64,000 nt of DNA from Telluribacter humicola (GTDB lineage: Bacteria > Bacteroidota > Bacteroidia > Cytophagales > Spirosomataceae): the NCBI RefSeq assembly GCF_017355935.1, contig NZ_JAFIQT010000001.1:248001-312000 (forward strand), read 5' to 3'. Each line of letters starts with the position of its first letter. Position 1 is the first letter of the stretch. The translations under genes were made by a program, and so were the position numbers. This document shows positions 1 to 64,000 of the stretch, piece by piece. The notes below the pieces were generated by a model. The model searched no databases, was not told the origin of the DNA, and saw only the letters and a program-made list of their open reading frames with translations.

Positions 1-154
1 CATCCCTAAGCTCTGGAACCGAGCGCAGCATGATGGCTAAAGAGTTGAGGGCAATCAGGCCGATGATAAAGAGGTTAGCGCTGAAGCGGAGATTGCGATT
101 ACCGTGGGCATTTATGGCCAGAGCCTCATATACTTTCTTTCTGAGCGAGTGCAT
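1..154 (-). CDS. Ion transport (voltage-gated cation channel type) protein, N-terminal fragment
   Basis: Only the first 51 codons are inside the window; the rest lies beyond the left edge. The translation begins MHSLRKKVYEAL, then has an HGNR motif and a hydrophobic segment (FIIGLIALNSLAIML) followed by RSVPEL. This layout, a short basic head, HGNR and a first helix ending in a variant of 'LNVLAVILESVPEL', is what I know from the start of bacterial six-helix potassium/ion channels. The first in-frame ATG is at 154; an in-frame TTG lies 36 bases further upstream, so the start is not certain. It follows dxs on the same strand but is separated from it by a terminator, so it is probably transcribed on its own. 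Pore and selectivity filter cannot be seen. Confidence 0.6.
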   Translation of the reverse strand, partial: MHSLRKKVYEALAINAHGNRNLRFSANLFIIGLIALNSLAIMLRSVPELRD

Positions 155-209
155 GTATCTGATGAATAGGCTGAATAGGATCTTCAAGGTACCATGTGCA
201 AGGCATAAA

Positions 210-247
210 GAAAAAGGGGAATCTGCTTTGAAGCAAATTCCCCTCTT
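210..247 (-). terminator. Rho-independent terminator of dxs
   Basis: Read on the minus strand, a hairpin with AGGGGAAT/ATTCCCCT arms extended by TGCT/AGCA closes on a short loop and is followed by TTTTTCTTT. It lies about 30 bases after the dxs stop codon and before the ion channel gene. Confidence 0.85.
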
Positions 248-273
248 ATATAGAGAATGACAAAGTACTTGTT

Positions 274-2202
274 CTATACGCTTATACTATGTCCTACCAT
301 AGCACGTACGGCGTTAGCGATACCCTCGGGATCAAAGCCACACTCATGGTGCAGCTCTATCTGCTCACCGTGCTCTACAAGACGGTCCGGGATACCCAGT
401 CGCTTGATGCGGGAGGTATAGTCGTGGTCGGTCATAAACTCTACTACCGCACTACCAAAACCACCCTGTAAGCAGCCGTCTTCTACCGTAATAACGCGAT
501 CAAACTTATTAAATACCTCGTGAAGCATCGCCTCGTCCAGCGGCTTTACAAAGCGCATATCATAATGAGCTACACTAAATCCTTCTTTGGCGAGCGTATC
601 ACATACCTCTACGGCATAGTTACCAATGTGGCCGATGGTCAGGATAGCGATGTCCTCGCCGTCCCGTACCTTACGTCCCTGACCAATCTGAACTTCTTCC
701 AGCGGTGTACGCCACTGCGGCATTACACCCTGGCCTCGTGGATAGCGGATGGTGAAAGCCTGCGTACCTTTCTGTATCTTTTCAAGCTGGGCCGTATACA
801 TCAGATTACGTAGTTCCTGCTCGTTCATAGGGGCAGCTACAATCATGTTCGGAATGCAGCGCATATACGCTATATCGTAGGCACCGTGGTGCGTAGCACC
901 GTCAGCTCCCGCAAAACCAGCCCGGTCAAGGCAGAAGATAACGGGCAGCTCCTGGATACATACATCATGGATCACCTGGTCGTAAGCGCGTTGCATGAAG
1001 GTCGAGTAGATATTACAGTACACTACCTCGCCACGCGTAGCCATACCCGCCGAGAATGTCACCGCGTGCTGCTCGGCTATACCCACGTCAAAAGCGCGCT
1101 CAGGCATGGCTTTCATCATGATATTCATAGATGAGCCAGAGGGCATGGCGGGGGTTACGCCTACTATGCGGGGATTCTGCTCAGCCAGCTCCACCAGGGT
1201 ATGTCCAAAAACATCCTGGTACTTGGGGGGCTGAGGGGTATCATATATCTTCTTCTGGATTTCGCCGGTTACCTTATCGAATAGTCCCGGTGCGTGCCAC
1301 TTGGTCTGGTCTTTTTCGGCGGGGCCGTAGCCTTTGCCTTTAACCGTGATACAATGCAGGATTTTAGGTCCGGGTATATCTTTCAGATCATTCAGTACAG
1401 CGGTCAGATGGTCAATATCATGGCCGTCAATGGGGCCAAAGTAGCGTAGTCCCAATGACTCAAAGAGGTTGCTTTGGCGGAGCAGAGCGCTTTTCATCGC
1501 GGTCTCTACCTTGGATACAATCTCCTGAGCGCTCTTACCGAAGGTACTCATCTTGCCCAGCAGGTTCCATACCTCATCGCGTACCTTATTGTAAGTATGT
1601 GAGGTGGTAATATCCGTCAGGTACTCTTTCAGGGCTCCCACGTTGGGGTCAATGGCCATGCAGTTATCGTTCAGGATAATCAGCAGGTTAGAGTCCGTAG
1701 AGCCGGCGTGGTTCATCCCCTCAAAGGCGAGCCCGGCGGTCATGGAGCCGTCGCCAATTACGGCTATGTGCTGGCGCTGGTGGTTTTTCTCTAATGAAGA
1801 AGCAACGGCCATACCCAACGCGGCTGAAATGGACGTAGACGAATGCCCTACACCAAAGGTATCATAAAGGCTCTCTTTACGCTTAGGGAAGCCCGACAGG
1901 CCTCCATAGATACGGTTGGTCTTGAAGTTATCTCTCCGGCCGGTCAGGATCTTGTGTCCGTAGGCCTGGTGCCCCACGTCCCAGACCAGTTGGTCGTCGG
2001 GGGTGTTGAAGATATAATGTAGAGCAACGGTGAGTTCAACTACTCCCAGACTGGCGCCAAAGTGCCCACCATAGACTGAAACATTGTCAATGATATATTG
2101 TCGAAGTTCATTACAAACCTGGGGTAGTTGGGTACGGTCCAGCTTACGTAAATCTTCGGGGGAGTCAATACCAGCCAGTAATTTTCCAGGCGTAATGAGC
2201 AT
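274..2202 (-). CDS. dxs: 1-deoxy-D-xylulose-5-phosphate synthase
   Basis: Condenses pyruvate and glyceraldehyde-3-phosphate into 1-deoxy-D-xylulose-5-phosphate, the first step of the MEP isoprenoid pathway, also feeding thiamine and pyridoxal synthesis. The 642 residues are normal family length. The N-terminal part has YGGHFGASLG (about 44-53) and the thiamine diphosphate/Mg motif GDGSM at 150 ending in NDN at 178-180. The pyrimidine domain has the catalytic glutamate in VGIAEQHAV, roughly residue 385, and the C-terminal part is a transketolase-type domain. The start at MLITPGKLLAG fits the family. A TAACTTTG sequence at 2262-2269 on the minus strand resembles a Bacteroidetes -7 box about 60 bases upstream. 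No other MEP gene is nearby. Confidence 0.98.
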   Translation of the reverse strand: MLITPGKLLAGIDSPEDLRKLDRTQLPQVCNELRQYIIDNVSVYGGHFGASLGVVELTVALHYIFNTPDDQLVWDVGHQAYGHKILTGRRDNFKTNRIYGGLSGFPKRKESLYDTFGVGHSSTSISAALGMAVASSLEKNHQRQHIAVIGDGSMTAGLAFEGMNHAGSTDSNLLIILNDNCMAIDPNVGALKEYLTDITTSHTYNKVRDEVWNLLGKMSTFGKSAQEIVSKVETAMKSALLRQSNLFESLGLRYFGPIDGHDIDHLTAVLNDLKDIPGPKILHCITVKGKGYGPAEKDQTKWHAPGLFDKVTGEIQKKIYDTPQPPKYQDVFGHTLVELAEQNPRIVGVTPAMPSGSSMNIMMKAMPERAFDVGIAEQHAVTFSAGMATRGEVVYCNIYSTFMQRAYDQVIHDVCIQELPVIFCLDRAGFAGADGATHHGAYDIAYMRCIPNMIVAAPMNEQELRNLMYTAQLEKIQKGTQAFTIRYPRGQGVMPQWRTPLEEVQIGQGRKVRDGEDIAILTIGHIGNYAVEVCDTLAKEGFSVAHYDMRFVKPLDEAMLHEVFNKFDRVITVEDGCLQGGFGSAVVEFMTDHDYTSRIKRLGIPDRLVEHGEQIELHHECGFDPEGIANAVRAMVGHSISV

Positions 2203-2300
2203 ACCTCTTAATAATTGGTTGTCAATTGTGTTGATTTAACTATTGGTTGACAAAAAGTGTTCAAAGTTAAAAAGAAACCAGATGGTGAGGTACCTCTTCG

Positions 2301-3215
2301 TCACTTTTGTTGACTGGCTCTGAATAATTTCTGCTTCTCTTCCTTGGTCAGACTCTCGTAACCTGACTTGGAAATCTTGTCTAAAATAGTGTCTATTTCG
2401 TCCTGATCGGGCATGTCTACCGATGAGGCTGTAGGAGCTGACGAGTAAATAGTAGTACTGCGGTATACCTGCTTCTCCCGGTACGTAACGCGCATCGGAG
2501 CTCTCCTTCTGAACAAGCGCTGCCAGGCACCCATCACCGTGTACACCGGCTGCCCCAGGTCAGTACCATTCTGCAGGAGTTTTATAAATGCATAACCCAG
2601 CAAAGCGCCCCCCAGGTGCGCCAGATTACCACCCGCGTTGGGACCGATGGACTGCGCCAGGGAAAGTATGATATAGAAAAAGGCAATGTACTTGATACGG
2701 ATCGGTCCAATAAAAAGCAGGTTAAATGTATAGTTGGGCAGTAGGGTTGAGGCACCTACGGCCACCGAAAAAGCCGCCGCTGAAGCTCCCAGCATACGCG
2801 AACCTACTACCTGAGCCTGAAAGTAGGGAAGCAGGTTATAGATAGCCATATAAATAAGGCCACCGGTAATTCCTCCCAGAATATACAGAGCGACCAGCCT
2901 ACGGGCCCCCAGGTATTCATCTACCAGTCGTCCGAACCAGTAGAGGAAGAGCATATTAAAAAGAATGTGGAAAAAGTCTTCGTGGGTGAAGAAATACGTA
3001 ATGATGGTCCAGGGCTTATAGATAAACTCGGCGGGCGATGCGGGAAGCCGGAGCATATCGATCAGCCACAGGTATACATTAGAAGACTGCCCCAGCGTAA
3101 AGATGACCTTCACCAGCAGCAACGACAAAAAGACTACCCCATTGATAAGGATAATCTTGATCAGGACATTGTCTGATTTGGCAAATTCTCTCCGGAAATC
3201 GTCAAAAACACTCAT
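2301..3215 (-). CDS. Rhomboid family intramembrane serine protease (variant GASA motif)
   Basis: Predicted polytopic membrane protease that cleaves substrates within the bilayer. The 304 residues include six or so hydrophobic segments up to about residue 215 and then a polar C-terminal tail of about 90 residues. The oxyanion histidine-asparagine pair is in HILFNMLF (about 83-87), the nucleophile region is GASAAAF (Ser145) and the general base is in NLAHLGG (His200). The usual motif is GxSG; here the glycine after serine is alanine, so activity is likely but altered substrate handling is possible. It ends 98 bases before dxs and starts 3 bases after the stop of a second rhomboid gene, with which it must share a transcript. 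The two proteins are related but well diverged. Confidence 0.9.
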   Translation of the reverse strand: MSVFDDFRREFAKSDNVLIKIILINGVVFLSLLLVKVIFTLGQSSNVYLWLIDMLRLPASPAEFIYKPWTIITYFFTHEDFFHILFNMLFLYWFGRLVDEYLGARRLVALYILGGITGGLIYMAIYNLLPYFQAQVVGSRMLGASAAAFSVAVGASTLLPNYTFNLLFIGPIRIKYIAFFYIILSLAQSIGPNAGGNLAHLGGALLGYAFIKLLQNGTDLGQPVYTVMGAWQRLFRRRAPMRVTYREKQVYRSTTIYSSAPTASSVDMPDQDEIDTILDKISKSGYESLTKEEKQKLFRASQQK

Positions 3216-3218
3216 CGC

Positions 3219-4004
3219 TCAATAAAAGTTTTTACTTCGGGTATTCCAGTACCTCAACAGTATATAAGCGAACACCATACCCCCGATGTGGGCAAAGTGA
3301 GCGACATTATCAGATTGAACGTTCTGTATCCCTGCATATAACTCATAAAGTCCATAAAAAGCTACAAAATATTTCGCTTTGACTGGGAACGGGAAAAATA
3401 AGAGGAAAATTTCGGTATTTGGGAATAATAATCCAAATGCCATCAAAATTCCGAATATGGCTCCCGAAGCCCCTACCATTGGAATATTGACTTGTGTCTG
3501 ATAAAGGCTCTGTACAAAGTTGACACTATCCTGAACATAACTCCGGTTATCGGGGCTTTCTTCAAACTTGTTCAAGAAGTCAAGGTTCGCCTGGTAGTAA
3601 TCCTTGGCGTGCTTGCTCATGAAGTCAACCAGCCCTTCGGGTGTTGGATACTCTACATACGTCTGTACGGCCTCTCTCAGTTGTGACATCTCATAAAATC
3701 CAATGACTGAGAAGAGCAAACCGGCTCCTATGCCGGTAAAAAAATAAAAGAAAACAAACCGTTTTGGGCCCCACATTCGCTCCAGCAACGGACCAAACAT
3801 GAATAACCCGAACATATTCCCGAATAAATGCCCCAATCCACCGTGCAGAAACATATAGGATACAAACTGGTACGGCAGGAACGATGGCGACAGGAATGAG
3901 TACAAGGCAAACCCCGGCGTCAGGTTGATAATATAAGAATCTATTATAAAAAATACAATATTCAGTATCAGTAAATTACGGACGACCGGAGTGAGCGATA
4001 ACAT
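3219..4004 (-). CDS. Rhomboid family intramembrane serine protease
   Basis: 261-residue membrane protein with canonical rhomboid signature: HGGLGHLFGNMF (about 54-65), nucleophile GASGAIFG (Ser180) and base HIGG (His239). A loop of about 70 mostly polar residues (about 108-175) lies between the second and third hydrophobic blocks, longer than in GlpG-type enzymes. It is the upstream member of a tandem pair with the variant rhomboid that begins 3 bases after its stop. It lies downstream of mutL, with a gap of about 60 bases, and could share its transcript. Substrates cannot be inferred. Confidence 0.93.
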   Translation of the reverse strand: MLSLTPVVRNLLILNIVFFIIDSYIINLTPGFALYSFLSPSFLPYQFVSYMFLHGGLGHLFGNMFGLFMFGPLLERMWGPKRFVFFYFFTGIGAGLLFSVIGFYEMSQLREAVQTYVEYPTPEGLVDFMSKHAKDYYQANLDFLNKFEESPDNRSYVQDSVNFVQSLYQTQVNIPMVGASGAIFGILMAFGLLFPNTEIFLLFFPFPVKAKYFVAFYGLYELYAGIQNVQSDNVAHFAHIGGMVFAYILLRYWNTRSKNFY

Positions 4005-4066
4005 GAATTTTTAAAACAATAGTAAATACTATATTAGTAACTGTTTCTGGTTTGATTTCGTTTAGA

Positions 4067-5959
4067 TTACCCCTTAAACAACGCACTGAGCTTGTCCAGA
4101 GTAAGCATAACGATAATTGGGTCACCACCTGGTGTCCGGTTAGGGTCAGAGGAGGCAAAAAGCTGGTCAATAAGGGTGTTGATCTCGAGCAGAGACAGCT
4201 TCACCGCGTACCGGGCCGAGAAGCGCCTGGCCAGCGATCGGGACAGGCTATCAGGCTTATCGAGCTTGAGGTCCGAGTAGCTCTGCTTAAGCTGCTCGAT
4301 GAGTTCTTCAAAGAGGTCCTGCTCGCTTTCGTCCGGCAGGTCAGCCGGAATCCCCCGAACTATTAGTTCATGGGGACCAATTTCGTCAAATTCAAAGCCC
4401 AGGCTACGGATTTCGTTCTTAGTCTCGGCTACCAGCTGCATATCTGCGGGGGTTAGCCGTACTGTCTTAGGGAACAGCAGTTGCTGGCAGGCACCATTGC
4501 GCTTTGTCAGCATCTGGCGGTACCGCTCGTACAGGATGCGCTCATAGGCCGCTTTCTGATCAATAAGCATAACTCCCTCCTTGACCTGCGAAAGAATGTA
4601 CCGGTTGTGCAGCTGAAACAGAACGGCATCGCCGTCGGGAGCCGAGATGGTTTCAGAGGCAAGACGGTTGACCTTGCTGGCTACGGTCATGGCCTGCTGC
4701 TTGTAGGAAGGTCGGGAGGCTACCGGCGAATCCAGTTCTATGGCCGCCTGCTGCTCTTCCTCCTCCGATGTTTTCAGTCCCTCAAATAACTTGTTCCAGT
4801 TGGTCAGGTTGCTGCGCTGCCGCTCCGAACCATTTTCCTTGGGCTGTGCGGCCCAGTCTGGCTGCACAGGACGTGGAGCCGATGTGGGTGCCGGGGAATT
4901 CTTGGAAGTTATGCGGGGTACCAGGAAATTGACATTATCCTCGAAGTCGATGGGAGGTGTCATGTTATACACCCCTACTGCTTTCTTAACGGCAGCCATG
5001 ATGATGGCGTAGACGGAGCGCTCATCGTCAAACTTAATTTCCGTTTTGGTAGGATGAATGTTGATATCTATGTGAGAAGGATCTATCTCGATAAAGAGCA
5101 CGTAGAAGGGGTGACTCCCTTCGGGTATAGTACCGTCGTAGGCGCTGATGATAGCATGATGCAGGTAGCTATGCTTGATATAGCGCTCGTTGACGAAGAA
5201 AAACTGCTCTCCACGGGTCTTACGGGCAAACTCGGGCTTACCGATGTAGCCACGTACACTGATATAAGAGGTTTCTTCCTGACAAAAAGCCAGCTGCTCG
5301 CGGTAATTCTTGCCGAACATGTCTACGATGCGGCGTACCAGCTTACCGGGGTAGAGATTAAATATCTCGACGTCGTTGTGATACAGCGAAAAGCCAACTT
5401 CCGGGTGGGCCAGTGCTATCCGCTGGAACTCGTCAAGTATGTGCCGCATCTCTACCGAGTTGGATTTTAAGAAATTACGGCGGGCGGGAACGTTAAAAAA
5501 CAGATTTTTAACCAGGAGATTAGTACCCGGCAGCGTAGCCACTGACTCCTGAAGCTTTACATCCGAGCCTTCAATCCGAATCAAGGTACCTATTTCATCG
5601 TCGGCGCGGCGGGTACGGATTTCTACCTGGGCTACCGCCGCGATGGAAGCCAGCGCCTCACCCCTGAAGCCCATAGTCCGGATACGAAACAGGTCGTCAG
5701 AAGTCTTTATTTTAGACGTAGCATGGCGTTCAAAACACATGCGGGCGTCGGTTTCGGACATGCCGTCACCGTCGTCGATGATCTGGATGAGGGTCTTGCC
5801 TGCATCCCTGATTATAACCTGTATATTATGGGCATGAGCGTCTACGGCGTTCTCCAGTAGTTCTTTAACAACGGAAGCCGGCCGTTGTACTACCTCTCCC
5901 GCCGCGATCTGATTGGCAATCGAATCGGGTAGTAACTGTATTATATTAGAGGTAGTCAT
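4067..5959 (-). CDS. mutL: DNA mismatch repair protein MutL
   Basis: ATP-dependent mediator of post-replication mismatch repair that links MutS recognition to strand removal. The GHKL ATPase N-terminus is clear: IANQIAAGEVV, ELLENAVDA (catalytic Glu, Mg-binding Asn), DDGDGM and GFRGEAL. The C-terminal dimerisation/endonuclease domain is present, but its metal site is altered: the DQHA(x)2E(x)4E motif reads DQKAAYERILYE (about residue 467), the usual ACR-type motif reads SARYAVK and the CPHGRP motif reads TPGGDP. The ATG at 5959 gives the family start MTTSNIIQLLPDSI; an in-frame TTG 15 bases upstream (5974) is less likely. Length 630 residues is normal. No mutS or mutH-like gene is adjacent. 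Confidence 0.97.
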   Translation of the reverse strand: MTTSNIIQLLPDSIANQIAAGEVVQRPASVVKELLENAVDAHAHNIQVIIRDAGKTLIQIIDDGDGMSETDARMCFERHATSKIKTSDDLFRIRTMGFRGEALASIAAVAQVEIRTRRADDEIGTLIRIEGSDVKLQESVATLPGTNLLVKNLFFNVPARRNFLKSNSVEMRHILDEFQRIALAHPEVGFSLYHNDVEIFNLYPGKLVRRIVDMFGKNYREQLAFCQEETSYISVRGYIGKPEFARKTRGEQFFFVNERYIKHSYLHHAIISAYDGTIPEGSHPFYVLFIEIDPSHIDINIHPTKTEIKFDDERSVYAIIMAAVKKAVGVYNMTPPIDFEDNVNFLVPRITSKNSPAPTSAPRPVQPDWAAQPKENGSERQRSNLTNWNKLFEGLKTSEEEEQQAAIELDSPVASRPSYKQQAMTVASKVNRLASETISAPDGDAVLFQLHNRYILSQVKEGVMLIDQKAAYERILYERYRQMLTKRNGACQQLLFPKTVRLTPADMQLVAETKNEIRSLGFEFDEIGPHELIVRGIPADLPDESEQDLFEELIEQLKQSYSDLKLDKPDSLSRSLARRFSARYAVKLSLLEINTLIDQLFASSDPNRTPGGDPIIVMLTLDKLSALFKG

Positions 5960-6189
5960 GATACAGATAATCAAAGAGGATTGGTTAGGTTAACAAATTA
6001 ACAACAATATTTTGTAAGGTGATAGTATCTTTTTCTGAGTAGGTATCATCAAACGCAAGAAAGATTTGTTATATAAAGAAACAGGTTTTATTTTTGATTA
6101 AATGGAGAACGATGTGGACTTCTAGTATAACAATGTGTGAGTGTTTCAGCGTTGATGATTAAAATGTTAATACTATAAACTGCCAGTAG

Positions 6190-6354
6190 ATGAAGACGCC
6201 CGGTTCAAAGAAATTTAATTTTTCCATGGCACTGCAGTGGTTTGTTTTTCTGCCGATTATACTGCCGTTATGTGTTGTTTTTGGCGCCGTACAGGGTATC
6301 ATAAGTACGGTAGAGAAAATGGCACAGCGCATGTGGCTGGACATGGAATTATAG
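6190..6354 (+). CDS. Small single-span membrane protein (54 aa), hypothetical
   Basis: A short plus-strand reading frame in an otherwise empty stretch between mutL and the next operon. It reads MKTPGSKKFNFSMALQ, then one hydrophobic segment (WFVFLPIILPLCVVFGAV), then a short amphipathic tail ending MWLDMEL. A basic N-terminus, one membrane helix and a compact tail look like a real small membrane protein rather than chance. The antisense frame (6159-6437) is serine-rich and looks like a shadow. I see no clear promoter or ribosome binding site, and I do not recognise a family. Confidence 0.45.
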   Translation: MKTPGSKKFNFSMALQWFVFLPIILPLCVVFGAVQGIISTVEKMAQRMWLDMEL

Positions 6355-6452
6355 CCCTCCCTCTTCTGGGCAGGGTCTATAGTGGAGTGTGAGAATGAGG
6401 AGGAGCTATGCAGAGAGCTTTCCCCGAAGGAAATCAACGGATGAAGTAGACG

Positions 6453-6749
6453 CTATCGTCTGAATATTCCGGCCATACGGTCCAACATTCTCTTCTCGAA
6501 TTGCCAGAAAAATTCAAACTTTCCGAATAGCCATCCCCAAGCAAGCAACACCACCTGGTACAGGGGCAGGATCACCAGAATGTTGGCCGTCCAGCGTAGC
6601 CAGGTAGCCGCATCAGTAAGGCCTACCCAGTCAAAGAGCGCCCGCTTGATGTACATGATCGAAAAGCCGGTGCAGGCAAATACCAGTAATATGATGGCTA
6701 CATCCCACCCGCTTTGGACATTCCAACGCTGTTTGAGCTTTTCCCACAT
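6453..6749 (-). CDS. Small membrane protein, DUF6787-like
   Basis: 98-residue protein MWEKLKQRWNVQSG... with two hydrophobic segments (about 15-32 and 48-70) and a charged aromatic end, FWQFEKRMLDRMAGIF. The plan, a basic 'LKxRW' head, two helices and a FGKFxFF...EKRML tail, recalls the Bacteroidetes family I know as DUF6787; this is a memory-based match and was not searched. The ATG at 6749 lies 8 bases after the stop of the RluA-family gene, so it is the last gene of a panB-rluA-like operon. A longer frame upstream is only the antisense-free extension into that gene and is not used. Confidence 0.75.
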   Translation of the reverse strand: MWEKLKQRWNVQSGWDVAIILLVFACTGFSIMYIKRALFDWVGLTDAATWLRWTANILVILPLYQVVLLAWGWLFGKFEFFWQFEKRMLDRMAGIFRR

Positions 6750-6756
6750 AGCGCTA

Positions 6757-7488
6757 CTATTCGTATAGGAAGTCCATGTTGTCGTCCTTGATCTCTTCGT
6801 CGTCCAGCGTGAGGAACTCTTCCCAGAAAGGATTTGAGGGAACACCAGCCCGGCAAATAATGGGCTCCTTCTTGACCGGATGAACAAAGTACAGGCGGCG
6901 TGCATGCAGGTTAATGCTTCCATCCGTATTAGGTCTGGGATAACCATACTTAAGATCACCCCGGATCGGGCTGTTCATACTCGCTAATTGTACCCTGATC
7001 TGGTGCGGACGTCCTGTAATAGGTGTTACCTCCAGCAAATAATATTTATTGATTTCACCCAGTACCCGATACGAAAGCTCGGCGCGTTGAGTACCGGGAG
7101 CTTCATAGTCATAGGCCGTGGTTACGTTCTTTGCCTCATCTTTGCTGAGCCAGTGTACCAGCTTGCCCTTCGACTGGGGCGGCCGTTCGCGGACTACTGC
7201 CCAATAGATCTTCTGTACATCGCGCTTGCGGAACAGTTCATTCATCCGTTCCAGCGCTTTGGACGTACGGGCAAATACGACCAGTCCACTAACGGGGCGG
7301 TCCAGCCGGTGTACTGTACCCAGAAATACTGCTCCGGGTTTGTTATATTTTTCGGCTATGTAATCCTTCACCATGTCCAGCAGGCACTTATCGCCGGTGG
7401 CATCGCCCTGCACCAGTATACCCGGCTCTTTATTAACGACGATAAGGTGATTGTCTTCGTATATAACCTGAAAAGGATATTTTGCCAT
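6757..7488 (-). CDS. RluA-family pseudouridine synthase
   Basis: Isomerises uridine to pseudouridine in rRNA or tRNA. The 243-residue protein begins MAKYPFQVIYEDNHLIVVNKEPGI, typical of the RluA catalytic domain without an S4 domain. The catalytic motif is HRLDRPVSGLVVF with the essential aspartate; further family blocks are ELSYRVLGE, GRPHQIRVQLA and HARRLYFVHP. The ATG at 7488 lies directly after the panB stop codon (7490-7492), so the two are translated from one transcript. RluA, RluC and RluD-type targets cannot be told apart from sequence alone. Confidence 0.95.
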   Translation of the reverse strand: MAKYPFQVIYEDNHLIVVNKEPGILVQGDATGDKCLLDMVKDYIAEKYNKPGAVFLGTVHRLDRPVSGLVVFARTSKALERMNELFRKRDVQKIYWAVVRERPPQSKGKLVHWLSKDEAKNVTTAYDYEAPGTQRAELSYRVLGEINKYYLLEVTPITGRPHQIRVQLASMNSPIRGDLKYGYPRPNTDGSINLHARRLYFVHPVKKEPIICRAGVPSNPFWEEFLTLDDEEIKDDNMDFLYE

Positions 7489-7489
7489 A

Positions 7490-8308
7490 TCAGTAAGATT
7501 CTTTTTCGTTGGGGAAAGACCGTCCTTTGACATCTCCCACATAATTCGTAATTGCATCGTGCATGATCGTGCTAAGATCCGCATAGTGACGCAGGAAGCG
7601 CGGCTTGAACTCTTTGTTGATACCCAGCATATCGTGCAGTACCAGGATCTGACCATCGGCATGAGGGCCGGCACCAATACCGATGGTAGGAATAGTGAGG
7701 CTTTCTGAAACCTGTTTGGTCAGTGTTGAAGGTATTTTTTCCAGCACTACCGAAAAGCAACCGGTCTCTTCGAGCATGAGGGCGTCTTCCAGGAGCTTCT
7801 GAGCTTCGGCTTCAGCCTTTGCCCGCACCGAATACGTTCCGAATTTATAAATCGATTGTGGCGTCAGCCCCAGGTGCCCCATGACAGGTACACCGGCGCT
7901 CAGGATACGAACTACCGAGTCTTTAATTTCAAGGCCACCTTCCATCTTCACGGCATGGGCTCCCGACTCTTTCATAATCCGAATGGCCGAGCGCAGAGCC
8001 TCCTCCGAGTTACCCTGATAGGAACCGAAGGGCAGGTCTACCACCACCAGAGCCCGCTTCACGGCCCGTACTACCGAAGCAGCGTGGTAGATCATCTGAT
8101 CCAGGGTGATGGGAAGCGTCGTTTCGTGTCCCGCCATTACGTTAGAGGCAGAGTCTCCCACCAGGATCAATTCTACCCCGGCGGCGTCTACAATACTGGC
8201 CAGCGAGTAGTCATAAGCGGTCAGACACGATATCTTTTCACCCCGGTTTTTCATTTCCTGGATGATGTGTGTCGTTACGCGCTTTATATCAGGATGATGT
8301 ACAGACAT
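7490..8308 (-). CDS. panB: 3-methyl-2-oxobutanoate hydroxymethyltransferase
   Basis: Transfers a hydroxymethyl group from 5,10-methylenetetrahydrofolate to alpha-ketoisovalerate, making ketopantoate for pantothenate and CoA synthesis. The 272-residue protein shows the family blocks [12 protein letters not shown] (about 26-37), [55 protein letters not shown] and [22 protein letters not shown]. Metal ligands Asp and catalytic Glu are retained in GDS and VLEKIPS. It is the first gene of a three-gene operon (panB, pseudouridine synthase, small membrane protein) with spacings of 1-8 bases. No panC or panD is in the window. Confidence 0.98.
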
Positions 8309-8384
8309 GAATAGCTGTTTGAAATTTGGTTTAAAGCTAAAAAGCTTTTGAATTTTTATTGCAGGTACTTAGCTAAAAGAACCT

Positions 8385-9737
8385 TTACCGCCTCAGGAGC
8401 CACTGCTCAGGGTTGAGGCGGGTTGTATTTTTCCAGATCTGAAACTGTAGCTCCGAAGTACCATCGCTATCGCTGGCTACGGTACCTATGGGGTCACGGG
8501 CTTTCACCTTCTGACCAGTCCGCACGGATACGTTTTGCATCTTGGCGTATACGGTCATGTAGTCTCCGTGCTGTATGGCTACTACGTTACCCATGCCAGG
8601 CATATCCGTTACGTCCAGGACCACGCCATCGTAGACCGCTTTTACTGACTCACCATTGCTGGTCTGAATATCTATACCCAGATTATCTACCATCACCCCT
8701 TTCAGTACCGGGTGTGCTTTGCGTCCGAAGTGATCCGACACAAAGCCTTTGACCGGCCAGGGCAGGCGTGCCCGCGATGCTGTAAACGAAGACGCCAGTG
8801 CTACCTCCTCGTTGGTCATACCTCCGGAGTTAGCAGGTTCGGCGGCTTTTTCGGCGGGCCTCTCTTCGGCTACAACTGCCGGTGTCTCACCATTTTTAGC
8901 TGCTCTTTCGCGCTCGGCCTTTTCACGGGCCAGACGTTCCCGTTCGGCCCGCTCACGTGCTTCCCGTTCCCGGCGCTCGCGCTCAGCCCGCTCGCGCATC
9001 TCACGCTCCACCAGGCGACGGATCGTCGACTCCAGCTGGTTGGCAGCACGACGGTTGGCGGCCAGTTCGGTACGTAGCTGTGATTCCTTCTGTGATAGTT
9101 CCTTTACAACGGCGTCCTGCTGTACCTTTAGGGTTTCAAGCTTTTTGGCTTCGCCGACGCGAGTCGTCAGTACTTTTTGCTGCTGCTGCTTCTTTGAGGT
9201 AATTCGTTCACGCTTCTGAGCCAGTTGCTGCTGTAGCTCCTCCATTTGCTTCACCTGCTCCTGTCGGGTATCAGTATACTGCTTCAGGTACTTGTAACGT
9301 AGTACAAACTGATTAAATGTAGAAGCCGAAAACAGGAAGACCAACTGGTTGAGGTACGCATTACGCTTTGATGCTTCATAGATCATATGACCGTACTCTT
9401 TTTTGAGCTTGGCCAGATCACCATTCAGCTCCTGACGGGCTTTTTCCAGATTACGAAGTTCGCTATCCAGAATCTGCAGGTCGTCCGATAACAGGTCTAT
9501 CTGTTTCTTTTGGGTATTGATCTGTTGGTTTAGCGCGCGTAGCTGCCCTACACTTACTTTCTTCTGAGAAGATGTTTCCTGCAGAATCCCCTGTATCTCT
9601 TTCATCTTATCCTGGTTCTCACGCTTTTCACGCTCGAGTTGCTGCCGGCTTTTCTGGGCATACGCCCCGATGCTGCTGATGGCCGTCAGGAGCAGGACTA
9701 AGAGTAAACCACGATGTAAAGTACTTTGAAAACGCAT
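8385..9737 (-). CDS. EnvC-like murein hydrolase activator with degenerate LytM (M23) domain
   Basis: Secreted protein of 450 residues: signal peptide (about 1-27, ending AYAQ), long coiled coil (about 30-240), an unusually regular Glu/Arg-rich stretch (about 240-285, repeats of RERAERER type) that should form a stiff helix, then a LytM domain (about 325-450). Active M23 peptidases need HxxxD and HxH zinc ligands; here the first histidine position reads NLGIDI and the HxH region reads LQFQIW, so the zinc site is gone. This matches EnvC/NlpD-type activators that switch on amidases during septum splitting. A TACCTTTG -7-like box lies on the minus strand at 9781-9788. Confidence 0.92.
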   Translation of the reverse strand: MRFQSTLHRGLLLVLLLTAISSIGAYAQKSRQQLEREKRENQDKMKEIQGILQETSSQKKVSVGQLRALNQQINTQKKQIDLLSDDLQILDSELRNLEKARQELNGDLAKLKKEYGHMIYEASKRNAYLNQLVFLFSASTFNQFVLRYKYLKQYTDTRQEQVKQMEELQQQLAQKRERITSKKQQQQKVLTTRVGEAKKLETLKVQQDAVVKELSQKESQLRTELAANRRAANQLESTIRRLVEREMRERAERERREREARERAERERLAREKAERERAAKNGETPAVVAEERPAEKAAEPANSGGMTNEEVALASSFTASRARLPWPVKGFVSDHFGRKAHPVLKGVMVDNLGIDIQTSNGESVKAVYDGVVLDVTDMPGMGNVVAIQHGDYMTVYAKMQNVSVRTGQKVKARDPIGTVASDSDGTSELQFQIWKNTTRLNPEQWLLRR

Positions 9738-9836
9738 GTTACTATTTTTAAAGGAGCACGCATGACCTCCTTCCTTCCCGCAAAGGTAAGCAGACTTAGG
9801 AGTTTAGCCCTAACCCATGCCTGATCAATCCCGTAT

Positions 9837-10697
9837 TTACTGTTTTCTTTTATAGCTGGATGGGATACTAAACGGAAATCCGGGACTCGATTCTGTCAAC
9901 TCTACCTTGTTATGTTTGATACGAATGACCGTTTGGTAATATTGCTGGTCCTGTGGCGACTTCACATCCAGGGTAATCAGGCTGGTGTACGGAAACAGGT
10001 AGTTACTCAGTTCCTGAAAGTCTTCGTAGTCCAGCGTTAGGGAGTTGCGGGAAGGCTGTTCAACAGCCTGAAGGCGCTTGAGTTTGCGGGTTTTCTCACC
10101 GATGTAGTTGTCAATCATGATACGGCCTTCCTTCTGGCGAAGCAGCAGGTAGTCTTTCTCACGGCGTATCTTCTGATCCGGCTCGCGCGGGAGTGGCAGG
10201 TTACCTATAATAAGTGACTGGATAAGCGGAAAGCTCAGCTCGAAGTTAAACTGCCGGCTGATCTGTGGATAGGTAAATACAAAATATTCCTTGTGGAATT
10301 TGTCAATAAATACAATCGAATCGGGGGTAATAAGGCCACGAGCTACCTCAAATCCGGCTCCGGTCACTGACAACCAGATCAGGCTGTCCTTCTTGACCCG
10401 GAGGTTGACGTTAGCGTTTTCAATATTCTGGGTGCGACTTTTGAAGGAAAACTTGGAACGAGCCAGCAGGTAGTCAAAGTTGATTTCTTCTACGTTGATA
10501 GTAACCTTGCTGCCTTCTTCTTCCGGCTGATTGGCGGCTATTGTGTCAGTACGGATAGAGTCCGCATTTGCTCCTTTGGTTGAGTCTGTTTTAATAAGTA
10601 CTTCACTTTTTTGAGTGTTTTGGGTACGAGGCTTATGACAGGCCGTAAACAACAGGCAACCCAGTACTCCAAACCACCAGATAATTTTACTGTTCAT
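9837..10697 (-). CDS. DUF4292 outer-membrane-type lipoprotein
   Basis: 286-residue protein starting MNSKIIWWFGVLGCLLFTAC, a lipoprotein signal with cysteine 20. After a low-complexity linker (about 25-60) the body (INFDYLLARSKFSF..., VNLRVKKDSLIWLSV, PDSIVFIDKFHKEYFVF) matches the DUF4292 pattern, a Bacteroidetes family with a LolA/LolB-like fold; by analogy it may handle lipids or lipoproteins at the outer membrane, which is inference. The chosen ATG at 10697 puts the lipobox at the right distance; a longer start would add 13 residues before it. It overlaps the end of the TPR gene by 11 bases, so both are translated from one message. Confidence 0.88.
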   Translation of the reverse strand: MNSKIIWWFGVLGCLLFTACHKPRTQNTQKSEVLIKTDSTKGANADSIRTDTIAANQPEEEGSKVTINVEEINFDYLLARSKFSFKSRTQNIENANVNLRVKKDSLIWLSVTGAGFEVARGLITPDSIVFIDKFHKEYFVFTYPQISRQFNFELSFPLIQSLIIGNLPLPREPDQKIRREKDYLLLRQKEGRIMIDNYIGEKTRKLKRLQAVEQPSRNSLTLDYEDFQELSNYLFPYTSLITLDVKSPQDQQYYQTVIRIKHNKVELTESSPGFPFSIPSSYKRKQ

Positions 10698-12432
10698 GCA
10701 GTGTTCCGGTTGTGATTTTCTTATCAATCTGATCACTTGCTTCGCCCTTGGCTTTGGCTTTTTTCCAGTTTTCCACTGCTTTATCCCGCTCTCCTAGCTG
10801 GAATAGTACATCACCGTAGTGTTCCAAAATCGTACCGCTTACTTTCTCATTGAGCTGAATGGCTTTCTCCAGGTACTGCTTAGCTTTCTTATACTCTTTG
10901 CGGGTGTACAGGACCCAGGCATAGGTATCCAGAAAGGTGGCGTTGTTCTGATGGCGCTGTACCAGCCGCTCCGACATCTGTAGAGCCAGATCCAGTTTTT
11001 CTTTTCTCAGGGATAAGAAATAGCTGTAATTATTCAGGACGTGATCGTTATTAGGGTCCTCCTTCAGAGCCAAATCATACGAAGAGTCAGATTTGGAATG
11101 GTCGCCCAGACCATTGTAGGCATCACCCAACTGGGCATTGATGACAGGGATCATCTGCGGGTTGTTATTAATCAGCTTGCGGCTCTCTTCCAGAGCGGAC
11201 ACTGCTTTCTTAAAATTACGCTTGACCAGATGAGCGGACCCATTGGAATACCAGAACATACCCTGATTAGGGAACATTTCGAGAGCCTGCTCTGAGTGCA
11301 CCAGCAGACTATCCACCTGGTTCAGTTCACCATCCAGCTGTAGTACCGCTCCCCATACTTCAAATACAGAACCGTCTATGCGGGCAGCGCGGCTGTACAT
11401 GTTGCGGGCATCGGATTTGAGTCCCTGCTGCACCAGCAAGTCAGCGTACAGTACCAGGGCACGGGCCTCTCCGGAATGCGTCTCTACCAGTTGTTTGGCC
11501 AGCTGAAGGGCCTCCTCACGGTCTTTATCAGTTTTGAGCATGGTCAGGTAGCCCGACAAGACTCTTACCTTAGGCTCAGCGTCCAGATTAGGGTTTGAAA
11601 ATACAATACGTAGCTCCTTGTTACACTTCTCCACATCTCCTTTTCTCCGATAGATGTCTGCTAACAGGACATGAGCCTGGGCTTCGTCCGGGTTGAGGCG
11701 CAGAGCTTCTTCGAGTGGAACTACCGCGTCATCTATGCGTTCGTTGGCGATCAATAGCTCCGCCAGTTCGATCCGGTACGACACCTCAGTGGCCTCGGCA
11801 TTGATCAGCTTGCGGGCTTCTTCAATGGCCTTAGGGAGCTTGTTCTGACGTAGGTACAGCTGTTGTTTTTGATGGATGATCTCTTCTGTAACTCCGATCG
11901 ACTTTTCCATCTGATCGTACGTAGCTATAGCTTTGTCAAACTGGTCACTGAATACATATACTGCAGCCAGCTCTATACCATATTGAATATTAGCGGGATC
12001 TTTCTTAAGTAAGGCTTCATAAATAGCGGCAGCTTCGTTGTACTTGCGCTGCTTGGCATAAATTTCGGCCAGTTGCTGCCCGTAGAACTTGTTGGTATTG
12101 TCGAGCTCGTAGGCCTTCTGGGATTGCTGTATGGCATCATTGAGCCGGTCCAGCTTCATAAGGGCTGTGGCGGCCATAAAGTAGCCGGCCGGGTCGCTGG
12201 GACTTTGCTTGATGAGTTTTTCGAAGACAGGAAGCGCACGGGCCGGTTCGTCCATCATCATATACTTCATACCTTCGGCCGTCAGGCTTTCTTCTTCCAG
12301 GCGGAAGCCTGCTACGCCGCCACTCTTTTCTTTGTCGCGGGCTTTAGAACGACGCTGAGCGAAGGCTTCGTCGGCACCGGATGCTACCAGTACGCCTACC
12401 AGCAGGGCTATTTTAAAATAATGTGTTCTCAT
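10687..12432 (-). CDS. Secreted tetratricopeptide repeat protein
   Basis: 581-residue periplasmic protein: signal peptide (about 1-25, ending EAFAQ) followed by TPR units nearly to the end, for example PAGYFMAATALMKLDRLNDAIQ and NATFLDTYAWVLYTRKEYKKAKQYL. TPR arrays are protein-binding scaffolds, so it probably holds an envelope complex, and its overlap with the DUF4292 lipoprotein gene suggests the two act together at the outer membrane. This pairing is common in Bacteroidetes as far as I recall. A TATATTTG sequence at 12484-12491 on the minus strand, about 50 bases upstream, is a candidate -7 box. Confidence 0.93.
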   Translation of the reverse strand: MRTHYFKIALLVGVLVASGADEAFAQRRSKARDKEKSGGVAGFRLEEESLTAEGMKYMMMDEPARALPVFEKLIKQSPSDPAGYFMAATALMKLDRLNDAIQQSQKAYELDNTNKFYGQQLAEIYAKQRKYNEAAAIYEALLKKDPANIQYGIELAAVYVFSDQFDKAIATYDQMEKSIGVTEEIIHQKQQLYLRQNKLPKAIEEARKLINAEATEVSYRIELAELLIANERIDDAVVPLEEALRLNPDEAQAHVLLADIYRRKGDVEKCNKELRIVFSNPNLDAEPKVRVLSGYLTMLKTDKDREEALQLAKQLVETHSGEARALVLYADLLVQQGLKSDARNMYSRAARIDGSVFEVWGAVLQLDGELNQVDSLLVHSEQALEMFPNQGMFWYSNGSAHLVKRNFKKAVSALEESRKLINNNPQMIPVINAQLGDAYNGLGDHSKSDSSYDLALKEDPNNDHVLNNYSYFLSLRKEKLDLALQMSERLVQRHQNNATFLDTYAWVLYTRKEYKKAKQYLEKAIQLNEKVSGTILEHYGDVLFQLGERDKAVENWKKAKAKGEASDQIDKKITTGTLHEQ

Positions 12433-12735
12433 GTCTGCTAATTATCATACCCGGCTACCCCTTGCTTAGCCTTCTGTACCAAACAAATATATACTCTTTA
12501 GGCGGCTTACGTAGAAGAACTACTCGTAGTATTGACTGATTTAACTACAAAAGTACCTTAATATTGTTTAATGGCAGCTACGAAACCGTAACCTCCCGGC
12601 TCTGAGTATCAGAACTTATTTATTGTATGAACGTTGGGAGCCCTGTTGTAGTGTATCGGACCGCACGATAGGAGGTGCTAAAAAAAAGGCCCGATAGCTC
12701 AGTAACAGAGGCTGTCGGGCGGGGTACTTAGTTCA
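12433..12735. other. Intergenic stretch without gene
   Basis: About 300 bases between the TPR gene and the AlbA-domain gene. It holds the candidate -7 box of the TPR gene near 12484 and the terminator at 12682-12721. I see no reading frame or RNA gene in it. Confidence 0.6.
12682..12721 (-). terminator. Rho-independent terminator of the AlbA-domain gene
   Basis: Hairpin with GCCCGATAGC and GCTGTCGGGC arms (one G-T pair); on the minus strand it is followed by a run of eight T. It lies just after the stop codon at 12736. Confidence 0.88.
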
Positions 12736-13377
12736 TTATAACATAGCCATTGTGAATCGATCTACCACTTCGTCAGGATGTACCTCCAGGACGTTGGCCA
12801 GTACGAGTAGTACCAGAGTCCGGGAGGCCATATTACGGGGTATACCGGCCGTGGAAGCAAAGGAGTCGACGGTCACACTCTTCTGTTTATCCAGGAGCTG
12901 CATAAGCATTTGTTCCTTTTCGCCGTACTGAAAGCGCACATCCCGTGCCTGCCGCGCACGACGCATGATTTCCCGCATTTCTTTGCTTGCCTGTACCGAC
13001 CGGTCGGCTACGCGTACATAGGCGCGGCGCTTACCTTCTTCATCAATGACATAGTGGGGCTTATCGGGACTATGAGGGATATGAAAAATAAGTACTTCGC
13101 GTCCGTCAAGGAGCTGAACCCGCTCCATGCGATATCTGATCTCCGGGGTACAGTATTTCTCAATCGCCCGCACCAGTATGTACTCATCCTCATCGGCGTA
13201 TTTTAACCCTTTGATGGTTTTATCATCCCCAACCCCGATGAGCAGCTTACCTCCTCCGGAGTTGGCAAATGCTACGACTTCACGAACAATACGCTCAGGA
13301 TGGTTGGACTTCAGCTTGAACTCCAAACGGTCCCCCTCGCCTTGCCTGACTAACTCTTTAAGAGATCGTAAATCCAT
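12736..13377 (-). CDS. AlbA_2/Schlafen-type ATP- or nucleic-acid-binding protein
   Basis: 213-residue protein. Residues 1-130 match the AlbA_2 (divergent AAA-4, Schlafen-related) fold: EGDRLEFKLK, IVREVVAFANSGGGKLLIGVGDD, HYVIDEEGKRRAYVRVADRSVQAS. The C-terminal 70 residues resemble a winged helix (EKEQMLMQLLDKQKSVTVDSFASTAGIPRNMASRTLVLLV). Together this suggests a nucleic-acid-binding regulator; the role is unknown. The ATG at 13377 gives MDLRSLKELVRQGEGDRLEFK, the family start; a TTG 63 bases further upstream is possible. Monocistronic, with its own terminator and a short divergent promoter region shared with the hydroxylase gene. Confidence 0.85.
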   Translation of the reverse strand: MDLRSLKELVRQGEGDRLEFKLKSNHPERIVREVVAFANSGGGKLLIGVGDDKTIKGLKYADEDEYILVRAIEKYCTPEIRYRMERVQLLDGREVLIFHIPHSPDKPHYVIDEEGKRRAYVRVADRSVQASKEMREIMRRARQARDVRFQYGEKEQMLMQLLDKQKSVTVDSFASTAGIPRNMASRTLVLLVLANVLEVHPDEVVDRFTMAML

Positions 13378-13568
13378 TGACTGATCGGAATTAAAATGAA
13401 GTCTGCGCTTTTTAAAGATAGGCAATTCCTTATTTCCCAAAAAGCGCTCATAGAAATATATTTTATTAACAATATTCGTACATAAATCGTTTTTTAAGGG
13501 CTGTTTGTATCCTCTGTACCTTCTATATTTCTTTTATATTAATTACTTATACCCTCTTACAATTCATT

Positions 13569-14051
13569 ATGGAACTACTACTGAATATACTGCTCATGCT
13601 GGCCACATTCCTGCTGATGGAAGGCTTTGCTTGGTTTACTCATAAATATATTATGCACGGGGTTATGTGGAGCTGGCACCAGTCGCACCACGCCCCCCAC
13701 AAGAGCTGGTGGGAGAAGAATGATCTGTTCAGCGTGATTTTTGGCTTTATAGCTACGGCTACCATTATAGTAGGGTCGGAGGTACCATCGCTGCGTCCTT
13801 TGCTGTGGATAGGCTTTGGGATTACCCTGTATGGGCTGTCGTATTTTATCTTTCATGACATACTGGTACACCGCCGGATCAGGGTTAGGTATAAGCCCAG
13901 GAGCCGGTACATGAAGCGGATCATAAAGGCGCACTACATTCATCATAAAGTACACATTCGTGACGGTGCAGAAGCTTTCGGATTTTTGTACGCGCCCCCG
14001 AAGTATGAGCAGCAGAAGCTTCATAAACAAGCAGGCGATGAGGGGGAGTAG
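13569..14051 (+). CDS. CrtZ-like carotenoid (beta-ring) hydroxylase / fatty acid hydroxylase superfamily
   Basis: 160-residue membrane di-iron oxygenase. The eight-histidine pattern of the CrtZ branch is complete: HKYIMH (about 25-30), HQSHH (37-41), FHDILVHRR and HYIHHKVH. Three to four hydrophobic segments surround these. In Flavobacteria and Cytophagales, such enzymes hydroxylate beta-carotene to zeaxanthin, giving yellow-orange pigment; that substrate is inferred from family. No other carotenoid gene (crtB, crtI, crtY) is in the window. It ends in a strong bidirectional terminator shared with the convergent small acidic protein gene. Confidence 0.88.
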   Translation: MELLLNILLMLATFLLMEGFAWFTHKYIMHGVMWSWHQSHHAPHKSWWEKNDLFSVIFGFIATATIIVGSEVPSLRPLLWIGFGITLYGLSYFIFHDILVHRRIRVRYKPRSRYMKRIIKAHYIHHKVHIRDGAEAFGFLYAPPKYEQQKLHKQAGDEGE

Positions 14052-14066
14052 ACTGCACTACCCCAT

Positions 14067-14105
14067 TAAAAAAAGAGCGGCACCGTCAGGTGCCGCTCTT
14101 TTTTT
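14067..14105. terminator. Bidirectional terminator between hydroxylase and DUF2795-type gene
   Basis: Perfect 12-bp stem AAGAGCGGCACC / GGTGCCGCTCTT with loop GTCA, flanked by A-run on the left and T-run on the right, so it works in both directions for the two convergent genes. Confidence 0.95.
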
Positions 14106-14325
14106 AATATTCATCTTCATTAAAGAAGAAATCTTCCTTAGTTGGATAATCAGGCCAGATTTCCTCGATGCTTTCATAAGGCTGCCCATCGTCTTCCAGT
14201 TCCTGTAGGTTTTCTACTACCTCCAATGGTGCTCCGGTACGAATGGCGAAGTCAATTAGCTCATCTTTGGTAGCTGGCCATGGTGCATCCTCAAGATACG
14301 ATGCTAGTTCAAGTGTCCAGTACAT
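14104..14325 (-). CDS. Small acidic DUF2795-type protein
   Basis: 73-residue acidic protein MYWTLELASYLEDAPWPATKDELIDFAIRTG... ending in EEIWPDYPTKEDFFFNEDEY. The DUF2795 core (sLxxlpwPatkdeLidyA...gap.evlenLqeL.d) is easily recognised, and near-identical small proteins are widespread in Bacteroidetes. Function is unknown. A TACTTTTG box on the minus strand at 14370-14377 is a good -7 candidate, about 45 bases before the ATG. Confidence 0.92.
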   Translation of the reverse strand: MYWTLELASYLEDAPWPATKDELIDFAIRTGAPLEVVENLQELEDDGQPYESIEEIWPDYPTKEDFFFNEDEY

Positions 14326-14651
14326 AGTAATGTCTTTTCGATTAAATGATACGAAAAATTTTTGGAGTGCAAAAGTAAAAAAAAATGCTACTCTCGGTAA
14401 TCTTAAACAAGAATTTATGAAAAAAATTTTTGCTTGTATAAAAAAAATTTCTATACCTCTGTAATTTATTGAAAGCTAAGAAATTACGCAAGGGGGTGAA
14501 AGCCTGTATCTCATAATTTTTCTTAGCATTTATATAGAGTTTCCCTGGTCCGGAATAGTATAGTTTGGGTATTTACCTACTAGAAGAGTATCCTGACCAA
14601 ATTGTTTGCTAATTTTCCAATTTTATTGACGAAACCTTACTAGCCGGAACA
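14326..14651. other. AT-rich intergenic region with a long-loop inverted repeat
   Basis: About 325 bases between the divergent DUF2795-type gene and cutC. Besides the -7 box at 14370, it holds an inverted repeat GCTAAGAAATTA (14475-14486) / TAATTTTTCTTAGC (14514-14527) around a 27-base loop that contains an AAGGGGGTGAAAGCC stretch. No reading frame is seen. It could be a structured leader of cutC, but it matches no riboswitch that I know. Confidence 0.4.
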
Positions 14652-15395
14652 ATGACAATAGAAGTATGTGCCTATTCGCTGGAATCCTGCCTTAATGCCC
14701 AATTGGCCGGAGCCGGACGCGTAGAACTTTGTGGAGGACTGGGCGAAGGAGGAACCACGCCCAGTGCTGGTCTGATAGCCCTGGTGCGGGAGCATCTGAA
14801 GATATCCGTATACGTAATGATTCGTCCGCGCGGGGGAGATTTTGTATACGACGAGCAGGAACTGGCAGTGATGCGGCGGGACATAGATATAGCCCGTCGG
14901 CTGGGAGCCGATGGAGTAGTACTGGGCGTCCTGAAACCGGACGGGCGTGTTGATGTAGCGACTACCCGTGAGCTGGTATCGTTGGCAGCTCCTATGGGAG
15001 TGACCTTCCACCGGGCTTTTGATCTGACGCCTGATCCGCTGGAAGCCCTCGAAATGGTTATAGAAGCAGGAGCAGAGCGTATCCTGACGTCGGGACAGAA
15101 GCCAGCCGCTCCTCAGGGCTATAAGCTCCTGGGGGCTTTGGCCGAACAGGCCGATGGACGCATTGAAATCATGGCCGGAGGAGGCGTCAATGCTGAGAAT
15201 GCTCCGTTGCTGGTATCGGCCGGAGTACATGCCCTGCACCTGACCGGGAAGGCATTTCGTCCGGGACAGCAGACGTATTTCCCGGAGGACATATCTATGG
15301 CCGGTGAGGTACCTGATGAGCGGAGTGTAATGTACACCGACCCCTTGCGTATCAAAGCCATTGTAGAAGCCGCCAGACGGATAGAATCTGAATGA
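14652..15395 (+). CDS. cutC: CutC family protein (copper homeostasis)
   Basis: 247-residue TIM-barrel protein. Family blocks are MTIEVCAYSLESCLNAQLAGAGRVELCGGLGEGGTTPS, VMIRPRGGDFVY, GADGVVLGVLKPDGRVD, TFHRAFDLTPDP, RILTSGQK and IEIMAGGGVN. CutC was named for copper tolerance in E. coli, but its biochemical role is unsettled. It is the first gene of a plus-strand run with the penicillin acylase 36 bases downstream, probably co-transcribed. Confidence 0.97.
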   Translation: MTIEVCAYSLESCLNAQLAGAGRVELCGGLGEGGTTPSAGLIALVREHLKISVYVMIRPRGGDFVYDEQELAVMRRDIDIARRLGADGVVLGVLKPDGRVDVATTRELVSLAAPMGVTFHRAFDLTPDPLEALEMVIEAGAERILTSGQKPAAPQGYKLLGALAEQADGRIEIMAGGGVNAENAPLLVSAGVHALHLTGKAFRPGQQTYFPEDISMAGEVPDERSVMYTDPLRIKAIVEAARRIESE

Positions 15396-15431
15396 AGATA
15401 GCTTTATAGTTCTTTTACCTTTAACCCTCTT

Positions 15432-17876
15432 ATGAAAATAATAAAAGCCCTCCTGAGTATACTCATTGCAGCCGGCCTGGTATACGCGCTTAGTCGCTCC
15501 TGGGGACCGGTACCCGCTTTGGGGCCCTTCATTAGTCCCTATACCGGTTTCTGGCAGAATGGAGAATCACTACCCTCTGACGATACCACCCTGGTGGAGC
15601 TGAGGCTGGATAGTCTGCAGGATGAAGTAAGCATCCGCTACGACGACATCGGTGTTCCCCACATCTTTGCCAAGAATAATTACGATCTCTACTACGCTCA
15701 GGGCTATGTAACAGCCCGTGACCGCTTGTGGCAGATGGACCTGCAAACCCGTGCTGCGGCGGGCCGCTTATCGGAGGTACTGGGACCAGCCACGCTTGAG
15801 ATGGATCGGCGCAACCGCCGCCTGGGACTAGGCTATGGCGCTGAGGCCAATCTGAAGGTTATACTAAGTCATCCCCAGTCGCGGGAGGCAATGCTGGCCT
15901 ATACGGCGGGTGTTAATGAGTACATTCGCCAGCTGGACCCCAAGGATTACCCCGTAGAGTTCAAACTATTGGGGTACGCACCTGAGCCCTGGGCGCCTAT
16001 CAAGTGTATGCTGATGCTGGAGCAAATGACCCAGACACTGGCGGGCGGAGCCGATGACCTCCGCATGACCAACATCCTGAAGACCTATGGGCAGTCGGAA
16101 GTGGAGGATTTATTCCCTAACTATCCTATGTTCCAGGAGAGCCCTATTATACCCGAAGGTACTCCCTGGGACTTCAAACCACTTCCTTTGCCTGCCGCAC
16201 CTAAGCCGGACGCCCCCACTGATACAACTATTATTGTAGACAAATCACTTATATCCGAACCACCGGTTGAGGGTCTGGGCAGTAACAACTGGGTCATCGG
16301 GGCCGATAAGTCTATTACGGGCTATCCCATCCTGGCCAATGACCCGCACCTGGAGTTGACACTGCCTTCCATCTGGTATCAGGTGCAGCTGACCGGACCG
16401 GATGTCAATGTATATGGCGTATCACTACCGGGTATACCCAGCGTGATTATTGGTTTCAATAAAAATGTGGCCTGGGGAGTTACCAACGTAGATGCCGATG
16501 TGATGGACCTTTATGAGGTGAAGTTTAAGGATACGACCCGTGCGGCCTACTGGCACGACAACCAATGGAAAACGACCCGGAAGAGGGTGGAGGTAATAGG
16601 TGTAAAAGGACAAGCTGATGTACGTGAGGAGGTAGTGTATACCCACCACGGCCCCGTTACTTTCTATAAAGGCGAATACCACAAAGGGCCTACCATGGCC
16701 GTGAAGTGGATCGGTCACGAACCCGGTAACAGCTTCCTGACTTTCCATTCCCTCAATCGGGCTGCTAATTACGACGACTACCGGCAGGCGCTCACCCACT
16801 ACGTAGGGCCTGCTCAGAACTTTGTCTTCGCGGATAACAGTAAAAATATCGCGATAACCGTCAATGGTAAGTTTCCTCTGAAGTGGAAGCAGCAGGGTAA
16901 GTTTTTGTTGGATGGCAGTAATCCTGCTCATGACTGGAAAGGCTGGATACCTATGGAGCAGAATCCGTACGTTAAGAATCCGGAAAGAGGATTTGTGAGC
17001 TCAGCCAATCAGTCGTCCGTGGATCCATCCTATCCGTACTACATCAACTGGCGTCAGGCCCCTTCGGAGCGTGGCGTTCGGATCAATGAGCGACTACAGG
17101 CTATGAACAACGCTACGGCGGATAGTCTGCGGATGCTTCAGAATGACAATCTCAATGTACTGGCTCGTAATATCCTGCCTGCACTCCTGACGCATGTGAA
17201 GGCCGTGCCGCTGAGCCCGGCGCAAAAGGCCGCGGTGAAGGTACTGGAGCAGTGGGACTATCAGAATAATCCTACGTCCATCGCGGCTTCTATTTTTGAG
17301 GAGTGGCATCCTACACTAGCCGATGCTATCTGGAAAGACGAGTTTACTTCGGATACGTTATTTATGCGCTATCCCAGCCGCGACCGTACCTTATATATGC
17401 TCCTGAATCAGCCGGACGCGCGCTGGTTTGACAACGTCAGGACTCCCGCCCACGAGACCATTCAGGACGTGGTAGTAGGGAGTTTTAAAGCTTCTATGGA
17501 TACGCTTACTGTTCATCACGGACCTATGGGTACCAAGTGGCAGTGGGCGCTGGTAAAGGATACCGAAATACGCCACCTGACCCGCATGCTGAAGCCCTTC
17601 AACGCCGAACCCATCCGGAACGGAGGCGGAGGGAGCATCGTCAATGCGACCAGCAAGCACCATGGCCCCTCGTGGAGGATGGTGGTAGAGCTGGGCCCTC
17701 AGCCCAAGGCTTACGGTATCTATCCGGGCGGTCAGTCGGGTAACCCTGGTAGCCCTTACTACCTTAACCTGCTCGATACGTGGGAAAAAGGGGAGCTGAA
17801 AGAACTGGTGTACCTGCAGTCGCCGGATCAGAGCCACCCGCGTCTTACGTCTAAGGTAGTAATGAAGAAAAACTAA
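15432..17876 (+). CDS. Penicillin acylase family N-terminal nucleophile hydrolase
   Basis: 814-residue exported protein processed to two subunits by self-cleavage. It has an N-terminal membrane/signal segment (about 5-22), the alpha-subunit region with YVTARDRLWQMDLQTRAAAGRLSE, a linker, and the beta subunit starting at Ser284 in GLGSNNWVIG, the autocatalytic N-terminal serine. Later landmarks are NDPHLELTLPSIWYQV, NKNVAWGVTN and GNPGSPYYLN. The family cleaves amide bonds of penicillins, acyl-homoserine lactones and similar acyl amides; the native substrate here cannot be read from sequence. A 12-base gap separates it from the next small membrane protein gene. Confidence 0.95.
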   Translation: MKIIKALLSILIAAGLVYALSRSWGPVPALGPFISPYTGFWQNGESLPSDDTTLVELRLDSLQDEVSIRYDDIGVPHIFAKNNYDLYYAQGYVTARDRLWQMDLQTRAAAGRLSEVLGPATLEMDRRNRRLGLGYGAEANLKVILSHPQSREAMLAYTAGVNEYIRQLDPKDYPVEFKLLGYAPEPWAPIKCMLMLEQMTQTLAGGADDLRMTNILKTYGQSEVEDLFPNYPMFQESPIIPEGTPWDFKPLPLPAAPKPDAPTDTTIIVDKSLISEPPVEGLGSNNWVIGADKSITGYPILANDPHLELTLPSIWYQVQLTGPDVNVYGVSLPGIPSVIIGFNKNVAWGVTNVDADVMDLYEVKFKDTTRAAYWHDNQWKTTRKRVEVIGVKGQADVREEVVYTHHGPVTFYKGEYHKGPTMAVKWIGHEPGNSFLTFHSLNRAANYDDYRQALTHYVGPAQNFVFADNSKNIAITVNGKFPLKWKQQGKFLLDGSNPAHDWKGWIPMEQNPYVKNPERGFVSSANQSSVDPSYPYYINWRQAPSERGVRINERLQAMNNATADSLRMLQNDNLNVLARNILPALLTHVKAVPLSPAQKAAVKVLEQWDYQNNPTSIAASIFEEWHPTLADAIWKDEFTSDTLFMRYPSRDRTLYMLLNQPDARWFDNVRTPAHETIQDVVVGSFKASMDTLTVHHGPMGTKWQWALVKDTEIRHLTRMLKPFNAEPIRNGGGGSIVNATSKHHGPSWRMVVELGPQPKAYGIYPGGQSGNPGSPYYLNLLDTWEKGELKELVYLQSPDQSHPRLTSKVVMKKN

Positions 17877-17888
17877 AACAGCAGACTC

Positions 17889-18248
17889 ATGGAATTTCTA
17901 ATCATACTTGTCGTTGCGGCTGTAGCACAGCTCTTCCTGCCCTGGTGGGTCATTGCCCTGGTACCTTTTCTGGTATGTATGTGGATGTCGAAGAATGGAT
18001 GGAAAGCCTTCTTTCTGAGCTTTGCGGCCCTGTGTGTTGTGTGGGCGGCCTTTGCCTGGTACCTGCACGATCAAACCAACGGAGCCATGTCAGACCGCAT
18101 CTCCCAGATCTTCTTTCTACCCAATGGATTAGCGCTGGTCGGAGTAGCCGGATTAGTAGGTGGACTGGTGGCAGGATTCGCGGGCGTCGCGGGCTATCAT
18201 CTCCGGTCCATGTTCGTTCGGAAGAATGAACTGGTGTATCGCCGGTAG
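17889..18248 (+). CDS. Small integral membrane protein, hypothetical
   Basis: 119 residues with four hydrophobic segments (about 2-32, 38-57, 80-104) and a basic C-terminus. It starts 12 bases after the acylase stop and is surely on the same transcript. I do not recognise a family. Confidence 0.8.
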   Translation: MEFLIILVVAAVAQLFLPWWVIALVPFLVCMWMSKNGWKAFFLSFAALCVVWAAFAWYLHDQTNGAMSDRISQIFFLPNGLALVGVAGLVGGLVAGFAGVAGYHLRSMFVRKNELVYRR

Positions 18249-18320
18249 CTTTCAGAACAGCCTGTAAGTATCACAAAACCAAATTAATGCCGCACATATA
18301 GCCTGTGATACACAAATCAT

Positions 18321-18328
18321 TATATTTG
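18321..18328 (+). promoter_or_regulatory. Candidate -7 box of ompH
   Basis: TATATTTG fits the Bacteroidetes TAnnTTTG consensus, 45 bases before the GTG start. A clear -33 TTG is not seen. Confidence 0.6.
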
Positions 18329-18372
18329 CGGCTCTTTAAAAGAACCTTTTACCCCAAAACAATTAAAGTATC

Positions 18373-19002
18373 GTGAACAATAACACTTCTCTCATCTGGA
18401 ACATTGTGCTAACTGTGGCGTTGGCAGTGTTGTATTTTTTGCATTTTTCCGGAAGTAAGTCAGGATCAGCGGCTAGTGGTTCGCCGGAAGTCGGCGGCCG
18501 TCGTATCGTGTACGTACAGGTAGATTCACTTTTGACCAATTATGATTTCTTCAAGGAAACTAAGAAGGAACTGGAAAATAAGCGTTTCCAACTGGAAAAC
18601 GATCTGACTACCAGAGGTCGTTCTCTCGAAAATGAAATTGCTTTCTTTCAGCAGAGAGCTCAGACCATGACCCTCGACCAGGCGCGTGCTACTGAACAAC
18701 AGCTGATGAAGAAGCAGCAGGATCTGGTTCAGTACCGTGATCGCTCAGCCCAGCAGCTGGCTCAGCAGGAGGCTGACAAAAACGAGATGCTTTACAAGCA
18801 GATACAGGAATACATCAAAAAGTATAACGACGATAACAATTACGAGTACGTACTTGGCTATTCGCAGGGTGGTGGCATTCTTTATGCTGATACTACTCTG
18901 AACGTTACTCAAAAAATGATTGAAGGTCTTAATAAGGAGTATAGCGAGATTAGCAAGAAGAGTGGTACTACTGCTAAGAAAGACTCTACCAGCAAGAAGT
19001 AA
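18373..19002 (+). CDS. OmpH/Skp family periplasmic chaperone
   Basis: 209-residue protein with an N-terminal membrane anchor or signal (LIWNIVLTVALAVLYFLHF) and a Skp-like body: RIVYVQVDSLLTNYDFFKETKKEL, a long coiled coil (about 65-150), then YEYVLGYSQGGGILYADTTLNVT, the strand that closes the trimer body. Skp holds unfolded outer-membrane proteins in the periplasm. The start is GTG at 18373; no in-frame ATG precedes the membrane segment. The C-terminus is Lys/Ser-rich. Monocistronic, with a promoter-like box upstream and a strong terminator downstream. Confidence 0.93.
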   Translation: MNNNTSLIWNIVLTVALAVLYFLHFSGSKSGSAASGSPEVGGRRIVYVQVDSLLTNYDFFKETKKELENKRFQLENDLTTRGRSLENEIAFFQQRAQTMTLDQARATEQQLMKKQQDLVQYRDRSAQQLAQQEADKNEMLYKQIQEYIKKYNDDNNYEYVLGYSQGGGILYADTTLNVTQKMIEGLNKEYSEISKKSGTTAKKDSTSKK

Positions 19003-19027
19003 CAGAGGTTAGTTCTTCCAAGTCTGT

Positions 19028-19067
19028 AAATGTAAAAGGGCGGCCCAATGGCCGCCCTTTTACATTT
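19028..19067. terminator. Bidirectional terminator between ompH and sdhB
   Basis: Near-perfect 18-bp stem, AAATGTAAAAGGGCGGCC and its complement, with loop CAAT, giving A/T tails on both sides. It serves the convergent ompH and sdhB genes. Confidence 0.93.
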
Positions 19068-19145
19068 AGGATATATTTCAGCTTTATACTGCTAGGATAT
19101 ATTTCAGCTTTATACTGCTAGGATATATTTCAGCTTTATACTGCG
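19068..19145. repeat. Three tandem copies of a 26-bp unit spanning the sdhB 3' end
   Basis: The unit at 19068-19093 is repeated exactly at 19094-19119 and again at 19120-19145 with only its last base different. The third copy contains the last codons and stop of sdhB; the other two therefore carry copies of that gene end, including the TAA, in the 3' untranslated region before the shared terminator. Confidence 0.97.
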
Positions 19146-19906
19146 CTGGAAGTCATCTTAGCACCCAGGTACTCGCGGTTGGTACGTGCGATAGTATCCA
19201 GAGAAATCTCCTTCGGACACTCTGCCGAGCAGGCACCGGTATTGCTACAGGCACCGAATCCTTCGGAATCCATCTGAGCTACCATCTTCTCAGCTCTGAT
19301 TTTACGCTCTGTCTGTCCCTGTGGCAGTAAGGCCAGCTGCGAAATCTTCGCTGATACAAATAGCATGGCGGAAGAGTTTTTACAAGCGGCTACACAGGCT
19401 CCACATCCAATACAAGACGCTGCCATGAAGGCATCATCAGCATTTTCTTTGCGAACAGGAATACTGTTGGCATCACGCGCATTACCGGTATTTACTGATA
19501 CAAAACCACCGGAAGCAATGATCCGGTCAAAGGCTGTACGGTCTGTAACCAGGTCTTTAATAACCGGGAAAGCAACGGCACGCCAGGGCTCAATGGCAAT
19601 GGTATCGCCACTCTTGAACGAGCGCATGTGTAGCTGGCAGGTAGCTACCCCTTTCAGAGGACCGTGAGGACGGCCATTGATATACATTGAGCAACTTCCG
19701 CAAATTCCTTCGCGACAATCATGATCAAAGGCAATGGGTTCTTTTCCTTCGTGAACGAGGCGTTCGTTGAGTACATCAAGCATTTCAAGGAACGACATAT
19801 CCGGTGAAACGTCACTTACTTCATATGTAACAAAACCACCTTCGGTACTATTATTTCTTTGTCTCCATACATTCAGAGTCAGATGCATGTTAGCATTAGC
19901 GTCCAT
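19136..19906 (-). CDS. sdhB: Succinate dehydrogenase/fumarate reductase iron-sulfur subunit
   Basis: Carries electrons from the flavoprotein subunit to the quinone site. The 256-residue protein has the plant-type [2Fe-2S] domain ([30 protein letters not shown], about 60-90) and a C-terminal domain with [16 protein letters not shown] and [17 protein letters not shown] for the [4Fe-4S] and [3Fe-4S] clusters. The sequence is of the Bacteroidetes B-type. A second ATG (19888) giving MHLTLNVW is also possible. It is the last gene of the sdh cluster but is separated from sdhA by a glycosyltransferase gene whose end it overlaps by 11 bases. The 3' end is repeated downstream. Confidence 0.97.
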
Positions 19907-21518
19907 AAGCTATTTTTTTACTGTCAGTTTGATTTTTCTTGTATACTAAAAATTGGCTGTCGTATCTAAGGTACCCTCTCCCGTAGATAGGCAGACTTTC
20001 GATAGTGGGTTTACGGTCGATTGATCTGACCAGTGTGTAATTATGCGCAAATTGATCTGAATGTTCTTGTTTATTGGTCCTGAGCTCGCCAGGACGTACA
20101 ATCACCCAATCAGGCTTGATGTGGTTGACTATTTCTATATAGGACTCAGATCCGAGGGTTTTACGTGCGTTAATTATAGTTTTGTTACCCAATCCAGGGT
20201 AGTCATACATAGTAAGGCCGGAGTAGTACCCTATATAGCCAAGCGGTTCCAGAAATACGGTTTCGTTAGTACTTTCGGCTTTCTCTTTCAGCCAAAGGCC
20301 TATTTCCTTCCGAATACCGTTCTCTATAAGCTGCTGCTGCATCTTCATTTGAGAAAGCCCGCCGGTATATACCCATACCTGCATGATAATAACTAGTCCC
20401 ACTATAGCTCCTGGTGCCCATTGCCGAACCTGAATACTTGCCGAACTAGCCTTAGCTATCTGTGTGAGCAGGCTACCCAAAGCGATCAGGCTTACAATAG
20501 TTACGGCCGGAATATACCAGGGATATATAAAAGGCGAAAATACAATCAGATAAGAAGCTATGCAAAAGGCCGCAAAGGATAGAAAGCGGGCAGTAGCATT
20601 AACCTTCGGAACCATCCACAGCAGGACTACCACATACGATAGCCACTTCAGGGCAAGCATAAGTACTTCAGGCCAACCTCCTGTCTGATAATAGGTAGGA
20701 GCAAAGATCCAGATAAAAGGACCGTCGCCCGAAACTAATCCGGTAATTATGTACTGAGCGTAATTAAGACCCCGATCCAGAATATTACTAAAGGTTAGGG
20801 ACCCCTTTGCCAGCACTGTGTTTGGAATGGGGTTTCCGTAGTAAGCCCAGGCAAATAGTATCCAGGGCACGTAGCAGATAACTCCGATTACACCGGCTCT
20901 AAAAAACGTAAATAGGTAAGGCAACGACCGGTTTCGGAACAAGAGGTACCCCAGCAGAATGGACCCGATATGTATAAAGGCATCCGGGCGGCTCCACATC
21001 AGGAAGGCCCAGATCAGACCAATACGCACCGGATTGAGCTCTTCATCACGGAGTAGCTCACGCACAAAAAGGCTAATTCCAAGTAGCATAAAGGCTGTTT
21101 CCATGCCATTGATGCTGAAGTCCATGCTTTTTTCGTCAAAAACAAAAACGATTGTAATCAGAAACGCCAGCCAGATAGGAGCCTTCAGCTTGTCAAAGAA
21201 CAGGTTGAACAGGATTTTAGCGGTAACACCTATCAGGACAACATTAATAATGCGGAAAAGCCAGATTACAGCCTCATCATTCCAGGTGATATAGTACAAC
21301 AATGCGGGGATTAAAGTCCCCAGTGGGGAAGTGAAAGAGTGGATTCTTTCACCCAAATTATAAGTAAAGCCGACCCCCTCTGCCAGATTCTTCGAAGCCC
21401 TGAATGTAATGTACCAATCTTCCCAGCGATGATCAGTATAAATAGCAAAAAGAAGAGCAGAGGCCATACCGAGGCCTAATGCTATCCAGGAGATAGATCT
21501 GTAAATGGACGGCGACAT
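19896..21518 (-). CDS. GT-C type integral membrane glycosyltransferase (AftB/ArnT-like)
   Basis: 540-residue protein with about ten hydrophobic segments and a soluble C-terminal part (about 400-540). Motifs resemble polyprenyl-phosphate-sugar-dependent GT-C enzymes: an acidic pair in the first outer loop ([22 protein letters not shown]), [33 protein letters not shown] and [14 protein letters not shown]. This set is like the AftB-type arabinofuranosyltransferase family and its Bacteroidetes relatives; the sugar and acceptor are unknown. It lies between sdhA and sdhB in the same direction and overlaps the start of sdhB by 11 bases, so sdhB translation depends on this transcript. Confidence 0.8.
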
Positions 21519-21561
21519 ACTTATAAAATTAAAGTTAGAGTTGTACTTTACCTATAAATAT

Positions 21562-21602
21562 GGGGAGTAAGCCTTTTGTTAAAACTGTGGGGCTTACTCC
21601 CC
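21562..21602. other. Stem-loop in the sdhA-glycosyltransferase gap
   Basis: Perfect 12-bp inverted repeat GGGGAGTAAGCC / GGCTTACTCCCC around a 17-base loop. There is no T-run on the minus strand, so it is not a typical terminator; an RNA-processing or stability element that separates sdhCA from the following genes is plausible. Confidence 0.7.
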
Positions 21603-21634
21603 GGCTATCGCTGCTAGAAAAAAATGTACCAGCA

Positions 21635-23623
21635 CTACTTGTAGCTACGCTGTGCAATCTTGATGTTTTCGTATTCAAGATCCTCCTTGTGGAGCTCCCA
21701 CTGGCTTTCGCCCAGGTACTGCCATGCGGCTACATACATGTAATTTTCATCGTCACGGAGGGCTTCTCCGTCTTCAGTCTGGTACTCTTCGCGGAAGTGG
21801 CCCCCGCAGGACTCATTGCGGTTGAGCGCGTCAAGACACATCAGCTCGCCCAATTCAATAAAGTCAGCCACACGGCCTGCTCTATCCAACTCGGGGTTTA
21901 GCTCATTGGCTGTACCTACCACACGCAGGTCACTCCAGAACTCTTTGCGAAGTGCTCTGATCTCCTGAATAGCCTCCTGCAGACCCTTTGCGTTACGAGC
22001 CATACCGCACTTATCCCACATGATCTTACCCAAACGGCGGTGGAAATGCTCGGGGGACGTTTTGCCTTGAATAGAAAGCAGTTTTTCGATACGCTCCCTA
22101 ACATCCCTTTCCGTTTGGTCAAAAGCTTCGTGGTTTGTAGAGATGTCACCTGAGCGAATCTCATTGGCCAGGTAGGCTCCGATTGTATAAGGAATCACAA
22201 AGTAGCCATCGGCAAGTCCCTGCATAAGTGCAGAAGCTCCCAGGCGGTTAGCGCCGTGATCAGAGAAGTTAGCCTCACCCAGAGCATACAGACCAGGTAC
22301 AGTAGTCATAAGGTTATAATCAACCCAGATACCACCCATGGTATAGTGTACCGCCGGATAGATACGCATAGGTACCTCATAAGGATCTTCACCGGTGATC
22401 TGCTTGTACATATCAAACAGGTTACCGTATTTCTCTTTTACAACGGCCTTACCCATCACAGTGATCTGCTCGGGTGTAGCGTTGAAAAGGTTGTTTTTAT
22501 TAGCTTCGCCTCTACCGTAGCGCTCAATAGCGGATGTGTAGTCCAGGTATACAGCCATCTTGGATGGACCTACTCCATAACCGGCATCACAACGCTCTTT
22601 GGCCGCCCGTGAGGCGATATCACGAGGTACCAGGTTACCGAAGGCCGGGTAACGACGCTCCAGGTAGTAGTCGCGCTCGTCTTCGGGTATTGCGCTTGGA
22701 ATGCGATTGTCATTCTGCTTCTTAGGTACCCAGATACGTCCGTCGTTACGTAGTGACTCTGACATCAGGGTCAGCTTCGACTGGTGCTCACCAGATACCG
22801 GAATACAGGTAGGGTGGATCTGAGTGAAGCAAGGGTTACCAAAGAATGCTCCACGCTTGTGAGCTTTCCAGGCAGCCGTTACGTTGCTACCCATCGCGTT
22901 GGTAGAAAGGTAGAACACGTTACCGTATCCACCTGAGCAGATCAGTACGGCGTGGCCGGCGTGACGCTCAAGCTCACCAGTAACCATGTTACGGGCGATG
23001 ATCCCGCGACATTTGCCATCGATCACTACTACATCCAGCATCTCGTGACGGCTGTACATCTTTACTGTACCCATACCTACCTGACGCTCCAGGGCGGAGT
23101 AGGCACCTAGTAGCAGCTGCTGACCGGTCTGACCGGCTGCGTAGAAAGTACGCTGTACCTGCACCCCACCGAACGAACGGTTAGACAGCAGTCCGCCGTA
23201 CTCACGGGCAAAAGGCACACCCTGCGCCACACACTGGTCAATGATACTACCCGACACTTCGGCCAGACGGTATACATTGGATTCGCGTGAGCGGTAGTCA
23301 CCCCCTTTTACGGTATCATAGAAAAGACGGTAGATGGAGTCACCGTCATTTTGATAGTTTTTAGCGGCATTGATCCCTCCCTGGGCTGCAATAGAGTGCG
23401 CCCGACGCGGAGAATCCTGAAAGCAGAAAGCTTTTACTTTATAGCCTAGCTCGGCCAGTGTAGCGGCGGCAGAGGCTCCTGCCAGTCCGGTACCCACTAC
23501 AATTATTTCAAGTCTGCGCTTATTGGCAGGGTTAACCAGCGGTACAGAAGAACGATACCTGTTCCACTTATCTTCCAGTGGTCCAGCGGGAATCTTGGCA
23601 TCCAAAAGTGGTGAAGTTGCCAT
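21635..23623 (-). CDS. sdhA: Succinate dehydrogenase/fumarate reductase flavoprotein subunit
   Basis: Oxidises succinate to fumarate with covalently bound FAD. The 662 residues begin with a dinucleotide fold ([19 protein letters not shown], about 36-54), then the FAD-attachment histidine in [14 protein letters not shown]. Substrate-site blocks include [19 protein letters not shown] and the catalytic [18 protein letters not shown]; the C-terminal helical domain holds [13 protein letters not shown] and [12 protein letters not shown]. The length and B-type character fit other Bacteroidetes. It starts about 40 bases after sdhC, in the same operon. Confidence 0.98.
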
Positions 23624-23662
23624 ATAGGATCTGTTTAATTAACTAATTGTGAATTAAAGCAA

Positions 23663-24454
23663 TTACATTGCGTTCCGGAAGAATATATACACAGGCATAG
23701 CTGCAAATATTACCGGAATAAGGATTCCGAAAATCCAGAGGCCAATGCCCTGGATCAGCGGAGTGTACTTGGGGTGATTAAGACCAACCGTCTGGAAGGC
23801 GCTCCAGAAACCATGGGCCATGTGATAAGCCAGTGCTGCTACTCCGAGCAGATAGAAAAGTACTACCAGCGGATTAGAGAAGGTTCTTTCTACCCGGGAA
23901 AAGAGATCTTTTACAATGACAGTTTTGGCGGTACCCTCCTCATTCAGACTTTGCTCCATTTTAGTGCTTAGTCGGTAGTCTTCGGGCATTACCTCGGTGT
24001 TCAACAGGCGACCTTCGGTCAGATCTACAGTGTATCTCTTGTAGGGAACTTCTCCAAAATTGTAGGAGTACCAGAAATTAGCCATGTGCACCACGATAAA
24101 CAAAAAGAGAACTGTTCCGAGAATAGCCATGTTACGGCTGGCCCAGCTGCTCTGGTTGTCAAATCTTTTGTAGCCAACGCTACCACGTGCCCGACGATTT
24201 ACGTAAGCGAGGTACAAGCCATCGATAGCGTGTAGCAGAATCATTGCGTACAGCCCCCATGAAATAGTTTTGATGAATGGGTTAGTAGTCATAAACACGG
24301 TGTAGGAATTGAAAGCCAATCCCTCATCCGACTTAAATACCTGCAGGTTTCCGACCAGATGGACGATCAGGAAAGTGCAAAGAAAGAGGCCTGTAAGGGC
24401 CATAACGAGTTTCTTTCCAATAGAACTCGACAGCGTTTGTGTTAGCCACGACAT
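23663..24454 (-). CDS. sdhC: Succinate dehydrogenase cytochrome b subunit
   Basis: Single large membrane anchor of a B-type succinate:menaquinone oxidoreductase with five hydrophobic helices and two haems b. The 263 residues include histidines inside helices (LIVHLVGNLQVF, LLHAIDGLYLAYVN, IVVHMANFWYSY, LAYHMAHGFWSAFQTVG), the expected haem ligands. The start at 24454 (MSWLTQTLSSSIGKK) is an ATG; an in-frame TTG lies 9 bases upstream. It is the promoter-proximal gene of the cluster. Confidence 0.96.
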   Translation of the reverse strand: MSWLTQTLSSSIGKKLVMALTGLFLCTFLIVHLVGNLQVFKSDEGLAFNSYTVFMTTNPFIKTISWGLYAMILLHAIDGLYLAYVNRRARGSVGYKRFDNQSSWASRNMAILGTVLFLFIVVHMANFWYSYNFGEVPYKRYTVDLTEGRLLNTEVMPEDYRLSTKMEQSLNEEGTAKTVIVKDLFSRVERTFSNPLVVLFYLLGVAALAYHMAHGFWSAFQTVGLNHPKYTPLIQGIGLWIFGILIPVIFAAMPVYIFFRNAM

Positions 24455-24765
24455 AGCAAACAACTAGGGTTTATTTAGTGCGAAAAATGGTACAATTATA
24501 ACCTTTCAAAGGTACGGGACAAACGTGATCGATACAATAAATCAGCCCCAAATTTGCTCAATTAGTGTTTATTTATAATAGTTTTAAGGATTAGTGGGTC
24601 TAACAGTTTGTATAAAATGTTTGTTTGGTTTGTACACAATCAAGAATAGAGGGAGTTAGGAACAGTGCTGTCTTACTTTTAGCTTTTGAAAACACATATA
24701 TTTTACCTTATTTTTCGTTCAAGGTATATCCATAAAAACCTGTTATAAGCATTAATTCCTAATAT
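24455..24765. other. Divergent intergenic region between sdhC and the T9SS surface protein
   Basis: About 310 AT-rich bases holding the sdhC promoter near its left end. No reading frame or RNA gene is apparent; the promoter of the plus-strand gene is presumably here but I cannot point to a box with confidence. Confidence 0.55.
24507..24537 (-). promoter_or_regulatory. Promoter of the sdh operon
   Basis: On the minus strand, TTG (24537-24535), 20 bases, then TACCTTTG (24514-24507), a full match to the Bacteroidetes primary sigma pattern TTG-N19-23-TAnnTTTG, placed about 50 bases before sdhC. Confidence 0.75.
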
Positions 24766-27657
24766 ATGCGCCAATCACTACAGTGTATATTCCTCTTTCT
24801 TTTACTTGCTGCACTTGCCCACGACGCCTCGGCTACCCACGTTCGGGCGGGTGAGATCACGGCCCGACGCATCTCCTCCAACTCCCTTACCTACGAAATC
24901 ACCCTGACTGCCTACTTTGATATGCAGAATGGTAGACCTGCGGCTGATGCTCAGGTAGACGTAAGCTTCTACGTGGGAGATGTAGGACCCATCGTGGTGC
25001 CGCGTAAGCTGCCTATTGTAGATATTGGCAACAACACGACCCGCAACGAATATACTTTTGTTTATACTTTTCCGGCTCCGGGACGATTCGTCATTTCTAC
25101 TGCTCTACAGAACCGGAACAATAACGTACTGAATATCTCGCCGCCACCTACCCAGGAGATCGACTTCTTTATCCGCTCTACGCTGGTTATCAATGCTGCC
25201 CTGGGACTTAACCGTACGCCCGTTCTGCTGAACCCGCCGATTGATCTGGCAGCGGTTGGACAGCGTTACATCCACAACCCCGGCGCTTTTGATGCTGATG
25301 GCGATAGTCTGGCTTACCGCCTGGTGACTCCTCAGCGCAGTGCTGCGGCTGGTCGTGGTCGTGATGTACAGTACGTAGACCCCAACAAGGTACAGCCCGA
25401 AGGACCTACCGAAAACGGTACCTTTCCTCCGACCTTCAGTATCAATGCCATAACGGGGGACCTGATCTGGGATGCGCCCGCCATACCAGGGTACTACAAC
25501 GTAGCCTTTATTGTGGAGGAATGGCGCAACGGCGTTAAGATTGGTGAGATTGTACGCGAGATGCAGATCATTGTACTCGAGGTAAATAATGACCGGCCCC
25601 GACTGGACTCTATTCCGGACCTGTGCGTTGAAGCAGGTACAAACATCAGACAGACCATCACAGCTACGGATAAAAACGGAGACCGTCTGACGCTGACCTC
25701 TATCAGTGGAGTCTATCAGAATGCTCTGGTACCTGCACAGAATGGTAACTTTACCGTAGGTCAGCAGAATGCTCTGGGGCAGGTGACGGGGGTATTTAAC
25801 TGGCAGACCGGCTGTAACCATATTCGACTGGAACCCTACGATGTACTTTTCAAAGTAGAGGATAATGCCGGACCTAATTTCCCCAACCCGTCGTTATTCA
25901 GAAAGCTGGTCGATATCAGAACCTTTAAAATACGGGTATACGGTCCAAAACCGCAGAACGTGCGGGCAGAACCGGCAGTGGATCCGTCCGGCCAGGCTTT
26001 CCGCGTCTCCTGGAGTTCGTACGAGTGTCAGATACCGGGGGCTCAGATCGTAGTCTATCGTCGGGAGGGCTGTTCCAACTACGAAGCTGATGCCTGTCAG
26101 CCGGGGCTGCCGGTAGGACTGGGGTATCAGGAAGTAGGCCGGGTCGCGGTGGGAGAAACCTCTTTTGTGGATAACAACAACGGCCAGGGACTACGACGGG
26201 GTATCAACTACAGTTACCGACTGGTAGTGGAGTTTCCGCGTCCGGGCGCTCTGCCTACCGAGCCTAACCGTCTGAACGGTGGTGGTACCAGCTTGCCTTC
26301 GTCGGAGTTTTGTCTGGATCTGCCTCAGATGATGCCGGTCATTACCAATGTGACAGTGGACTCAACCAGTCAGACTCGTGGTGTAGTTACCGTACGCTGG
26401 ACTCGTCCTCTTGGAGTAGCACCAGGTACCCTCGAAGGTCCTTCACAGTACCGTCTGTTCCGGGCTACCGGTCTGAATGGAACTGACTTTACCCAGATAG
26501 CTACCATCAATACTAACCTGCAGCCGGGCGTGGCCGATACCGTATTTGTGGACAGAGGCCTTAATACAACCGCCAATGCCTATCGCTACCGTATCGACTA
26601 CTACTTTACCAGCAACGGAAGCTTGGTAAAACTGGACGAAGCCGAACCGGCCAGCAGCGTGCGCCTGGAACAGCAAGGGTCGCCTACGCGTCAGGTACAG
26701 CTGGCATGGACAGCCAATGTACCCTGGGACAACACCAACCAGCGCCACCGGGTATACCGCGAAAGCCGTACGCAACCGGGCGTATTCAACCAGATCGCCG
26801 AGGTGCAGGTGCAGGGGCCGGAAACATTCACCTATACCGATGATGGTACGGATCGTTTCAGTGCCGACGGTACCCAGTCAGTGACTTTGTCTGCCGATTC
26901 AACCTACTGTTACCGCGTAGAGACGGTAGGCTCGTACAACAGTGCCCGTATCCGGCCTTCGCTGTTGTACAACTTCTCACAGATTATCTGTGTGAGCCCA
27001 TTAGATACTACCAAACCGTGCCCGCCGGTATTGATGCTGGATACGCTGGATTGCTCGACGCTGACTCCGGATGCTTTCTGTAGCCAGACTACCTTCACCA
27101 ATAACCTGTCGTGGACTTATCCGGCTCAGAATGCAGCGGGTGGAGATTGTGATCCTAACATAGTAGAGTACAAGATTTACTACGCGCGTTTTGAGGGAGA
27201 GGAGCCTAAGTACCTGGCTTCGGTACTGCCCCCACCAACGCCACCGGCTATGACTTATGCGCATACCAACCTCAGCTCATTTGCTGGCTGCTACTACGTA
27301 ACAGCGGTGAATCGGTTCGGTAATGAGAGCGCGCCAAGTAACATAGTATGTAAGGACAACTGTCCTCAGTTTGCACTGCCAAACGTATTCACGCCTAACA
27401 ACGACGGTAAGAACGATGTCTTCAAGCCATTGAACTGTCCCAGCTTTGTCGAGACGGTGGAGTTCAGGGTATTTAACCGCTGGGGCACCAAGGTATTCGA
27501 AACAACGGACGTAGGTGTTAACTGGAACGGAAAGAATAGCGCCGGGCAGGATCTGCCAGCGGGTCAGTACTATTACGAGGCAGTGGTACGCTTCGAGTCG
27601 GTGCGGCCCAATAGTGAGCCACTAATCCTAAAAGGTTGGGTACAACTACTGCGCTAA
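24766..27657 (+). CDS. Large secreted surface protein with T9SS type B sorting domain
   Basis: 963-residue exported protein. It has a signal peptide (about 1-23, ending DASA), beta-rich repeats (a cadherin/Ig-like region with DADGDSLAYRL and ATDKNGDRLTL, then fibronectin type III-like blocks around residues 400-850) and a C-terminal gliding-motility/CHU_C domain starting LPNVFTPNNDGKNDVFKP and ending WNGKNSAGQDLPAGQYYYEAV...LKGWVQLL. This end directs export through the type IX system and attachment to the cell surface. No catalytic motif is visible, so adhesion is the likely role. The stop overlaps the start of the next gene (TAATG). Confidence 0.93.
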   Translation: MRQSLQCIFLFLLLAALAHDASATHVRAGEITARRISSNSLTYEITLTAYFDMQNGRPAADAQVDVSFYVGDVGPIVVPRKLPIVDIGNNTTRNEYTFVYTFPAPGRFVISTALQNRNNNVLNISPPPTQEIDFFIRSTLVINAALGLNRTPVLLNPPIDLAAVGQRYIHNPGAFDADGDSLAYRLVTPQRSAAAGRGRDVQYVDPNKVQPEGPTENGTFPPTFSINAITGDLIWDAPAIPGYYNVAFIVEEWRNGVKIGEIVREMQIIVLEVNNDRPRLDSIPDLCVEAGTNIRQTITATDKNGDRLTLTSISGVYQNALVPAQNGNFTVGQQNALGQVTGVFNWQTGCNHIRLEPYDVLFKVEDNAGPNFPNPSLFRKLVDIRTFKIRVYGPKPQNVRAEPAVDPSGQAFRVSWSSYECQIPGAQIVVYRREGCSNYEADACQPGLPVGLGYQEVGRVAVGETSFVDNNNGQGLRRGINYSYRLVVEFPRPGALPTEPNRLNGGGTSLPSSEFCLDLPQMMPVITNVTVDSTSQTRGVVTVRWTRPLGVAPGTLEGPSQYRLFRATGLNGTDFTQIATINTNLQPGVADTVFVDRGLNTTANAYRYRIDYYFTSNGSLVKLDEAEPASSVRLEQQGSPTRQVQLAWTANVPWDNTNQRHRVYRESRTQPGVFNQIAEVQVQGPETFTYTDDGTDRFSADGTQSVTLSADSTYCYRVETVGSYNSARIRPSLLYNFSQIICVSPLDTTKPCPPVLMLDTLDCSTLTPDAFCSQTTFTNNLSWTYPAQNAAGGDCDPNIVEYKIYYARFEGEEPKYLASVLPPPTPPAMTYAHTNLSSFAGCYYVTAVNRFGNESAPSNIVCKDNCPQFALPNVFTPNNDGKNDVFKPLNCPSFVETVEFRVFNRWGTKVFETTDVGVNWNGKNSAGQDLPAGQYYYEAVVRFESVRPNSEPLILKGWVQLLR

Positions 27658-28046
27658 TGAATATAGTATTCTTTGATGGTGTATGCAATCTGTGCAATGG
27701 AGCGGTCAATTTCCTGATCGACCATGACTCGAAGCAGCAGCTGAAATATGCCTCATTACAGTCCAAAGCGGGGCAGGCCGTGTTGCAAAAATACGGTCTG
27801 CCTCAGGATGAATATGAGAGTTTTCTGCTGCTAAAAGAAGACAAACTGTATCAGAAGTCTGATGCAGCGCTGGAGGTAGCGCGCTTGCTAGGGGGAGCAT
27901 GGGCTGGTCTTTATGTATTCAAGCTAATACCTCGCTTTATAAGGGACGCTGTATATAACTGGGTCGCCAGTAACCGCTATCGGTGGTTCGGCAAAAATAG
28001 CTCGTGCCGTATACCTACACCTGAACTTCGGGAGCGGTTCGTTTAA
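27657..28046 (+). CDS. DCC-family thiol-disulfide oxidoreductase-like protein
   Basis: 129-residue protein starting MNIVFFDGVCNLCNGAVNFLI with the DxxCxLC motif that names the DUF393/DCC family, and ending with the usual SCRIPTPELRERF. Members are thioredoxin-like, but their reaction is not established. The ATG at 27657 overlaps the stop of the surface-protein gene, giving translational coupling; functional linkage to that protein is not obvious. Confidence 0.92.
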   Translation: MNIVFFDGVCNLCNGAVNFLIDHDSKQQLKYASLQSKAGQAVLQKYGLPQDEYESFLLLKEDKLYQKSDAALEVARLLGGAWAGLYVFKLIPRFIRDAVYNWVASNRYRWFGKNSSCRIPTPELRERFV

Positions 28047-28082
28047 GCCTATTTCATACTTTAAAGAGTTATCCTTTATTTT

Positions 28083-28114
28083 GCAGCCCGGCTCTAAAGA
28101 GCCGGGCTATTTTG
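28083..28114 (+). terminator. Terminator after the DCC-family gene
   Basis: Stem AGCCCGGCTCT / AGAGCCGGGCT with loop AA, followed by ATTTTG on the plus strand. Confidence 0.85.
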
Positions 28115-28149
28115 TTGAAAGCAATCTGTTTAACTATTGATAGAAATTT

Positions 28150-29028
28150 ATGAAAAAGGCGTACGTATTTCCGGGGCAGGGGTCACAGTTTAAAGGTATG
28201 GGAGCTGATCTGTACCAGTCATCTGAGAAGGCAAAAGCGTTGTTTGATCAGGCTAACCAGATCCTGGGCTTTGAAATTACCAGACCCATGTTCGAAGGAA
28301 CAGACGAGGAGCTCAAGCAGACTAACGTAACCCAACCAGCTATATTTCTGCACTCCGTGGCACTGGCTATGGTATCCTCTGATTTTGCACCCGATATGGT
28401 AGCAGGTCACTCACTGGGCGAGTTCTCGGCGCTGGTAGCAGCGGGCGGTCTTTCCTTCGAAGATGGACTACGGCTGGTAGCGCAGCGTGCCGACGCTATG
28501 CAGAAGGCCTGTGAAGTACGTCCTTCTACAATGGCGGCTATTCTGGGTCTGGATGATAAAACGATTGAAGATATCTGTGCCTCTATTGAAGGAGAGGTAG
28601 TGGTGCCTGCCAACTACAACTGCCCAGGCCAGGTAGTAATATCAGGTACGGTAGAAGGAGTAAATCTGGCTTGCGAGAAGCTGAAAGCCGCCGGGGCCAA
28701 GCGTGCGCTGCTGCTGCCGGTAGGAGGTGCATTCCACTCGCCACTGATGCAGCCGGCGCGCGAGGAGCTAGCCCAGGCAATCGAAAGTACTACCTTCAGC
28801 TCTCCCCGTTGTCCTATTTATCAAAACGTCAATGCTATGCCTTCTACGGATGTAAATGCCATCAAGGCCAGCCTGATAGCTCAGCTGACCGCTCCGGTAC
28901 GCTGGACCCAGTCGGTGGAGCAGATGGTGGCCGATGGAGCTACTGTATTCGTGGAGTGTGGTCCCGGGAAAGTACTGCAGGGGTTGGTCAAGAAGATCGC
29001 CGGTGGAGTAGAAGTAGCAAGTATTTAA
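28150..29028 (+). CDS. fabD: Malonyl-CoA:ACP transacylase
   Basis: Loads malonyl groups onto acyl carrier protein for fatty acid synthesis. The 292-residue protein shows FPGQGSQFKGMG near the start, TQPAIFLHS, the nucleophile Ser88 in GHSLGEFSALVAAGG, the arginine block QRADAMQ, the catalytic histidine in GAFHSPLM and GPGKVLQGL near the end. Normal family length. No other fab gene adjoins; it sits alone between a terminator and the tRNA-Gln promoter. Confidence 0.98.
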   Translation: MKKAYVFPGQGSQFKGMGADLYQSSEKAKALFDQANQILGFEITRPMFEGTDEELKQTNVTQPAIFLHSVALAMVSSDFAPDMVAGHSLGEFSALVAAGGLSFEDGLRLVAQRADAMQKACEVRPSTMAAILGLDDKTIEDICASIEGEVVVPANYNCPGQVVISGTVEGVNLACEKLKAAGAKRALLLPVGGAFHSPLMQPAREELAQAIESTTFSSPRCPIYQNVNAMPSTDVNAIKASLIAQLTAPVRWTQSVEQMVADGATVFVECGPGKVLQGLVKKIAGGVEVASI

Positions 29029-29047
29029 ATTTTTTTTCGATCAGGGC

Positions 29048-29078
29048 TTGACAGCTATTATTCCAAGCCGTACTTTTG
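29048..29078 (+). promoter_or_regulatory. Promoter of tRNA-Gln
   Basis: TTG (29048-29050), 20 bases, TACTTTTG (29071-29078): a full match to the Bacteroidetes promoter pattern, ending 17 bases before the tRNA. Confidence 0.8.
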
Positions 29079-29095
29079 CATCACAATTTCGGTTC

Positions 29096-29166
29096 TGGCC
29101 GATGGTGTAATGGTAACACAGGACATTTTGGTTGTCTTATTCAGGGTTCGAGTCCTTGTCGGCCAA
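29096..29166 (+). tRNA. tRNA-Gln (anticodon UUG)
   Basis: Cloverleaf of 71 bases: acceptor arms TGGCCGA and TCGGCCA, D-arm with GTGTAATGGTAACAC, anticodon arm GGACA-TTTTGGT-TGTCT with TTG in the anticodon position, and T-arm AGGGTTCGAGTCCT. CCA is not encoded. It lies directly before the prophage integrase gene, so its 3' part is the likely attachment site, still intact on this side. Confidence 0.93.
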
Positions 29167-29177
29167 CAGAACAACAA

Positions 29178-29215
29178 GAAAACCCCGCATATGTAAAAAT
29201 TTGCGGGGTTTTTTA
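29178..29215 (+). terminator. Terminator after tRNA-Gln
   Basis: AAACCCCGCA and TGCGGGGTTT arms followed by TTTT. It lies 12 bases after the tRNA. Confidence 0.9.
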
Positions 29216-29273
29216 CTTCCCAATCACTTCCCAGAGGGTTCAAAAAGGCGGTTTTCTTCCCAATCTCTTCCCA
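29216..29273 (+). repeat. 18-bp direct repeat pair between tRNA and integrase
   Basis: CTTCCCAATCACTTCCCA at 29216-29233 and CTTCCCAATCTCTTCCCA at 29256-29273, one mismatch, start-to-start distance exactly 40 bases; each copy is itself a double CTTCCCA. Position beside the integrase gene suggests arm-type integrase-binding sites. Confidence 0.75.
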
Positions 29274-29292
29274 ATTTTTTTGGCATAAAACC

Positions 29293-30564
29293 ATGAAAAC
29301 ATTCGTCGGATTACGCGTCAGAACGGACTATGTGAAGAAGAATGGACGCTCCCAGCTGTACCTGTCCATCGGAATCAATAAGGAATACGATAAACTGGAT
29401 CTGGAATTAGACTGGCCGGCTGATCACGTCGATAAGGATAACAACCGGTTGTTGCCACTGGTAAAAGGAGATAAGGAGTGCAACGACAACAACCTGATCA
29501 TCCGCAATGCCATGGGCCGGGTCAATGACATCTTCGTGGAGTATCGGTTGAAAGAAAAAGAACTCACGATGGGGGAGTTCTTCAAAATGTACCACGAGTA
29601 CGAGAAACGAAAGGACTTCATTCTCTATATGGAGGCTAAGATCAAGGAGCGGTACAGCCGAAAGAAAATTTCAGATGGCACCCGCAAATCCCACGAAAAC
29701 TCTCTGATCTGGCTCCGCAAGTTCAAAGCTGCCATTGCCTTCAAGGATCTGAACAAGAAATTCATAGAATCACTCGAAGCCTGGTTGCAGAAACAGGAAA
29801 ATAGACGATCCAACAGTGCAGAAAAGCTTGACAAGAATACCATCGCCAACGTGATGAAGTACATTCGGGCGTACATCAACCTGGCCATAGACGACGATGA
29901 CGTACCCATTGAGAATCCTTATAAAAAGGCTAAGGTGACCACCCATCAGGACGAAAAGCTCATTGAGCACCTGATGCCCACCGACGTGGCCATCCTGATG
30001 GACTACTACGAACAACAGCTGCCGATCGGCGAAAAGCTCACCCTGTGCCGGTTCTTGGTTGCCTGCTTGCTATCGCTCCGGATCTCTGATATTCTGAAAC
30101 TGGATGCCGAGCGCGTGAATTATTATAAGATAGTAGGGAAGTTGATCTTCCACCCCAAAAAGCAGGTGCGAACGCGCAAGCTCAAAACTGTCTACGTGCA
30201 CATCGACGAGACAGCCCAGTACTACCTTGATGAACTGGTCGAGCTGCTGTGGCAGGCCCGGAGCCAAGGGCTCAACATTTCAGAAAGCTACGGCCGCAAA
30301 ACCCTTCGGAAGATTTCTCAGAAAACCGGTGTAAAAGTCTCCGGCTTTCATACCGGACGGCATACCTTCGCTACCAACTACCTGCGCGCCGGCGGTTGGG
30401 TGACCAACCTGCAGCACATCATGGGGCACACCAATATTAATACGACCATGAAGTACGTCCACATCGTGGAAGAAGACAACGAAGAGCACATGACCCAACT
30501 CTCACGCCTCTACAACAAATTTCGAAAAGGGGCCAATGCGTCAGATCCCAAGTCCAAATCATAA
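29293..30564 (+). CDS. int: Tyrosine recombinase, phage integrase
   Basis: Catalyses site-specific integration and excision of the prophage. The 423-residue protein has an N-terminal arm-binding part, a SAM-like core-binding domain (about 108-205) and the catalytic domain. Catalytic residues are visible: Arg263 in SLRISD, His353 and Arg356 in HTGRHTF, His379 in GHTN and the nucleophile Tyr388 in TTMKYVHI. This is the Bacteroidetes phage/transposon integrase branch. It is transcribed towards the prophage interior, convergent with the next gene, with a shared terminator. Confidence 0.97.
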   Translation: MKTFVGLRVRTDYVKKNGRSQLYLSIGINKEYDKLDLELDWPADHVDKDNNRLLPLVKGDKECNDNNLIIRNAMGRVNDIFVEYRLKEKELTMGEFFKMYHEYEKRKDFILYMEAKIKERYSRKKISDGTRKSHENSLIWLRKFKAAIAFKDLNKKFIESLEAWLQKQENRRSNSAEKLDKNTIANVMKYIRAYINLAIDDDDVPIENPYKKAKVTTHQDEKLIEHLMPTDVAILMDYYEQQLPIGEKLTLCRFLVACLLSLRISDILKLDAERVNYYKIVGKLIFHPKKQVRTRKLKTVYVHIDETAQYYLDELVELLWQARSQGLNISESYGRKTLRKISQKTGVKVSGFHTGRHTFATNYLRAGGWVTNLQHIMGHTNINTTMKYVHIVEEDNEEHMTQLSRLYNKFRKGANASDPKSKS

Positions 30565-30583
30565 TCCTATATATATCCAAAGC

Positions 30584-30612
30584 AAAGCCCGGCCATCTGA
30601 CCGGGCTTTGTT
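30584..30612. terminator. Bidirectional terminator between int and the first small phage gene
   Basis: AAAGCCCGG and CCGGGCTTT arms, 8-base loop, in the 71-base gap between two convergent stops. Confidence 0.8.
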
Positions 30613-30635
30613 AATATCGTTGATGTAGTGATAGC

Positions 30636-30953
30636 TTACTGAATACCGTGGGTCTGACGTATATGCGCGGGCATATCCAAACTAGAATCATACACCTGGC
30701 ATTGTTTCTGGTAGGTGCCCAGATTCTTAATTAGTTCGCGTAGTCCCAGGTATGAACCGTACACGCTGTCTGCATAGGGTGGGCTGACCCGATGATCGCC
30801 AATCGGACGCATGAAGTGAATCATCATTTCATTGAGGTGCCGTTCCAGCATGACCGGATCGTGGCCTTCGGATAAAAACGCTTCAATGATTTGTTCTGGC
30901 GTACGCAGACGGTTGTGTGAGCTGGTTCCTGATACTGTGTTGTTTGTGTTCAT
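30636..30953 (-). CDS. Small phage protein, paralogue of the 31.6-kb gene; unknown function
   Basis: 105 residues. The core RLRTPEQIIEAFLSEGHDPVMLERHLNEMMIHFMRPIGDHRVSPPYADSVYGSYLGLRELI aligns along its length with the protein at 31631-31924 (shared pattern RLR...G.DPV..ER.LNE..IH..RP.G.H.VSP.YA...Y..Y..LR.LI). The conservation at about 40% shows it is a real coding gene. Predicted mostly helical and soluble. I know no family; the position near the integrase suggests an early or lysogeny-maintenance role. Confidence 0.8.
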   Translation of the reverse strand: MNTNNTVSGTSSHNRLRTPEQIIEAFLSEGHDPVMLERHLNEMMIHFMRPIGDHRVSPPYADSVYGSYLGLRELIKNLGTYQKQCQVYDSSLDMPAHIRQTHGIQ

Positions 30954-31397
30954 AGAACTTTGGGTGGTTAAAAAAGAGGGTGAAACAAACGGAAAAGCTC
31001 CTACTGCTCTTCACATGGTTTGGATATCTTCCGGTTGCCCGGAATTGTCTTTCAGTCGGCACTGAGCATTAAGCCCGGTCCTGACCTGGTTAAAATCTGA
31101 CTTCATGACGCACGAAGTCTGGCCTGATGGAGCGGATCCATCCGGTGCTGCGTCTTACGATTGTAGACCTTCCCGTACAGAAAGTCCCGATTGGTTTAGG
31201 GGTAGAAGTGTTCTGTGTATAGTATCTGTGGCGCTGAACAGGGGCGGAATCATACACCGCACATACCTAAATTGGCTAACCGTTACTCTTATACGTGGGG
31301 AAAGTACACTACAGTTTTAATTTGCGCAATAGCGGTTACAAGTTTTTTCTGTAAAAAAGACAAAATAGCTTCCAGCACCGAGTGTGATCGGTTTATG
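30954..31397. other. Stretch without a convincing gene
   Basis: About 440 bases between the first paralogue and a 40-residue frame. Several short minus-strand frames of 12-32 codons occur; the best, 31011-31106 (31 codons, MKSDFNQVRTGLNAQC...), starts within the stop of the preceding 12-codon frame (ATGA). None is convincing, and no terminator or RNA structure stands out. Confidence 0.4.
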
Positions 31398-31520
31398 TCA
31401 CGAAAGAAATAAATATTCAACGATTTTATACAGGGCCGCGGCTACTGCAACAAGCCCGATCACCGGGGCCATCAGTCGGGCCGGGCCGTACACGGGGGGA
31501 AGGTTATGTTTTCGATTCAT
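31398..31520 (-). CDS. Very small membrane protein (40 aa), hypothetical
   Basis: Reads MNRKHNLPPVYGPARLMAPVIGLVAVAAALYKIVEYLFLS: a basic start, then one hydrophobic helix with a small-residue face. Such single-span peptides are common in phage accessory regions. There is no homologue that I recognise, and the call rests on the protein-like composition. Confidence 0.4.
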   Translation of the reverse strand: MNRKHNLPPVYGPARLMAPVIGLVAVAAALYKIVEYLFLS

Positions 31521-31559
31521 CTCACTTACACAAGGCGTTTACCCTTCAAAGCAACAAAG

Positions 31560-31590
31560 CAAAGCCCGCTACTCATGAGCGGGCTTTTAG
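31560..31590. terminator. Hairpin after the second paralogue
   Basis: AAAGCCCGCT / AGCGGGCTTT arms, 7-base loop, about 45 bases past the stop of the gene at 31631 on the minus strand; T-rich on both sides. Confidence 0.65.
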
Positions 31591-31630
31591 ATTCTGTGGC
31601 AGTGGAATTGATTTACGGGAAGTAGGTAAG

Positions 31631-31924
31631 CTAGCGAAATGGTGGACGGGCCGTACTGGCATTTTGCTGGTAGGCTTCCATCTGGCACTTGTACATACTG
31701 ATATCCGCTATAAGGTTACGAAGGCTATAATAGGTACTGTAAAGTTCAGTGGCGTACTCGGGCGAGACCTGGTGCTCACCCATCGGGCGTAGGTAGTGGA
31801 TCAGCAACTCATTAAGGTTGCGCTCCATCTCTACCGGGTCAAGGCCCTGCTGAATGTGACCTTCTAGAATCTCCTGCGCGGAGCGTAGGCGCTTGCCCTC
31901 TGGCATTTGTGCATTTTGTGGCAT
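31631..31924 (-). CDS. Small phage protein, paralogue of the 30.6-kb gene; unknown function
   Basis: 97 residues with the same core as the protein at 30636-30953: RLRSAQEILEGHIQQGLDPVEMERNLNELLIHYLRPMGEHQVSPEYATELYSTYYSLRNLIADI. Residues kept in both include the DPV, ER.LNE, RP.G.H and VSP.YA blocks. N- and C-termini differ. A duplicated small gene kept within 1 kb suggests either a two-subunit complex or diverged roles. Function unknown. Confidence 0.82.
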   Translation of the reverse strand: MPQNAQMPEGKRLRSAQEILEGHIQQGLDPVEMERNLNELLIHYLRPMGEHQVSPEYATELYSTYYSLRNLIADISMYKCQMEAYQQNASTARPPFR

Positions 31925-31973
31925 ATCTTTGTGAAGCTTGCTTGTTAGACTACTTTATGTGGTTTAGCATTCG

Positions 31974-32006
31974 GGGCGGTGTCTCGAACTCACCGCCCTT
32001 TTTTTA
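31974..32006 (+). terminator. Plus-strand terminator inside a minus-strand gene run
   Basis: GGGCGGTG / CACCGCCC arms with loop TCTCGAACT, followed by seven T on the plus strand only. It lies between the KilA-N gene and the second paralogue, both on the minus strand, so it would stop antisense transcription coming from the left. Confidence 0.6.
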
Positions 32007-32009
32007 TGG

Positions 32010-32615
32010 TTACGCTTCTGGTTCTTGAATCGGGGTAAACAGGTCAACCAGGTTGTTGAAGTCATTCATAATGAATTTATGCGCCTGCTTATTCTCGCGT
32101 TGTATGGCCTTCAACTCCTGCATCATATCCGACTGGTTAATCTGCTTTTGCAATTCCTTTTCTCTCTGTTTGTTTTTAGCTATCTGTTCAGCGACCCTAC
32201 GCTTTTCTACTATTTGACCAAATAGTAAAGTTTCAACCATGTTAATCATCCAGAACTCAAACTCAACACTTAGCCACGCTGCAAATTTTATAGCAAGCTT
32301 CCTGTGCATATAGGTTCCTTTATACTTGCCCCCATTCACGGTTCGTACAACAAAATCTTCCCCTACTAATTCGACATCTTCGTCATTCTCACTCCGTGTC
32401 TGGAACGGAGTGAGATCGGATTTTCGACGTGCATTTTCTTCATTAATGATGAGTTGGATAATAGCTTTTGTTGACTCTTGTCTTAGGAACGCATAAGGTT
32501 CTTTCCCTTCAAAAGCCTTTGCCATTTGCGTAGCATTGACCATACCGGCTGCCGTGTGTAGATCAATAGCAATCTCGTTGCCTTCGTACTGTCTGGTAAT
32601 AATTAGGTTGTTCAT
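32010..32615 (-). CDS. KilA-N domain protein
   Basis: 201 residues. The KilA-N DNA-binding domain spans about 1-125: MVNATQMAKAFEGKEPYAFLRQESTKAIIQLI and GGKYKGTYMHRKLAIKFAAWLSVEFEFWMINMVETL. A coiled coil (about 135-180) follows. KilA-N domains occur in phage antirepressors and regulators. It starts 34 bases after the stop of the P22-antirepressor-like gene, so the two share a transcript from the divergent promoter at 33.1 kb. Confidence 0.93.
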   Translation of the reverse strand: MNNLIITRQYEGNEIAIDLHTAAGMVNATQMAKAFEGKEPYAFLRQESTKAIIQLIINEENARRKSDLTPFQTRSENDEDVELVGEDFVVRTVNGGKYKGTYMHRKLAIKFAAWLSVEFEFWMINMVETLLFGQIVEKRRVAEQIAKNKQREKELQKQINQSDMMQELKAIQRENKQAHKFIMNDFNNLVDLFTPIQEPEA

Positions 32616-32649
32616 ATGTATATATAAAAGTTATGGTTTTGGATAATGA

Positions 32650-33054
32650 TTAGTAAAGCCGGTAAAGCGTATCGGTGATGTACTCCATCTTTGTTGTATG
32701 CACATACTTCCTGTCAACTTGCAGGTGGCAACTGATCTTGAACTGAGTAAAATCTTCTGCGCTTAGGTTATAGCATTCATTAAATCGAAAGCTCATTACA
32801 AACGCCATCAGAAACATAGATGGTAAGCAGGTATAGTAGCGAGGCTTCGGGTCAGTAGGCAGTTGGAATTTGAACTGGCAGACAGCATCCTTGAACATAT
32901 CCAGCTCGATCAGATCAGAGAGCACCTCAAAACTCTTCGCTCCCATCGCTTCACATATCGGCTCGATCAGCGTATAGGTATCACTTTCGTTGTGGAAGTA
33001 GAGATATACTGGAATGTCAGGGATATCGAATGGTGTTTGCTTGATATGGGTCAT
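32650..33054 (-). CDS. P22 antirepressor N-terminal-like protein (P22_AR_N)
   Basis: 134 residues. The first 80 follow the P22_AR_N pattern: IPVYLYFHNESDTYTLIEPICEAMGAKSFEVLSDLIELDMFKDAV..., then YYTCLPSMFLMAFVMSF in place of the 'clPl..l.gwlf' block. In phages, this domain usually begins an antirepressor. The ATG at 33054 is chosen; an upstream in-frame extension would run through the AT-rich operator region. It leads an operon with the KilA-N gene and is divergent from a ribbon-helix-helix gene, the usual layout of a lysogeny switch. The match is by eye. Confidence 0.65.
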   Translation of the reverse strand: MTHIKQTPFDIPDIPVYLYFHNESDTYTLIEPICEAMGAKSFEVLSDLIELDMFKDAVCQFKFQLPTDPKPRYYTCLPSMFLMAFVMSFRFNECYNLSAEDFTQFKISCHLQVDRKYVHTTKMEYITDTLYRLY

Positions 33055-33085
33055 ATAGATTGTATGTTTATATATATATTGTATG

Positions 33086-33117
33086 CAAATGTATGTTATA
33101 AATATGTTTATATACAA
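33086..33117 (-). promoter_or_regulatory. Minus-strand promoter of the antirepressor-like operon
   Basis: TTG (33117-33115), 21 bases, TACATTTG (33093-33086) on the minus strand, about 30 bases before the ATG. Three TGTATG-containing repeats (33061, 33080, 33090) overlap the box and could be operator sites. Confidence 0.65.
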
Positions 33118-33140
33118 GTTATATGTAAAAATATTTTCTA

Positions 33141-33148
33141 TACATTTG
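33141..33148 (+). promoter_or_regulatory. Plus-strand -7 box of the ribbon-helix-helix gene
   Basis: TACATTTG, the same octamer as in the divergent promoter, 26 bases before the ATG at 33175. A -33 TTG is not obvious. Confidence 0.55.
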
Positions 33149-33174
33149 CTGATAGCTTATATACCATATATGAA

Positions 33175-33330
33175 ATGAAGAATATACACATCAAAATCAG
33201 CGATGAGCTACATTTAAAAGTTAGAAAGTATCAGCTCGAGCAAGAGCTAGCTGGTAAAAAAATGACGATGATGGAAGCCTTCGTTGAACTTATTGAAAAG
33301 GGCCTTTCGGTTGAAACATCAGCCAAGTAA
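33175..33330 (+). CDS. Ribbon-helix-helix type small regulator (51 aa)
   Basis: MKNIHIKISDELHLKVRKYQLEQELAGKKMTMMEAFVELIEKGL is a compact ribbon-helix-helix: an N-terminal strand with alternating residues (IHIKIS), helix 1 and helix 2 with the EAFVELI core. Arc/MetJ-like proteins of this size dimerise and bind operators. It reads away from the antirepressor-like operon and ends in its own terminator, so it is a good candidate for the repressor of that operon or its own autoregulator. Confidence 0.8.
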   Translation: MKNIHIKISDELHLKVRKYQLEQELAGKKMTMMEAFVELIEKGLSVETSAK

Positions 33331-33347
33331 GGGTACCCATCCAAAAC

Positions 33348-33378
33348 AAGAAAGCCCGCTACTGCTAGCGGGCTTTCT
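33348..33378. terminator. Bidirectional terminator after the ribbon-helix-helix gene
   Basis: GAAAGCCCGCTA / TAGCGGGCTTTC, perfect 12-bp stem with loop CTGC, between two convergent genes. Confidence 0.92.
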
Positions 33379-33407
33379 TGTTTTAAGAGATCTTAACCAC
33401 GAGGGAG

Positions 33408-34043
33408 TTATACACGTACCTTGGTAATAGCTTCAAGTTTTTGAGTTAATTCAATCACTTCCAGAATAGAGTTTTTTCGATCCTCATTGATATTCGCCAA
33501 TTCCTTGACCTTAATGGCCGTACCTGCCATACATACCATGAGCATATTGCTACTACCAGAACCGATTTCACTGAAATCTATATCGGTCGAGATAATGGCA
33601 TTGCCCCCAAGCCTTACGCATTGAACTCGTAGATCAGCCTTACAGATGCGGGTCGCTGCTTCTACCTTCCGGCTGCTGGTGTTTGATGATGTACCAAAGA
33701 AGTCATTAAAGTCCCTCGATAGTTCTGTCAGGAACCCGGTACCCGATGTGGTTTGAGCCGTAATCATGCCAATTACTTCATAGTCCCAATTGGCAGGAGC
33801 AGGACTAGTCATAAGAGGGATACTATGAATTATTTTTTGTAGCCTCTGTTCTATCTGATCTTTCTGGTTCTTCAGACTAACAGCAATTTCATTAAGTAAA
33901 TCATAGGAACAATTGGAACAGTACCCTTCCTTAGTTTGGCCAAGCTGAGAATTAATGTAGTCTGTTTTAGATTGTTCTATCATACTGCCCCCGAAAACTC
34001 CGGTTACTGATTTACTGCAGTTAGGACATTTGGTATAGGTCAT
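33408..34043 (-). CDS. YbjQ/UPF0145-like protein with N-terminal zinc ribbon
   Basis: 211 residues. CPNC (6-9) and CSNC (42-45) form a probable zinc ribbon; a short coiled segment follows; from about residue 85 the protein reads YEVIGMITAQTTSGTGFLTELSRDF...AATRICKADLRVQCVRLGGNAIISTDIDFSEIGSG...MAGTAIKV, the YbjQ-type heavy-metal-binding fold. The family role is poorly known. It follows the tape measure gene after about 120 bases; whether it is a phage cargo gene or part of the virion programme is open. Confidence 0.78.
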   Translation of the reverse strand: MTYTKCPNCSKSVTGVFGGSMIEQSKTDYINSQLGQTKEGYCSNCSYDLLNEIAVSLKNQKDQIEQRLQKIIHSIPLMTSPAPANWDYEVIGMITAQTTSGTGFLTELSRDFNDFFGTSSNTSSRKVEAATRICKADLRVQCVRLGGNAIISTDIDFSEIGSGSSNMLMVCMAGTAIKVKELANINEDRKNSILEVIELTQKLEAITKVRV

Positions 34044-34166
34044 TTCAAGGATGTAGTTTTAGTTAGAGGACGTTTATTGGGAGTCAATAGCTTTTCTAAA
34101 CATACAAACCTCCTGCCGGATGATGACCTTGATGTTAAAATTTTTATCCAACGGTCAACCCGCTCC

Positions 34167-37100
34167 CTACACATTCACATCATTCTGTATCTTATAGATG
34201 AAGTCCCGGTGCTTGTCAAAGGTCTTGGTATTAAACACCACCGGCCGGTTGCCCGTCTCCGATACATTGCGGCTCAGGCTATCGATGCCCCCGTAGATCT
34301 TCATCAGTAACTGCACCACCTGAGGATCTACTTTCCCACCGCTACCCCCGCTCAGTTGGTCGAGCATCCCGTAGTTCTTGCTCTTCTGTACCGCATCCAT
34401 GATATTCGCAAAAGCCGCCACGGCCGGGTGCCTGAGCGAGCGGTTGTTCAGGATAAACTCCTGCCCAGCCTCCCCCGCGATGTACTGGCGGTTGGGCATA
34501 CTGAACAGCGTAGCCCGGTTCACAAAGCCTTCGGCCAGTGAGCGCACATCGGTATACCCCCCTTCGGCCTTCTTGGGCATGAGTTGGTGAATGGCCTGCG
34601 ACCCAATGGTACCAATGGATATTCCCGCTCTGATCTTGGCGGCCGTAGCCTGGGTAGTAGCAAGGGCCATTCCATAGGGGCCTAGCGCAGCCCCCGCCGC
34701 GTAGTAGCCCGCAATCTCACGTTGCAACTTGATGATAATATCTGCAATAGCTAGCGCCTTCTCAGCAACCATCAGCCCTTTGAACAAGACCGAGCTCTCA
34801 TCAACAAAGGAGCTAAGGACGCTGATACCTGCTGCGTACGCTTCCCGCCGGGCATCCTGCAGGTCCCATTCGGCCAGCTTCATAGCCTCTTTTAGCTCAA
34901 ACTCACGGGTGTACCGATATTCCAACTGAGCTACAAAATTCTCCTGAATCTCGCGCTCGGTATCTACCGTTTGCTGTCCGTATGTTTTCTGAAGAAGCAG
35001 CTTCGCCGTCAGGTACTGTTCTTCGGCCTGCAGGCGCTGCTGATATGCATCCGCATCCGATATTTGACGTATTCCCTTTCCGTCACGGATGGCGTGTTTG
35101 GAGTTTATGTTAGTGATATTCTTGTCAAAGTTACTATCCACAACCGCCATGGCACTATCATAGCTACCTTTCAGGTCACCGGCTACTTCCTCGGTCAGGT
35201 CTTTGGGCTTGATACTAAAATCCAGCTCCTTTACCCCGGCGTGGTGCTGCCTGCCGTAGTACGACTGGATATGCTCAATTTCTTCGGCCTCCGTCCGGTT
35301 GATCTCCGCAAGCAGTTTGGCATTGCCCTTGGCCAGCTCCCGCAGCTTTTCGTACTTATAGTGCGCCGCCTGTATCTCTTTTTCATCTTCCGACAGCAGG
35401 CGCAGCGTGTACTGCTGCTTGATCTGGAGTAGCTCGTCCTGTACCCGCTCATACTTATCGGCCAGCTCTTCCGAATCCTTACTGGATGGGCCTTCGTAGC
35501 CGCCGGGCGTGGGGGTGATGCCGCCGGGCTTGGTCGTCGATGGAGTAGTGCCATAACCCCGCTGATTTCTACGGAAGGCAATATCTGCAATTCCTTCCAA
35601 CGCTTTCAGGTCCTGACGACGGGCCGCAATATCCGCCTGTACCTTCGCCAGCTCCGCCCGCATAGCCCTGATTTCATCCGGCAGCAGTTTCTCTTCCACC
35701 GTTACAGCACCTCCGGGGCCGGTATGTACTTTGGTCCGGCTCCCTTTGTTTAGTATATTCTGAAGTTGGCTCGCTCTACCCGACAGGCCCATAAATTCAT
35801 CCTGAAGAAGCTCTCGCCGGGTCTGCCGCATGGCCTCCAGTAACCCCCGTTGTTCAGCTACGTAGTCCCTGACCTTCCAAGTATTTACGCCCAGAGCATT
35901 GCCATATTTATCAAATTCCGTTACGGCCTGCGGCACCGCATCGGCCAGTTGCCGGGTAATTTTATCCAGTTCGGTCTGCTCATCGGTCGTCAGCTTTACC
36001 CGCGTCCGCAGGTAATCATACCGGGCGATCAGCGGCACGATGTTCTTTTCGGTATTATTAACCAGATCCTGCTTTTCTTTCAGCTCTCCCAGTTGCAGGT
36101 CCAGCTTGGAGATCACCCCCATCCACTGCCCAAACTTTATGATTAGTGGATCCAATCCTTTCGAAGCACCCTCCCACCATCCGGTTATCTTTTTGCCAAG
36201 CTTATCCAGTATGGCCGCTGTATTAGTATTTTTGACGTTGAATTCATCAATGATCGAAGTACCTTCCGTAAAGGATTTATTGACAATATCCTGCTGCTCC
36301 CGGAGTAGTTGGGTGTTCTTGCTGAGTGCGCCCAGTACCTGCGCTCCTTCACTACCCTCAATACCTAGTGATTCCAGTGTCTTAACCAGCCCCTGCAAGC
36401 CACCTGAGCTACTTTTAGCCCCTTCCAGTACGCGGATAAATGCCTCATTGGCGTCGGTTTGGATCAGCTTCGTAAAATCAGCTACACTCATCTTGGCGAC
36501 TTTGGCAAAGTGCGGAATATCCTTACCAATAGCCACGATCATCTTGCCCAGGTTGGTTGATGACAGCTCCGCACTCTGGCCCAGTATATCCATAGTCGCG
36601 GCCATACCAATAGTATCCGCAATAGTGATGTTGGCATTGGGGGCAATACCCGCGAAACGCTTAGACCATTCGACCAGATAACCTTCGTTGGCCGCTGAGC
36701 TGGCCCCGATGGTATTGATGGCCGATGCCGTCTTCAGGATACTCTGCTCAATGCCGAACTCCTGCTTGATCCCGAATATCTCTACCAGCTTACCCAGGTC
36801 GTTCATGGCTTCTTCCACATTGCCGCCCAGGTCTTCGGTCAGTGCCACGCCTACCATATCCGCCGCCTTCACGAACCCCAGTACTTCCTCGCGGGTCTGG
36901 TAACCCAGTTTCCCCGCCACGGCAGCCAGCGCTCGAAGTTCTTTCTGAGAGGTACGCGTATCCAGTTTCGCCAGGTCATCATTCAACTGAATCAGCTCAT
37001 CCCCCGCCAGTCCGGTCTGTTTTCGTACGTCAGCCAGTTGGTCGCTCAGTTCTCCCGCTCCGGTTACCAGCTTGGGAATGATCGAAGCGACATTTTCCAG

Positions 37101-37403
37101 AGCCGTTGTAAGCAGATTTCCACCTACCACAGCGGTAGTAATAGTGGACATGTGCGCCACATACTTCTCCCAATCCGAGCGAAGATCTTTAATGAGTACT
37201 TTCTGCTTATTGTACTCATCACTGATTTTCCTCTTTTCAGCTAATAACTTCTTATGCCTTTCAGGATTATCATGTACAGCAAGTTCACGTAGCTCCTTAC
37301 TCACTTTGTGCAACGCCTCGCCCAGATCCTTCACGCTCAGTTCAGCTTGGCGTCCGTCGATGATCATTTCTACGACGGATTTCTCCCTTTTTTCTGCGGC
37401 CAT
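34167..37403 (-). CDS. Phage tail tape measure protein
   Basis: Sets tail length and is carried inside the tail tube. 1078 residues: coiled N-terminus, a TP901-type core (about 130-400: GELSDQLADVRKQTGLAGDELIQLNDDLAKLDTRTSQKELRALAAVAGKLG..., SAANEGYLVEWSKRFAGIAPNANITIADTIGMAATMDILGQSAELSSTNLGKM), long coiled coils (about 470-860) and hydrophobic stretches (about 880-960: GYYAAGAALGPYGMALATTQATAAKI) that may cross the host membrane during DNA entry. At about 1.5 angstroms per residue, this length would predict a tail near 160 nm. It lies at the far end of the structural operon, 4 bases after the preceding gene. Confidence 0.95.
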   Translation of the reverse strand: MAAEKREKSVVEMIIDGRQAELSVKDLGEALHKVSKELRELAVHDNPERHKKLLAEKRKISDEYNKQKVLIKDLRSDWEKYVAHMSTITTAVVGGNLLTTALENVASIIPKLVTGAGELSDQLADVRKQTGLAGDELIQLNDDLAKLDTRTSQKELRALAAVAGKLGYQTREEVLGFVKAADMVGVALTEDLGGNVEEAMNDLGKLVEIFGIKQEFGIEQSILKTASAINTIGASSAANEGYLVEWSKRFAGIAPNANITIADTIGMAATMDILGQSAELSSTNLGKMIVAIGKDIPHFAKVAKMSVADFTKLIQTDANEAFIRVLEGAKSSSGGLQGLVKTLESLGIEGSEGAQVLGALSKNTQLLREQQDIVNKSFTEGTSIIDEFNVKNTNTAAILDKLGKKITGWWEGASKGLDPLIIKFGQWMGVISKLDLQLGELKEKQDLVNNTEKNIVPLIARYDYLRTRVKLTTDEQTELDKITRQLADAVPQAVTEFDKYGNALGVNTWKVRDYVAEQRGLLEAMRQTRRELLQDEFMGLSGRASQLQNILNKGSRTKVHTGPGGAVTVEEKLLPDEIRAMRAELAKVQADIAARRQDLKALEGIADIAFRRNQRGYGTTPSTTKPGGITPTPGGYEGPSSKDSEELADKYERVQDELLQIKQQYTLRLLSEDEKEIQAAHYKYEKLRELAKGNAKLLAEINRTEAEEIEHIQSYYGRQHHAGVKELDFSIKPKDLTEEVAGDLKGSYDSAMAVVDSNFDKNITNINSKHAIRDGKGIRQISDADAYQQRLQAEEQYLTAKLLLQKTYGQQTVDTEREIQENFVAQLEYRYTREFELKEAMKLAEWDLQDARREAYAAGISVLSSFVDESSVLFKGLMVAEKALAIADIIIKLQREIAGYYAAGAALGPYGMALATTQATAAKIRAGISIGTIGSQAIHQLMPKKAEGGYTDVRSLAEGFVNRATLFSMPNRQYIAGEAGQEFILNNRSLRHPAVAAFANIMDAVQKSKNYGMLDQLSGGSGGKVDPQVVQLLMKIYGGIDSLSRNVSETGNRPVVFNTKTFDKHRDFIYKIQNDVNV

Positions 37404-37407
37404 TGGT

Positions 37408-37914
37408 TTAGATAGTTATATCAATTTTTGCTCGTAATCCAGCCGCGGTTTTTGACGAAAGCTGTCCGGCAACCGCCTTTGCAAAGATTTCAGACAACTT
37501 TTGTCGCTGTCCAGACATAGTTTCTGAATACCAACGCTTAGGCGCTCTTCGACGACTAGACCCCTTACGGCTGCTGGTTGCCGCCACACCGCGAGTCTGC
37601 TCCGATAGCGTGACACCTTTTCCTACCCCCATATCCACAAAACGTCCGTAATACCAGAAGGATAAAGTACCTCGTAAATGAGCCTGCTTTTTAAAGACAC
37701 GGCTCGTCATGCTTTCAGAAAGGTACCCTTCATATCCTATATTCATTTCCCGTATACGACGCTGAAAACGCTCTCCCAGAATATCCATGAAGGCCTTCAT
37801 GATTTTGGTACCCTCTCCGCTTTCCATAAGCGACTTTAATTCCGTATCAGGAATTTGGCTACTCTTGACTTCCTTGAGACGAGTCTTAACCTGCCAGTTT
37901 ATCTTTTTTGCCAT
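37408..37914 (-). CDS. Small basic phage tail/neck protein (HK97 gp10-like position)
   Basis: 168 residues, strongly basic (SSRKGSSRRRAPKRW near residue 115). It lies between the hub-like gene and the tape measure, 3-4 bases from each. The pattern, a helical N-terminus, then 'GRFVDMGVGKG', is common in phage tail-completion proteins of gp10 type in Bacteroidetes phages; the assignment is tentative. Confidence 0.6.
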   Translation of the reverse strand: MAKKINWQVKTRLKEVKSSQIPDTELKSLMESGEGTKIMKAFMDILGERFQRRIREMNIGYEGYLSESMTSRVFKKQAHLRGTLSFWYYGRFVDMGVGKGVTLSEQTRGVAATSSRKGSSRRRAPKRWYSETMSGQRQKLSEIFAKAVAGQLSSKTAAGLRAKIDITI

Positions 37915-37917
37915 AGC

Positions 37918-39954
37918 TTATTGAATCACCCGGTATCCGGCTCCGATTAGTAGAACATAGTCATAGTATTCAACGACTCGCAGAGCGGCATCCTGCGGAT
38001 TCTGCGGATCCTCATAGGCTTGTTCCTCGCGGATGATTGCCTGCGGTTGCAGCACAAAGCGAACACCGGAGGCTGTAACCGTCAGATCGTTCTGATCGCG
38101 GGTCACGCTACCGTTCGGCTGGTACGTATGGGTGTACTGCCGGTAAGCCACAGGGAGGCTCAGAATGTCAACTGGGTTGGTTTTATTGCCTTTTTCATAG
38201 AAATAAGCCACCACATCGGCGTAGGTCATCCGGAAGTTGCTACCATCGTCAACGGTTTCGTTTTCGAGCACCAGTTCCACCCACACGGCCTGGTACAGCA
38301 ACTCCTGCGGAATGGTGGGTTTCAGGCTCACCGGTACCAGTTGCACGGCTTCCAGCTGGGCCAGCACCTTGCTGTTACGGGCGGGTAGCTCGTAGCTGAG
38401 CAACTGAGGCAACCACTTCGAAAAGATGCGATTGCGGAGTTGCAGCCCCACCGCCACGTGGGGCAGAAACTGGCTCACCTGGTTGATGGACAGCAGCAGG
38501 TCTACCTGCACCTTGCGCGAGCCGGCCAGCATCTCGTAGTAGTGCCGCTGGTATTGGGCAAATACATCGTCGGGTTCGCCGGGCATGAGCGACAGCGTAC
38601 CCACCGTTTCGTAGTCAAAGTTGTAGCTCACCGAGCTGGCGTAGGGGTACAGGGCACCCGCGCCGTCGGCTTGCATCCCCCGGTAGCTCAGCAGCCGCAA
38701 CCCGAACTTGTTCTTGGGGTCGGCTCCGCTGGCGTAGGCCGAGTAGTTTTTGGAGGCGTTAAAGATCGGATCGCCCAGGTTACCCGGCTGCTTGCACACC
38801 GGGATCATCCAGGAGGCATTGGCGGGAGAGTCGTAGTTAGGGTCGCGGGTCATGAACAGGGTACCTACCTGCAAGTCAATGGGAGCTTCCCCGTCGCCCA
38901 CGGTATGGTAGAGCTGGAAGGTTTCTACCTCCTTATATAGCTCGTCGGTCTCTTCCACGTAGTTTTTCAGGGTATATCCTCCCTGATCAGGCTGATCATA
39001 CTGATCGGACTCCGGAATAAACCCATCCGTGAAGTCCTGGTACTGGGAGGAGCTGCGCAGCGTGCGGTAATCCACAAAGCGGACCTGGCGGGCGCGGCCA
39101 TCAAAGAATACCCCCAGCCCCTTGAACGCCCGGAGGGCTTTCAGGAAATCCCCTACGCTCATATCCGGTACGTGCTGACTCAGCTCGATGTTGGCCCCGG
39201 TGGCGTAGTTCAGCCCGGGCACCGTTTGGGTATTGAACAGGATGAAGCGCTCCACCTCCGGATGGTGCAGCCAGCTGCCTACGGCCGTAAAGCCCAGCAC
39301 GGCGCAAATCTTCCGGATGAGCCAGGTCAGGTACAGCATCGGCACCAGCTCCCGCTCGCCGTACTGGTAGTAGTACGAAAGCTGACTATCGAAGAACAGG
39401 GTGCCGTCGTTGGTCTGGTAGCGGTTAAATAGAGTGGGGCGGGTGTAGTTGGCCCGGCCGGTGGTATACTCCGGCTCGATCATCAGGTCGTTGCGGAACG
39501 GAGGAAAAACCACCGGATAGGTAGCCGGATCGGCGGTGTGCAGCCGAACGAGGGTAGCTTTGACCTGCTCTTCGCTGCTGCCCAGGCTGAACGGTTCGTT
39601 CACCGCCTGCCGCAGGCGCAGCTCCCGGACTTTGGAAGCCACTTCGCCCAGGTGCAGCTTCAGGTAGGCATCGGCGTACCGGCCCATAATCTTGAAGCTC
39701 ATCAGGCCGCGCTCGACGGGCATCCCGTCCACGGCCAGGGTCACGGGCATCTCGACGTTGGCCAGCTGCTCGGGCGAATAGCCCACCCCCAGAAAACGGA
39801 TGTTGTGGGGAGACAGCGGAAACCGGAACGGATAGCTGTAACTCCCCCGCAGCACCTCGTCGGTATTCAGGATCGTACTCAGGATCTCGACGGTGATCCG
39901 GCTGTCCGGAGGGAGCTGCAAGGTAAGTCCGGCGTGATTGCGTAGTTCAAGCAT
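37918..39954 (-). CDS. Phage tail hub/distal tail-associated protein
   Basis: 678 residues starting MLELRNHAGLTLQLPPDSRITVEILSTILNTDEVLRGSYSYPFRFPLSPHN. It is rich in beta strands and has a middle region (PDMSVGDFLKALRAFKGLGVFFDGRARQVRFVDYRTL) that looks like the tail-hub/baseplate folds of siphoviruses. Position beside the tape measure supports a tail tip role. No enzymatic motif is seen. The name is inference from context and strand pattern. Confidence 0.6.
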   Translation of the reverse strand: MLELRNHAGLTLQLPPDSRITVEILSTILNTDEVLRGSYSYPFRFPLSPHNIRFLGVGYSPEQLANVEMPVTLAVDGMPVERGLMSFKIMGRYADAYLKLHLGEVASKVRELRLRQAVNEPFSLGSSEEQVKATLVRLHTADPATYPVVFPPFRNDLMIEPEYTTGRANYTRPTLFNRYQTNDGTLFFDSQLSYYYQYGERELVPMLYLTWLIRKICAVLGFTAVGSWLHHPEVERFILFNTQTVPGLNYATGANIELSQHVPDMSVGDFLKALRAFKGLGVFFDGRARQVRFVDYRTLRSSSQYQDFTDGFIPESDQYDQPDQGGYTLKNYVEETDELYKEVETFQLYHTVGDGEAPIDLQVGTLFMTRDPNYDSPANASWMIPVCKQPGNLGDPIFNASKNYSAYASGADPKNKFGLRLLSYRGMQADGAGALYPYASSVSYNFDYETVGTLSLMPGEPDDVFAQYQRHYYEMLAGSRKVQVDLLLSINQVSQFLPHVAVGLQLRNRIFSKWLPQLLSYELPARNSKVLAQLEAVQLVPVSLKPTIPQELLYQAVWVELVLENETVDDGSNFRMTYADVVAYFYEKGNKTNPVDILSLPVAYRQYTHTYQPNGSVTRDQNDLTVTASGVRFVLQPQAIIREEQAYEDPQNPQDAALRVVEYYDYVLLIGAGYRVIQ

Positions 39955-40003
39955 AGCCCAATATGGCTATGCGGACGCAAAAGCATGTAGACAGTGCCTC
40001 CGG

Positions 40004-40615
40004 CTACGATTTTTCCAACGGCACCTGTAACACCTGGTAGCGGAACCACCGGTACAGCTTCCGGCGCCAGGGGCGGAGCGCGAAGTATAAATTCATGGCA
40101 TTAAAGGCCGCAATGACCCATAGAGCGGGTGCCAGCCCCCACCAGAACCAGACCGGCCCAAACAGCGCGGCCGACAGGATCATAATGCAGGTCAGCGTCT
40201 TGTACCAGGCAATGGGGCGTACTGGCATTGTAGCGGGATAGCCCCTATGCTGGTACCGTTCCCTTTCAATATACTTCCAGCAGTGCCATTCATCCACCAG
40301 GTTGAGATAGCCAGTCATCGACTCGCCCATGTACGTGAGTTTGCCTGTAATCCAGAGCCACCCCAGCTTCGAGCTGATCGTCTCGCCCCTGACGCCAAAG
40401 TGGTCGGGCCCCTGCTTCACGAACAGGGCATTCAGGAAATGCTGGTGGGTCATGTTGGCGGTGATATCAATGCCCCAGGCCGAGTTCATGAACCAATCCC
40501 CCACCGACCGCCACTTGTTATAACGTATACATTCGGCCAGATCCCAGATTAGGCCGAATAGTCCCAGGAAGACCCAGCTGAACAGGGCGACAAAAAAGAT
40601 GAAGATGCCTTTCAT
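40004..40615 (-). CDS. Phage-encoded membrane protein, hypothetical
   Basis: 203 residues with an N-terminal hydrophobic helix (about 2-24), a polar middle part and two helices near residues 145-180, then a basic tail. It lies between the SGNH tail protein and the tail hub gene in the same direction. A membrane protein among tail genes could block superinfection or alter the host surface; nothing in the sequence shows which. Confidence 0.72.
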   Translation of the reverse strand: MKGIFIFFVALFSWVFLGLFGLIWDLAECIRYNKWRSVGDWFMNSAWGIDITANMTHQHFLNALFVKQGPDHFGVRGETISSKLGWLWITGKLTYMGESMTGYLNLVDEWHCWKYIERERYQHRGYPATMPVRPIAWYKTLTCIMILSAALFGPVWFWWGLAPALWVIAAFNAMNLYFALRPWRRKLYRWFRYQVLQVPLEKS

Positions 40616-40657
40616 GGATAGAGGGGAGTTAAAGGGGGATCGTTGTCATACTTGAAT

Positions 40658-40701
40658 TTCTGCCACTACCGCTAAATACCCGTCTGGCGGTAGTGGCAGA
40701 A
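40658..40701. other. Perfect 15-bp stem-loop between tail genes
   Basis: TTCTGCCACTACCGC / GCGGTAGTGGCAGAA around a 14-base loop, without a T-run on either strand. It lies in the 122-base gap after the SGNH tail gene and may mark an RNA-processing site. Confidence 0.75.
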
Positions 40702-40737
40702 TAAAGCTGGATTGGTTACGGATTTCGAGCCTTAAGC

Positions 40738-43686
40738 TTACACCGTCGCGCTTGATCCTTCACACAGTACCCAGCGTCCGTTAGCACCGGCAGTACCACC
40801 AAAACGTACTCGTAACGCCCAGGTTCTATTATCAAACTGTGTCGTATCAGGCAGCGTGAAGGTAATCGCTATGGGTTCTCCATTATGGTGAAACCCAGCC
40901 GACAGATCAGCATACGCTGTATTCTTATCTGTCCACGTTCCGTCCAGTGCCAAACGCCACTCTGCGTTATTGCTTCCGGCAAACATGAATATCTGCAACG
41001 GTGCCGATGAGCTGTTAGTTGGAATATAGCCTACTATTGTATAGGTAAAGCCTGCCTGAGCATTCGTTAAGCCAGCGGCCTCGTGCCAAATCGGGTTAGC
41101 CGTGGTAGCCAGAAGTGGCCCACCATATTTTTCATCATAAGCGCCCACAGTTACGGTTCCATTCAGAGCCATAGTTCGGATATCTACTGCCGAACGGTTT
41201 TGCAGTCGGTACATACCAAAGAACTTGTCACCTGTCGCCAGCGGCTTATAGATCATTCCACCCTGAATACTGACCTTCTCAACCGTCTTACCATTGATAG
41301 TTTCTACATAGGTTTGATTGGGAATAACCTTCTGTGCTGGTAGGTCAGACAGCATGATAAGCTGCGAAGTAAGACTTCTACGAGCGTTGATTGCTCTTCC
41401 AGGTATACAGGCAAAGTTCGTACAGGTACAATAGGCCGCATAAAACTTACCACTCATATAGGTAAAGAGGTTGCCGCTTCCACCGTAGGCGGCTACTGTA
41501 AAATGAAATGCCTGTGGCCTGTCCGTGTCATTAGATCCAGTTACGACACCTGGTGAGCTTAACGTGACACCCTTTATATCAACGGGAAGAAATATGGTAT
41601 TGGCAGGATTCTTAACGGCATACCCCCAGCTTCCTGGCCCTACTACAATCGTGAAAGTCATCATACGAGGGTAAGTTGCGCTCGTTGATGTGGGTTCCAT
41701 GTACTGATTGTAGTTGTTTAACTGACGGTAGGGGCCGTATTCATCAGAGGTTCCCGAGCTGGTTATGTAGTCGTGCAGCACAGCGGCATAATTAATTTCT
41801 TCCGCACTATACCACAGGGCTTCATTCCTCTCTGTATACCGGTTTTTGCTCTGCCCCACTACTCTATATGTGCGCGGCATCCCAAAACCGTTGTTAGCAA
41901 CCCGCTGAAAGCCCACCATGTTAGCCAACTTGGAAGAGTGCATAGCCACTGCATTGGGAGCAAGCGCCGGGGTAGATGTAGCTTCCCCTAATAATTTAAG
42001 GTAGGTTTGCCCCTGTCTGCCCTGTGAACTTACACCAGATACTACTGTAAGCATATCCCCCAGTACGGCATAACCTTCACTATTTGGGTGAATAAAATCA
42101 CCTGTGAAGGTAGCCGCTCCCACGTTCAGCGCCGTAATGGGGTAGTACCGATACGCCAGCTTTTCCAGCACAGCCGCGTCAGTGGTAGCCAAGCCACTCT
42201 TAGCGTGCCAATCCAGTACCGTAACGTGCGGTCTATTCCGGTAGGAGAGTAGCTTTTCCCGAATAGCGTTGAATGTGGCATGATTAGAGCTATTAGGCAG
42301 GGAGTAATGCCCGCCCATCTCTATAATTATAATCAGCGGCACCCCATTCTCAAACGTCTTTTCTACCAACCTGTCGTAGAGCGGTACAAAGTTGTTGGCA
42401 AACTCAGTCATCCCCCGCCCGGCATCGTTTACCGTCCAGGTTACTATGGCTAGATCAGGCTTGAAATGGGTACTGGTATTGTTAAACACCGAGTCCAATC
42501 CGGTAAAGCCTACGGGTGCTATGGTAGCTGCCATCTGCCCCGAAGCCGCGCCAGGTGAGTAGAAGTTTCCGATATAAGAGCCGCCCAGCGAAGCGTCCAG
42601 GAAGTGAATACCCATCTCATCCTGGCACAAATCCAGCGTTTCGATATAGGCAAATCCGCTGGCCGGAGCTTTCAGCTCTATGGTGCGGTACGCCAGCGAC
42701 TCCCACGACATGACATACTCCTGCGCGTAGGCTTGTGTACCGTTGCAGTTTACGGTTCCATGCAGCACCCCGTCTACGTGTACCTCAAAGCTGCCGCCAT
42801 CCGTTTCTTTCGAGTACCGGAGTACGGCCCGCTTGATGTAACCCCCGAAGGAAAGAGGTGTACTGGTACTTTCACCCCGGCTGCGGGTAAACGCAAACCC
42901 ACCAAACTTCTGCTTTTTCCATCCTAAATGCGTATTAGTGTAGCTGCCTCCCAACATACCTAAGTGGTGTGTTCGGTTCCCACTATCCCCATACTCTTTT
43001 GTGAGTGCCCCTACCAATCCCTTCATGGCGGAAATCATAGCGTTAGCGATAGATGTACCGGCTAACAGCACTCTGTTGATCTTTATTCTGCCAAACTGTG
43101 TAATAGCTCCGGCACGTCCCAGCGTTTGAGTTTTGGAACCCACCCATTCATCTACGGCAGTGGTCAGGGTTTCGGCAGCGCCTAACACCTGATCCCTATA
43201 CCCCTCCGTCTCTTCCATCCGCTGGTTGAGCTGCTCAGCACTACCAAAGATATTCAGGGTGTCTTCTTTCGCCTGGGTAGTCGTATTCTTATCCGCCTGC
43301 ATCTGCTGCCGGGTAGTCTCAATCCACTCGGCCGTTTCATCTACTGCGCGGGTATCATTGGCCACCTGCTCCGCCGCCGCGAACATGGGGGCGAAGTAGG
43401 CCGGAATGGTGGCGTTGGTGCCGTCGGTGTAGTTGATGATCAGATCCGCGGCTTCGTTCTGGCTGACGCTGGTGATGCCACGGCCGGCGAAGTTGATGGC
43501 CTGAGCCGGATCGGTTACCAGGCCGGCCGCTCCTACGTAGCCCACAGCCGGTTTGTTGCCGTTGGAGCCCGTCCAGTCGGTGAGGTGGAGCAGGGTGCGA
43601 TTATCCGCGTTTTCGAGCGCAAAAACGGGTGTCCAGCCACTGACACCCTGGGGACCTGGTAATGTGACGACTATGGTTTGAATCAT
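40738..43686 (-). CDS. Tail fibre/receptor-binding protein with SGNH-hydrolase domain
   Basis: 982 residues. It starts with a GPQGVSGWTP element typical of fibre heads, then a coiled-coil section (about 100-190) suited to trimer formation. Residues about 203-555 form an SGNH esterase: block I GTS (Ser212), block III TVND (Asn420, Asp421) and block V DFIHPNSEG (Asp530, His533). A block II glycine near 360-370 is plausible. The C-terminal 400 residues are beta-rich with no known motif. This suggests deacylation of O-acetylated surface polysaccharide during adsorption, which is inference. Its ATG overlaps the previous stop (ATGA). Confidence 0.82.
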   Translation of the reverse strand: MIQTIVVTLPGPQGVSGWTPVFALENADNRTLLHLTDWTGSNGNKPAVGYVGAAGLVTDPAQAINFAGRGITSVSQNEAADLIINYTDGTNATIPAYFAPMFAAAEQVANDTRAVDETAEWIETTRQQMQADKNTTTQAKEDTLNIFGSAEQLNQRMEETEGYRDQVLGAAETLTTAVDEWVGSKTQTLGRAGAITQFGRIKINRVLLAGTSIANAMISAMKGLVGALTKEYGDSGNRTHHLGMLGGSYTNTHLGWKKQKFGGFAFTRSRGESTSTPLSFGGYIKRAVLRYSKETDGGSFEVHVDGVLHGTVNCNGTQAYAQEYVMSWESLAYRTIELKAPASGFAYIETLDLCQDEMGIHFLDASLGGSYIGNFYSPGAASGQMAATIAPVGFTGLDSVFNNTSTHFKPDLAIVTWTVNDAGRGMTEFANNFVPLYDRLVEKTFENGVPLIIIIEMGGHYSLPNSSNHATFNAIREKLLSYRNRPHVTVLDWHAKSGLATTDAAVLEKLAYRYYPITALNVGAATFTGDFIHPNSEGYAVLGDMLTVVSGVSSQGRQGQTYLKLLGEATSTPALAPNAVAMHSSKLANMVGFQRVANNGFGMPRTYRVVGQSKNRYTERNEALWYSAEEINYAAVLHDYITSSGTSDEYGPYRQLNNYNQYMEPTSTSATYPRMMTFTIVVGPGSWGYAVKNPANTIFLPVDIKGVTLSSPGVVTGSNDTDRPQAFHFTVAAYGGSGNLFTYMSGKFYAAYCTCTNFACIPGRAINARRSLTSQLIMLSDLPAQKVIPNQTYVETINGKTVEKVSIQGGMIYKPLATGDKFFGMYRLQNRSAVDIRTMALNGTVTVGAYDEKYGGPLLATTANPIWHEAAGLTNAQAGFTYTIVGYIPTNSSSAPLQIFMFAGSNNAEWRLALDGTWTDKNTAYADLSAGFHHNGEPIAITFTLPDTTQFDNRTWALRVRFGGTAGANGRWVLCEGSSATV

Positions 43687-44015
43687 GTGGTAATAAATCG
43701 TTGAGTGAGGTGAACCTGTGAAATGAGCACATCGGAGGTGTTGCCGGATTGGGAGGTGTACTCAAAGCCGAGCTGGTACTCGCCCGCTGGTACGTCCAGC
43801 TGCTCGGCCGTAAAGCTGAACAGGAGATTGGGATGCGTATAGGTAAGCCCATCCCCCAGCGAGAGGGTGACAAAGGAGCGGTTGTCCAGGACCCGGCGCA
43901 ACTGGGCCTTGATCGCAAAGCCCGTGAGGTCGATGGGTTGGCCAGCGGGGTCACGCAGCTCCACCTGGAACTGCCAGGCCTTGCGGGTTTCGTGGGAGAG
44001 TACGGGCTGTTTCAT
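43683..44015 (-). CDS. Small tail/baseplate protein with BppU-N-like beta domain
   Basis: 110 residues starting MKQPVLSHETRKAWQFQVELRDPAGQPIDLTGFAIKAQLRRV, later DGLTYTHPNLLFSFTAEQLDVPAGEYQLGFEYTSQSG. The order 'DLTG..ik.q.R ... l..G ... ltae.l.vpaG.Y.l.f' matches the small Ig-like domain found at the N-terminus of phage baseplate upper proteins. It sits 1-2 bases after the endolysin stop, and its own stop overlaps the start of the SGNH fibre, so it is likely an adaptor of that fibre. A longer frame upstream runs over the endolysin and was not used. Confidence 0.68.
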   Translation of the reverse strand: MKQPVLSHETRKAWQFQVELRDPAGQPIDLTGFAIKAQLRRVLDNRSFVTLSLGDGLTYTHPNLLFSFTAEQLDVPAGEYQLGFEYTSQSGNTSDVLISQVHLTQRFITT

Positions 44016-44016
44016 A

Positions 44017-44493
44017 CTAGATCTGAAAATGAGGTGCGTCGATGAACCGTTCATCGGAGGTTCGCCAGTTCTTGTTCCAGTCGGCGCCCCAGGTGATTTG
44101 GGGGAATTTCTTCCGGATGATCCGGGCGGCCTGCTCAAATAGTGCAGGATTCCAGTCCAGCTCCTTTTTGGTACCGGCTTTGACGAAGGCGATATCAAAG
44201 GCCTCCGAAGGGGTACGCTCGTGGCGGGAGCTACCGGGCAGGGAGTTGGTGATCCGGCGCTTATTCTCCGTCGGGCCAATGGGCCCCAATCCGGCTTTTC
44301 GGCGCAGGTCATTGACCACCAGCAGCGGCTGGCGTCCCTGGGCGTAGTAGGCTTCCTGCATGGCGCGCGGACGGAATACCTGCGTCAGAAAGGGCACCGG
44401 GTCGTTGGGGTGCAGCACGGCCCACTGTTCGAGCAGGTAGTGCCACGCCTCCTGCAGGAGTGGATGCGCGAGGGTGATGTCTCGGGTATTCAT
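44017..44493 (-). CDS. Endolysin, M15-type L,D-peptidase
   Basis: 158 residues. The zinc-binding pattern of the VanY/CwlK-type M15 family is present: TQVFRPRAMQEAYYAQGR (substrate region), SRHERTPSEAFDIAF (His91 and Asp100) and DAPHFQI at the very end (His155). It should cut peptidoglycan stem peptides at the end of infection. There is no signal sequence, so a holin is needed for export, and one is encoded just upstream. The ATG at 44493 comes just after the previous stop; an ATG at 44514 adding seven residues is also possible. Confidence 0.87.
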   Translation of the reverse strand: MNTRDITLAHPLLQEAWHYLLEQWAVLHPNDPVPFLTQVFRPRAMQEAYYAQGRQPLLVVNDLRRKAGLGPIGPTENKRRITNSLPGSSRHERTPSEAFDIAFVKAGTKKELDWNPALFEQAARIIRKKFPQITWGADWNKNWRTSDERFIDAPHFQI

Positions 44494-44494
44494 C

Positions 44495-44764
44495 TTAGAT
44501 CCAGCGGCTGACATACGAGTACACGGTAGAGAGCAGGAAAGCCGCGAGTCCCACCCGCAGCATCAGCAGGTCCATGCCGGTGCCATCCGGATGATGGATC
44601 TGGGTGAGCTGGAAGAAGGAGCCGATGCAGATCAGCAGCAGGCTTACCTTCTCAACCTGGTTTTCGCGCTTGCCATCGGTAAGCCGAAACAGGGAGAAAA
44701 GCATTATGACCAGCAGCGCCAGGCCATTGACGACGTTAGAGAGATGAATCAGGAGGGTTTCCAT
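44495..44764 (-). CDS. Small three-span membrane protein of the lysis cassette (second holin or antiholin)
   Basis: 89 residues with three hydrophobic helices (about 10-27, 40-57, 67-86) and charged loops. It overlaps the end of the holin gene by 29 bases and the endolysin follows at once, so it belongs to the lysis cassette. Pairing of two small membrane proteins in one cassette suggests holin and antiholin, but which is which cannot be read from sequence. Confidence 0.68.
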   Translation of the reverse strand: METLLIHLSNVVNGLALLVIMLFSLFRLTDGKRENQVEKVSLLLICIGSFFQLTQIHHPDGTGMDLLMLRVGLAAFLLSTVYSYVSRWI

Positions 44765-45062
44765 GGGTATGATCAGAGGAAGTTATTGCTTTGAATTTAT
44801 CGAACACCTTGTCTACGGCGCTCTCGATGAAGCGCAGGCCCACAAACCCGATCAGGAACGCCACGCTCCGCGCCTCGGTACTATTGATCTGTTCCAGGAA
44901 GAAGGATGTGAGGTAGATCGCCGTGAGGTAGTTGGTCAGGACGGTCGCGATCAGCTGCTTTCTCTGCTTCTTATCCCCATTGAGGTAGTGCGCGACGGAG
45001 CCCATAAAGGCGCCCTGGCTAATGGCTATGTTAGCAGAAAAGAATATGTCCCAAAGATTCAT
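44736..45062 (-). CDS. Holin, LydA-like
   Basis: 108 residues starting MNLWDIFFSANIAISQGAFMGSVAHYL with three predicted membrane helices (about 4-25, 38-60, 66-90) and a polar C-terminus ending SSDHTHGNPPDSSL. Helix 3 with FLIGFVGLRFIESA recalls LydA-type phage holins. It is chosen to start at the ATG at 45062; an earlier TTG at 45128 would add a basic 22-residue leader and overlap the spanin gene. Its position between spanin and endolysin supports the call. Confidence 0.72.
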   Translation of the reverse strand: MNLWDIFFSANIAISQGAFMGSVAHYLNGDKKQRKQLIATVLTNYLTAIYLTSFFLEQINSTEARSVAFLIGFVGLRFIESAVDKVFDKFKAITSSDHTHGNPPDSSL

Positions 45063-45124
45063 CACAGCGAGGTTAGATATAGCACTAAGATGGGGCCTTC
45101 GGGACACTTTTAGTTGGACATTCG

Positions 45125-45619
45125 TCAACGACGCCGGGCAAAGGTCCAGGCCAGCAGCAGTACCGCCAGCGCCATCAGCACCAGAAATATCTGAAAGGTC
45201 ATAATCGCCTTCTCGATCTGGGGGCTGTAATCCCGGTCGGTTTGCTGACTGGATGTCTCGGCCTCCTTGGTTTCGGACTTAGCTGACTCCTTCTCCCCCT
45301 TCTGATGGACTGTCTCACGCACCAGGTAGGGCGTAGGTACTTTCAGTATCCCCGTAGGCATAGCCGGCCAGTCTGGTCCGGATGGACTAAAACCATAGCC
45401 ACTGGTAGGTATGATGCCTGGTCCGCTCCCACTTTCGCCATAGAGGTAGTCGCGAGTGATCTTGGTGTCATAGGTTTCGGAGCTGGTTTCCGTACGGACC
45501 GAGGAGCTATCCGCCTCGGATCGGGACTTGTGCACCTCACGGAGCAGGGTACACGAAATGAGATGGAACTGGCCCAACAGGACCAGCCCCACCAGAAGAT
45601 ATGTGTGGTAGTGTTTCAT
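45125..45619 (-). CDS. Unimolecular spanin (u-spanin)
   Basis: 164 residues with both membrane anchors of a u-spanin: an N-terminal lipoprotein signal (LVGLVLLGQFHLISC, Cys23) and a C-terminal transmembrane helix (about 139-160, AIMTFQIFLVLMALAVLLLAW) followed by RRR. The 115 residues between are charged, Ser/Glu/Lys-rich and could span the periplasm. In phage T1 such a protein fuses inner and outer membranes in the last lysis step. The gene lies next to holin and endolysin genes, and its start overlaps the stop of the 1298-residue protein (TAATG). Confidence 0.83.
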   Translation of the reverse strand: MKHYHTYLLVGLVLLGQFHLISCTLLREVHKSRSEADSSSVRTETSSETYDTKITRDYLYGESGSGPGIIPTSGYGFSPSGPDWPAMPTGILKVPTPYLVRETVHQKGEKESAKSETKEAETSSQQTDRDYSPQIEKAIMTFQIFLVLMALAVLLLAWTFARRR

Positions 45620-48600
45620 TAGCTGTTAATTGCGTCTGTTAAGAACCATGAATCGTTGATCACTACCGGGGCGGCCTGGTTGTAGTAGTTGGTGCCTACC
45701 ACCGCCGACCACGGCCCGGAGTTTTGTTCGCCTCCCTCCAGGCGCGACAGCGTGGCGTTCACGTTCTGCGAGGGCAGCGGCTGCGGCACCTTCTCGATCA
45801 TTTCCTTCCGCAGGTACCACAGCGCCGGAGCCAGATCGTCAATGTTATTATTACTAGACTCTCCGGTGGTTTCCGTATCACCGTGGCTGTAGCTCATGGC
45901 GAAGTGAATCAGACCCTTGCCCCCGCAGCGCCGGAAGAAACTTTCGCCGGATACTTTCAAGCGGTTCGGGTCGAGCGGCACGCCGTAGGGGTCGTTATCG
46001 CCGTAGCTCAAATCACGCGGGTCGTACTCGATGGCCGGAATAGCGTTCGGGAACGAACCCCTCACAATATCCGCTGCCAGCATTTTCTCGTGGAAGTCCC
46101 CGTGCTGACCACCTTCGCTGGAATAGATAATATCCGCCGAACCGTACAGGAGCTTCCAGTTGTAGCTCATATTCCACGCAGCCTGGGGCTTGCCCGTATC
46201 GCTTGGGAATACCGCTACCTTGATCTGGTTGTTAGACCCGGCCCGCACGGCGTTACGGAAGTTATCGAAGAAGTTGCGCAGGCCGATGGTCATGTGGCGA
46301 TACCACAATTTGCCGTACAGCGTGCGGTTCCACAGCGCCCCTCCGGTGTACTGTTCCGAGGGTTTGGGCGGCGACTGGTAGGCTTTGCCCTGTGAGGACA
46401 GGTAGGTGCTCCATACGTTCTGGCTGGCTTCGCAGTAGTCGGTGTATTCAAACGGGTTATCCAGGTGCGCCCCGGTGTACTCCTCCCCGTTGGAGTAACC
46501 CAGCGAGAAGTACTCGATGTATCCAAGTTCCTGGTAAGGTGCCAGTACACTGGCCAGGTGCTGCATGGCGGTAGCGAACTTCTGCTTGCCCACCTCCGAA
46601 TGCACACTAGGCATGCAGTCGTGCTCGCCTTCGATGAAGAACTGCCGCCCGTTCTGTCCGGTACAGCGTTCGGAGACAGGCAAGAAGCCGTCATCCCTTC
46701 GGCGGGCGGGCCACACGAATAGGGCCAGCTTCATGTTTCGGCTCAGGCACCAGTTCAGCGCCGAAAGTATCTTGTCGTCGTAGTACCAGCCGGGCAACGG
46801 TTCATACTGATACCATTTCAGATTCAGGCGGAAAACATCCAGAGCCTGGAACGACTGTCCGTTGTGGCTCAGGTTGTTCCACATATCGGCATTATTGCGC
46901 CAGCGTCGGGCAATACCCGTTTCTTCCGCCGGATCAAAGCCGAATTGGGTGGTACACAGCGCAAAGGCCCGGCCCGTGTCGTTATTCAGTCCGGTCTTCG
47001 CGTACTGCGATACCGGCGGGGTAATCACCGTCGGCATGGGTCGGGCGGGCGTACCTGACGAAGGCGTACCGGTCAGGGTGAAGGTATACTCCTGCGAGAG
47101 AAACAGGGTGTTGTTCAGGCCGAGTTGGGCCACTACCTTGTACTCGTAGGCCATGTGGGGGTAGCCCGGATAGGTGTTGGTACTGTCCCCGCTACCAAAC
47201 AGCGTCCACTCGCCGTTGCGGGTGTTGCTCACGTTGGTTTGCCGCTCGCCCAGGTACACAAACTGCCCGCCGTCCTTGCGGTAGAACTGCAACCGTTTCC
47301 AGGTGTGCTCCACGTTCTGGATCTTCATAATAACCTCCCACTTGTTGGGGGTAGCTACCGAATTACCGGAGGTGATCTTCTGAATCAGGTTGTTGTTCTC
47401 CTCGTTCCACAGGTACACGTTCACACCGTCTTCGGGGGTAATCACCGGCGGGTCTACCGGCGGGTTGACCACCACTTGCCCCTGCTCTTCCTCGTAGGGC
47501 GTCGGCCAAAACCGGTAGCCCTCACGGATGGTATTGATAAAGTCGTCAGAGATCTTGACATCAATCACCTTGTAGGTACTGTTACTCCCCCAGCTAAACC
47601 CGCTGTTGTTCTTGATCGCATCGTACTTATCCCGCACGTTGGCCCAGTAGTTGCGCATAATATCGCGGGTGCTGTAGGTCATGCCCGGTTTGTTGGTCGT
47701 AATCTGCTGCTTCTGCGTTTCGGCCCAGCTTCCGTTGTTCTGCTGCACGCCCGGAATGACCTGCTCGACAAAGTACCACATGGGAAACGTCTCGCCGTCT
47801 CCCTCCGAATAGTCGTAGAAGGGATAGTTCGGAGCGTTGGGGTTCATGTACTGCGGGTTGGTCTGCGGTCCCCGGAAGGCCCCGATGCTCATACTGATGC
47901 CCCGTGCAAACATCTCCCGCAGGTCGTAGGTCATCTCGTTGATGTGCTTAATGCCCTTGTACTTGTCATTGAGGTCGTAGTTGCCGTTGTAGTACATCCA
48001 GCTCCCGTCAAATTCGCTGAACGTAATCAGCCCGTACTGGTTGGCGACGCCCTGCAACACGTCATGGTGGAAGCTCTTGTAGTAGCCCCCGCCGGTATTG
48101 TGTTTCAGTCCCAGCACGTAGGGCGTGATAAAGCGGTGGAAACCGTAGGTAATGCGGGCGGAGATCTGGTCACAATAGTTGCCCGAATCCATGATGTAGA
48201 GTTCGCGCCGGGTCAGCCCGCTGCTGATGTTCTGCTCCACGGAGTACTTCTGCACCTCGTAGTGGAACTTCTCGATGGAGCGGTGCTTGTAGCCGTACCA
48301 CAATTCGCCCAGCGGTCCCTCGTGCTGGTTGCCGCTGGAGGTCCGGTTGTAGCCCTTATCGGGTGTGACGGTATCGAAGTTCAGGTCCGTGCGACCAATA
48401 TATTTCTGAAAGGCCGCCAGGTTGTTCTGAAAGCGGGTGCGCAGCTCATTGCGGAAACGGGTAATATTCCCGTCCGAGAAATCGAGAATGGGCGGGTTGG
48501 TGGTGTATTCATCTCTGATGGAGGCGTAATGGCTGTTGTTGTGCCAGTGCATGTACTGGTCATAAGACGAGCTGTACCCCATCTCGAAGGCAATGTCATC

Positions 48601-49515
48601 AATCACGCTGACCCCGATCACCTCTCCGGTATCAATCCACGGCTGTGCCTCGGCGATCACCCGCTTCATCACCTGCTTGCAGTGCTCAATCCAGCGCGGA
48701 GCCGAAAAGCTCATGCACACCGCTACGTAGGGGTTGACCGTGTAGCCCGTAATCTCGCCGCTGCCACTCTGGGTAACCTGCACCGGAGGCGGGAGCAGTT
48801 CGCCCCCTCCTACGGCCGGGTGTCCACCCCAGTGGCGGGCGGTGTAGGGCGTGCGCTGGCAGTCGGCAACCTGCGGTCCGTCGGCGTAGCTCAGGCCGTC
48901 CGTGCGGGAGCTGCCGTCGGGATTCTTGCCGCCATTGGCCAGCAGGTGCCCGAACCAGGGACGGATGTTGACCCACAGCCGCACCTTAGGCCGCTGACTG
49001 ACGGGGATGCTATTCTCGTTAAACCACGAATAGAAGGCGGTAAGCTGCGTAGCGATCCCCTCGTTGGTGCCCTGCGTGGCGACACAGCTTGTATCTATCC
49101 CTACGCCCGTACTGGGGTTGTAGGGTGTCCAGACGGTAGGTTTGTCGTGCTTCCACCACCAGTGCGGATTGATGGTGATGCTGATGGCGTTGAATCCTTT
49201 ATCATACAGGAACTTGCCGTAGCCCCGCATGTTGGCTACCCTCTCAATGTAGGGGATGCCCACCATCCGCCAGGGGCGGCTCTTGATGTCGATCAGTACC
49301 TGATTGTAGGTCGTCTCGGAGTAGTTGTTGCCCGGATTGGCAGGATCTTCTACCCGGCCCTTGACGAGCTGACTGAACTCGACATCGGACAGGTAAAAGG
49401 TATGATAGGGCGTGCTGACGGTAGCCTCCTGAATGGTGCTGTTATCCGCCCGCAGGAGCTTGTGCTTGTACTGGTTGGCCGTGATCGAGGTACGGCAGAA
49501 GACGGTTCTGGGCAT
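45619..49515 (-). CDS. Large tail-associated protein with two glycosidase-like (beta/alpha)8 parts
   Basis: 1298 residues. The N-terminal half (about 1-620) reads like a glycoside hydrolase barrel: GKFLYDKGFNAISITINPHWWW, KVRLWVNIRPWFG, VSVIDDIAFEMGY and LITFSEFDGSWMYY, where Glu in the last two blocks could be the catalytic pair. A beta-sandwich linker (about 660-780) follows. The C-terminal part (about 800-1240) has a second barrel-like set: LSRNMKLALFVWP, YFSLGYSNGEEYTG and IIYSSEGGQHGDF. Thus it may degrade or bind host capsular glycans. It is coupled to the spanin gene and follows the 1600-residue fibre by 2 bases. The enzymatic reading is inference. Confidence 0.65.
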   Translation of the reverse strand: MPRTVFCRTSITANQYKHKLLRADNSTIQEATVSTPYHTFYLSDVEFSQLVKGRVEDPANPGNNYSETTYNQVLIDIKSRPWRMVGIPYIERVANMRGYGKFLYDKGFNAISITINPHWWWKHDKPTVWTPYNPSTGVGIDTSCVATQGTNEGIATQLTAFYSWFNENSIPVSQRPKVRLWVNIRPWFGHLLANGGKNPDGSSRTDGLSYADGPQVADCQRTPYTARHWGGHPAVGGGELLPPPVQVTQSGSGEITGYTVNPYVAVCMSFSAPRWIEHCKQVMKRVIAEAQPWIDTGEVIGVSVIDDIAFEMGYSSSYDQYMHWHNNSHYASIRDEYTTNPPILDFSDGNITRFRNELRTRFQNNLAAFQKYIGRTDLNFDTVTPDKGYNRTSSGNQHEGPLGELWYGYKHRSIEKFHYEVQKYSVEQNISSGLTRRELYIMDSGNYCDQISARITYGFHRFITPYVLGLKHNTGGGYYKSFHHDVLQGVANQYGLITFSEFDGSWMYYNGNYDLNDKYKGIKHINEMTYDLREMFARGISMSIGAFRGPQTNPQYMNPNAPNYPFYDYSEGDGETFPMWYFVEQVIPGVQQNNGSWAETQKQQITTNKPGMTYSTRDIMRNYWANVRDKYDAIKNNSGFSWGSNSTYKVIDVKISDDFINTIREGYRFWPTPYEEEQGQVVVNPPVDPPVITPEDGVNVYLWNEENNNLIQKITSGNSVATPNKWEVIMKIQNVEHTWKRLQFYRKDGGQFVYLGERQTNVSNTRNGEWTLFGSGDSTNTYPGYPHMAYEYKVVAQLGLNNTLFLSQEYTFTLTGTPSSGTPARPMPTVITPPVSQYAKTGLNNDTGRAFALCTTQFGFDPAEETGIARRWRNNADMWNNLSHNGQSFQALDVFRLNLKWYQYEPLPGWYYDDKILSALNWCLSRNMKLALFVWPARRRDDGFLPVSERCTGQNGRQFFIEGEHDCMPSVHSEVGKQKFATAMQHLASVLAPYQELGYIEYFSLGYSNGEEYTGAHLDNPFEYTDYCEASQNVWSTYLSSQGKAYQSPPKPSEQYTGGALWNRTLYGKLWYRHMTIGLRNFFDNFRNAVRAGSNNQIKVAVFPSDTGKPQAAWNMSYNWKLLYGSADIIYSSEGGQHGDFHEKMLAADIVRGSFPNAIPAIEYDPRDLSYGDNDPYGVPLDPNRLKVSGESFFRRCGGKGLIHFAMSYSHGDTETTGESSNNNIDDLAPALWYLRKEMIEKVPQPLPSQNVNATLSRLEGGEQNSGPWSAVVGTNYYNQAAPVVINDSWFLTDAINS

Positions 49516-49517
49516 GG

Positions 49518-52500
49518 TTAGTAGATAGAGAGGTTGGTGTAGCCGACGGAGGGGGTAATTACGACTTCGCCGAAACTAAACGTGCGGGTGACAGTGGCAA
49601 CGAGACTAGTGTCATTGTATATCTTATAGGTGACCCGGTAGATGCCGGGCTGGAAATTTCCCTGCCCGATGATCCCGGACGAGTAGGTGCCCACGTGGTA
49701 GGTGCCAAACAGTTCGTAGGTTCCATTCTGAGTTGCCGAAGGATACGTACTGGCAGTGTGCTGATTGGTGTGCATCTGCTTTTCCCATACGCCCGAACTA
49801 TTCTGCTTTTCCAGATCCTTCGTCATGTGCGTGTGGGCCATATTCTGTATTACACATCGCACATCCCATTCCTCATTCCACGCAAAAGACGGGTTAGAGA
49901 ACTCGGGTAGTTCGGAGATAAGCCCGTTGGAGACATCATTCCAGAGCTGAACGGTGGTCTTTGCCACCGGATCGGGGTCGGGCGGCGGATTGTACACACC
50001 CTCCTTGCAGATGCTGAACGTATCCAGTTCCACATCCCCCTGTACGGAGGAAGGGCGTACCCGGATGTTGTTCAGCGTACTCACCCACAGGGCGTGGGTC
50101 ACATCGATCACCACGTCCTGATCGGCTCCCGTGGCGGTGAAGTAGTGGTCAATCTTCTGCTCGTCGTCCAGCACGTTGCGGCTCGACGTAGCGAAGTAGA
50201 TCACCACCTGGGTCTGCCCGCCGCTGGGGTGAACGGGCCACTTGCCCCGGAACTTAATTTTTTTGTACTCGTTAGCGTTCACGCCTAAGCCCCACTGCGA
50301 GCCGACCATCGTACCAATGTTCTCGGCGTAGAATTTCAGGCGGCCTCCTTCGGCCCGAAAGCCGTCGGCGTTGTCCAGCTCCGCCCACCCCTGCGTGCCG
50401 CTGTTGAAGTCGTTGAGCAGGATGCAGTTTTCACCCGGCTGGGAGAGAAAGGCAAAGCGGGCTTCCTTAGTGGCAACCACCGTGCCGCTGGCCCCGCCGG
50501 AGCGGGCTACCCATACGATGCGGAACTTGGAATCAGGGCGGTGGATGGAGCCGATCTGGGTGGACTTCATGCCCAGAAAGGCTTGCAGGTTCGCCGATGC
50601 GGTCGGGCTGCTGAACGTGTAGACCTGTGGGGCACCCGTGTATGTACTCACGTTCACGGGCTGCTCACTGCCTCCCGTCACGTCAAACAGTTGCATGGTC
50701 ACGTAGTCGAAGCTTTTGCCGTCGGCTCCGGTGAAAAACACCTCCCAGTTGTCGGGCAGCGCCAGGGTTGCCTCCGTCGTGCTCAGCTCGGCCAGGGTGG
50801 TGTAGGTCAGATCTGCATTTTCCTTTTTCAGGTAGAGCGGCGTAGGAGTGCCAGGCTGCTCGCCGCCGCCGCCTGGAATGGTGAACTCCCGCCAGGAAAC
50901 CGCCGAGCGGCAGTTAGCCCCCTCTATTTCCAGCCTGTAGATACCGCCCGGCTGGTAGGGGAACTCAATCTGCATAAAGGCATCCTTGTACAGATCAGGA
51001 AGCACTTCCGACCGTGCAATGCTGGCGTACTGTATTTGCCCGTCCCGCAAGATGCGGAAGTGGTGGTCGTTGGCCCCCAGCCCGTCAAAAGCGTAGGTCA
51101 GACTGGTGTTGGTGATGTTAGTAATGGGGTTGTTGCCAAACAGGGTGGGACCGCGCTCGCACGTTTTCATTTCCTCCTGAATGGAGAAGCTGACGGTGGT
51201 ATCCACGATGGTTTCTCCATCCCGTTTCAGGATGAGTTGCTGCGTGTAGCTGCCCGGCGCCAGGGGCTGTCCGTTGACGGTCGTGACCGTGCTGCTGTTG
51301 GCCGCCCCGAAGCCGTGCAGCGTGGTTTGGCTCGTCTGGGCCACCGTGCCGGCCAGGCTTACGCGTTCGGTCATGGTTCCTGTATTGTTGTTGCGGGTGA
51401 TGATTTGCCAGTAGTTGTGCGGGGCGTTGGAGATGATCCAGCGGGTGTCCCAGGGATTGATCCAGGTCAGCACGGCGGATTCGGTGATGTCAGCTAGTTT
51501 GCTGCCGGCCGATTCGTTCCAGTATTCAAGCCGCACCACGGGCGGGGTGTTGGTAATGGTCGGTTCGGGCAGGGTGATAATGCGCTGGTTTTCGGCATTT
51601 GCTATTTCCCTGACCAGAATGCGCGGCAACTTACCGGTGGCGCTGGGGTAGGTGCCCGTCAGGGTGACGGTCAACCCGTCGTAGGAGGCGTTGCACCAGT
51701 TCTCGCGGTCGAGAAAACTCTCGATTTTCAGGTCGGCGGCAGCGTGGTGAGAGGTTATGTACTGCCCCAGGTTCAGGACGATGTTGAAGCCCTCGCCCAC
51801 GGTCAGAAACGGTTGGGGCAGGCTGCCAAACTTGGGGTGCCGGGCTACGGGGACGGAGGTAGGGAGTGTCAGGTTTTCAGAGCCATCAAACTCCACCGCC
51901 TGGGCCTCAGCGTCACCCGTCAGGGAGACGAAGACCGGTGTTGCCAGTTTTAGGGCCTCGCCCCCGTTGTTGATCGGCTGCGTCCCAAAGTAGGGCATCT
52001 GCTCAAACTGCCACCGTTCTAGTGTAAAGTCGTAATACAGAGAAAAGCCCTGCACGCCCGGATATTCGGTGGTATTGAGCGGGACGAAATACATCTTTGT
52101 ACCATCCTCCGAAAACTGCACATAGATCTCCTTCTCGCCGGACTCGTTGAGCCACCGTTGTACCTTTTCACCGTCGGGCCGCTGGAAGGTTTTAAGCCCG
52201 GCAATTGTCTGATTAGAGGGTAGATCCACTACCTGATCTATACTACCTAATTCCTCCTTCAACTGCTTCGGCGTAATGGCTTTGCTATTGTCGGTACCAG
52301 CCGCGGCCTCTTCGTCGGTAGCCAGTTGCACGATGCCTAATTGGATTTGGGAGGCAATGGGCAGATTCTCTACATTAGGCTCAAACTCATCCAGCCGATC
52401 CTTTAATGTTTTGGGCGTAATGGCCACTTCCTCGCTTACGCCCTGCCTCGCCTCGCTCAACGTGGCTAGCCTGAGCTCGCCCCGTTGGAGCGTCGTAGCC

Positions 52501-54320
52501 GACCGGTGCTCCTGGTTGGACCGGACGAGCGTCTGGATGTTAGCCAGGCTGCCATCGCCCAAGCGGATCTGCTGCGTCGTGCCAACGCTAAACTTGGGCT
52601 GGTAGTTGGACAACAGCTCGAACACCCCGCCGGAGGTCACCGGATTGAGACTGGCCGGAATGGGGTAAGGATCCACCTGGCCAGTATAGGGTAGGCCACT
52701 ATTGCCGACCACAATGGGGCCCGCGCCTTCGATGCCCGGAGGCGGCACGTTCTGGTTGGCTTCAAAGCTGTCTTTTTCCAGATCACCCAGGCTCACTGAG
52801 CGGTTCCGGAACAAATAGGTATACTGGAATAGGAGCGCCCGGGCGTTGTCGCCGTCGCGGCTCTCACGAATGCTGTTGGTGGTAATACCGATCGGATAGG
52901 CCGCGACGGCGACAACGCGGTACTTGTGGGTGCTCCGGAAGAAGTCGCGAAAGGTCAGGAAGTCCTGCGCCCGGAGGAAACCGGTAGCCGCATCGAAACT
53001 TTCCTGTACTTCAATATCCCAGTCGGTATACTGGCCGTGGTGTGACTCGTAGTTGTAGGGTAGTACCTGTTCGGCCTGCTCCCGGAAGTAGGTAAGCTCA
53101 GGGCTACCCTTGCCACAGATGGAAAGGGTGTCTATGCCACCCACGCTGTTGACGTAAGCGAAGTACCGGCGGTAGGGCTTGTAGTCATAGAGTACAACGA
53201 AGCTGAGCTGCTCGCTGATGGCGGTAGCCCCGTCGAACAACTGAGCCGTATACTGCTGTACGACTTTATCGGTGTTAAGAGCAGCCAGATTGAGCTGGTT
53301 GTAGCCCACGGCCCACATCGCCTTCTGGTATTGGTGCAGATTGGTAACGCCCGTATTGTCTACGACCTGGGTGGTCTCGTCCTGAAAATGGACGGTGATC
53401 CGCAGGGTAGCGGCCGTCCGTGATTCCTCGCGCAGGTTGATAAAACTCAGGAAAGCCGGTTGGTCCCGGTAGACGTAGCGCGTGGTATTCTGTAAACTCA
53501 AAAAGCGGTCCAGCGCAGGCGTAAGGCCCAAAACCGTAGATGCTACGGTAGCTCCGGAGCCCGCCTCGTAGCTGGTCCCGCCGAGCAGAGCGTAGTAGGT
53601 ATCGGTCTGCAGCAGCTGACCTACCGAAAAGTTCTCGCCACCGGCCGGGGCGTATTTCAGGTAGTAGTCCAGCCGGGAGCCGTGCACATGGCTGCCCATC
53701 GGCAGGATCATGGAAGGCATCTCCGGCGTGAGCTCCGCGTGCAGGATCTCATTCAGATCCAGCTCGGCGTTGCTGTCGGTCGTGAGCGCCAGGGGCGCCT
53801 GGTAGATACGGTCGAACGACAGATCCACGCCTTTACGTACCCACACTTCGACGTAGACGTGCGGGTTGACGGGTATGGTGCTGTTGACCCCGGAAACGGT
53901 ATTGCGGCACTCGCCGCCGGCAAAGGTGGTCTTGCTGAAATTGTAGGAAGAACCGGCCTTACGTCCCTGAAAGACCAGGGCGGGAAGTTCGTCAATGGTA
54001 TTGGTAACGACGACAAAATACTCGTTAAAATAGTAGTTAGCCGCAAACCATTCGACGAGCGATTCGACATAGGCGACTGAGCCGTCGCCGGCCGGAAACT
54101 CTGCTCCCAGGGAGCTGGGTGTGGCACTGGCTTTAAGCTTTTGCTCTTCGCCGTTCCAGCGAACTACAATAGTGGTACCGGGCACAACGGCACCGGAAAA
54201 AATAATGGCGTTCTCCGCCACCGAGCCAGCCAGATAGCCGGCATTATCGTTCTGAAAACGCCAGACGATGGGATTCCGGGAAAAACCTATTTTTTCGGGA
54301 GGGGTAACCTGTATAGCCAT
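49518..54320 (-). CDS. Giant tail fibre protein with phage-fibre repeats and Ig-like domains
   Basis: 1600 residues. The N-terminal 560 residues form a beta-rich virion-attachment part. Two copies of the phage tail-fibre repeat follow at about 610-690: GELRLATLSEARQGVSEEVAITPKTL and GIVQLATDEEAAAGTDNSKAITPKQL, the second a textbook match. After that come a carbohydrate-recognition-like block and several Ig/fibronectin-like modules (for example around 860-1130), and a region with a beta-sandwich containing YKKIKFRGKWPVHPSGGQTQVVIYF (about 1340-1400). It is the largest gene in the window, co-directional with the 1298-residue protein. It should be the main distal fibre. Confidence 0.78.
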   Translation of the reverse strand: MAIQVTPPEKIGFSRNPIVWRFQNDNAGYLAGSVAENAIIFSGAVVPGTTIVVRWNGEEQKLKASATPSSLGAEFPAGDGSVAYVESLVEWFAANYYFNEYFVVVTNTIDELPALVFQGRKAGSSYNFSKTTFAGGECRNTVSGVNSTIPVNPHVYVEVWVRKGVDLSFDRIYQAPLALTTDSNAELDLNEILHAELTPEMPSMILPMGSHVHGSRLDYYLKYAPAGGENFSVGQLLQTDTYYALLGGTSYEAGSGATVASTVLGLTPALDRFLSLQNTTRYVYRDQPAFLSFINLREESRTAATLRITVHFQDETTQVVDNTGVTNLHQYQKAMWAVGYNQLNLAALNTDKVVQQYTAQLFDGATAISEQLSFVVLYDYKPYRRYFAYVNSVGGIDTLSICGKGSPELTYFREQAEQVLPYNYESHHGQYTDWDIEVQESFDAATGFLRAQDFLTFRDFFRSTHKYRVVAVAAYPIGITTNSIRESRDGDNARALLFQYTYLFRNRSVSLGDLEKDSFEANQNVPPPGIEGAGPIVVGNSGLPYTGQVDPYPIPASLNPVTSGGVFELLSNYQPKFSVGTTQQIRLGDGSLANIQTLVRSNQEHRSATTLQRGELRLATLSEARQGVSEEVAITPKTLKDRLDEFEPNVENLPIASQIQLGIVQLATDEEAAAGTDNSKAITPKQLKEELGSIDQVVDLPSNQTIAGLKTFQRPDGEKVQRWLNESGEKEIYVQFSEDGTKMYFVPLNTTEYPGVQGFSLYYDFTLERWQFEQMPYFGTQPINNGGEALKLATPVFVSLTGDAEAQAVEFDGSENLTLPTSVPVARHPKFGSLPQPFLTVGEGFNIVLNLGQYITSHHAAADLKIESFLDRENWCNASYDGLTVTLTGTYPSATGKLPRILVREIANAENQRIITLPEPTITNTPPVVRLEYWNESAGSKLADITESAVLTWINPWDTRWIISNAPHNYWQIITRNNNTGTMTERVSLAGTVAQTSQTTLHGFGAANSSTVTTVNGQPLAPGSYTQQLILKRDGETIVDTTVSFSIQEEMKTCERGPTLFGNNPITNITNTSLTYAFDGLGANDHHFRILRDGQIQYASIARSEVLPDLYKDAFMQIEFPYQPGGIYRLEIEGANCRSAVSWREFTIPGGGGEQPGTPTPLYLKKENADLTYTTLAELSTTEATLALPDNWEVFFTGADGKSFDYVTMQLFDVTGGSEQPVNVSTYTGAPQVYTFSSPTASANLQAFLGMKSTQIGSIHRPDSKFRIVWVARSGGASGTVVATKEARFAFLSQPGENCILLNDFNSGTQGWAELDNADGFRAEGGRLKFYAENIGTMVGSQWGLGVNANEYKKIKFRGKWPVHPSGGQTQVVIYFATSSRNVLDDEQKIDHYFTATGADQDVVIDVTHALWVSTLNNIRVRPSSVQGDVELDTFSICKEGVYNPPPDPDPVAKTTVQLWNDVSNGLISELPEFSNPSFAWNEEWDVRCVIQNMAHTHMTKDLEKQNSSGVWEKQMHTNQHTASTYPSATQNGTYELFGTYHVGTYSSGIIGQGNFQPGIYRVTYKIYNDTSLVATVTRTFSFGEVVITPSVGYTNLSIY

Positions 54321-54366
54321 ACCCGAATTTGGCTATACGGCTCCGAAAAGGCTTCGACAGTCACGT

Positions 54367-54909
54367 TTAGGCAAAGTCCTCACTGCCCAGCAGGAGGCTG
54401 TCGGGGGCTTCCCAGGCAAACTCGTAGGTCCATCCGGTCAATTGCCCGGCTATGGTACCCAGGTACATCCCGGAGAGCGATTCCTTATCGAGTTGGATGT
54501 GGTTGGTGATCAGCCGGCCGTTGAAGGGAGCCTGACGCAGGCCGTCGCGCTTCATGAGCATGACCAGCTTGCGCGCCAGGGTCCGGCACTGGTAGCGTAC
54601 CTTCCGGATATGACGGGCGTTGCCCTGTTCAAAGGGAGCAATGATGGAGATGGCGGCTTCGAGGCGCTGCGCGTGGTGGCCTCCTTTATCGAGCAGGTGG
54701 TCTTCGGGCATGTCCAGGATCAGGGCCGGGAGTTTGAGGCCGTTCTGGATGGCCAGCTCAATCTCGGTGGTGGATTCGAGCTGGTTGTTGACGAAGTAGG
54801 CAGGTTTGGCTTTGTGGTGGCCCAGGAGCTGCTCCGCGGCCAGCTCAAAGTAGGCTTCCATGAACTCAGCGGCATCGTCGTAGGTGGTATCGTTAAGGAT
54901 AAAGGCCAT
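54367..54909 (-). CDS. Tail terminator/neck-like phage protein
   Basis: 180 residues, MAFILNDTTYDDAAEFMEAYFELAAEQLLGHHKAKPAYFVNNQLES... The size, the alpha/beta pattern and the position between head-connector genes and the fibre genes fit a tail terminator or head-tail closure protein. No family motif is recognised, so this is a position-based reading. Confidence 0.5.
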   Translation of the reverse strand: MAFILNDTTYDDAAEFMEAYFELAAEQLLGHHKAKPAYFVNNQLESTTEIELAIQNGLKLPALILDMPEDHLLDKGGHHAQRLEAAISIIAPFEQGNARHIRKVRYQCRTLARKLVMLMKRDGLRQAPFNGRLITNHIQLDKESLSGMYLGTIAGQLTGWTYEFAWEAPDSLLLGSEDFA

Positions 54910-54923
54910 GGGGGAAGGGGGGA

Positions 54924-55256
54924 TTAAGATTTACTACGATTAACCTGATCCATGAAGTGGTTCCAGCGGCGACGGGCTACTACAATGGAGGTCCCATCTG
55001 TTAATTGCACTGACTTAGTGGATATATCTACATCCAGAAGGTACGCCAGATTGATAATGTGCTGCTTATGAATCCGGCAGAATCCACCAGGTGCCGCAAC
55101 CAGATAACTCCTCATAGGATAGCTGGTCAGGTACCTTTTACCACCTATGGAGAAGATCTCCGTATAATTACAATCGCCCTTCATCCGAACAATCTCCTGC
55201 CAGGGAAAGGGGAGTTGGTGCTGTTTAGCCCTGGAGATTGAAATTATGCAGGTCAT
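54924..55256 (-). CDS. Stand-alone LytTR DNA-binding domain protein
   Basis: 110 residues forming little more than a LytTR domain: RMKGDCNYTEIFSIGGKRYLTSYPMRSYLVAAPGGFCRIHKQHIINLAYLLDVD and SIVVARRRWNHFMDQV match the 'dgnYt.i.l.dGk..l...sL...e..L....F.RiHrsyiVNl..i' pattern. There is no receiver domain. It sits within the late structural operon, 14 bases before the tail terminator-like gene, so it is probably a phage-encoded transcription regulator of late or host genes. Confidence 0.88.
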   Translation of the reverse strand: MTCIISISRAKQHQLPFPWQEIVRMKGDCNYTEIFSIGGKRYLTSYPMRSYLVAAPGGFCRIHKQHIINLAYLLDVDISTKSVQLTDGTSIVVARRRWNHFMDQVNRSKS

Positions 55257-55378
55257 AGATTGAAACAGTTAGCTAATATTCAGGTCGATATCGTCGTTAA
55301 GTCAATAATCAGTTTATCTGGATACTCTGATTTTTTGGGATATCCCCCGCCGTAAGTTGGTGGGGGATTTTTTTATAC

Positions 55379-55738
55379 CTATGCCGTCACCCACCGCCAC
55401 AAATCGATATGGAGATGGTACCGGTTGATCAGGATGAACAGTAGAACAAAAAATACGGTCAGCGATCGGGTCCAGCGAAGCCACACCCATCGGACGGGAA
55501 CCAGCCAAAGGAGGAACAGGAACAGAAAAGGCAACCAGTGGGAGGTGAACAGACCCACCAGTATCCATAGCAGGTAAAAGAAAAGAAGGCCTGCGGATAT
55601 TTTTTGGGTATCCGTCAGATCATCAAACTTTTTGGTATGGAAGCACTTCGCCTGGTCATGGTATTTTTTGGGGTTTTTCAATACTAAAAGCTCCCGCATA
55701 AGGGCAGCGATTGTGAAAATGTAGAATAGGATGCTCAT
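55379..55738 (-). CDS. Phage-encoded membrane protein (119 aa), hypothetical
   Basis: Reads MSILFYIFTIAALMRELLVLKNPKKYHDQ, with one helix at the N-terminus and three more in the second half (about 45-110), rich in Trp, Phe and Leu. It lies between a small 37-residue membrane protein and the LytTR gene in the same direction. No family recognised. Confidence 0.7.
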   Translation of the reverse strand: MSILFYIFTIAALMRELLVLKNPKKYHDQAKCFHTKKFDDLTDTQKISAGLLFFYLLWILVGLFTSHWLPFLFLFLLWLVPVRWVWLRWTRSLTVFFVLLFILINRYHLHIDLWRWVTA

Positions 55739-55809
55739 AGAGACTGTTTTAGGATAAGTGATTACTAGGGTTGTATTGGTGGACTTTGGTCGTCTTTTGC
55801 CTGGTACGC

Positions 55810-55923
55810 TCAGGCATCATCGGGAGGTTTGCGGATAAAGCGGTGGTAGAGCAGCAGACCCACCAGGTTAGTCAGGGCCGCTACCACCACGCCCAGCCAG
55901 AAACAGGCATGGTAGCTACTCAT
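55810..55923 (-). CDS. Very small membrane protein (37 aa)
   Basis: MSSYHACFWLGVVVAALTNLVGLLLYHRFIRKPPDDA: a single helix followed by a basic turn. Its ATG overlaps the TGA of the preceding gene as ATGA, the coupling used elsewhere in this operon, which makes it more credible than its size suggests. Function unknown. Confidence 0.65.
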   Translation of the reverse strand: MSSYHACFWLGVVVAALTNLVGLLLYHRFIRKPPDDA

Positions 55924-56189
55924 GCCTGCGGATAGTATTCCCGAAGGAAGGCATTCGGATCAGGGAGCAGAAACCGGAACCGCCCGGCTTGGCGGATCTT
56001 CTCACAGAGCAAATGCCAGCGTACCTGGTACACCTTGTACAGGGTACGGTAGCTTACCTGAGCCAGGACGGGTTCTTCGCTGAACAGGTCGCGCTCAAAC
56101 TGTACACAAAAGCGGAAATAGATCTTCCGGATTCGGCCCCTTTCGCGCTGGATCAGGCGCCGAAAGAAGCGGGGACGCTTGCGTTTCAT
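55920..56189 (-). CDS. Small basic phage protein (89 aa), hypothetical
   Basis: MKRKRPRFFRRLIQRERGRIRKIYFRFCVQFERDLFSEEPVLAQVSYRTLYKVYQVRWHLL...: highly basic N-terminal third and a helical remainder. It lies between the 281-residue protein (40 bases away) and a coupled 37-residue membrane protein. Nucleic-acid binding is possible from charge alone. Confidence 0.7.
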   Translation of the reverse strand: MKRKRPRFFRRLIQRERGRIRKIYFRFCVQFERDLFSEEPVLAQVSYRTLYKVYQVRWHLLCEKIRQAGRFRFLLPDPNAFLREYYPQA

Positions 56190-56229
56190 GATGATTAGGA
56201 GGGTATAGTTTATATCAATAGGTGTCGGT

Positions 56230-57075
56230 TTACTTCTTATTCTGCTCTGCCAGCTCCTTGTTCCGGATCATGGCGTTCTGAAGCACCTTCATCACCATCC
56301 ATAGCTCCTCCTTTTCGTATTCGTGCAAGAGCGGGATATTTTCCCCCACCAAGGAAAGCGCCACGTCGAGCCAGCCGGCACTGGTGGCAGACCTTACCTT
56401 CCTGACTTTGTTTTCGTCATCGTCCGGATCCGACTCAAATACCTCGGGAAAATCCAGCGTGAACTGGTACCGGATGCCGATGTAGTTATGCGCAATGGCT
56501 TCGAGCAGGTCTCCGGGTACCCAGCGGAGCCAGCGGGCGTGGCGGGCAATCCGCTCCGGATCAAAGGCCCGTCCCCGGGGCACGTAAAGCGTAGCCGCCA
56601 GCATCAGCACCCCCTGTCGGTAACGCTCGGGTTTGAGCGTCTCTTCAAAATGCCGCTCGGCAAACATGAACTGCTGGAAGGTCATCCCCCTGAACTCATC
56701 ATCGGGGCCTTGAAAGCGCTTCCACAGCACCCACAGGGTTTTGTAGTGCCAGCGCCGGTTGGGAAACCGGTCCCAGATCCACTGTACGGTATCGAGCAGC
56801 TGGTGACCGATCAGTACCGTCCGGTCGGAGTCGTCGAGCAGGCTGCCTTCGGCGGTAGGGCTAACCGTTTTGGGCGCAAAGAACAGCTTGGACACCCGCT
56901 CCGGCATCCGGTACACCAGGCGCAGCGCCATGAACCGGGTGGTAGGAATATGAAAGCCAATCCGGCTCAGCCGGTACAGCTTGCGGTACAGGCTGGGCTT
57001 TTTTAGCTCGTTCCATCCGGATGGGCCGGAGTACTTCCGGCGCCCCCGGGTGAGTACTACTTCAATGGTGCGCAT
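56230..57075 (-). CDS. Phage structural-operon protein (281 aa), unknown function
   Basis: Begins MRTIEVVLTRGRRKYSGPSGWNELKKPSLYRKLYRLSRIG. A basic first half and an acidic DPDDDENK stretch near residue 220 are visible; the C-terminal part is helical and charged. It directly follows the connector-like gene (1 base) and must be made with the head-neck proteins. I do not recognise a family; a neck or assembly-chaperone role is a guess. Confidence 0.7.
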   Translation of the reverse strand: MRTIEVVLTRGRRKYSGPSGWNELKKPSLYRKLYRLSRIGFHIPTTRFMALRLVYRMPERVSKLFFAPKTVSPTAEGSLLDDSDRTVLIGHQLLDTVQWIWDRFPNRRWHYKTLWVLWKRFQGPDDEFRGMTFQQFMFAERHFEETLKPERYRQGVLMLAATLYVPRGRAFDPERIARHARWLRWVPGDLLEAIAHNYIGIRYQFTLDFPEVFESDPDDDENKVRKVRSATSAGWLDVALSLVGENIPLLHEYEKEELWMVMKVLQNAMIRNKELAEQNKK

Positions 57076-57076
57076 A

Positions 57077-58027
57077 TCAGAGGCCTATGATTTTGAGTCC
57101 GGTATTATCAATCAGGCCGCTGCCGGTGGTGGGTTCGCTGGTCAGACTGATCACTGCTTCGGCTAAGCGTTCCAGTCCCGACTGGGCGCGGCTACGGGCA
57201 GCCGCCAGGAGGCTCTCGCGGGTAGCGTGGTCGGGTGGCGAGTAGTACTTCACGTTGCCGATCTGGCTGGTGTAGTTGAGTCGAAGGCCTTCGGCATTCA
57301 GCTCCACGGCCATATTGAGCTCGATGGCATCGGCTACGGTGCAGTACGCCAGGGCGCGCTGCGCCTGCCGGCGAAGCTTCTTTTTGGCATCTGACAGGTT
57401 GCTGTTACCCTGCAATTCGGTATAGAGCGCAGGACCCAGGACAGGAGCAACGCGGTCGTCCTCGTTCTGGACGATCAGGGGCATAAGCCCCCGGTAGGTC
57501 AGGTGGCTATCAAAGATCTGGTAGGCCGTCGAGAACTCCCGGGCGTTGGGCAGCAGGCTCTTGGGCCGGGCTTTCAGTACCTCCTGATGATCCGTGTAGT
57601 CGGCTACCTTCTTTTCCAGGAAGGTCAGCAGCCGTTCGAGGGCATCCATGCCCATGGTGAGCAGGCTCAGACGCAGACGCAGGATCTGGGCGTTGTCGGC
57701 TCCTTTGCGGCTGTCACCTTCGTCGTAGGTCGTGACACCCCGGCCATCGATCTGCACTTCGCCGATGGGAATATAGCGCGTCATGGCAATGGGAGCCAGG
57801 GCGGGCTGTATTTCTTTCAGCAGGGCTTCCTGCATCTCATCCAGCTTGGAAAAAGTGGGCGCATTATAGGCTTTATCCAGTTCCTGAATGAGCTTTTCGC
57901 CGCAGTACGGTTCCAGAACAGAACGCTGCACGTCCATGATCACGGGACGAATCTTGTCGAAACTGAGTACGGAGTTGATCCCCGGCAGATACTGCGCGAG
58001 CTCCTCGGTGGTTTTGAACAGGGCCAT
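57077..58027 (-). CDS. Head-tail connector-like protein (DUF6712-like)
   Basis: 316 residues: helical, with two halves of similar style, MALFKTTEELAQYLPGINSVLSF... and FSTAYQIFDSHLTYRGLMPLIVQNEDDRVAPVLGPALYTELQGN..., both like the 'connector gp6' pattern in which an initial helix marks the residue block that binds the portal. Recollection places it in the Bacteroidetes phage group called DUF6712. Its ATG overlaps the portal stop (TAATG), supporting a neck role. Confidence 0.65.
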   Translation of the reverse strand: MALFKTTEELAQYLPGINSVLSFDKIRPVIMDVQRSVLEPYCGEKLIQELDKAYNAPTFSKLDEMQEALLKEIQPALAPIAMTRYIPIGEVQIDGRGVTTYDEGDSRKGADNAQILRLRLSLLTMGMDALERLLTFLEKKVADYTDHQEVLKARPKSLLPNAREFSTAYQIFDSHLTYRGLMPLIVQNEDDRVAPVLGPALYTELQGNSNLSDAKKKLRRQAQRALAYCTVADAIELNMAVELNAEGLRLNYTSQIGNVKYYSPPDHATRESLLAAARSRAQSGLERLAEAVISLTSEPTTGSGLIDNTGLKIIGL

Positions 58028-59412
58028 TAGCTAAGGACTTTTTTGGTTCCGGCTCCGGTATCGAGCGTAGTCAGGATCACGTCGCGGTGCCGGAATTTCA
58101 GGTTAGGATATTTGGTGGTCCAACCGTTGAATTCAGCGGCGTAGTAGTAGGGTTCGAGCAGGGGATCGCGGAACACATTGAGCATGTGCATCAGGATCAG
58201 CCAGGCCTCGCGCTTGTCGGAACCTCCGGAGCGGGCGCCCATCTTATCGCCGCCGGCAAAGCCCACGATGGTGGGATCGATACCCAGGGCGTAAAACAGG
58301 TTAGCCGCGGCTTCGAGGCCGTCCTGGATATACTTGCCCTCTTTCATGTGGTCGGTAACCGCCACGATTTCGAGGAACTCCTGGTACTGGGCCTTCTCGC
58401 CGTTGAGCCATTTTCGCTCGGTCATAATCGACAGCCCGGCTTTGTCGGCGCTGGTGAGCGTATCGGTCATTTCGGTGAGCCATTCCCGCTTTTTGGCCCG
58501 CTTTTCGGCCGGACTGTATTTGTCCCAGGCTTCTTTACCGTGCAGGTGCTCCCAGTACTTGACATCCACCTTCAGGTGGTACTTGAGGCTCATTTCATTC
58601 TGCATCATGGCCTTTTTGAAGGCCGGTACCATCAGGTGCACATCTAGCCAGCCGCTGGTGCGGATGGAGTCGTGGGTGGGCAGCTGGTAGTAGTCGCGCC
58701 CGGGCGTAGGAATGTTGATGGGATAGATAAAGCTACCCTCGCTGAGCTGGCGGGCCCAGTCAATGCGGTCGTACCGGTACGGATCCAGGCAGCGGCGCTT
58801 GATGGTGAGCGGATCGTTCTGGACCACGTTGGGCCAGTTGGCGTTGATGTGGACCCATTCGATCTCTCCCCTGTCGTTCATTTTCTGGTACCGGCAGTAG
58901 GCCGCTTCCTGGTGGGCGATGTACAGGATCCGCTTGCGGTCGCGCGACATGATCAGCTCCGGAAAGGCATTGTACAGCCACACCAGGTCACTGGTGCCTT
59001 CCCGGAGGTACCGCTTGTTGGATACGTTGTTCAGAAAGGTGTTGATCTCGGGATCATTCACCCACTGCACGATTTCAGAGTTATCCGCATTGTAGCCAAT
59101 CACCTGGAAGGGGATCACGTCATTCATGTTGACCATCGCCGTCTTTTTAGCGAAGGTTTCCGGAATGATCGGATCCTTGGAGTACTGCTCGATGAGCCGC
59201 TGCGGATAGTCGTTGGAATCACCCCAGGGCTGCGGAGCGTCTTTTCCGGAAGCGCCGCCCCCCATTTCTTTCTTTCGGGGCATGGCCGGCTTTACCGCCT
59301 GAGCCGATGGCTGCGCGCCCTGGCCCGTGCTGGCCATGTGGACGGTCATCTGCGCGGCGGGCAGGTAAGCCACATCCAGATTGTCGGAACTATGAAGCCA
59401 GGAAATGCTCAT
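58027..59412 (-). CDS. Phage portal protein
   Basis: 461 residues. Typical portal traits: a disordered Ala/Gly/Pro-rich start (about 25-70), the clip/stem core with WVNDPEINTFLNNVSN, RDRKRILYIAHQEAAYCRYQK and DWARQLSEGSFIYPINIPTPGRDYYQLP, and the long helical wing ending in MLNVFRDPLLEPYYYAAEFNGW. It forms the DNA entry ring of the head and docks the terminase. The start overlaps the preceding stop (ATGA), and its own stop overlaps the connector start. The usual protease and capsid genes do not follow it. Confidence 0.78.
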   Translation of the reverse strand: MSISWLHSSDNLDVAYLPAAQMTVHMASTGQGAQPSAQAVKPAMPRKKEMGGGASGKDAPQPWGDSNDYPQRLIEQYSKDPIIPETFAKKTAMVNMNDVIPFQVIGYNADNSEIVQWVNDPEINTFLNNVSNKRYLREGTSDLVWLYNAFPELIMSRDRKRILYIAHQEAAYCRYQKMNDRGEIEWVHINANWPNVVQNDPLTIKRRCLDPYRYDRIDWARQLSEGSFIYPINIPTPGRDYYQLPTHDSIRTSGWLDVHLMVPAFKKAMMQNEMSLKYHLKVDVKYWEHLHGKEAWDKYSPAEKRAKKREWLTEMTDTLTSADKAGLSIMTERKWLNGEKAQYQEFLEIVAVTDHMKEGKYIQDGLEAAANLFYALGIDPTIVGFAGGDKMGARSGGSDKREAWLILMHMLNVFRDPLLEPYYYAAEFNGWTTKYPNLKFRHRDVILTTLDTGAGTKKVLS

Positions 59413-59681
59413 GCGATGGGCTGGTCGTTAAGATAGAGAATGAGGTCAAGGTGTACTTTCACGTAGTCATTGGTGCCCAGCGGCCGTACGTTAATGGTCC
59501 GGTTGTGCCGGCTTCCCGATCGCTCCCGGTCCGACAGCACTACTTTTTCGAGGCGCTTTGTATCGCCTCCGGTATTGCGAGCCCGGTCGGCCGTCACGAA
59601 CACGATACTGAACGGCTTGGGCATCCCATTGGCCGTAGTACGTTTCATAAGGTCGAACGCGTCGGGATTGAGTTTGAGCAT
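59409..59681 (-). CDS. Small phage protein upstream of portal, hypothetical
   Basis: 90 residues starting MLKLNPDAFDLMKRTTANGMPKPFSIVFVTADRARNTGG..., with KVHLDLILYLNDQPIA at the end. Mixed alpha/beta composition. It shares a 4-base overlap with the portal gene and therefore its transcript. Start at the ATG 59681; an in-frame TTG at 59717 is weaker. Function unknown. Confidence 0.72.
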   Translation of the reverse strand: MLKLNPDAFDLMKRTTANGMPKPFSIVFVTADRARNTGGDTKRLEKVVLSDRERSGSRHNRTINVRPLGTNDYVKVHLDLILYLNDQPIA

Positions 59682-59756
59682 GGTCAGGGAGCTGTAAGAA
59701 TGACCAATACTAGCCAATTGGAGGGGAAATGGGTTCGACAGTGATCGGGTCGAACT

Positions 59757-59772
59757 GTTTGAAATTTCACAC
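59757..59772 (+). promoter_or_regulatory. Imperfect copy of the accessory-block operator
   Basis: GTTTGAAATTTCACAC, followed after 12 bases by TTAG (5985-88 of the 59.7-kb block, i.e. 59785-59788), 21 bases before the ATG of the 74-residue gene. Left arm and spacing match the palindromes at 61540 and 62530; the right arm has one change. Confidence 0.75.
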
Positions 59773-59808
59773 GAAATACGTACCTTAGACTATCTAAATT
59801 CGAGCACG

Positions 59809-60033
59809 ATGAATACCGACGAAGCTTTCAAAAAACTACTGGATGATGAGTACCTGTGGGGAAGGACGGGCGAAGCTCCGGACCGGCGACGCTACTTCAA
59901 GCACCTGGTCCAGAAAAAGAAGAATCTGACAACGGATAAGAAGATGGAGCTGCTTCAGAAAGCAGGTTTCGTCGTCGTACAGGATATAAAGTGGGGCCTC
60001 ACCGGAGGCTTTGAGCGGGAGACAAACTCCTGA
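59809..60033 (+). CDS. Small plus-strand protein (74 aa), possible regulator
   Basis: MNTDEAFKKLLDDEYLWGRTGEAPDRRRYFKHLVQKKKNLTTDKKMELLQKAGFVVVQDIKWG: helical and strongly charged. I recall similar small proteins with 'Y.W.kTG....tRR..k....g.l....k..lL.kAGf...Q...W' in Cytophagales and their phages, without a known function. It is one of few plus-strand genes in the phage, has an upstream copy of the shared operator, and ends in a bidirectional terminator, so an autoregulated DNA-binding role is plausible. Confidence 0.7.
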   Translation: MNTDEAFKKLLDDEYLWGRTGEAPDRRRYFKHLVQKKKNLTTDKKMELLQKAGFVVVQDIKWGLTGGFERETNS

Positions 60034-60064
60034 AAAAAGCGTTATCTTTGAGCTTTCACTGTTT

Positions 60065-60081
60065 AAGTGGAATTGATTTAC
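60065..60081. repeat. Dispersed element with ATTGATTTAC core
   Basis: AAGTGGAATTGATTTAC. The last 16 bases occur identically at 31601-31616, and the core ATTGATTTAC recurs at about 61493, 61510 and 62500, always in the same orientation. Confidence 0.7.
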
Positions 60082-60091
60082 TTAATACAGA

Positions 60092-60124
60092 AAAGCCCCT
60101 GCCGAATGGCGGGGGCTTTTTTTG
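60092..60124. terminator. Bidirectional terminator between the 74-aa gene and the 175-aa membrane gene
   Basis: AAAAGCCCCTGCC / GGCGGGGGCTTTT (one mismatch), loop GAAT, with seven T following on the plus strand. Confidence 0.9.
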
Positions 60125-60145
60125 TGTTTTTGGGGGGAGAATAAA

Positions 60146-60673
60146 TTATTTAGTTAAAAGCTCAACTATATCAAGCTTTTTGGCCCCAAAGAACAGAGCT
60201 ACTAGCCAGTAGATTACTAGGAATATCTTAACTATAACCTTTTCGGGTAAAACACCAAAGTACTTGAAGAGATGCTCGGGTAGCTTTACTAGAAATTCAA
60301 TCCAGAAAAGTGGGTTTATTGAATCATAGCACCTTTTTCTAAAAACCCCTTTTGCTTCGAAAAATCTCATTCGCATTGGTATGAATACGTTCTCACCGCG
60401 ATATGTCATGTTTTCAAAACCCGAAACCGTTGCTTCAGCTAATCGACCATATCCTAGTCTTTCTTGGTACTGTACTCCGAAGTCTTTTATTTCTGCTTCC
60501 TGGAATAGGGATTTAATCTCACTTTTATACTCAGCAAAGCTTAGAGTGTCATTTTTTATATAATCAATGTATTTTTTGTAGAGTGCCTGAATACGGAAAT
60601 ATTTATACAGGTTGATGATTAGTCTTACTAGCATAATTACTAGGAAGGAATAAAGATAAGGCAAGTAGTTCAT
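60146..60673 (-). CDS. AT-rich phage-encoded membrane protein, hypothetical
   Basis: 175 residues starting MNYLPYLYSFLVIMLVRLIINLYKYFRIQ, with one helix at the N-terminus, a soluble charged middle (about 35-120) and one or two helices at the C-terminus (VIVKIFLVIYWLVALFF). Base composition is distinctly poorer in GC than the surrounding phage structural genes, suggesting a recently acquired cargo gene. The ATG at 60673 is preferred; a TTG at 60706 would add 11 residues. Function unknown. Confidence 0.75.
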   Translation of the reverse strand: MNYLPYLYSFLVIMLVRLIINLYKYFRIQALYKKYIDYIKNDTLSFAEYKSEIKSLFQEAEIKDFGVQYQERLGYGRLAEATVSGFENMTYRGENVFIPMRMRFFEAKGVFRKRCYDSINPLFWIEFLVKLPEHLFKYFGVLPEKVIVKIFLVIYWLVALFFGAKKLDIVELLTK

Positions 60674-60986
60674 AAGAATTATGAGATAGTGGGGTATACA
60701 TTTCAAATGTAGAGAATTAACATCTATAAATCTACCAGTTCCATTTCTTTACCCTGGGCTGGATCTTAGCTTTATTTCAAAGCTGTGGTACCGCTCAGGG
60801 ATTTGGTGACACTCGGGGAATAGAACCGAGCGAGGTGTGCTAGTTTGCAGGACTCGCCCGGTTTAATTCCCCAGGCCGCTTCGGGCGCGGGCATTTGCCA
60901 GGGAGCGGGTTCTTTGCTTCTTTCTTGACGCAGGGCAAGAAAGAAGCCGCCCAATCGGGCGGCTCTTTCCGTATCACTTCCTCTTA
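60674..60986. other. Intergenic stretch with paired hairpins
   Basis: About 310 bases between two minus-strand genes. The left part is featureless and contains only an unconvincing 60-codon frame; the right end carries two adjacent stem-loops described separately. Confidence 0.5.
60916..60963 (-). terminator. Two adjacent stem-loops after the 159-aa gene
   Basis: On the minus strand, first GCCGCCC/GGGCGGC with a 4-base loop followed by TTCTTTCTT, then a perfect 12-bp stem GCTTCTTTCTTG / CAAGAAAGAAGC with an 8-base loop. The two stems share 2 bases, and the pyrimidine tail of the first is an arm of the second. Confidence 0.75.
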
Positions 60987-61466
60987 TCAGTTAGGGGCTT
61001 TATACCGTAGTAGCTCCTGTTCTACTTCGGTAGTCTTATCAGCCAGTACCTGTTGCAGGAACTGAATCAGCGGCTCTATCAGGTTGGCATTGCGGGTCTC
61101 AAATCGGTGTCCCTTACTGTCCGTAATGTAGAGCGTTACGGTATTGTTCACTTCCTCCGTAGGCTTAAAATCAAACTGCCCTAGCTCCTCGGAGGTAGTT
61201 TTTAACATCTTGTGCGACTTGGTAAGCCGTTCCATCTGCTGAAACTGCTTCATTACCTGTTCAATCTGCGAAGCTACCGGAACAGCGGGTTGGGCTTCGG
61301 GTTGCCGCTGGGGTTGGGCTTCCTCCTGGGTAGCCGTTACGGCTTGGCTCTTTTTCTCTGCGCTCGGAGTGGCCGTCAAGGGGCGGATGGTTGACTCAGG
61401 GAGTGCAGGGGTAGGCTTCAGGTTGCTTTGTCCGTTGCCGTGGGCGGTTGCATGTTGCTTGTTCAT
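60987..61466 (-). CDS. Accessory phage protein with low-complexity head and coiled coil, hypothetical
   Basis: 159 residues: a Pro/Gln/Ala-rich first half (about 1-65), then helical IEQVMKQFQQMERLTKSHKMLKTTSEELGQF, a small beta-like part (VTLYITDSKGHRFETRNANLIEPLIQF) and a helical end. The gene follows ArdC in the same direction and has its own copy of the shared palindrome promoter. Proteins of this sort often accompany ArdC in Bacteroidetes mobile elements as far as I recall. Function unknown. Confidence 0.75.
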   Translation of the reverse strand: MNKQHATAHGNGQSNLKPTPALPESTIRPLTATPSAEKKSQAVTATQEEAQPQRQPEAQPAVPVASQIEQVMKQFQQMERLTKSHKMLKTTSEELGQFDFKPTEEVNNTVTLYITDSKGHRFETRNANLIEPLIQFLQQVLADKTTEVEQELLRYKAPN

Positions 61467-61523
61467 AAGATACTGACTGTTTTAAGTGATGAATTGATTT
61501 ACAATAAGAATTGATTTACAGAA

Positions 61524-61555
61524 CTAAGTTACACAATTTGTTTGAAATTTCAAAC
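61524..61555 (-). promoter_or_regulatory. Operator-promoter of the 159-aa gene
   Basis: Perfect 16-bp palindrome GTTTGAAATTTCAAAC (61540-61555), then 12 bases and TTAG on the minus strand (61527-61524). It overlaps the last codons of ardC. The leader then contains GTAAATCAAT twice. Confidence 0.8.
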
Positions 61556-62467
61556 GGTTAAGGGCAAAAAAAAGTGTGGGGTCTGTACCTGCTCGGTTAA
61601 GAACTGGTAGCCACGTTTGGCTAATTTGGAGGCTTCCACTATCATAGAAGTATCTTCCCGTAGCCGTTTCACCCATCCTTTAATATAAGCTTCGGCGTTT
61701 TCCTGCACAGGGGCAGTATCTATTCCAAAGGCATTGCACAGGAAACAACTACCAATTTCCGCTACCAGCTCTTCAAAACTGTACTTCTCATCCCCGAACT
61801 TTTTGGAATCGGTCAGGCTCTCCCGGTTCAGGCGGTCTTTGTGTCCGGTACTGTGGATCAGTTCATGAAATAGGGTAGCATAGTAATGTTCCGTGCTGAA
61901 AAACTGCTCTAACAAAGGCATGGTGATAACATCATACGCCTTATTGTAAACGGCATAATCTGACAGCTTGCACTGTATAGTAGGAGCGTTCTCGAGGTGG
62001 TCTATGAAATAATCACATTCATAGATAGAGGCTTTTTTATCCCACTGGCGGGTGGATTGCTTCTTGATCTCTATTCCTGTAGTCATAGAGATGTTAAACA
62101 CATAATCGTATTTCAGGTAGTAACGCTTTTCGTAAGTACTAGGATGCATAGTCTTTACCAGATCTTCCGAAATCTTGTTTCCTTTCAGGTCGTAGTACAG
62201 GTATTTGTTAAAAACGATTAACGAGGCCTTACTACCTTTCTTTACCCGTCCACCTGCTTTATTGATCTGGTTCAGGGTCGCAAAGTAGGGCGTTTCGTAA
62301 TTGTCCATTAGCATCAACAACGAATTAACACCGCTGTAAATGTGGCCTGTAAAGTAGTTCTGTGCGGGTTCTACGAATCCCCAAGGCTGCCGCCAGGGCA
62401 CAACACCTTTTTCTAATGATGCAACAATACGCTCGGTGATCTGATCAAAAATGACTTCCTTTTTCAT
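61550..62467 (-). CDS. ardC: ArdC-type antirestriction protein with zincin-like domain
   Basis: 305 residues. The N-terminal ArdC domain (about 1-130: VIFDQITERIVASLEKGVVPWRQPW, YSGVNSLLMLM, YFATLNQINKAGGRVKKGSKA) binds single-stranded DNA in characterised homologues. The C-terminal part is a metallopeptidase-like domain with HELIHSTGH (His201, Glu202, His205, His209) and SFEELVAEIGS. Such proteins protect incoming DNA from restriction in plasmids and phages. Here it lies between terminase and portal genes, with its own promoter carrying the shared palindrome. Confidence 0.92.
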   Translation of the reverse strand: MKKEVIFDQITERIVASLEKGVVPWRQPWGFVEPAQNYFTGHIYSGVNSLLMLMDNYETPYFATLNQINKAGGRVKKGSKASLIVFNKYLYYDLKGNKISEDLVKTMHPSTYEKRYYLKYDYVFNISMTTGIEIKKQSTRQWDKKASIYECDYFIDHLENAPTIQCKLSDYAVYNKAYDVITMPLLEQFFSTEHYYATLFHELIHSTGHKDRLNRESLTDSKKFGDEKYSFEELVAEIGSCFLCNAFGIDTAPVQENAEAYIKGWVKRLREDTSMIVEASKLAKRGYQFLTEQVQTPHFFLPLTV

Positions 62468-62794
62468 GATAACTGACTGTTTAAGTGATACATTAAGTGA
62501 TTGATTTACAGTACTAATATACCACTTTCGTTTGAATTTTCAAACGATTCTTGGTAAATAATTACACTTTTTTTGATCTTTTTCTTATTGATTTTCAGGC
62601 GTTTGAGCAATCGAAGATGCGAAAAAAGCCTATCCCTCGGAGAGTTGACCCCGACACGCGCTGTCCGTGATCGCAATTGCAGGGGGGGACCCGTCGCGAT
62701 ATATGACCCGTGGAACATTGTAATATTGCAATAGTTCCACGGAGCGACAAAAGTCCCTTATAATGCAATCCGAATAAAAAAAGAGTCCCTTATG
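62468..62794. other. Intergenic region between ardC and terminase with dyad and short repeats
   Basis: About 325 bases. Besides the ardC operator-promoter, it holds a dyad CCGTGGAAC / GTTCCACGG (62708-62742, arms extended by ATTG/CAAT) and a 10-base direct repeat AGTCCCTTAT (62752-62761 and 62784-62793). No convincing gene; a 70-codon minus-strand frame looks random. Confidence 0.6.
62514..62545 (-). promoter_or_regulatory. Operator-promoter of ardC
   Basis: Inverted repeat GTTTGAATTTTCAAAC (62530-62545), 12 bases, TTAG on the minus strand (62517-62514). The leader TTAGTACTGTAAATCAAT and the TCACTTAAACAGTCAGT just before the ATG are nearly identical to those of the 159-aa gene. Confidence 0.8.
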
Positions 62795-64000
62795 TTAGGA
62801 GGTAAGGATATCCATTGTATCCCCTACTTCCTCCCTTATGTAGCGAGTGAAGCCAACTAAAAGAGTATCCCCTCCGTCAGAGAAGTGGGTTGTTTCACGT
62901 TGATCGAGTTCCTTATTCTTTTCGTCTTTCTTGTCCTTAGCAAATCCCTGTTCCTTTTGGGTAGTCCTTGCCATACGCATGGAGGTAAGCAGGTACTCAT
63001 TGTTTCCCCTGTTGATCAGTACCTCAGGAGTAGACTCATCACCACCACGAAGCGCTTTACCCCACAGCTCGAAACGAACTTCCGGTTTCTCAGTATGACC
63101 AATGTATACCATCTCCACATTCCAACCATTGCTTTCAAGAATACGACAGAACTCATCGGCTGGGGATTCATCCAACTGGGAGCTGGTATAGGTAGCCGTA
63201 TGATCATAGTAGTAATACACCTTCTTGGACTTGTGGTACTTGTAGTAATTGCAGAAAGCCCTGGCGCAATCCGCTAATCGCTCCGGATGCTTTACGTACA
63301 TACTGTTAATGATCTTCAGATCCTTCTTCCGCCATTGCTGGCCTATGACAATGGGATTAATGGCAGCATTATAGTCTCCACCAATGTGAAGGGGAGCATT
63401 AGGATTCAGGTCAGCATCTTTTCTGCAGTCATCAAACTTCACCTTCTCCCAATCCACCGAATCCACATAGGCGTAGTCAACGGCATCATAGAGGTGTCCC
63501 TCGCCCAGATCAGGATAGAAAGCACTTTCGGTAAGAAATGGCTCCTTATTCAGGATTGCCGTCATAAAGATGAACGCCGGCAGGATCCGCTTCAGGCGAG
63601 CCAGGTTCTTAGCACCAAACCCTTCCAGGTTGTCCAGCGTACTGGCCAGTGAGTAGTACCTGGCATTAGCGCGGAGCTTATCCCATTGAGCACGGCGACG
63701 GCTTAGCTCACGAAGTACATTGGCTTTCGTAGTGCCCTGGGCAAACACCAGCTTCTTGGTAAGCCGGAATATTTCCATCTGCACCGACAGGATCAACTCA
63801 ATCCGATCGATATCCATTTCATGTTTCTTTTCCAGGATCCATTTAGCCTCTTTTGACGTAGGCATATCCGTAGCCAGCAGGATGCTATGCAATTCCGGAA
63901 CATCCTTCCAGTACCGCTCATCGCCCCGGTTAGCCGGCATCAGCTCATTATCGTACTTCTGCTTATCGAGTAGCTTGGCTTCATCCCCAACGATCCAGTG
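62795..64000 (-). CDS. Terminase large subunit, C-terminal part (runs off the right edge)
   Basis: Packages phage DNA into the head. About 401 residues are visible; the N-terminal ATPase start lies beyond 64000. At the edge, HWIVGDEAKLLDKQKYDNELM gives Walker B with the catalytic Glu. The nuclease domain follows: HIGGDYNAAINPIVIG (first metal Asp), a YYYYDHTATYTSS block and a conserved acidic patch before LLVGFTRYI near the end. An internal ATG at 63940 is not a start. It is separated from the portal gene by about 3.4 kb of accessory genes, unlike the usual tight order. Confidence 0.85.
   Translation of the reverse strand, partial: HWIVGDEAKLLDKQKYDNELMPANRGDERYWKDVPELHSILLATDMPTSKEAKWILEKKHEMDIDRIELILSVQMEIFRLTKKLVFAQGTTKANVLRELSRRRAQWDKLRANARYYSLASTLDNLEGFGAKNLARLKRILPAFIFMTAILNKEPFLTESAFYPDLGEGHLYDAVDYAYVDSVDWEKVKFDDCRKDADLNPNAPLHIGGDYNAAINPIVIGQQWRKKDLKIINSMYVKHPERLADCARAFCNYYKYHKSKKVYYYYDHTATYTSSQLDESPADEFCRILESNGWNVEMVYIGHTEKPEVRFELWGKALRGGDESTPEVLINRGNNEYLLTSMRMARTTQKEQGFAKDKKDEKNKELDQRETTHFSDGGDTLLVGFTRYIREEVGDTMDILTS

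Follow-up and report, generated by a model that had tools for sequence, protein, structure and literature searches.

Small RNAs made from the 3' ends of mRNAs carry an antisense stretch by an intrinsic terminator and target sequences near start codons. Among transcriptional systems, the Aca repressors have a helix-turn-helix fold, and the aca gene lies with the anti-defence gene in the operon it regulates. They are small phage proteins with an inverted repeat in the core promoter, a proposed autoregulation and an anti-defence target (PMC9410906). On plasmid R388, PardC is one of several early-entry promoters repressed by ArdK/KorA, whose sites lie at the -35 box and whose operator sequences vary within the family (PMC9723621). 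In archaeal viruses, a common promoter motif with a consensus marks anti-defence genes (PMC11065993).

Here we analyse a prophage locus of Telluribacter humicola, within a window of 64,000 nucleotides, together with related prophages. It contains genes for a 74-residue protein (p74), for ArdC and for a 159-residue protein (p159). We found no published account of p74-like genes or of ardC control in such prophages among titles and abstract openings, a coverage that leaves out most subscription journals. As in the Aca systems, a small phage protein is paired with an inverted repeat in the core promoter and an anti-defence target; unlike there, the cargo serves antirestriction, p74 belongs to the phage core genes and lies outside the cargo operon, on the opposite strand, and the operator varies in sequence from prophage to prophage. 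Comparison of p74 with Aca used Pfam, PHROGs and fold; p74 has no match in Pfam or PHROGs and no recognised domain. The targets, site position and operator variability of ArdK/KorA resemble those proposed here, but unlike p74, ArdK has 102 aa and prefers direct repeats (PMC9723621); no ArdK/KorA Pfam match was obtained among the 16 p74 family members scanned, nor any among the PDB profile matches. Whereas the archaeal viruses have a consensus motif, each prophage here has a private motif tied to its own proposed regulator gene. An antisense stretch adjoins an intrinsic terminator in all nine cargo-bearing loci, as in 3'-end small RNAs, but unlike those known, the parent mRNA here would encode a transcriptional repressor of the same targets. 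We think it rather probable that a p74 repressor at a shared operator, plus an antisense element (R') in the p74 3'UTR, controls the cargo.

Promoter architecture and occurrence of the palindrome

The original prediction placed a palindrome, GTTTGAAWTTTCAAAC, ahead of ardC and p159 and, with one changed arm, ahead of p74, and counted TTAG, 12 bases further on the coding strand, as part of the operator. The three palindromes are present, two exact and one with one mismatch (Table 1), and TTAG follows after 12 bases at 3/3 sites; this distance, however, is core promoter spacing. The published Bacteroidota consensus has a -7 box TAnnTTTG and a TTTG near -33 (PMC7366714), and the -7 box, described also in PMC9723704, spans -12 to -5. 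In the window, TTAG is the second half of TAnnTTAG, one base off the consensus TTTG, and the TTTG of the left arm lies exactly 19 bp ahead, giving TTTG-N19-TAnnTTAG at all three sites. As read from these motifs, N12-TTAG closes a Bacteroidota sigma-A promoter and is not an operator part; with TTTG-N19-TAnnTTAG as the promoter, the palindrome therefore covers the -33 region. Across prophages, eight sites have the palindrome centre 16 bp from the TA of the -7 box and three have it 17 bp away, cargo sites having been counted by hand.

This geometry bears on the direction of control. It is quite unlikely that p74, once bound to the palindrome, acts as an activator of the cargo, although geometry alone does not fix the sign and some activators bind near -35. 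With the -7 box at -12 to -5 (PMC9723704), the dyad centre falls about 28 bp upstream of the start point; a dimer sitting there, over the -33 region and the spacer, would obstruct polymerase. In the comparable circuits, those of Aca and ArdK, the regulator represses (PMC9410906, PMC9723621).

The palindrome is not frequent in its own genome (6,559,206 bases), where exact copies occur only at the ardC and p159 operators; allowing one mismatch brings in the p74 site and a contig C19 site inside a 1007-aa ORF, and allowing two brings in four further places. At up to three mismatches the window contains 8 strand matches against a shuffle mean of 0.97 (sd 1.27), and 0 of 100 window shuffles attain 8. 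In public collections the palindrome plus a -7 box is found in 2 viral contigs and 15 genome stretches; by eye, none of the ORFs listed within 250 bp downstream was ardC-like. Six of the 15 stretches lie 11-123 bp ahead of a tRNA-Leu gene; by eye, an acyltransferase-like gene follows two others and a TetR-like gene follows one, two are terminator-like and four lie at other genes. Judged from these occurrences, the conserved feature is not the GTTTGAAWTTTCAAAC sequence itself.

A LexA/SOS operator was considered and rejected, the palindromes being by eye unlike the boxes CTAA-N5-TTAG and GGA-N5-TCC described for Bacteroidetes LexA in PMC8565304.

Table 1. Features of the p74-ardC locus, in window coordinates.
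Feature	Position	Strand	Basis
Portal-like gene; synteny anchor; PHROG match weak only, E 0.078	58027..59412	-	
p90, first gene of portal-like operon, divergent from p74; synteny anchor	59409..59681	-	
p74 promoter operator GTTTGAAATTTCACAC, one arm changed, over -33 region	59757..59772	+	sequence matches
-7 box TACCTTAG, p74 promoter; 19 bp after TTTG	59781..59788	+	sequence; PMC7366714, PMC9723704 consensus
p74, 74 aa, proposed autoregulator, prophage-family core gene	59809..60033	+	
R' antisense stretch, p74 3'UTR, 12 + 12 nt, complementary to ardC/p159 leaders	60058..60081	+	
Intrinsic terminator of p74 transcript; hairpin -25.0 kcal/mol, then T run; 8 nt after R'	60090..60121	+	
186-aa ORF, TTG start, at cargo-block end, without family match	60146..60706	-	
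p159, proline-rich cargo gene; phrog_19224 (unknown function), E 5.4e-6	60987..61466	-	
p159-leader R elements, starting 9 nt ahead of ATG	61476..61519	-	
R in p159 leader: block with one extra base	61476-61488	-	
R in p159 leader: exact 12-nt blocks	61491-61502, 61508-61519	-	
-7 box TAACTTAG, p159 promoter	61524..61531	-	sequence
p159 promoter operator, perfect 16-bp palindrome	61540..61555	-	
ardC, 305 aa; ArdcN + MPTase-PolyVal domains; phrog_7245 anti-restriction protein	61550..62467	-	
ardC-leader R element, starting 8 nt ahead of ATG; 12 + 10 nt complementary to R'	62476..62509	-	
-7 box TATATTAG, ardC promoter	62514..62521	-	sequence
ardC promoter operator	62530..62545	-	
Terminase-like gene, cargo block's left anchor; 573-aa ORF continuing beyond window end; no Pfam or PHROG match	62795..64000	-	name from position and by-eye inspection only

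The operator is shared in five of seven prophages and co-diverges

The original prediction also held that one regulator serves these promoters and that p74 is a candidate for it, and operator sequences from related prophages point the same way. In five of seven prophages, the best off-site match to the 20-bp p74 operator, over 60-112 kb segments and both strands, is the ardC or p159 promoter, with the same geometry and a differing sequence. The matching positions out of 20 were 17 and 16 in G000 (next 14), 16 in G225 (next 15), 14 in G211 (next 13), 17 in G227 (next 14) and 16 in G160 (next 14), the G160 scan also giving 15 of 20 at the same and an overlapping position. The operator sequence varies by prophage, with G211 and G227 alike, and its position is kept, the centre lying 16-17 bp before the -7 box. 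The pairing of each p74 operator with its own cargo operator scored better than 118 of 119 other permutations and tied with one, because the G211 and G227 operators are alike; the first operator pairs had been spotted by eye ahead of the systematic scan, and the G227 ardC operator in this test was itself found using the p74 operator. Whole-genome searches at up to two mismatches, with patterns built from the sites themselves, returned ardC and p74 only in G227, p159 and p74 only in G160 (the reversed control matching once per strand) and, with the pattern from its two sites, both sites plus one 2-mismatch place in G225.

The signal is uneven. In the reciprocal search of G211 other sites outrank p74, and its 2-mismatch genome pattern misses ardC. 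In G029b the operator is partly shared (12/20 by hand count), and neither operator appears in the other's top list except for an 11/15 core tied with other places. No operator common to p74 and cargo promoters was found in G195 or G202, and the promoter scan gave no cargo partner at the 13 cargo-free p74 loci. An apparent shared operator in the G195 p74 promoter, AAAGGAAAGTAAGGC, was rejected, as it matches a late-gene element instead.

That the ardC and p159 promoters are a recent tandem duplication resembling the p74 promoter by chance would account for the palindrome, TTAGTnCTGTAAATCAAT and pre-ATG element common to both leaders; the same sharing, with other sequences, in four other prophages (weakest in G211) makes this reading very unlikely and largely excludes it. 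It is also unlikely that the palindromes are bound by another regulator, from the prophage or from the host (LexA, for example), with p74 as just one of its targets. Binding by p74 is a prediction from sequence, and the prophage region does encode regulator-like proteins, namely a D5-like 268-aa protein and a LytTR protein. Nevertheless, the only gene to carry the operator in all five sharing prophages is p74, and the window's own genome has almost no such sites elsewhere; moreover, the operator differs inside one host genus (G225 versus G211 and G227), so a host factor would not explain it. The co-divergence of operators at a kept position is strong indirect evidence for p74 as autoregulator of its own promoter, a role that we consider likely.

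p74 as a phage core gene beside variable cargo

The p74 gene lies between the terminase-like and portal-like genes, adjoining the variable cargo block, on the strand opposite to the cargo and with its own promoter. A p74 profile matched 19 of 222 family genomes, the window's own genome included. The AF2 model, built from 4 sequences, has four helices and two short strands (pLDDT 77.3); Foldseek returned 13 weak matches for it with E 1.3 to 9.4, Aca11 (9lx2) among them, of which 12 we take to be DNA-binding regulators or proteins carrying such a domain.

Single-protein scans of viral contigs gave no ArdC or p74 relatives, and alignment gave three p74 loci: one 100% identical to G225 over 16,213 bp, and two that share p74 and the listed promoter stretch with G029c and G018. 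These three provide no independent evidence.

The original prediction of a self-contained antirestriction module placed inside a phage stands in part: an antirestriction block does lie inside the phage. Of 22 loci examined (21 with p74 plus the p74-less G196), nine carry ardC, p159 or a RadC-like gene, and 13 carry none of these nearby (E 1e-3). As the latter are 13 of the 21 p74 loci, p74 is not cargo and the module is not self-contained. It was the R' match of G029b that first marked this locus as cargo-bearing, and the later cargo search gave the counts above.

Two of the cargo-free p74 loci, G212a and G212b, also lack phage anchors and may therefore fall outside this prophage type.

A putative antisense element in the p74 3'UTR

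The leader sequence and the element just before the ATG said to be shared by ardC and p159 are indeed present in both, and inverted copies of the two lie in the p74 3'UTR. This stretch, R', lies on the p74 strand and is exactly complementary over 10-16 nt to leaders (R) directly before cargo ATGs. Its sequence is prophage-specific, with a partner ahead of a cargo ATG in 9/9 cargo-bearing loci: seven by scan (10-16 nt, at most 41 nt from the ATG), and two by eye and later located, in G160 (15 nt), which the automatic scan missed, and G196 (14 nt), which it did not include. No cargo-type partner was found in 13/13 loci without cargo. In all nine cargo-bearing loci, a hairpin of -13.7 to -25.0 kcal/mol follows 0-9 nt after R', and R' leads no ORF longer than 54 aa on the other strand.

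In duplex tests over seven prophages, leaving out G160 and G196, the diagonal was the best of 5040 permutations, and shuffled antisense attained the observed energy in 5/300 cases for G211, 1/300 for G202 and 0/300 for the other five. When duplexes were ranked against ORF leaders within 20 kb, the cargo came first in 7/8, the G160 cargo falling outside the top six with the stretch after the p74 stop used there; over all ORFs of at least 40 aa it came first in 6/9, with G211 third, G196 fourth and G160 again outside the top six. By length alone, the 10-nt match of G195 falls under its shuffled 95% level. Rfam gave no match above the gathering score over 59600-62700.

A different account, in which R and R' are direct repeats bounding cargo cassettes (R-gene-R-gene-R) and not antisense, would leave the operator in place and remove the RNA layer; we hold it somewhat unlikely. 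Recombination between R copies would gain or lose cargo and could also preserve the likeness of the copies, which are all direct repeats on one strand. The late-strand copies are indeed co-oriented, with one before the cargo ATG and the last at the right end of the block; cargo content is variable at a fixed place among prophages, and R' partners occur only where cargo is present. However, the last copy stands 0-9 nt before the p74-strand terminator in 9/9 loci, even behind a second gene (G160); in G196, where p74 was not found, it has its own promoter-like site; and, within the window's prophage region, some R blocks stand ahead of ORFs distant from the cargo block. One further exact R-block copy in that region has no ORF behind it. 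Whether R' of the p74 mRNA acts on the cargo leaders, as its complementarity suggests, is to us an even call.

Proposed two-level control

The promoters, palindromes, their geometry and co-divergence, the R/R' complementarity and the terminators are read from the sequence; from them we infer p74 as the binder, repression, an RNA made and pairing in the cell, and the timing. In the proposed mechanism, p74 would be a small DNA-binding repressor that occupies the palindrome over the -33 region of its own, the ardC and the p159 promoters and blocks RNA polymerase. Because p74 would be absent when the phage enters a naive cell, ardC and p159 would be made at once; p74 would then build up and turn off its own gene and the cargo. 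Its transcript would end in R', adjoining the terminator, and R' would pair with R just upstream of the cargo start codons, lowering translation. We put forward more tentatively that one prophage gene acts twice on antirestriction genes, as protein on operator and as mRNA tail on antisense target, with both codes changing together per prophage, so that each would have a private two-layer switch, and the RNA layer alone in G196. If true, the p74 operator and antisense tail would point to partners, providing a rule for finding anti-defence cargo, and related phages would supply a set of protein-operator and RNA-RNA pairs that have diverged together in nature, allowing direct tests of how regulatory specificity evolves.

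Cargo proteins and their relatives

Cargo content (ardC, p159, RadC-like) differs among prophages at a fixed place. The ardC product matches PF08401 (E 1.7e-22), PF18818 (E 5.6e-35) and phrog_7245 (E 5.9e-63); with both the ArdcN and the zincin-like metallopeptidase domains present, it is by sequence a member of the ArdC family. The RadC domain PF04002 was detected in 4/4 cargo proteins given (G211, G195, G160 and G029b; E 3.3e-34 to 5.6e-37). In contrast to p74, which has no match in the same 50,697 phage records, ArdC has relatives in 56 of them, all below 60% identity; the 20 of these 56 that were listed are 33-37% identical and mostly from Caulobacter phages.

Putative operators at the p74 and cargo promoters

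A sequence check confirmed the three palindromes that the original prediction had placed ahead of ardC, p159 (159 residues) and p74 (the plus-strand 74-residue gene proposed as an autoregulator), and a whole-genome scan found the palindrome nearly limited to these three promoters in the 6.56-Mb genome. The constant N12-TTAG spacing, which had been read as the mark of a single regulator, also holds, yet its cause is a TTTG-N19-TAnnTTAG promoter present in all three leaders, with TTTG supplied by the left arm of the palindrome. Excerpts of two papers describe the Bacteroidota promoter as a -33 TTTG plus a -7 TAnnTTTG (PMC7366714), with a -7 box spanning -12 to -5 (PMC9723704), so that each palindrome would cover the -33 region of a promoter; the palindromes are thus placed as putative operators in the classic repressor position.

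If p74 controls both itself and the cargo (the variable block of ardC, p159 and RadC-like genes), both promoters of each prophage should share an operator, regardless of its sequence. On this rationale, 20 bp at the p74 promoter were ranked against every position on both strands of the surrounding 38-112 kb, in seven loci with p74 plus ardC or p159. The best off-site match was the ardC or p159 promoter in five of the seven prophages (see table), and the operator centre lies 16 bp before the TA of the -7 box at eight sites and 17 bp at three, the cargo sites being counted by hand. Whole-genome patterns upheld operator specificity in G227, G160 and G225. G211 is the weakest case: its ardC promoter carries a perfect, correctly placed 26-bp dyad, but 14 of 20 positions agree with the p74 site and the reciprocal search scores other sites higher. 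The same ranking of surrounding sequence found no shared operator in G195 or G202, and in G029b the core CTTGGAA..T.TCC alone is shared, located by hand at 16 bp in both promoters. The hosts G225, G227 and G211 are members of a single genus and have ardC promoters with similar flanks (TAAATTGCAAAAATA-like), yet the G225 operator is unlike the other two: operator specificity has been altered in place.

Coordinates and sequences of the features (G, related genomes; G000, own genome; C11, own-genome contig; R', complement of the leader element R)
Feature	Location	Position (strand)	Sequence or length	Remark
Palindrome before ardC	window	62530-62545
Palindrome before p159	window	61540-61555
Palindrome before p74	window	59757-59772		one arm changed
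Shared operator	G000		GTTTGAAWTTTCAAAC	20-bp ranking
Shared operator	G225		CCGTYGYAAATT-type	20-bp ranking
Shared operator	G227		GCGTTAGGAATTCCTAACAC	20-bp ranking
Shared operator	G211		GCGTT-N10-AACGC	20-bp ranking
Shared operator	G160		TATGGCAAATGTGCCATA	20-bp ranking
R'	window	60058-60081	12 + 12 nt	8 nt ahead of p74 terminator
R' exact match	G225		13 nt	scan
R' exact matches	G211		13 and 12 nt	scan
R' exact matches	G227		16 and 12 nt	scan
R' exact matches	G202		13, 11 and 11 nt	scan
R' exact match	G195		10 nt	scan
R' exact match	G029b (without ardC)		16 nt	5 nt before RadC-like gene
R' match	G160		15 nt	11 nt before p159 ATG; by eye
R' match	G196		14 nt	10 nt before ardC ATG; by eye
Late-gene repeat	window	59745 (minus)		before p90
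Late-gene repeat	window	54363 (minus)		before 1600-aa tail gene
LytTR protein	window	54924-55256 (minus)	110 aa	close to tail-fibre gene
Sequence 6 nt before gene starts	G000 C11 (L004/L005, beyond window)	340826, 333147, 332776, 331636	AGAAAGGAGGTGA	four prophage-region genes
Repeat array	L143 (G211 segment)	9662-11114 (printed copies)	TGTCTCCCTTAGC, 15 copies; GAGACGCAAGTCA, 14 copies	66-bp spacings or multiples

Gene order, cargo and the p74 protein

Homolog comparison gives the family gene order as terminase-like gene, cargo slot, p74 (opposite strand), p90, portal-like gene, p316 and p281, the names terminase and portal being assigned mainly from position. For the terminase-like ORF (573 aa) neither Pfam nor PHROG gave a match, and for the portal-like gene the PHROG match is weak; a head maturation protease and a tail-fibre protein are encoded close by. 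Sequence search found p74 in 13 of the 222 family genomes and profile search in 19 (own genome counted); of 390 genomes sampled from the order, eight carry it, all eight from the same family, and it had no match across 50,697 phage records. Six other genomes carry close-type ardC (43-50% identity), each time downstream of the terminase-like gene (about 11 kb away in G227) and ahead of p90 and the portal gene. Relatives of p159 were found in four other genomes by sequence, and in more by tblastn started from relatives; the G196/G202 form was equated with the others by eye, from position and sequence. Pfam confirms four RadC-like proteins, and tblastn places this cargo in G225, G227, G211, G160, G195 and G029b. 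Since nine of 22 loci hold ardC, p159 or RadC-like cargo and 13 hold none of these at E 1e-3, p74 is a core gene and ardC is cargo.

Neither Pfam nor PHROG recognised a domain in p74; a scan of 16 relatives gave five Pfam families, each hitting a single member with E no better than 0.018, and sequence search gave no solved relative, the best hit being a MarR regulator at E 0.48. Built from four sequences (pLDDT 77), the model shows four helices plus two short strands, and its 13 Foldseek matches all stand at E 1.3 or above. Twelve of these are DNA-binding regulators or carry a DNA-binding domain (Fur, DdrO, XRE, Aca11, AcrIIA15, C.Esp1396I). The modelled fold thus agrees with a DNA-binding role, short of proof.

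According to excerpts of the respective papers, ArdK of R388 represses PardC and other early-entry promoters through sites at the -35 box (PMC9723621), and the R388 ArdC protein functions in the recipient (PMC7213743). Together with ArdK, the Aca proteins (PMC9410906, in excerpt) serve as analogues for the control of prophage ardC, which by this analogy is probably wanted at entry and silenced afterwards. New here are the swapping operator and p74 as a fixed phage gene opposite a variable cargo slot, and also a probable antisense tail of the p74 transcript.

Complementarity between cargo leaders and the p74 transcript

The element said to be common to the leaders before the start codons (R) is real, and its reverse complement (R') lies in the p74 3'UTR. 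The complementarity recurs in other prophages with different sequences. An R' copy stands 0-9 nt from a strong hairpin in all nine cargo-bearing loci, none of which has an ORF >54 aa behind R' on the cargo strand, and in the 13 cargo-less loci no R' match turned up close to a cargo-type start codon within 8 kb. Two cases are telling: G160 has another ORF, of 137 aa, downstream of p74, and its R' lies at the terminator behind that ORF, away from the p74 stop; in G196, the profile search did not detect p74, and R' and a terminator nonetheless stand behind a promoter-like TTG-N20-TATTTTTA.

R blocks also occur in the window's prophage region (C11 334-342 kb), 19-64 nt before the ATG of three ORFs far from the cargo block. 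The blocks ahead of the 142-aa and 73-aa ORFs are exact and that of the 107-aa ORF has one mismatch; by eye, the start of a 20-aa ORF is nearer to the block of the 73-aa ORF, and a further exact copy is followed by no ORF. Standing ahead of several ORFs, R looks like a translation leader serving several genes.

Pairing each p74 3'UTR with the cargo leaders of its own prophage gave the best duplex score of 5040 assignments among seven prophages, and shuffled antisense attained the observed energy in 5/300 trials for G211, 1/300 for G202 and 0/300 for the others. Cargo ranked first in seven of eight prophages among leaders of ORFs of at least 60 aa within 20 kb; G160 failed because the stretch used was that after the p74 stop. 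A wider, noisier control (all ORFs of at least 40 aa, alternative starts, nine prophages) ranked cargo first in six of nine, third in G211, fourth in G196 and beyond the top six in G160. Support for R/R' pairing is stronger from the exact matches than from duplex energy, and recombination among direct repeats is a live rival account of this layer.

Other repeats and promoter-like sequences

A second prophage-specific repeat set precedes late genes in the window and at L138, L103, L139, L140, L096, L099, L102 and L094, with the best-scoring copies in late-gene sense. Copies lie 37-38 nt before an ORF start in three of four cases in G225, two of four in G221 and two of three in G243; often an RTTTCG-like box, judged by eye, follows just 3-9 nt short of the ATG, and the cores often include TGTC. 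These repeats may be late promoters that include an activator site which co-diverges. The 110-aa protein close to the tail-fibre gene, whose LytTR DNA-binding domain matches at E 3.9e-9, is a candidate late regulator.

The sequence before four genes on C11 is strongly Shine-Dalgarno-like, which is unusual for a phylum said, in excerpts of PMC6847099 and PMC3155529, to be without Shine-Dalgarno sequences. A different ardC type lies on other family contigs, own-genome C5 included (L013, L014, L018, L019), and about 0.5 kb after it, on the same strand, stands a promoter-like sequence that is nearly the same in each, TTTTGTGGAATTACGGCCGTTAATTATTTTAG with minor variation, and that contains a palindrome of its own. 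In Winogradskyella and Bizionia (L030, L032, L034, L038, L041, L042), GTTTGAATATTCAAAC or GTTTGAAATTTCAAAC plus a -7 box lies 11-123 bp before tRNA-Leu(TAG). At L039 the long dyad AAACGTTTGTTTGAATTTTCAAACAAACGTTT spans the promoter of a gene that by eye is TetR-like, and is perhaps that gene's own operator. The dense repeat array of L143 is situated far upstream of the prophage block in G211.
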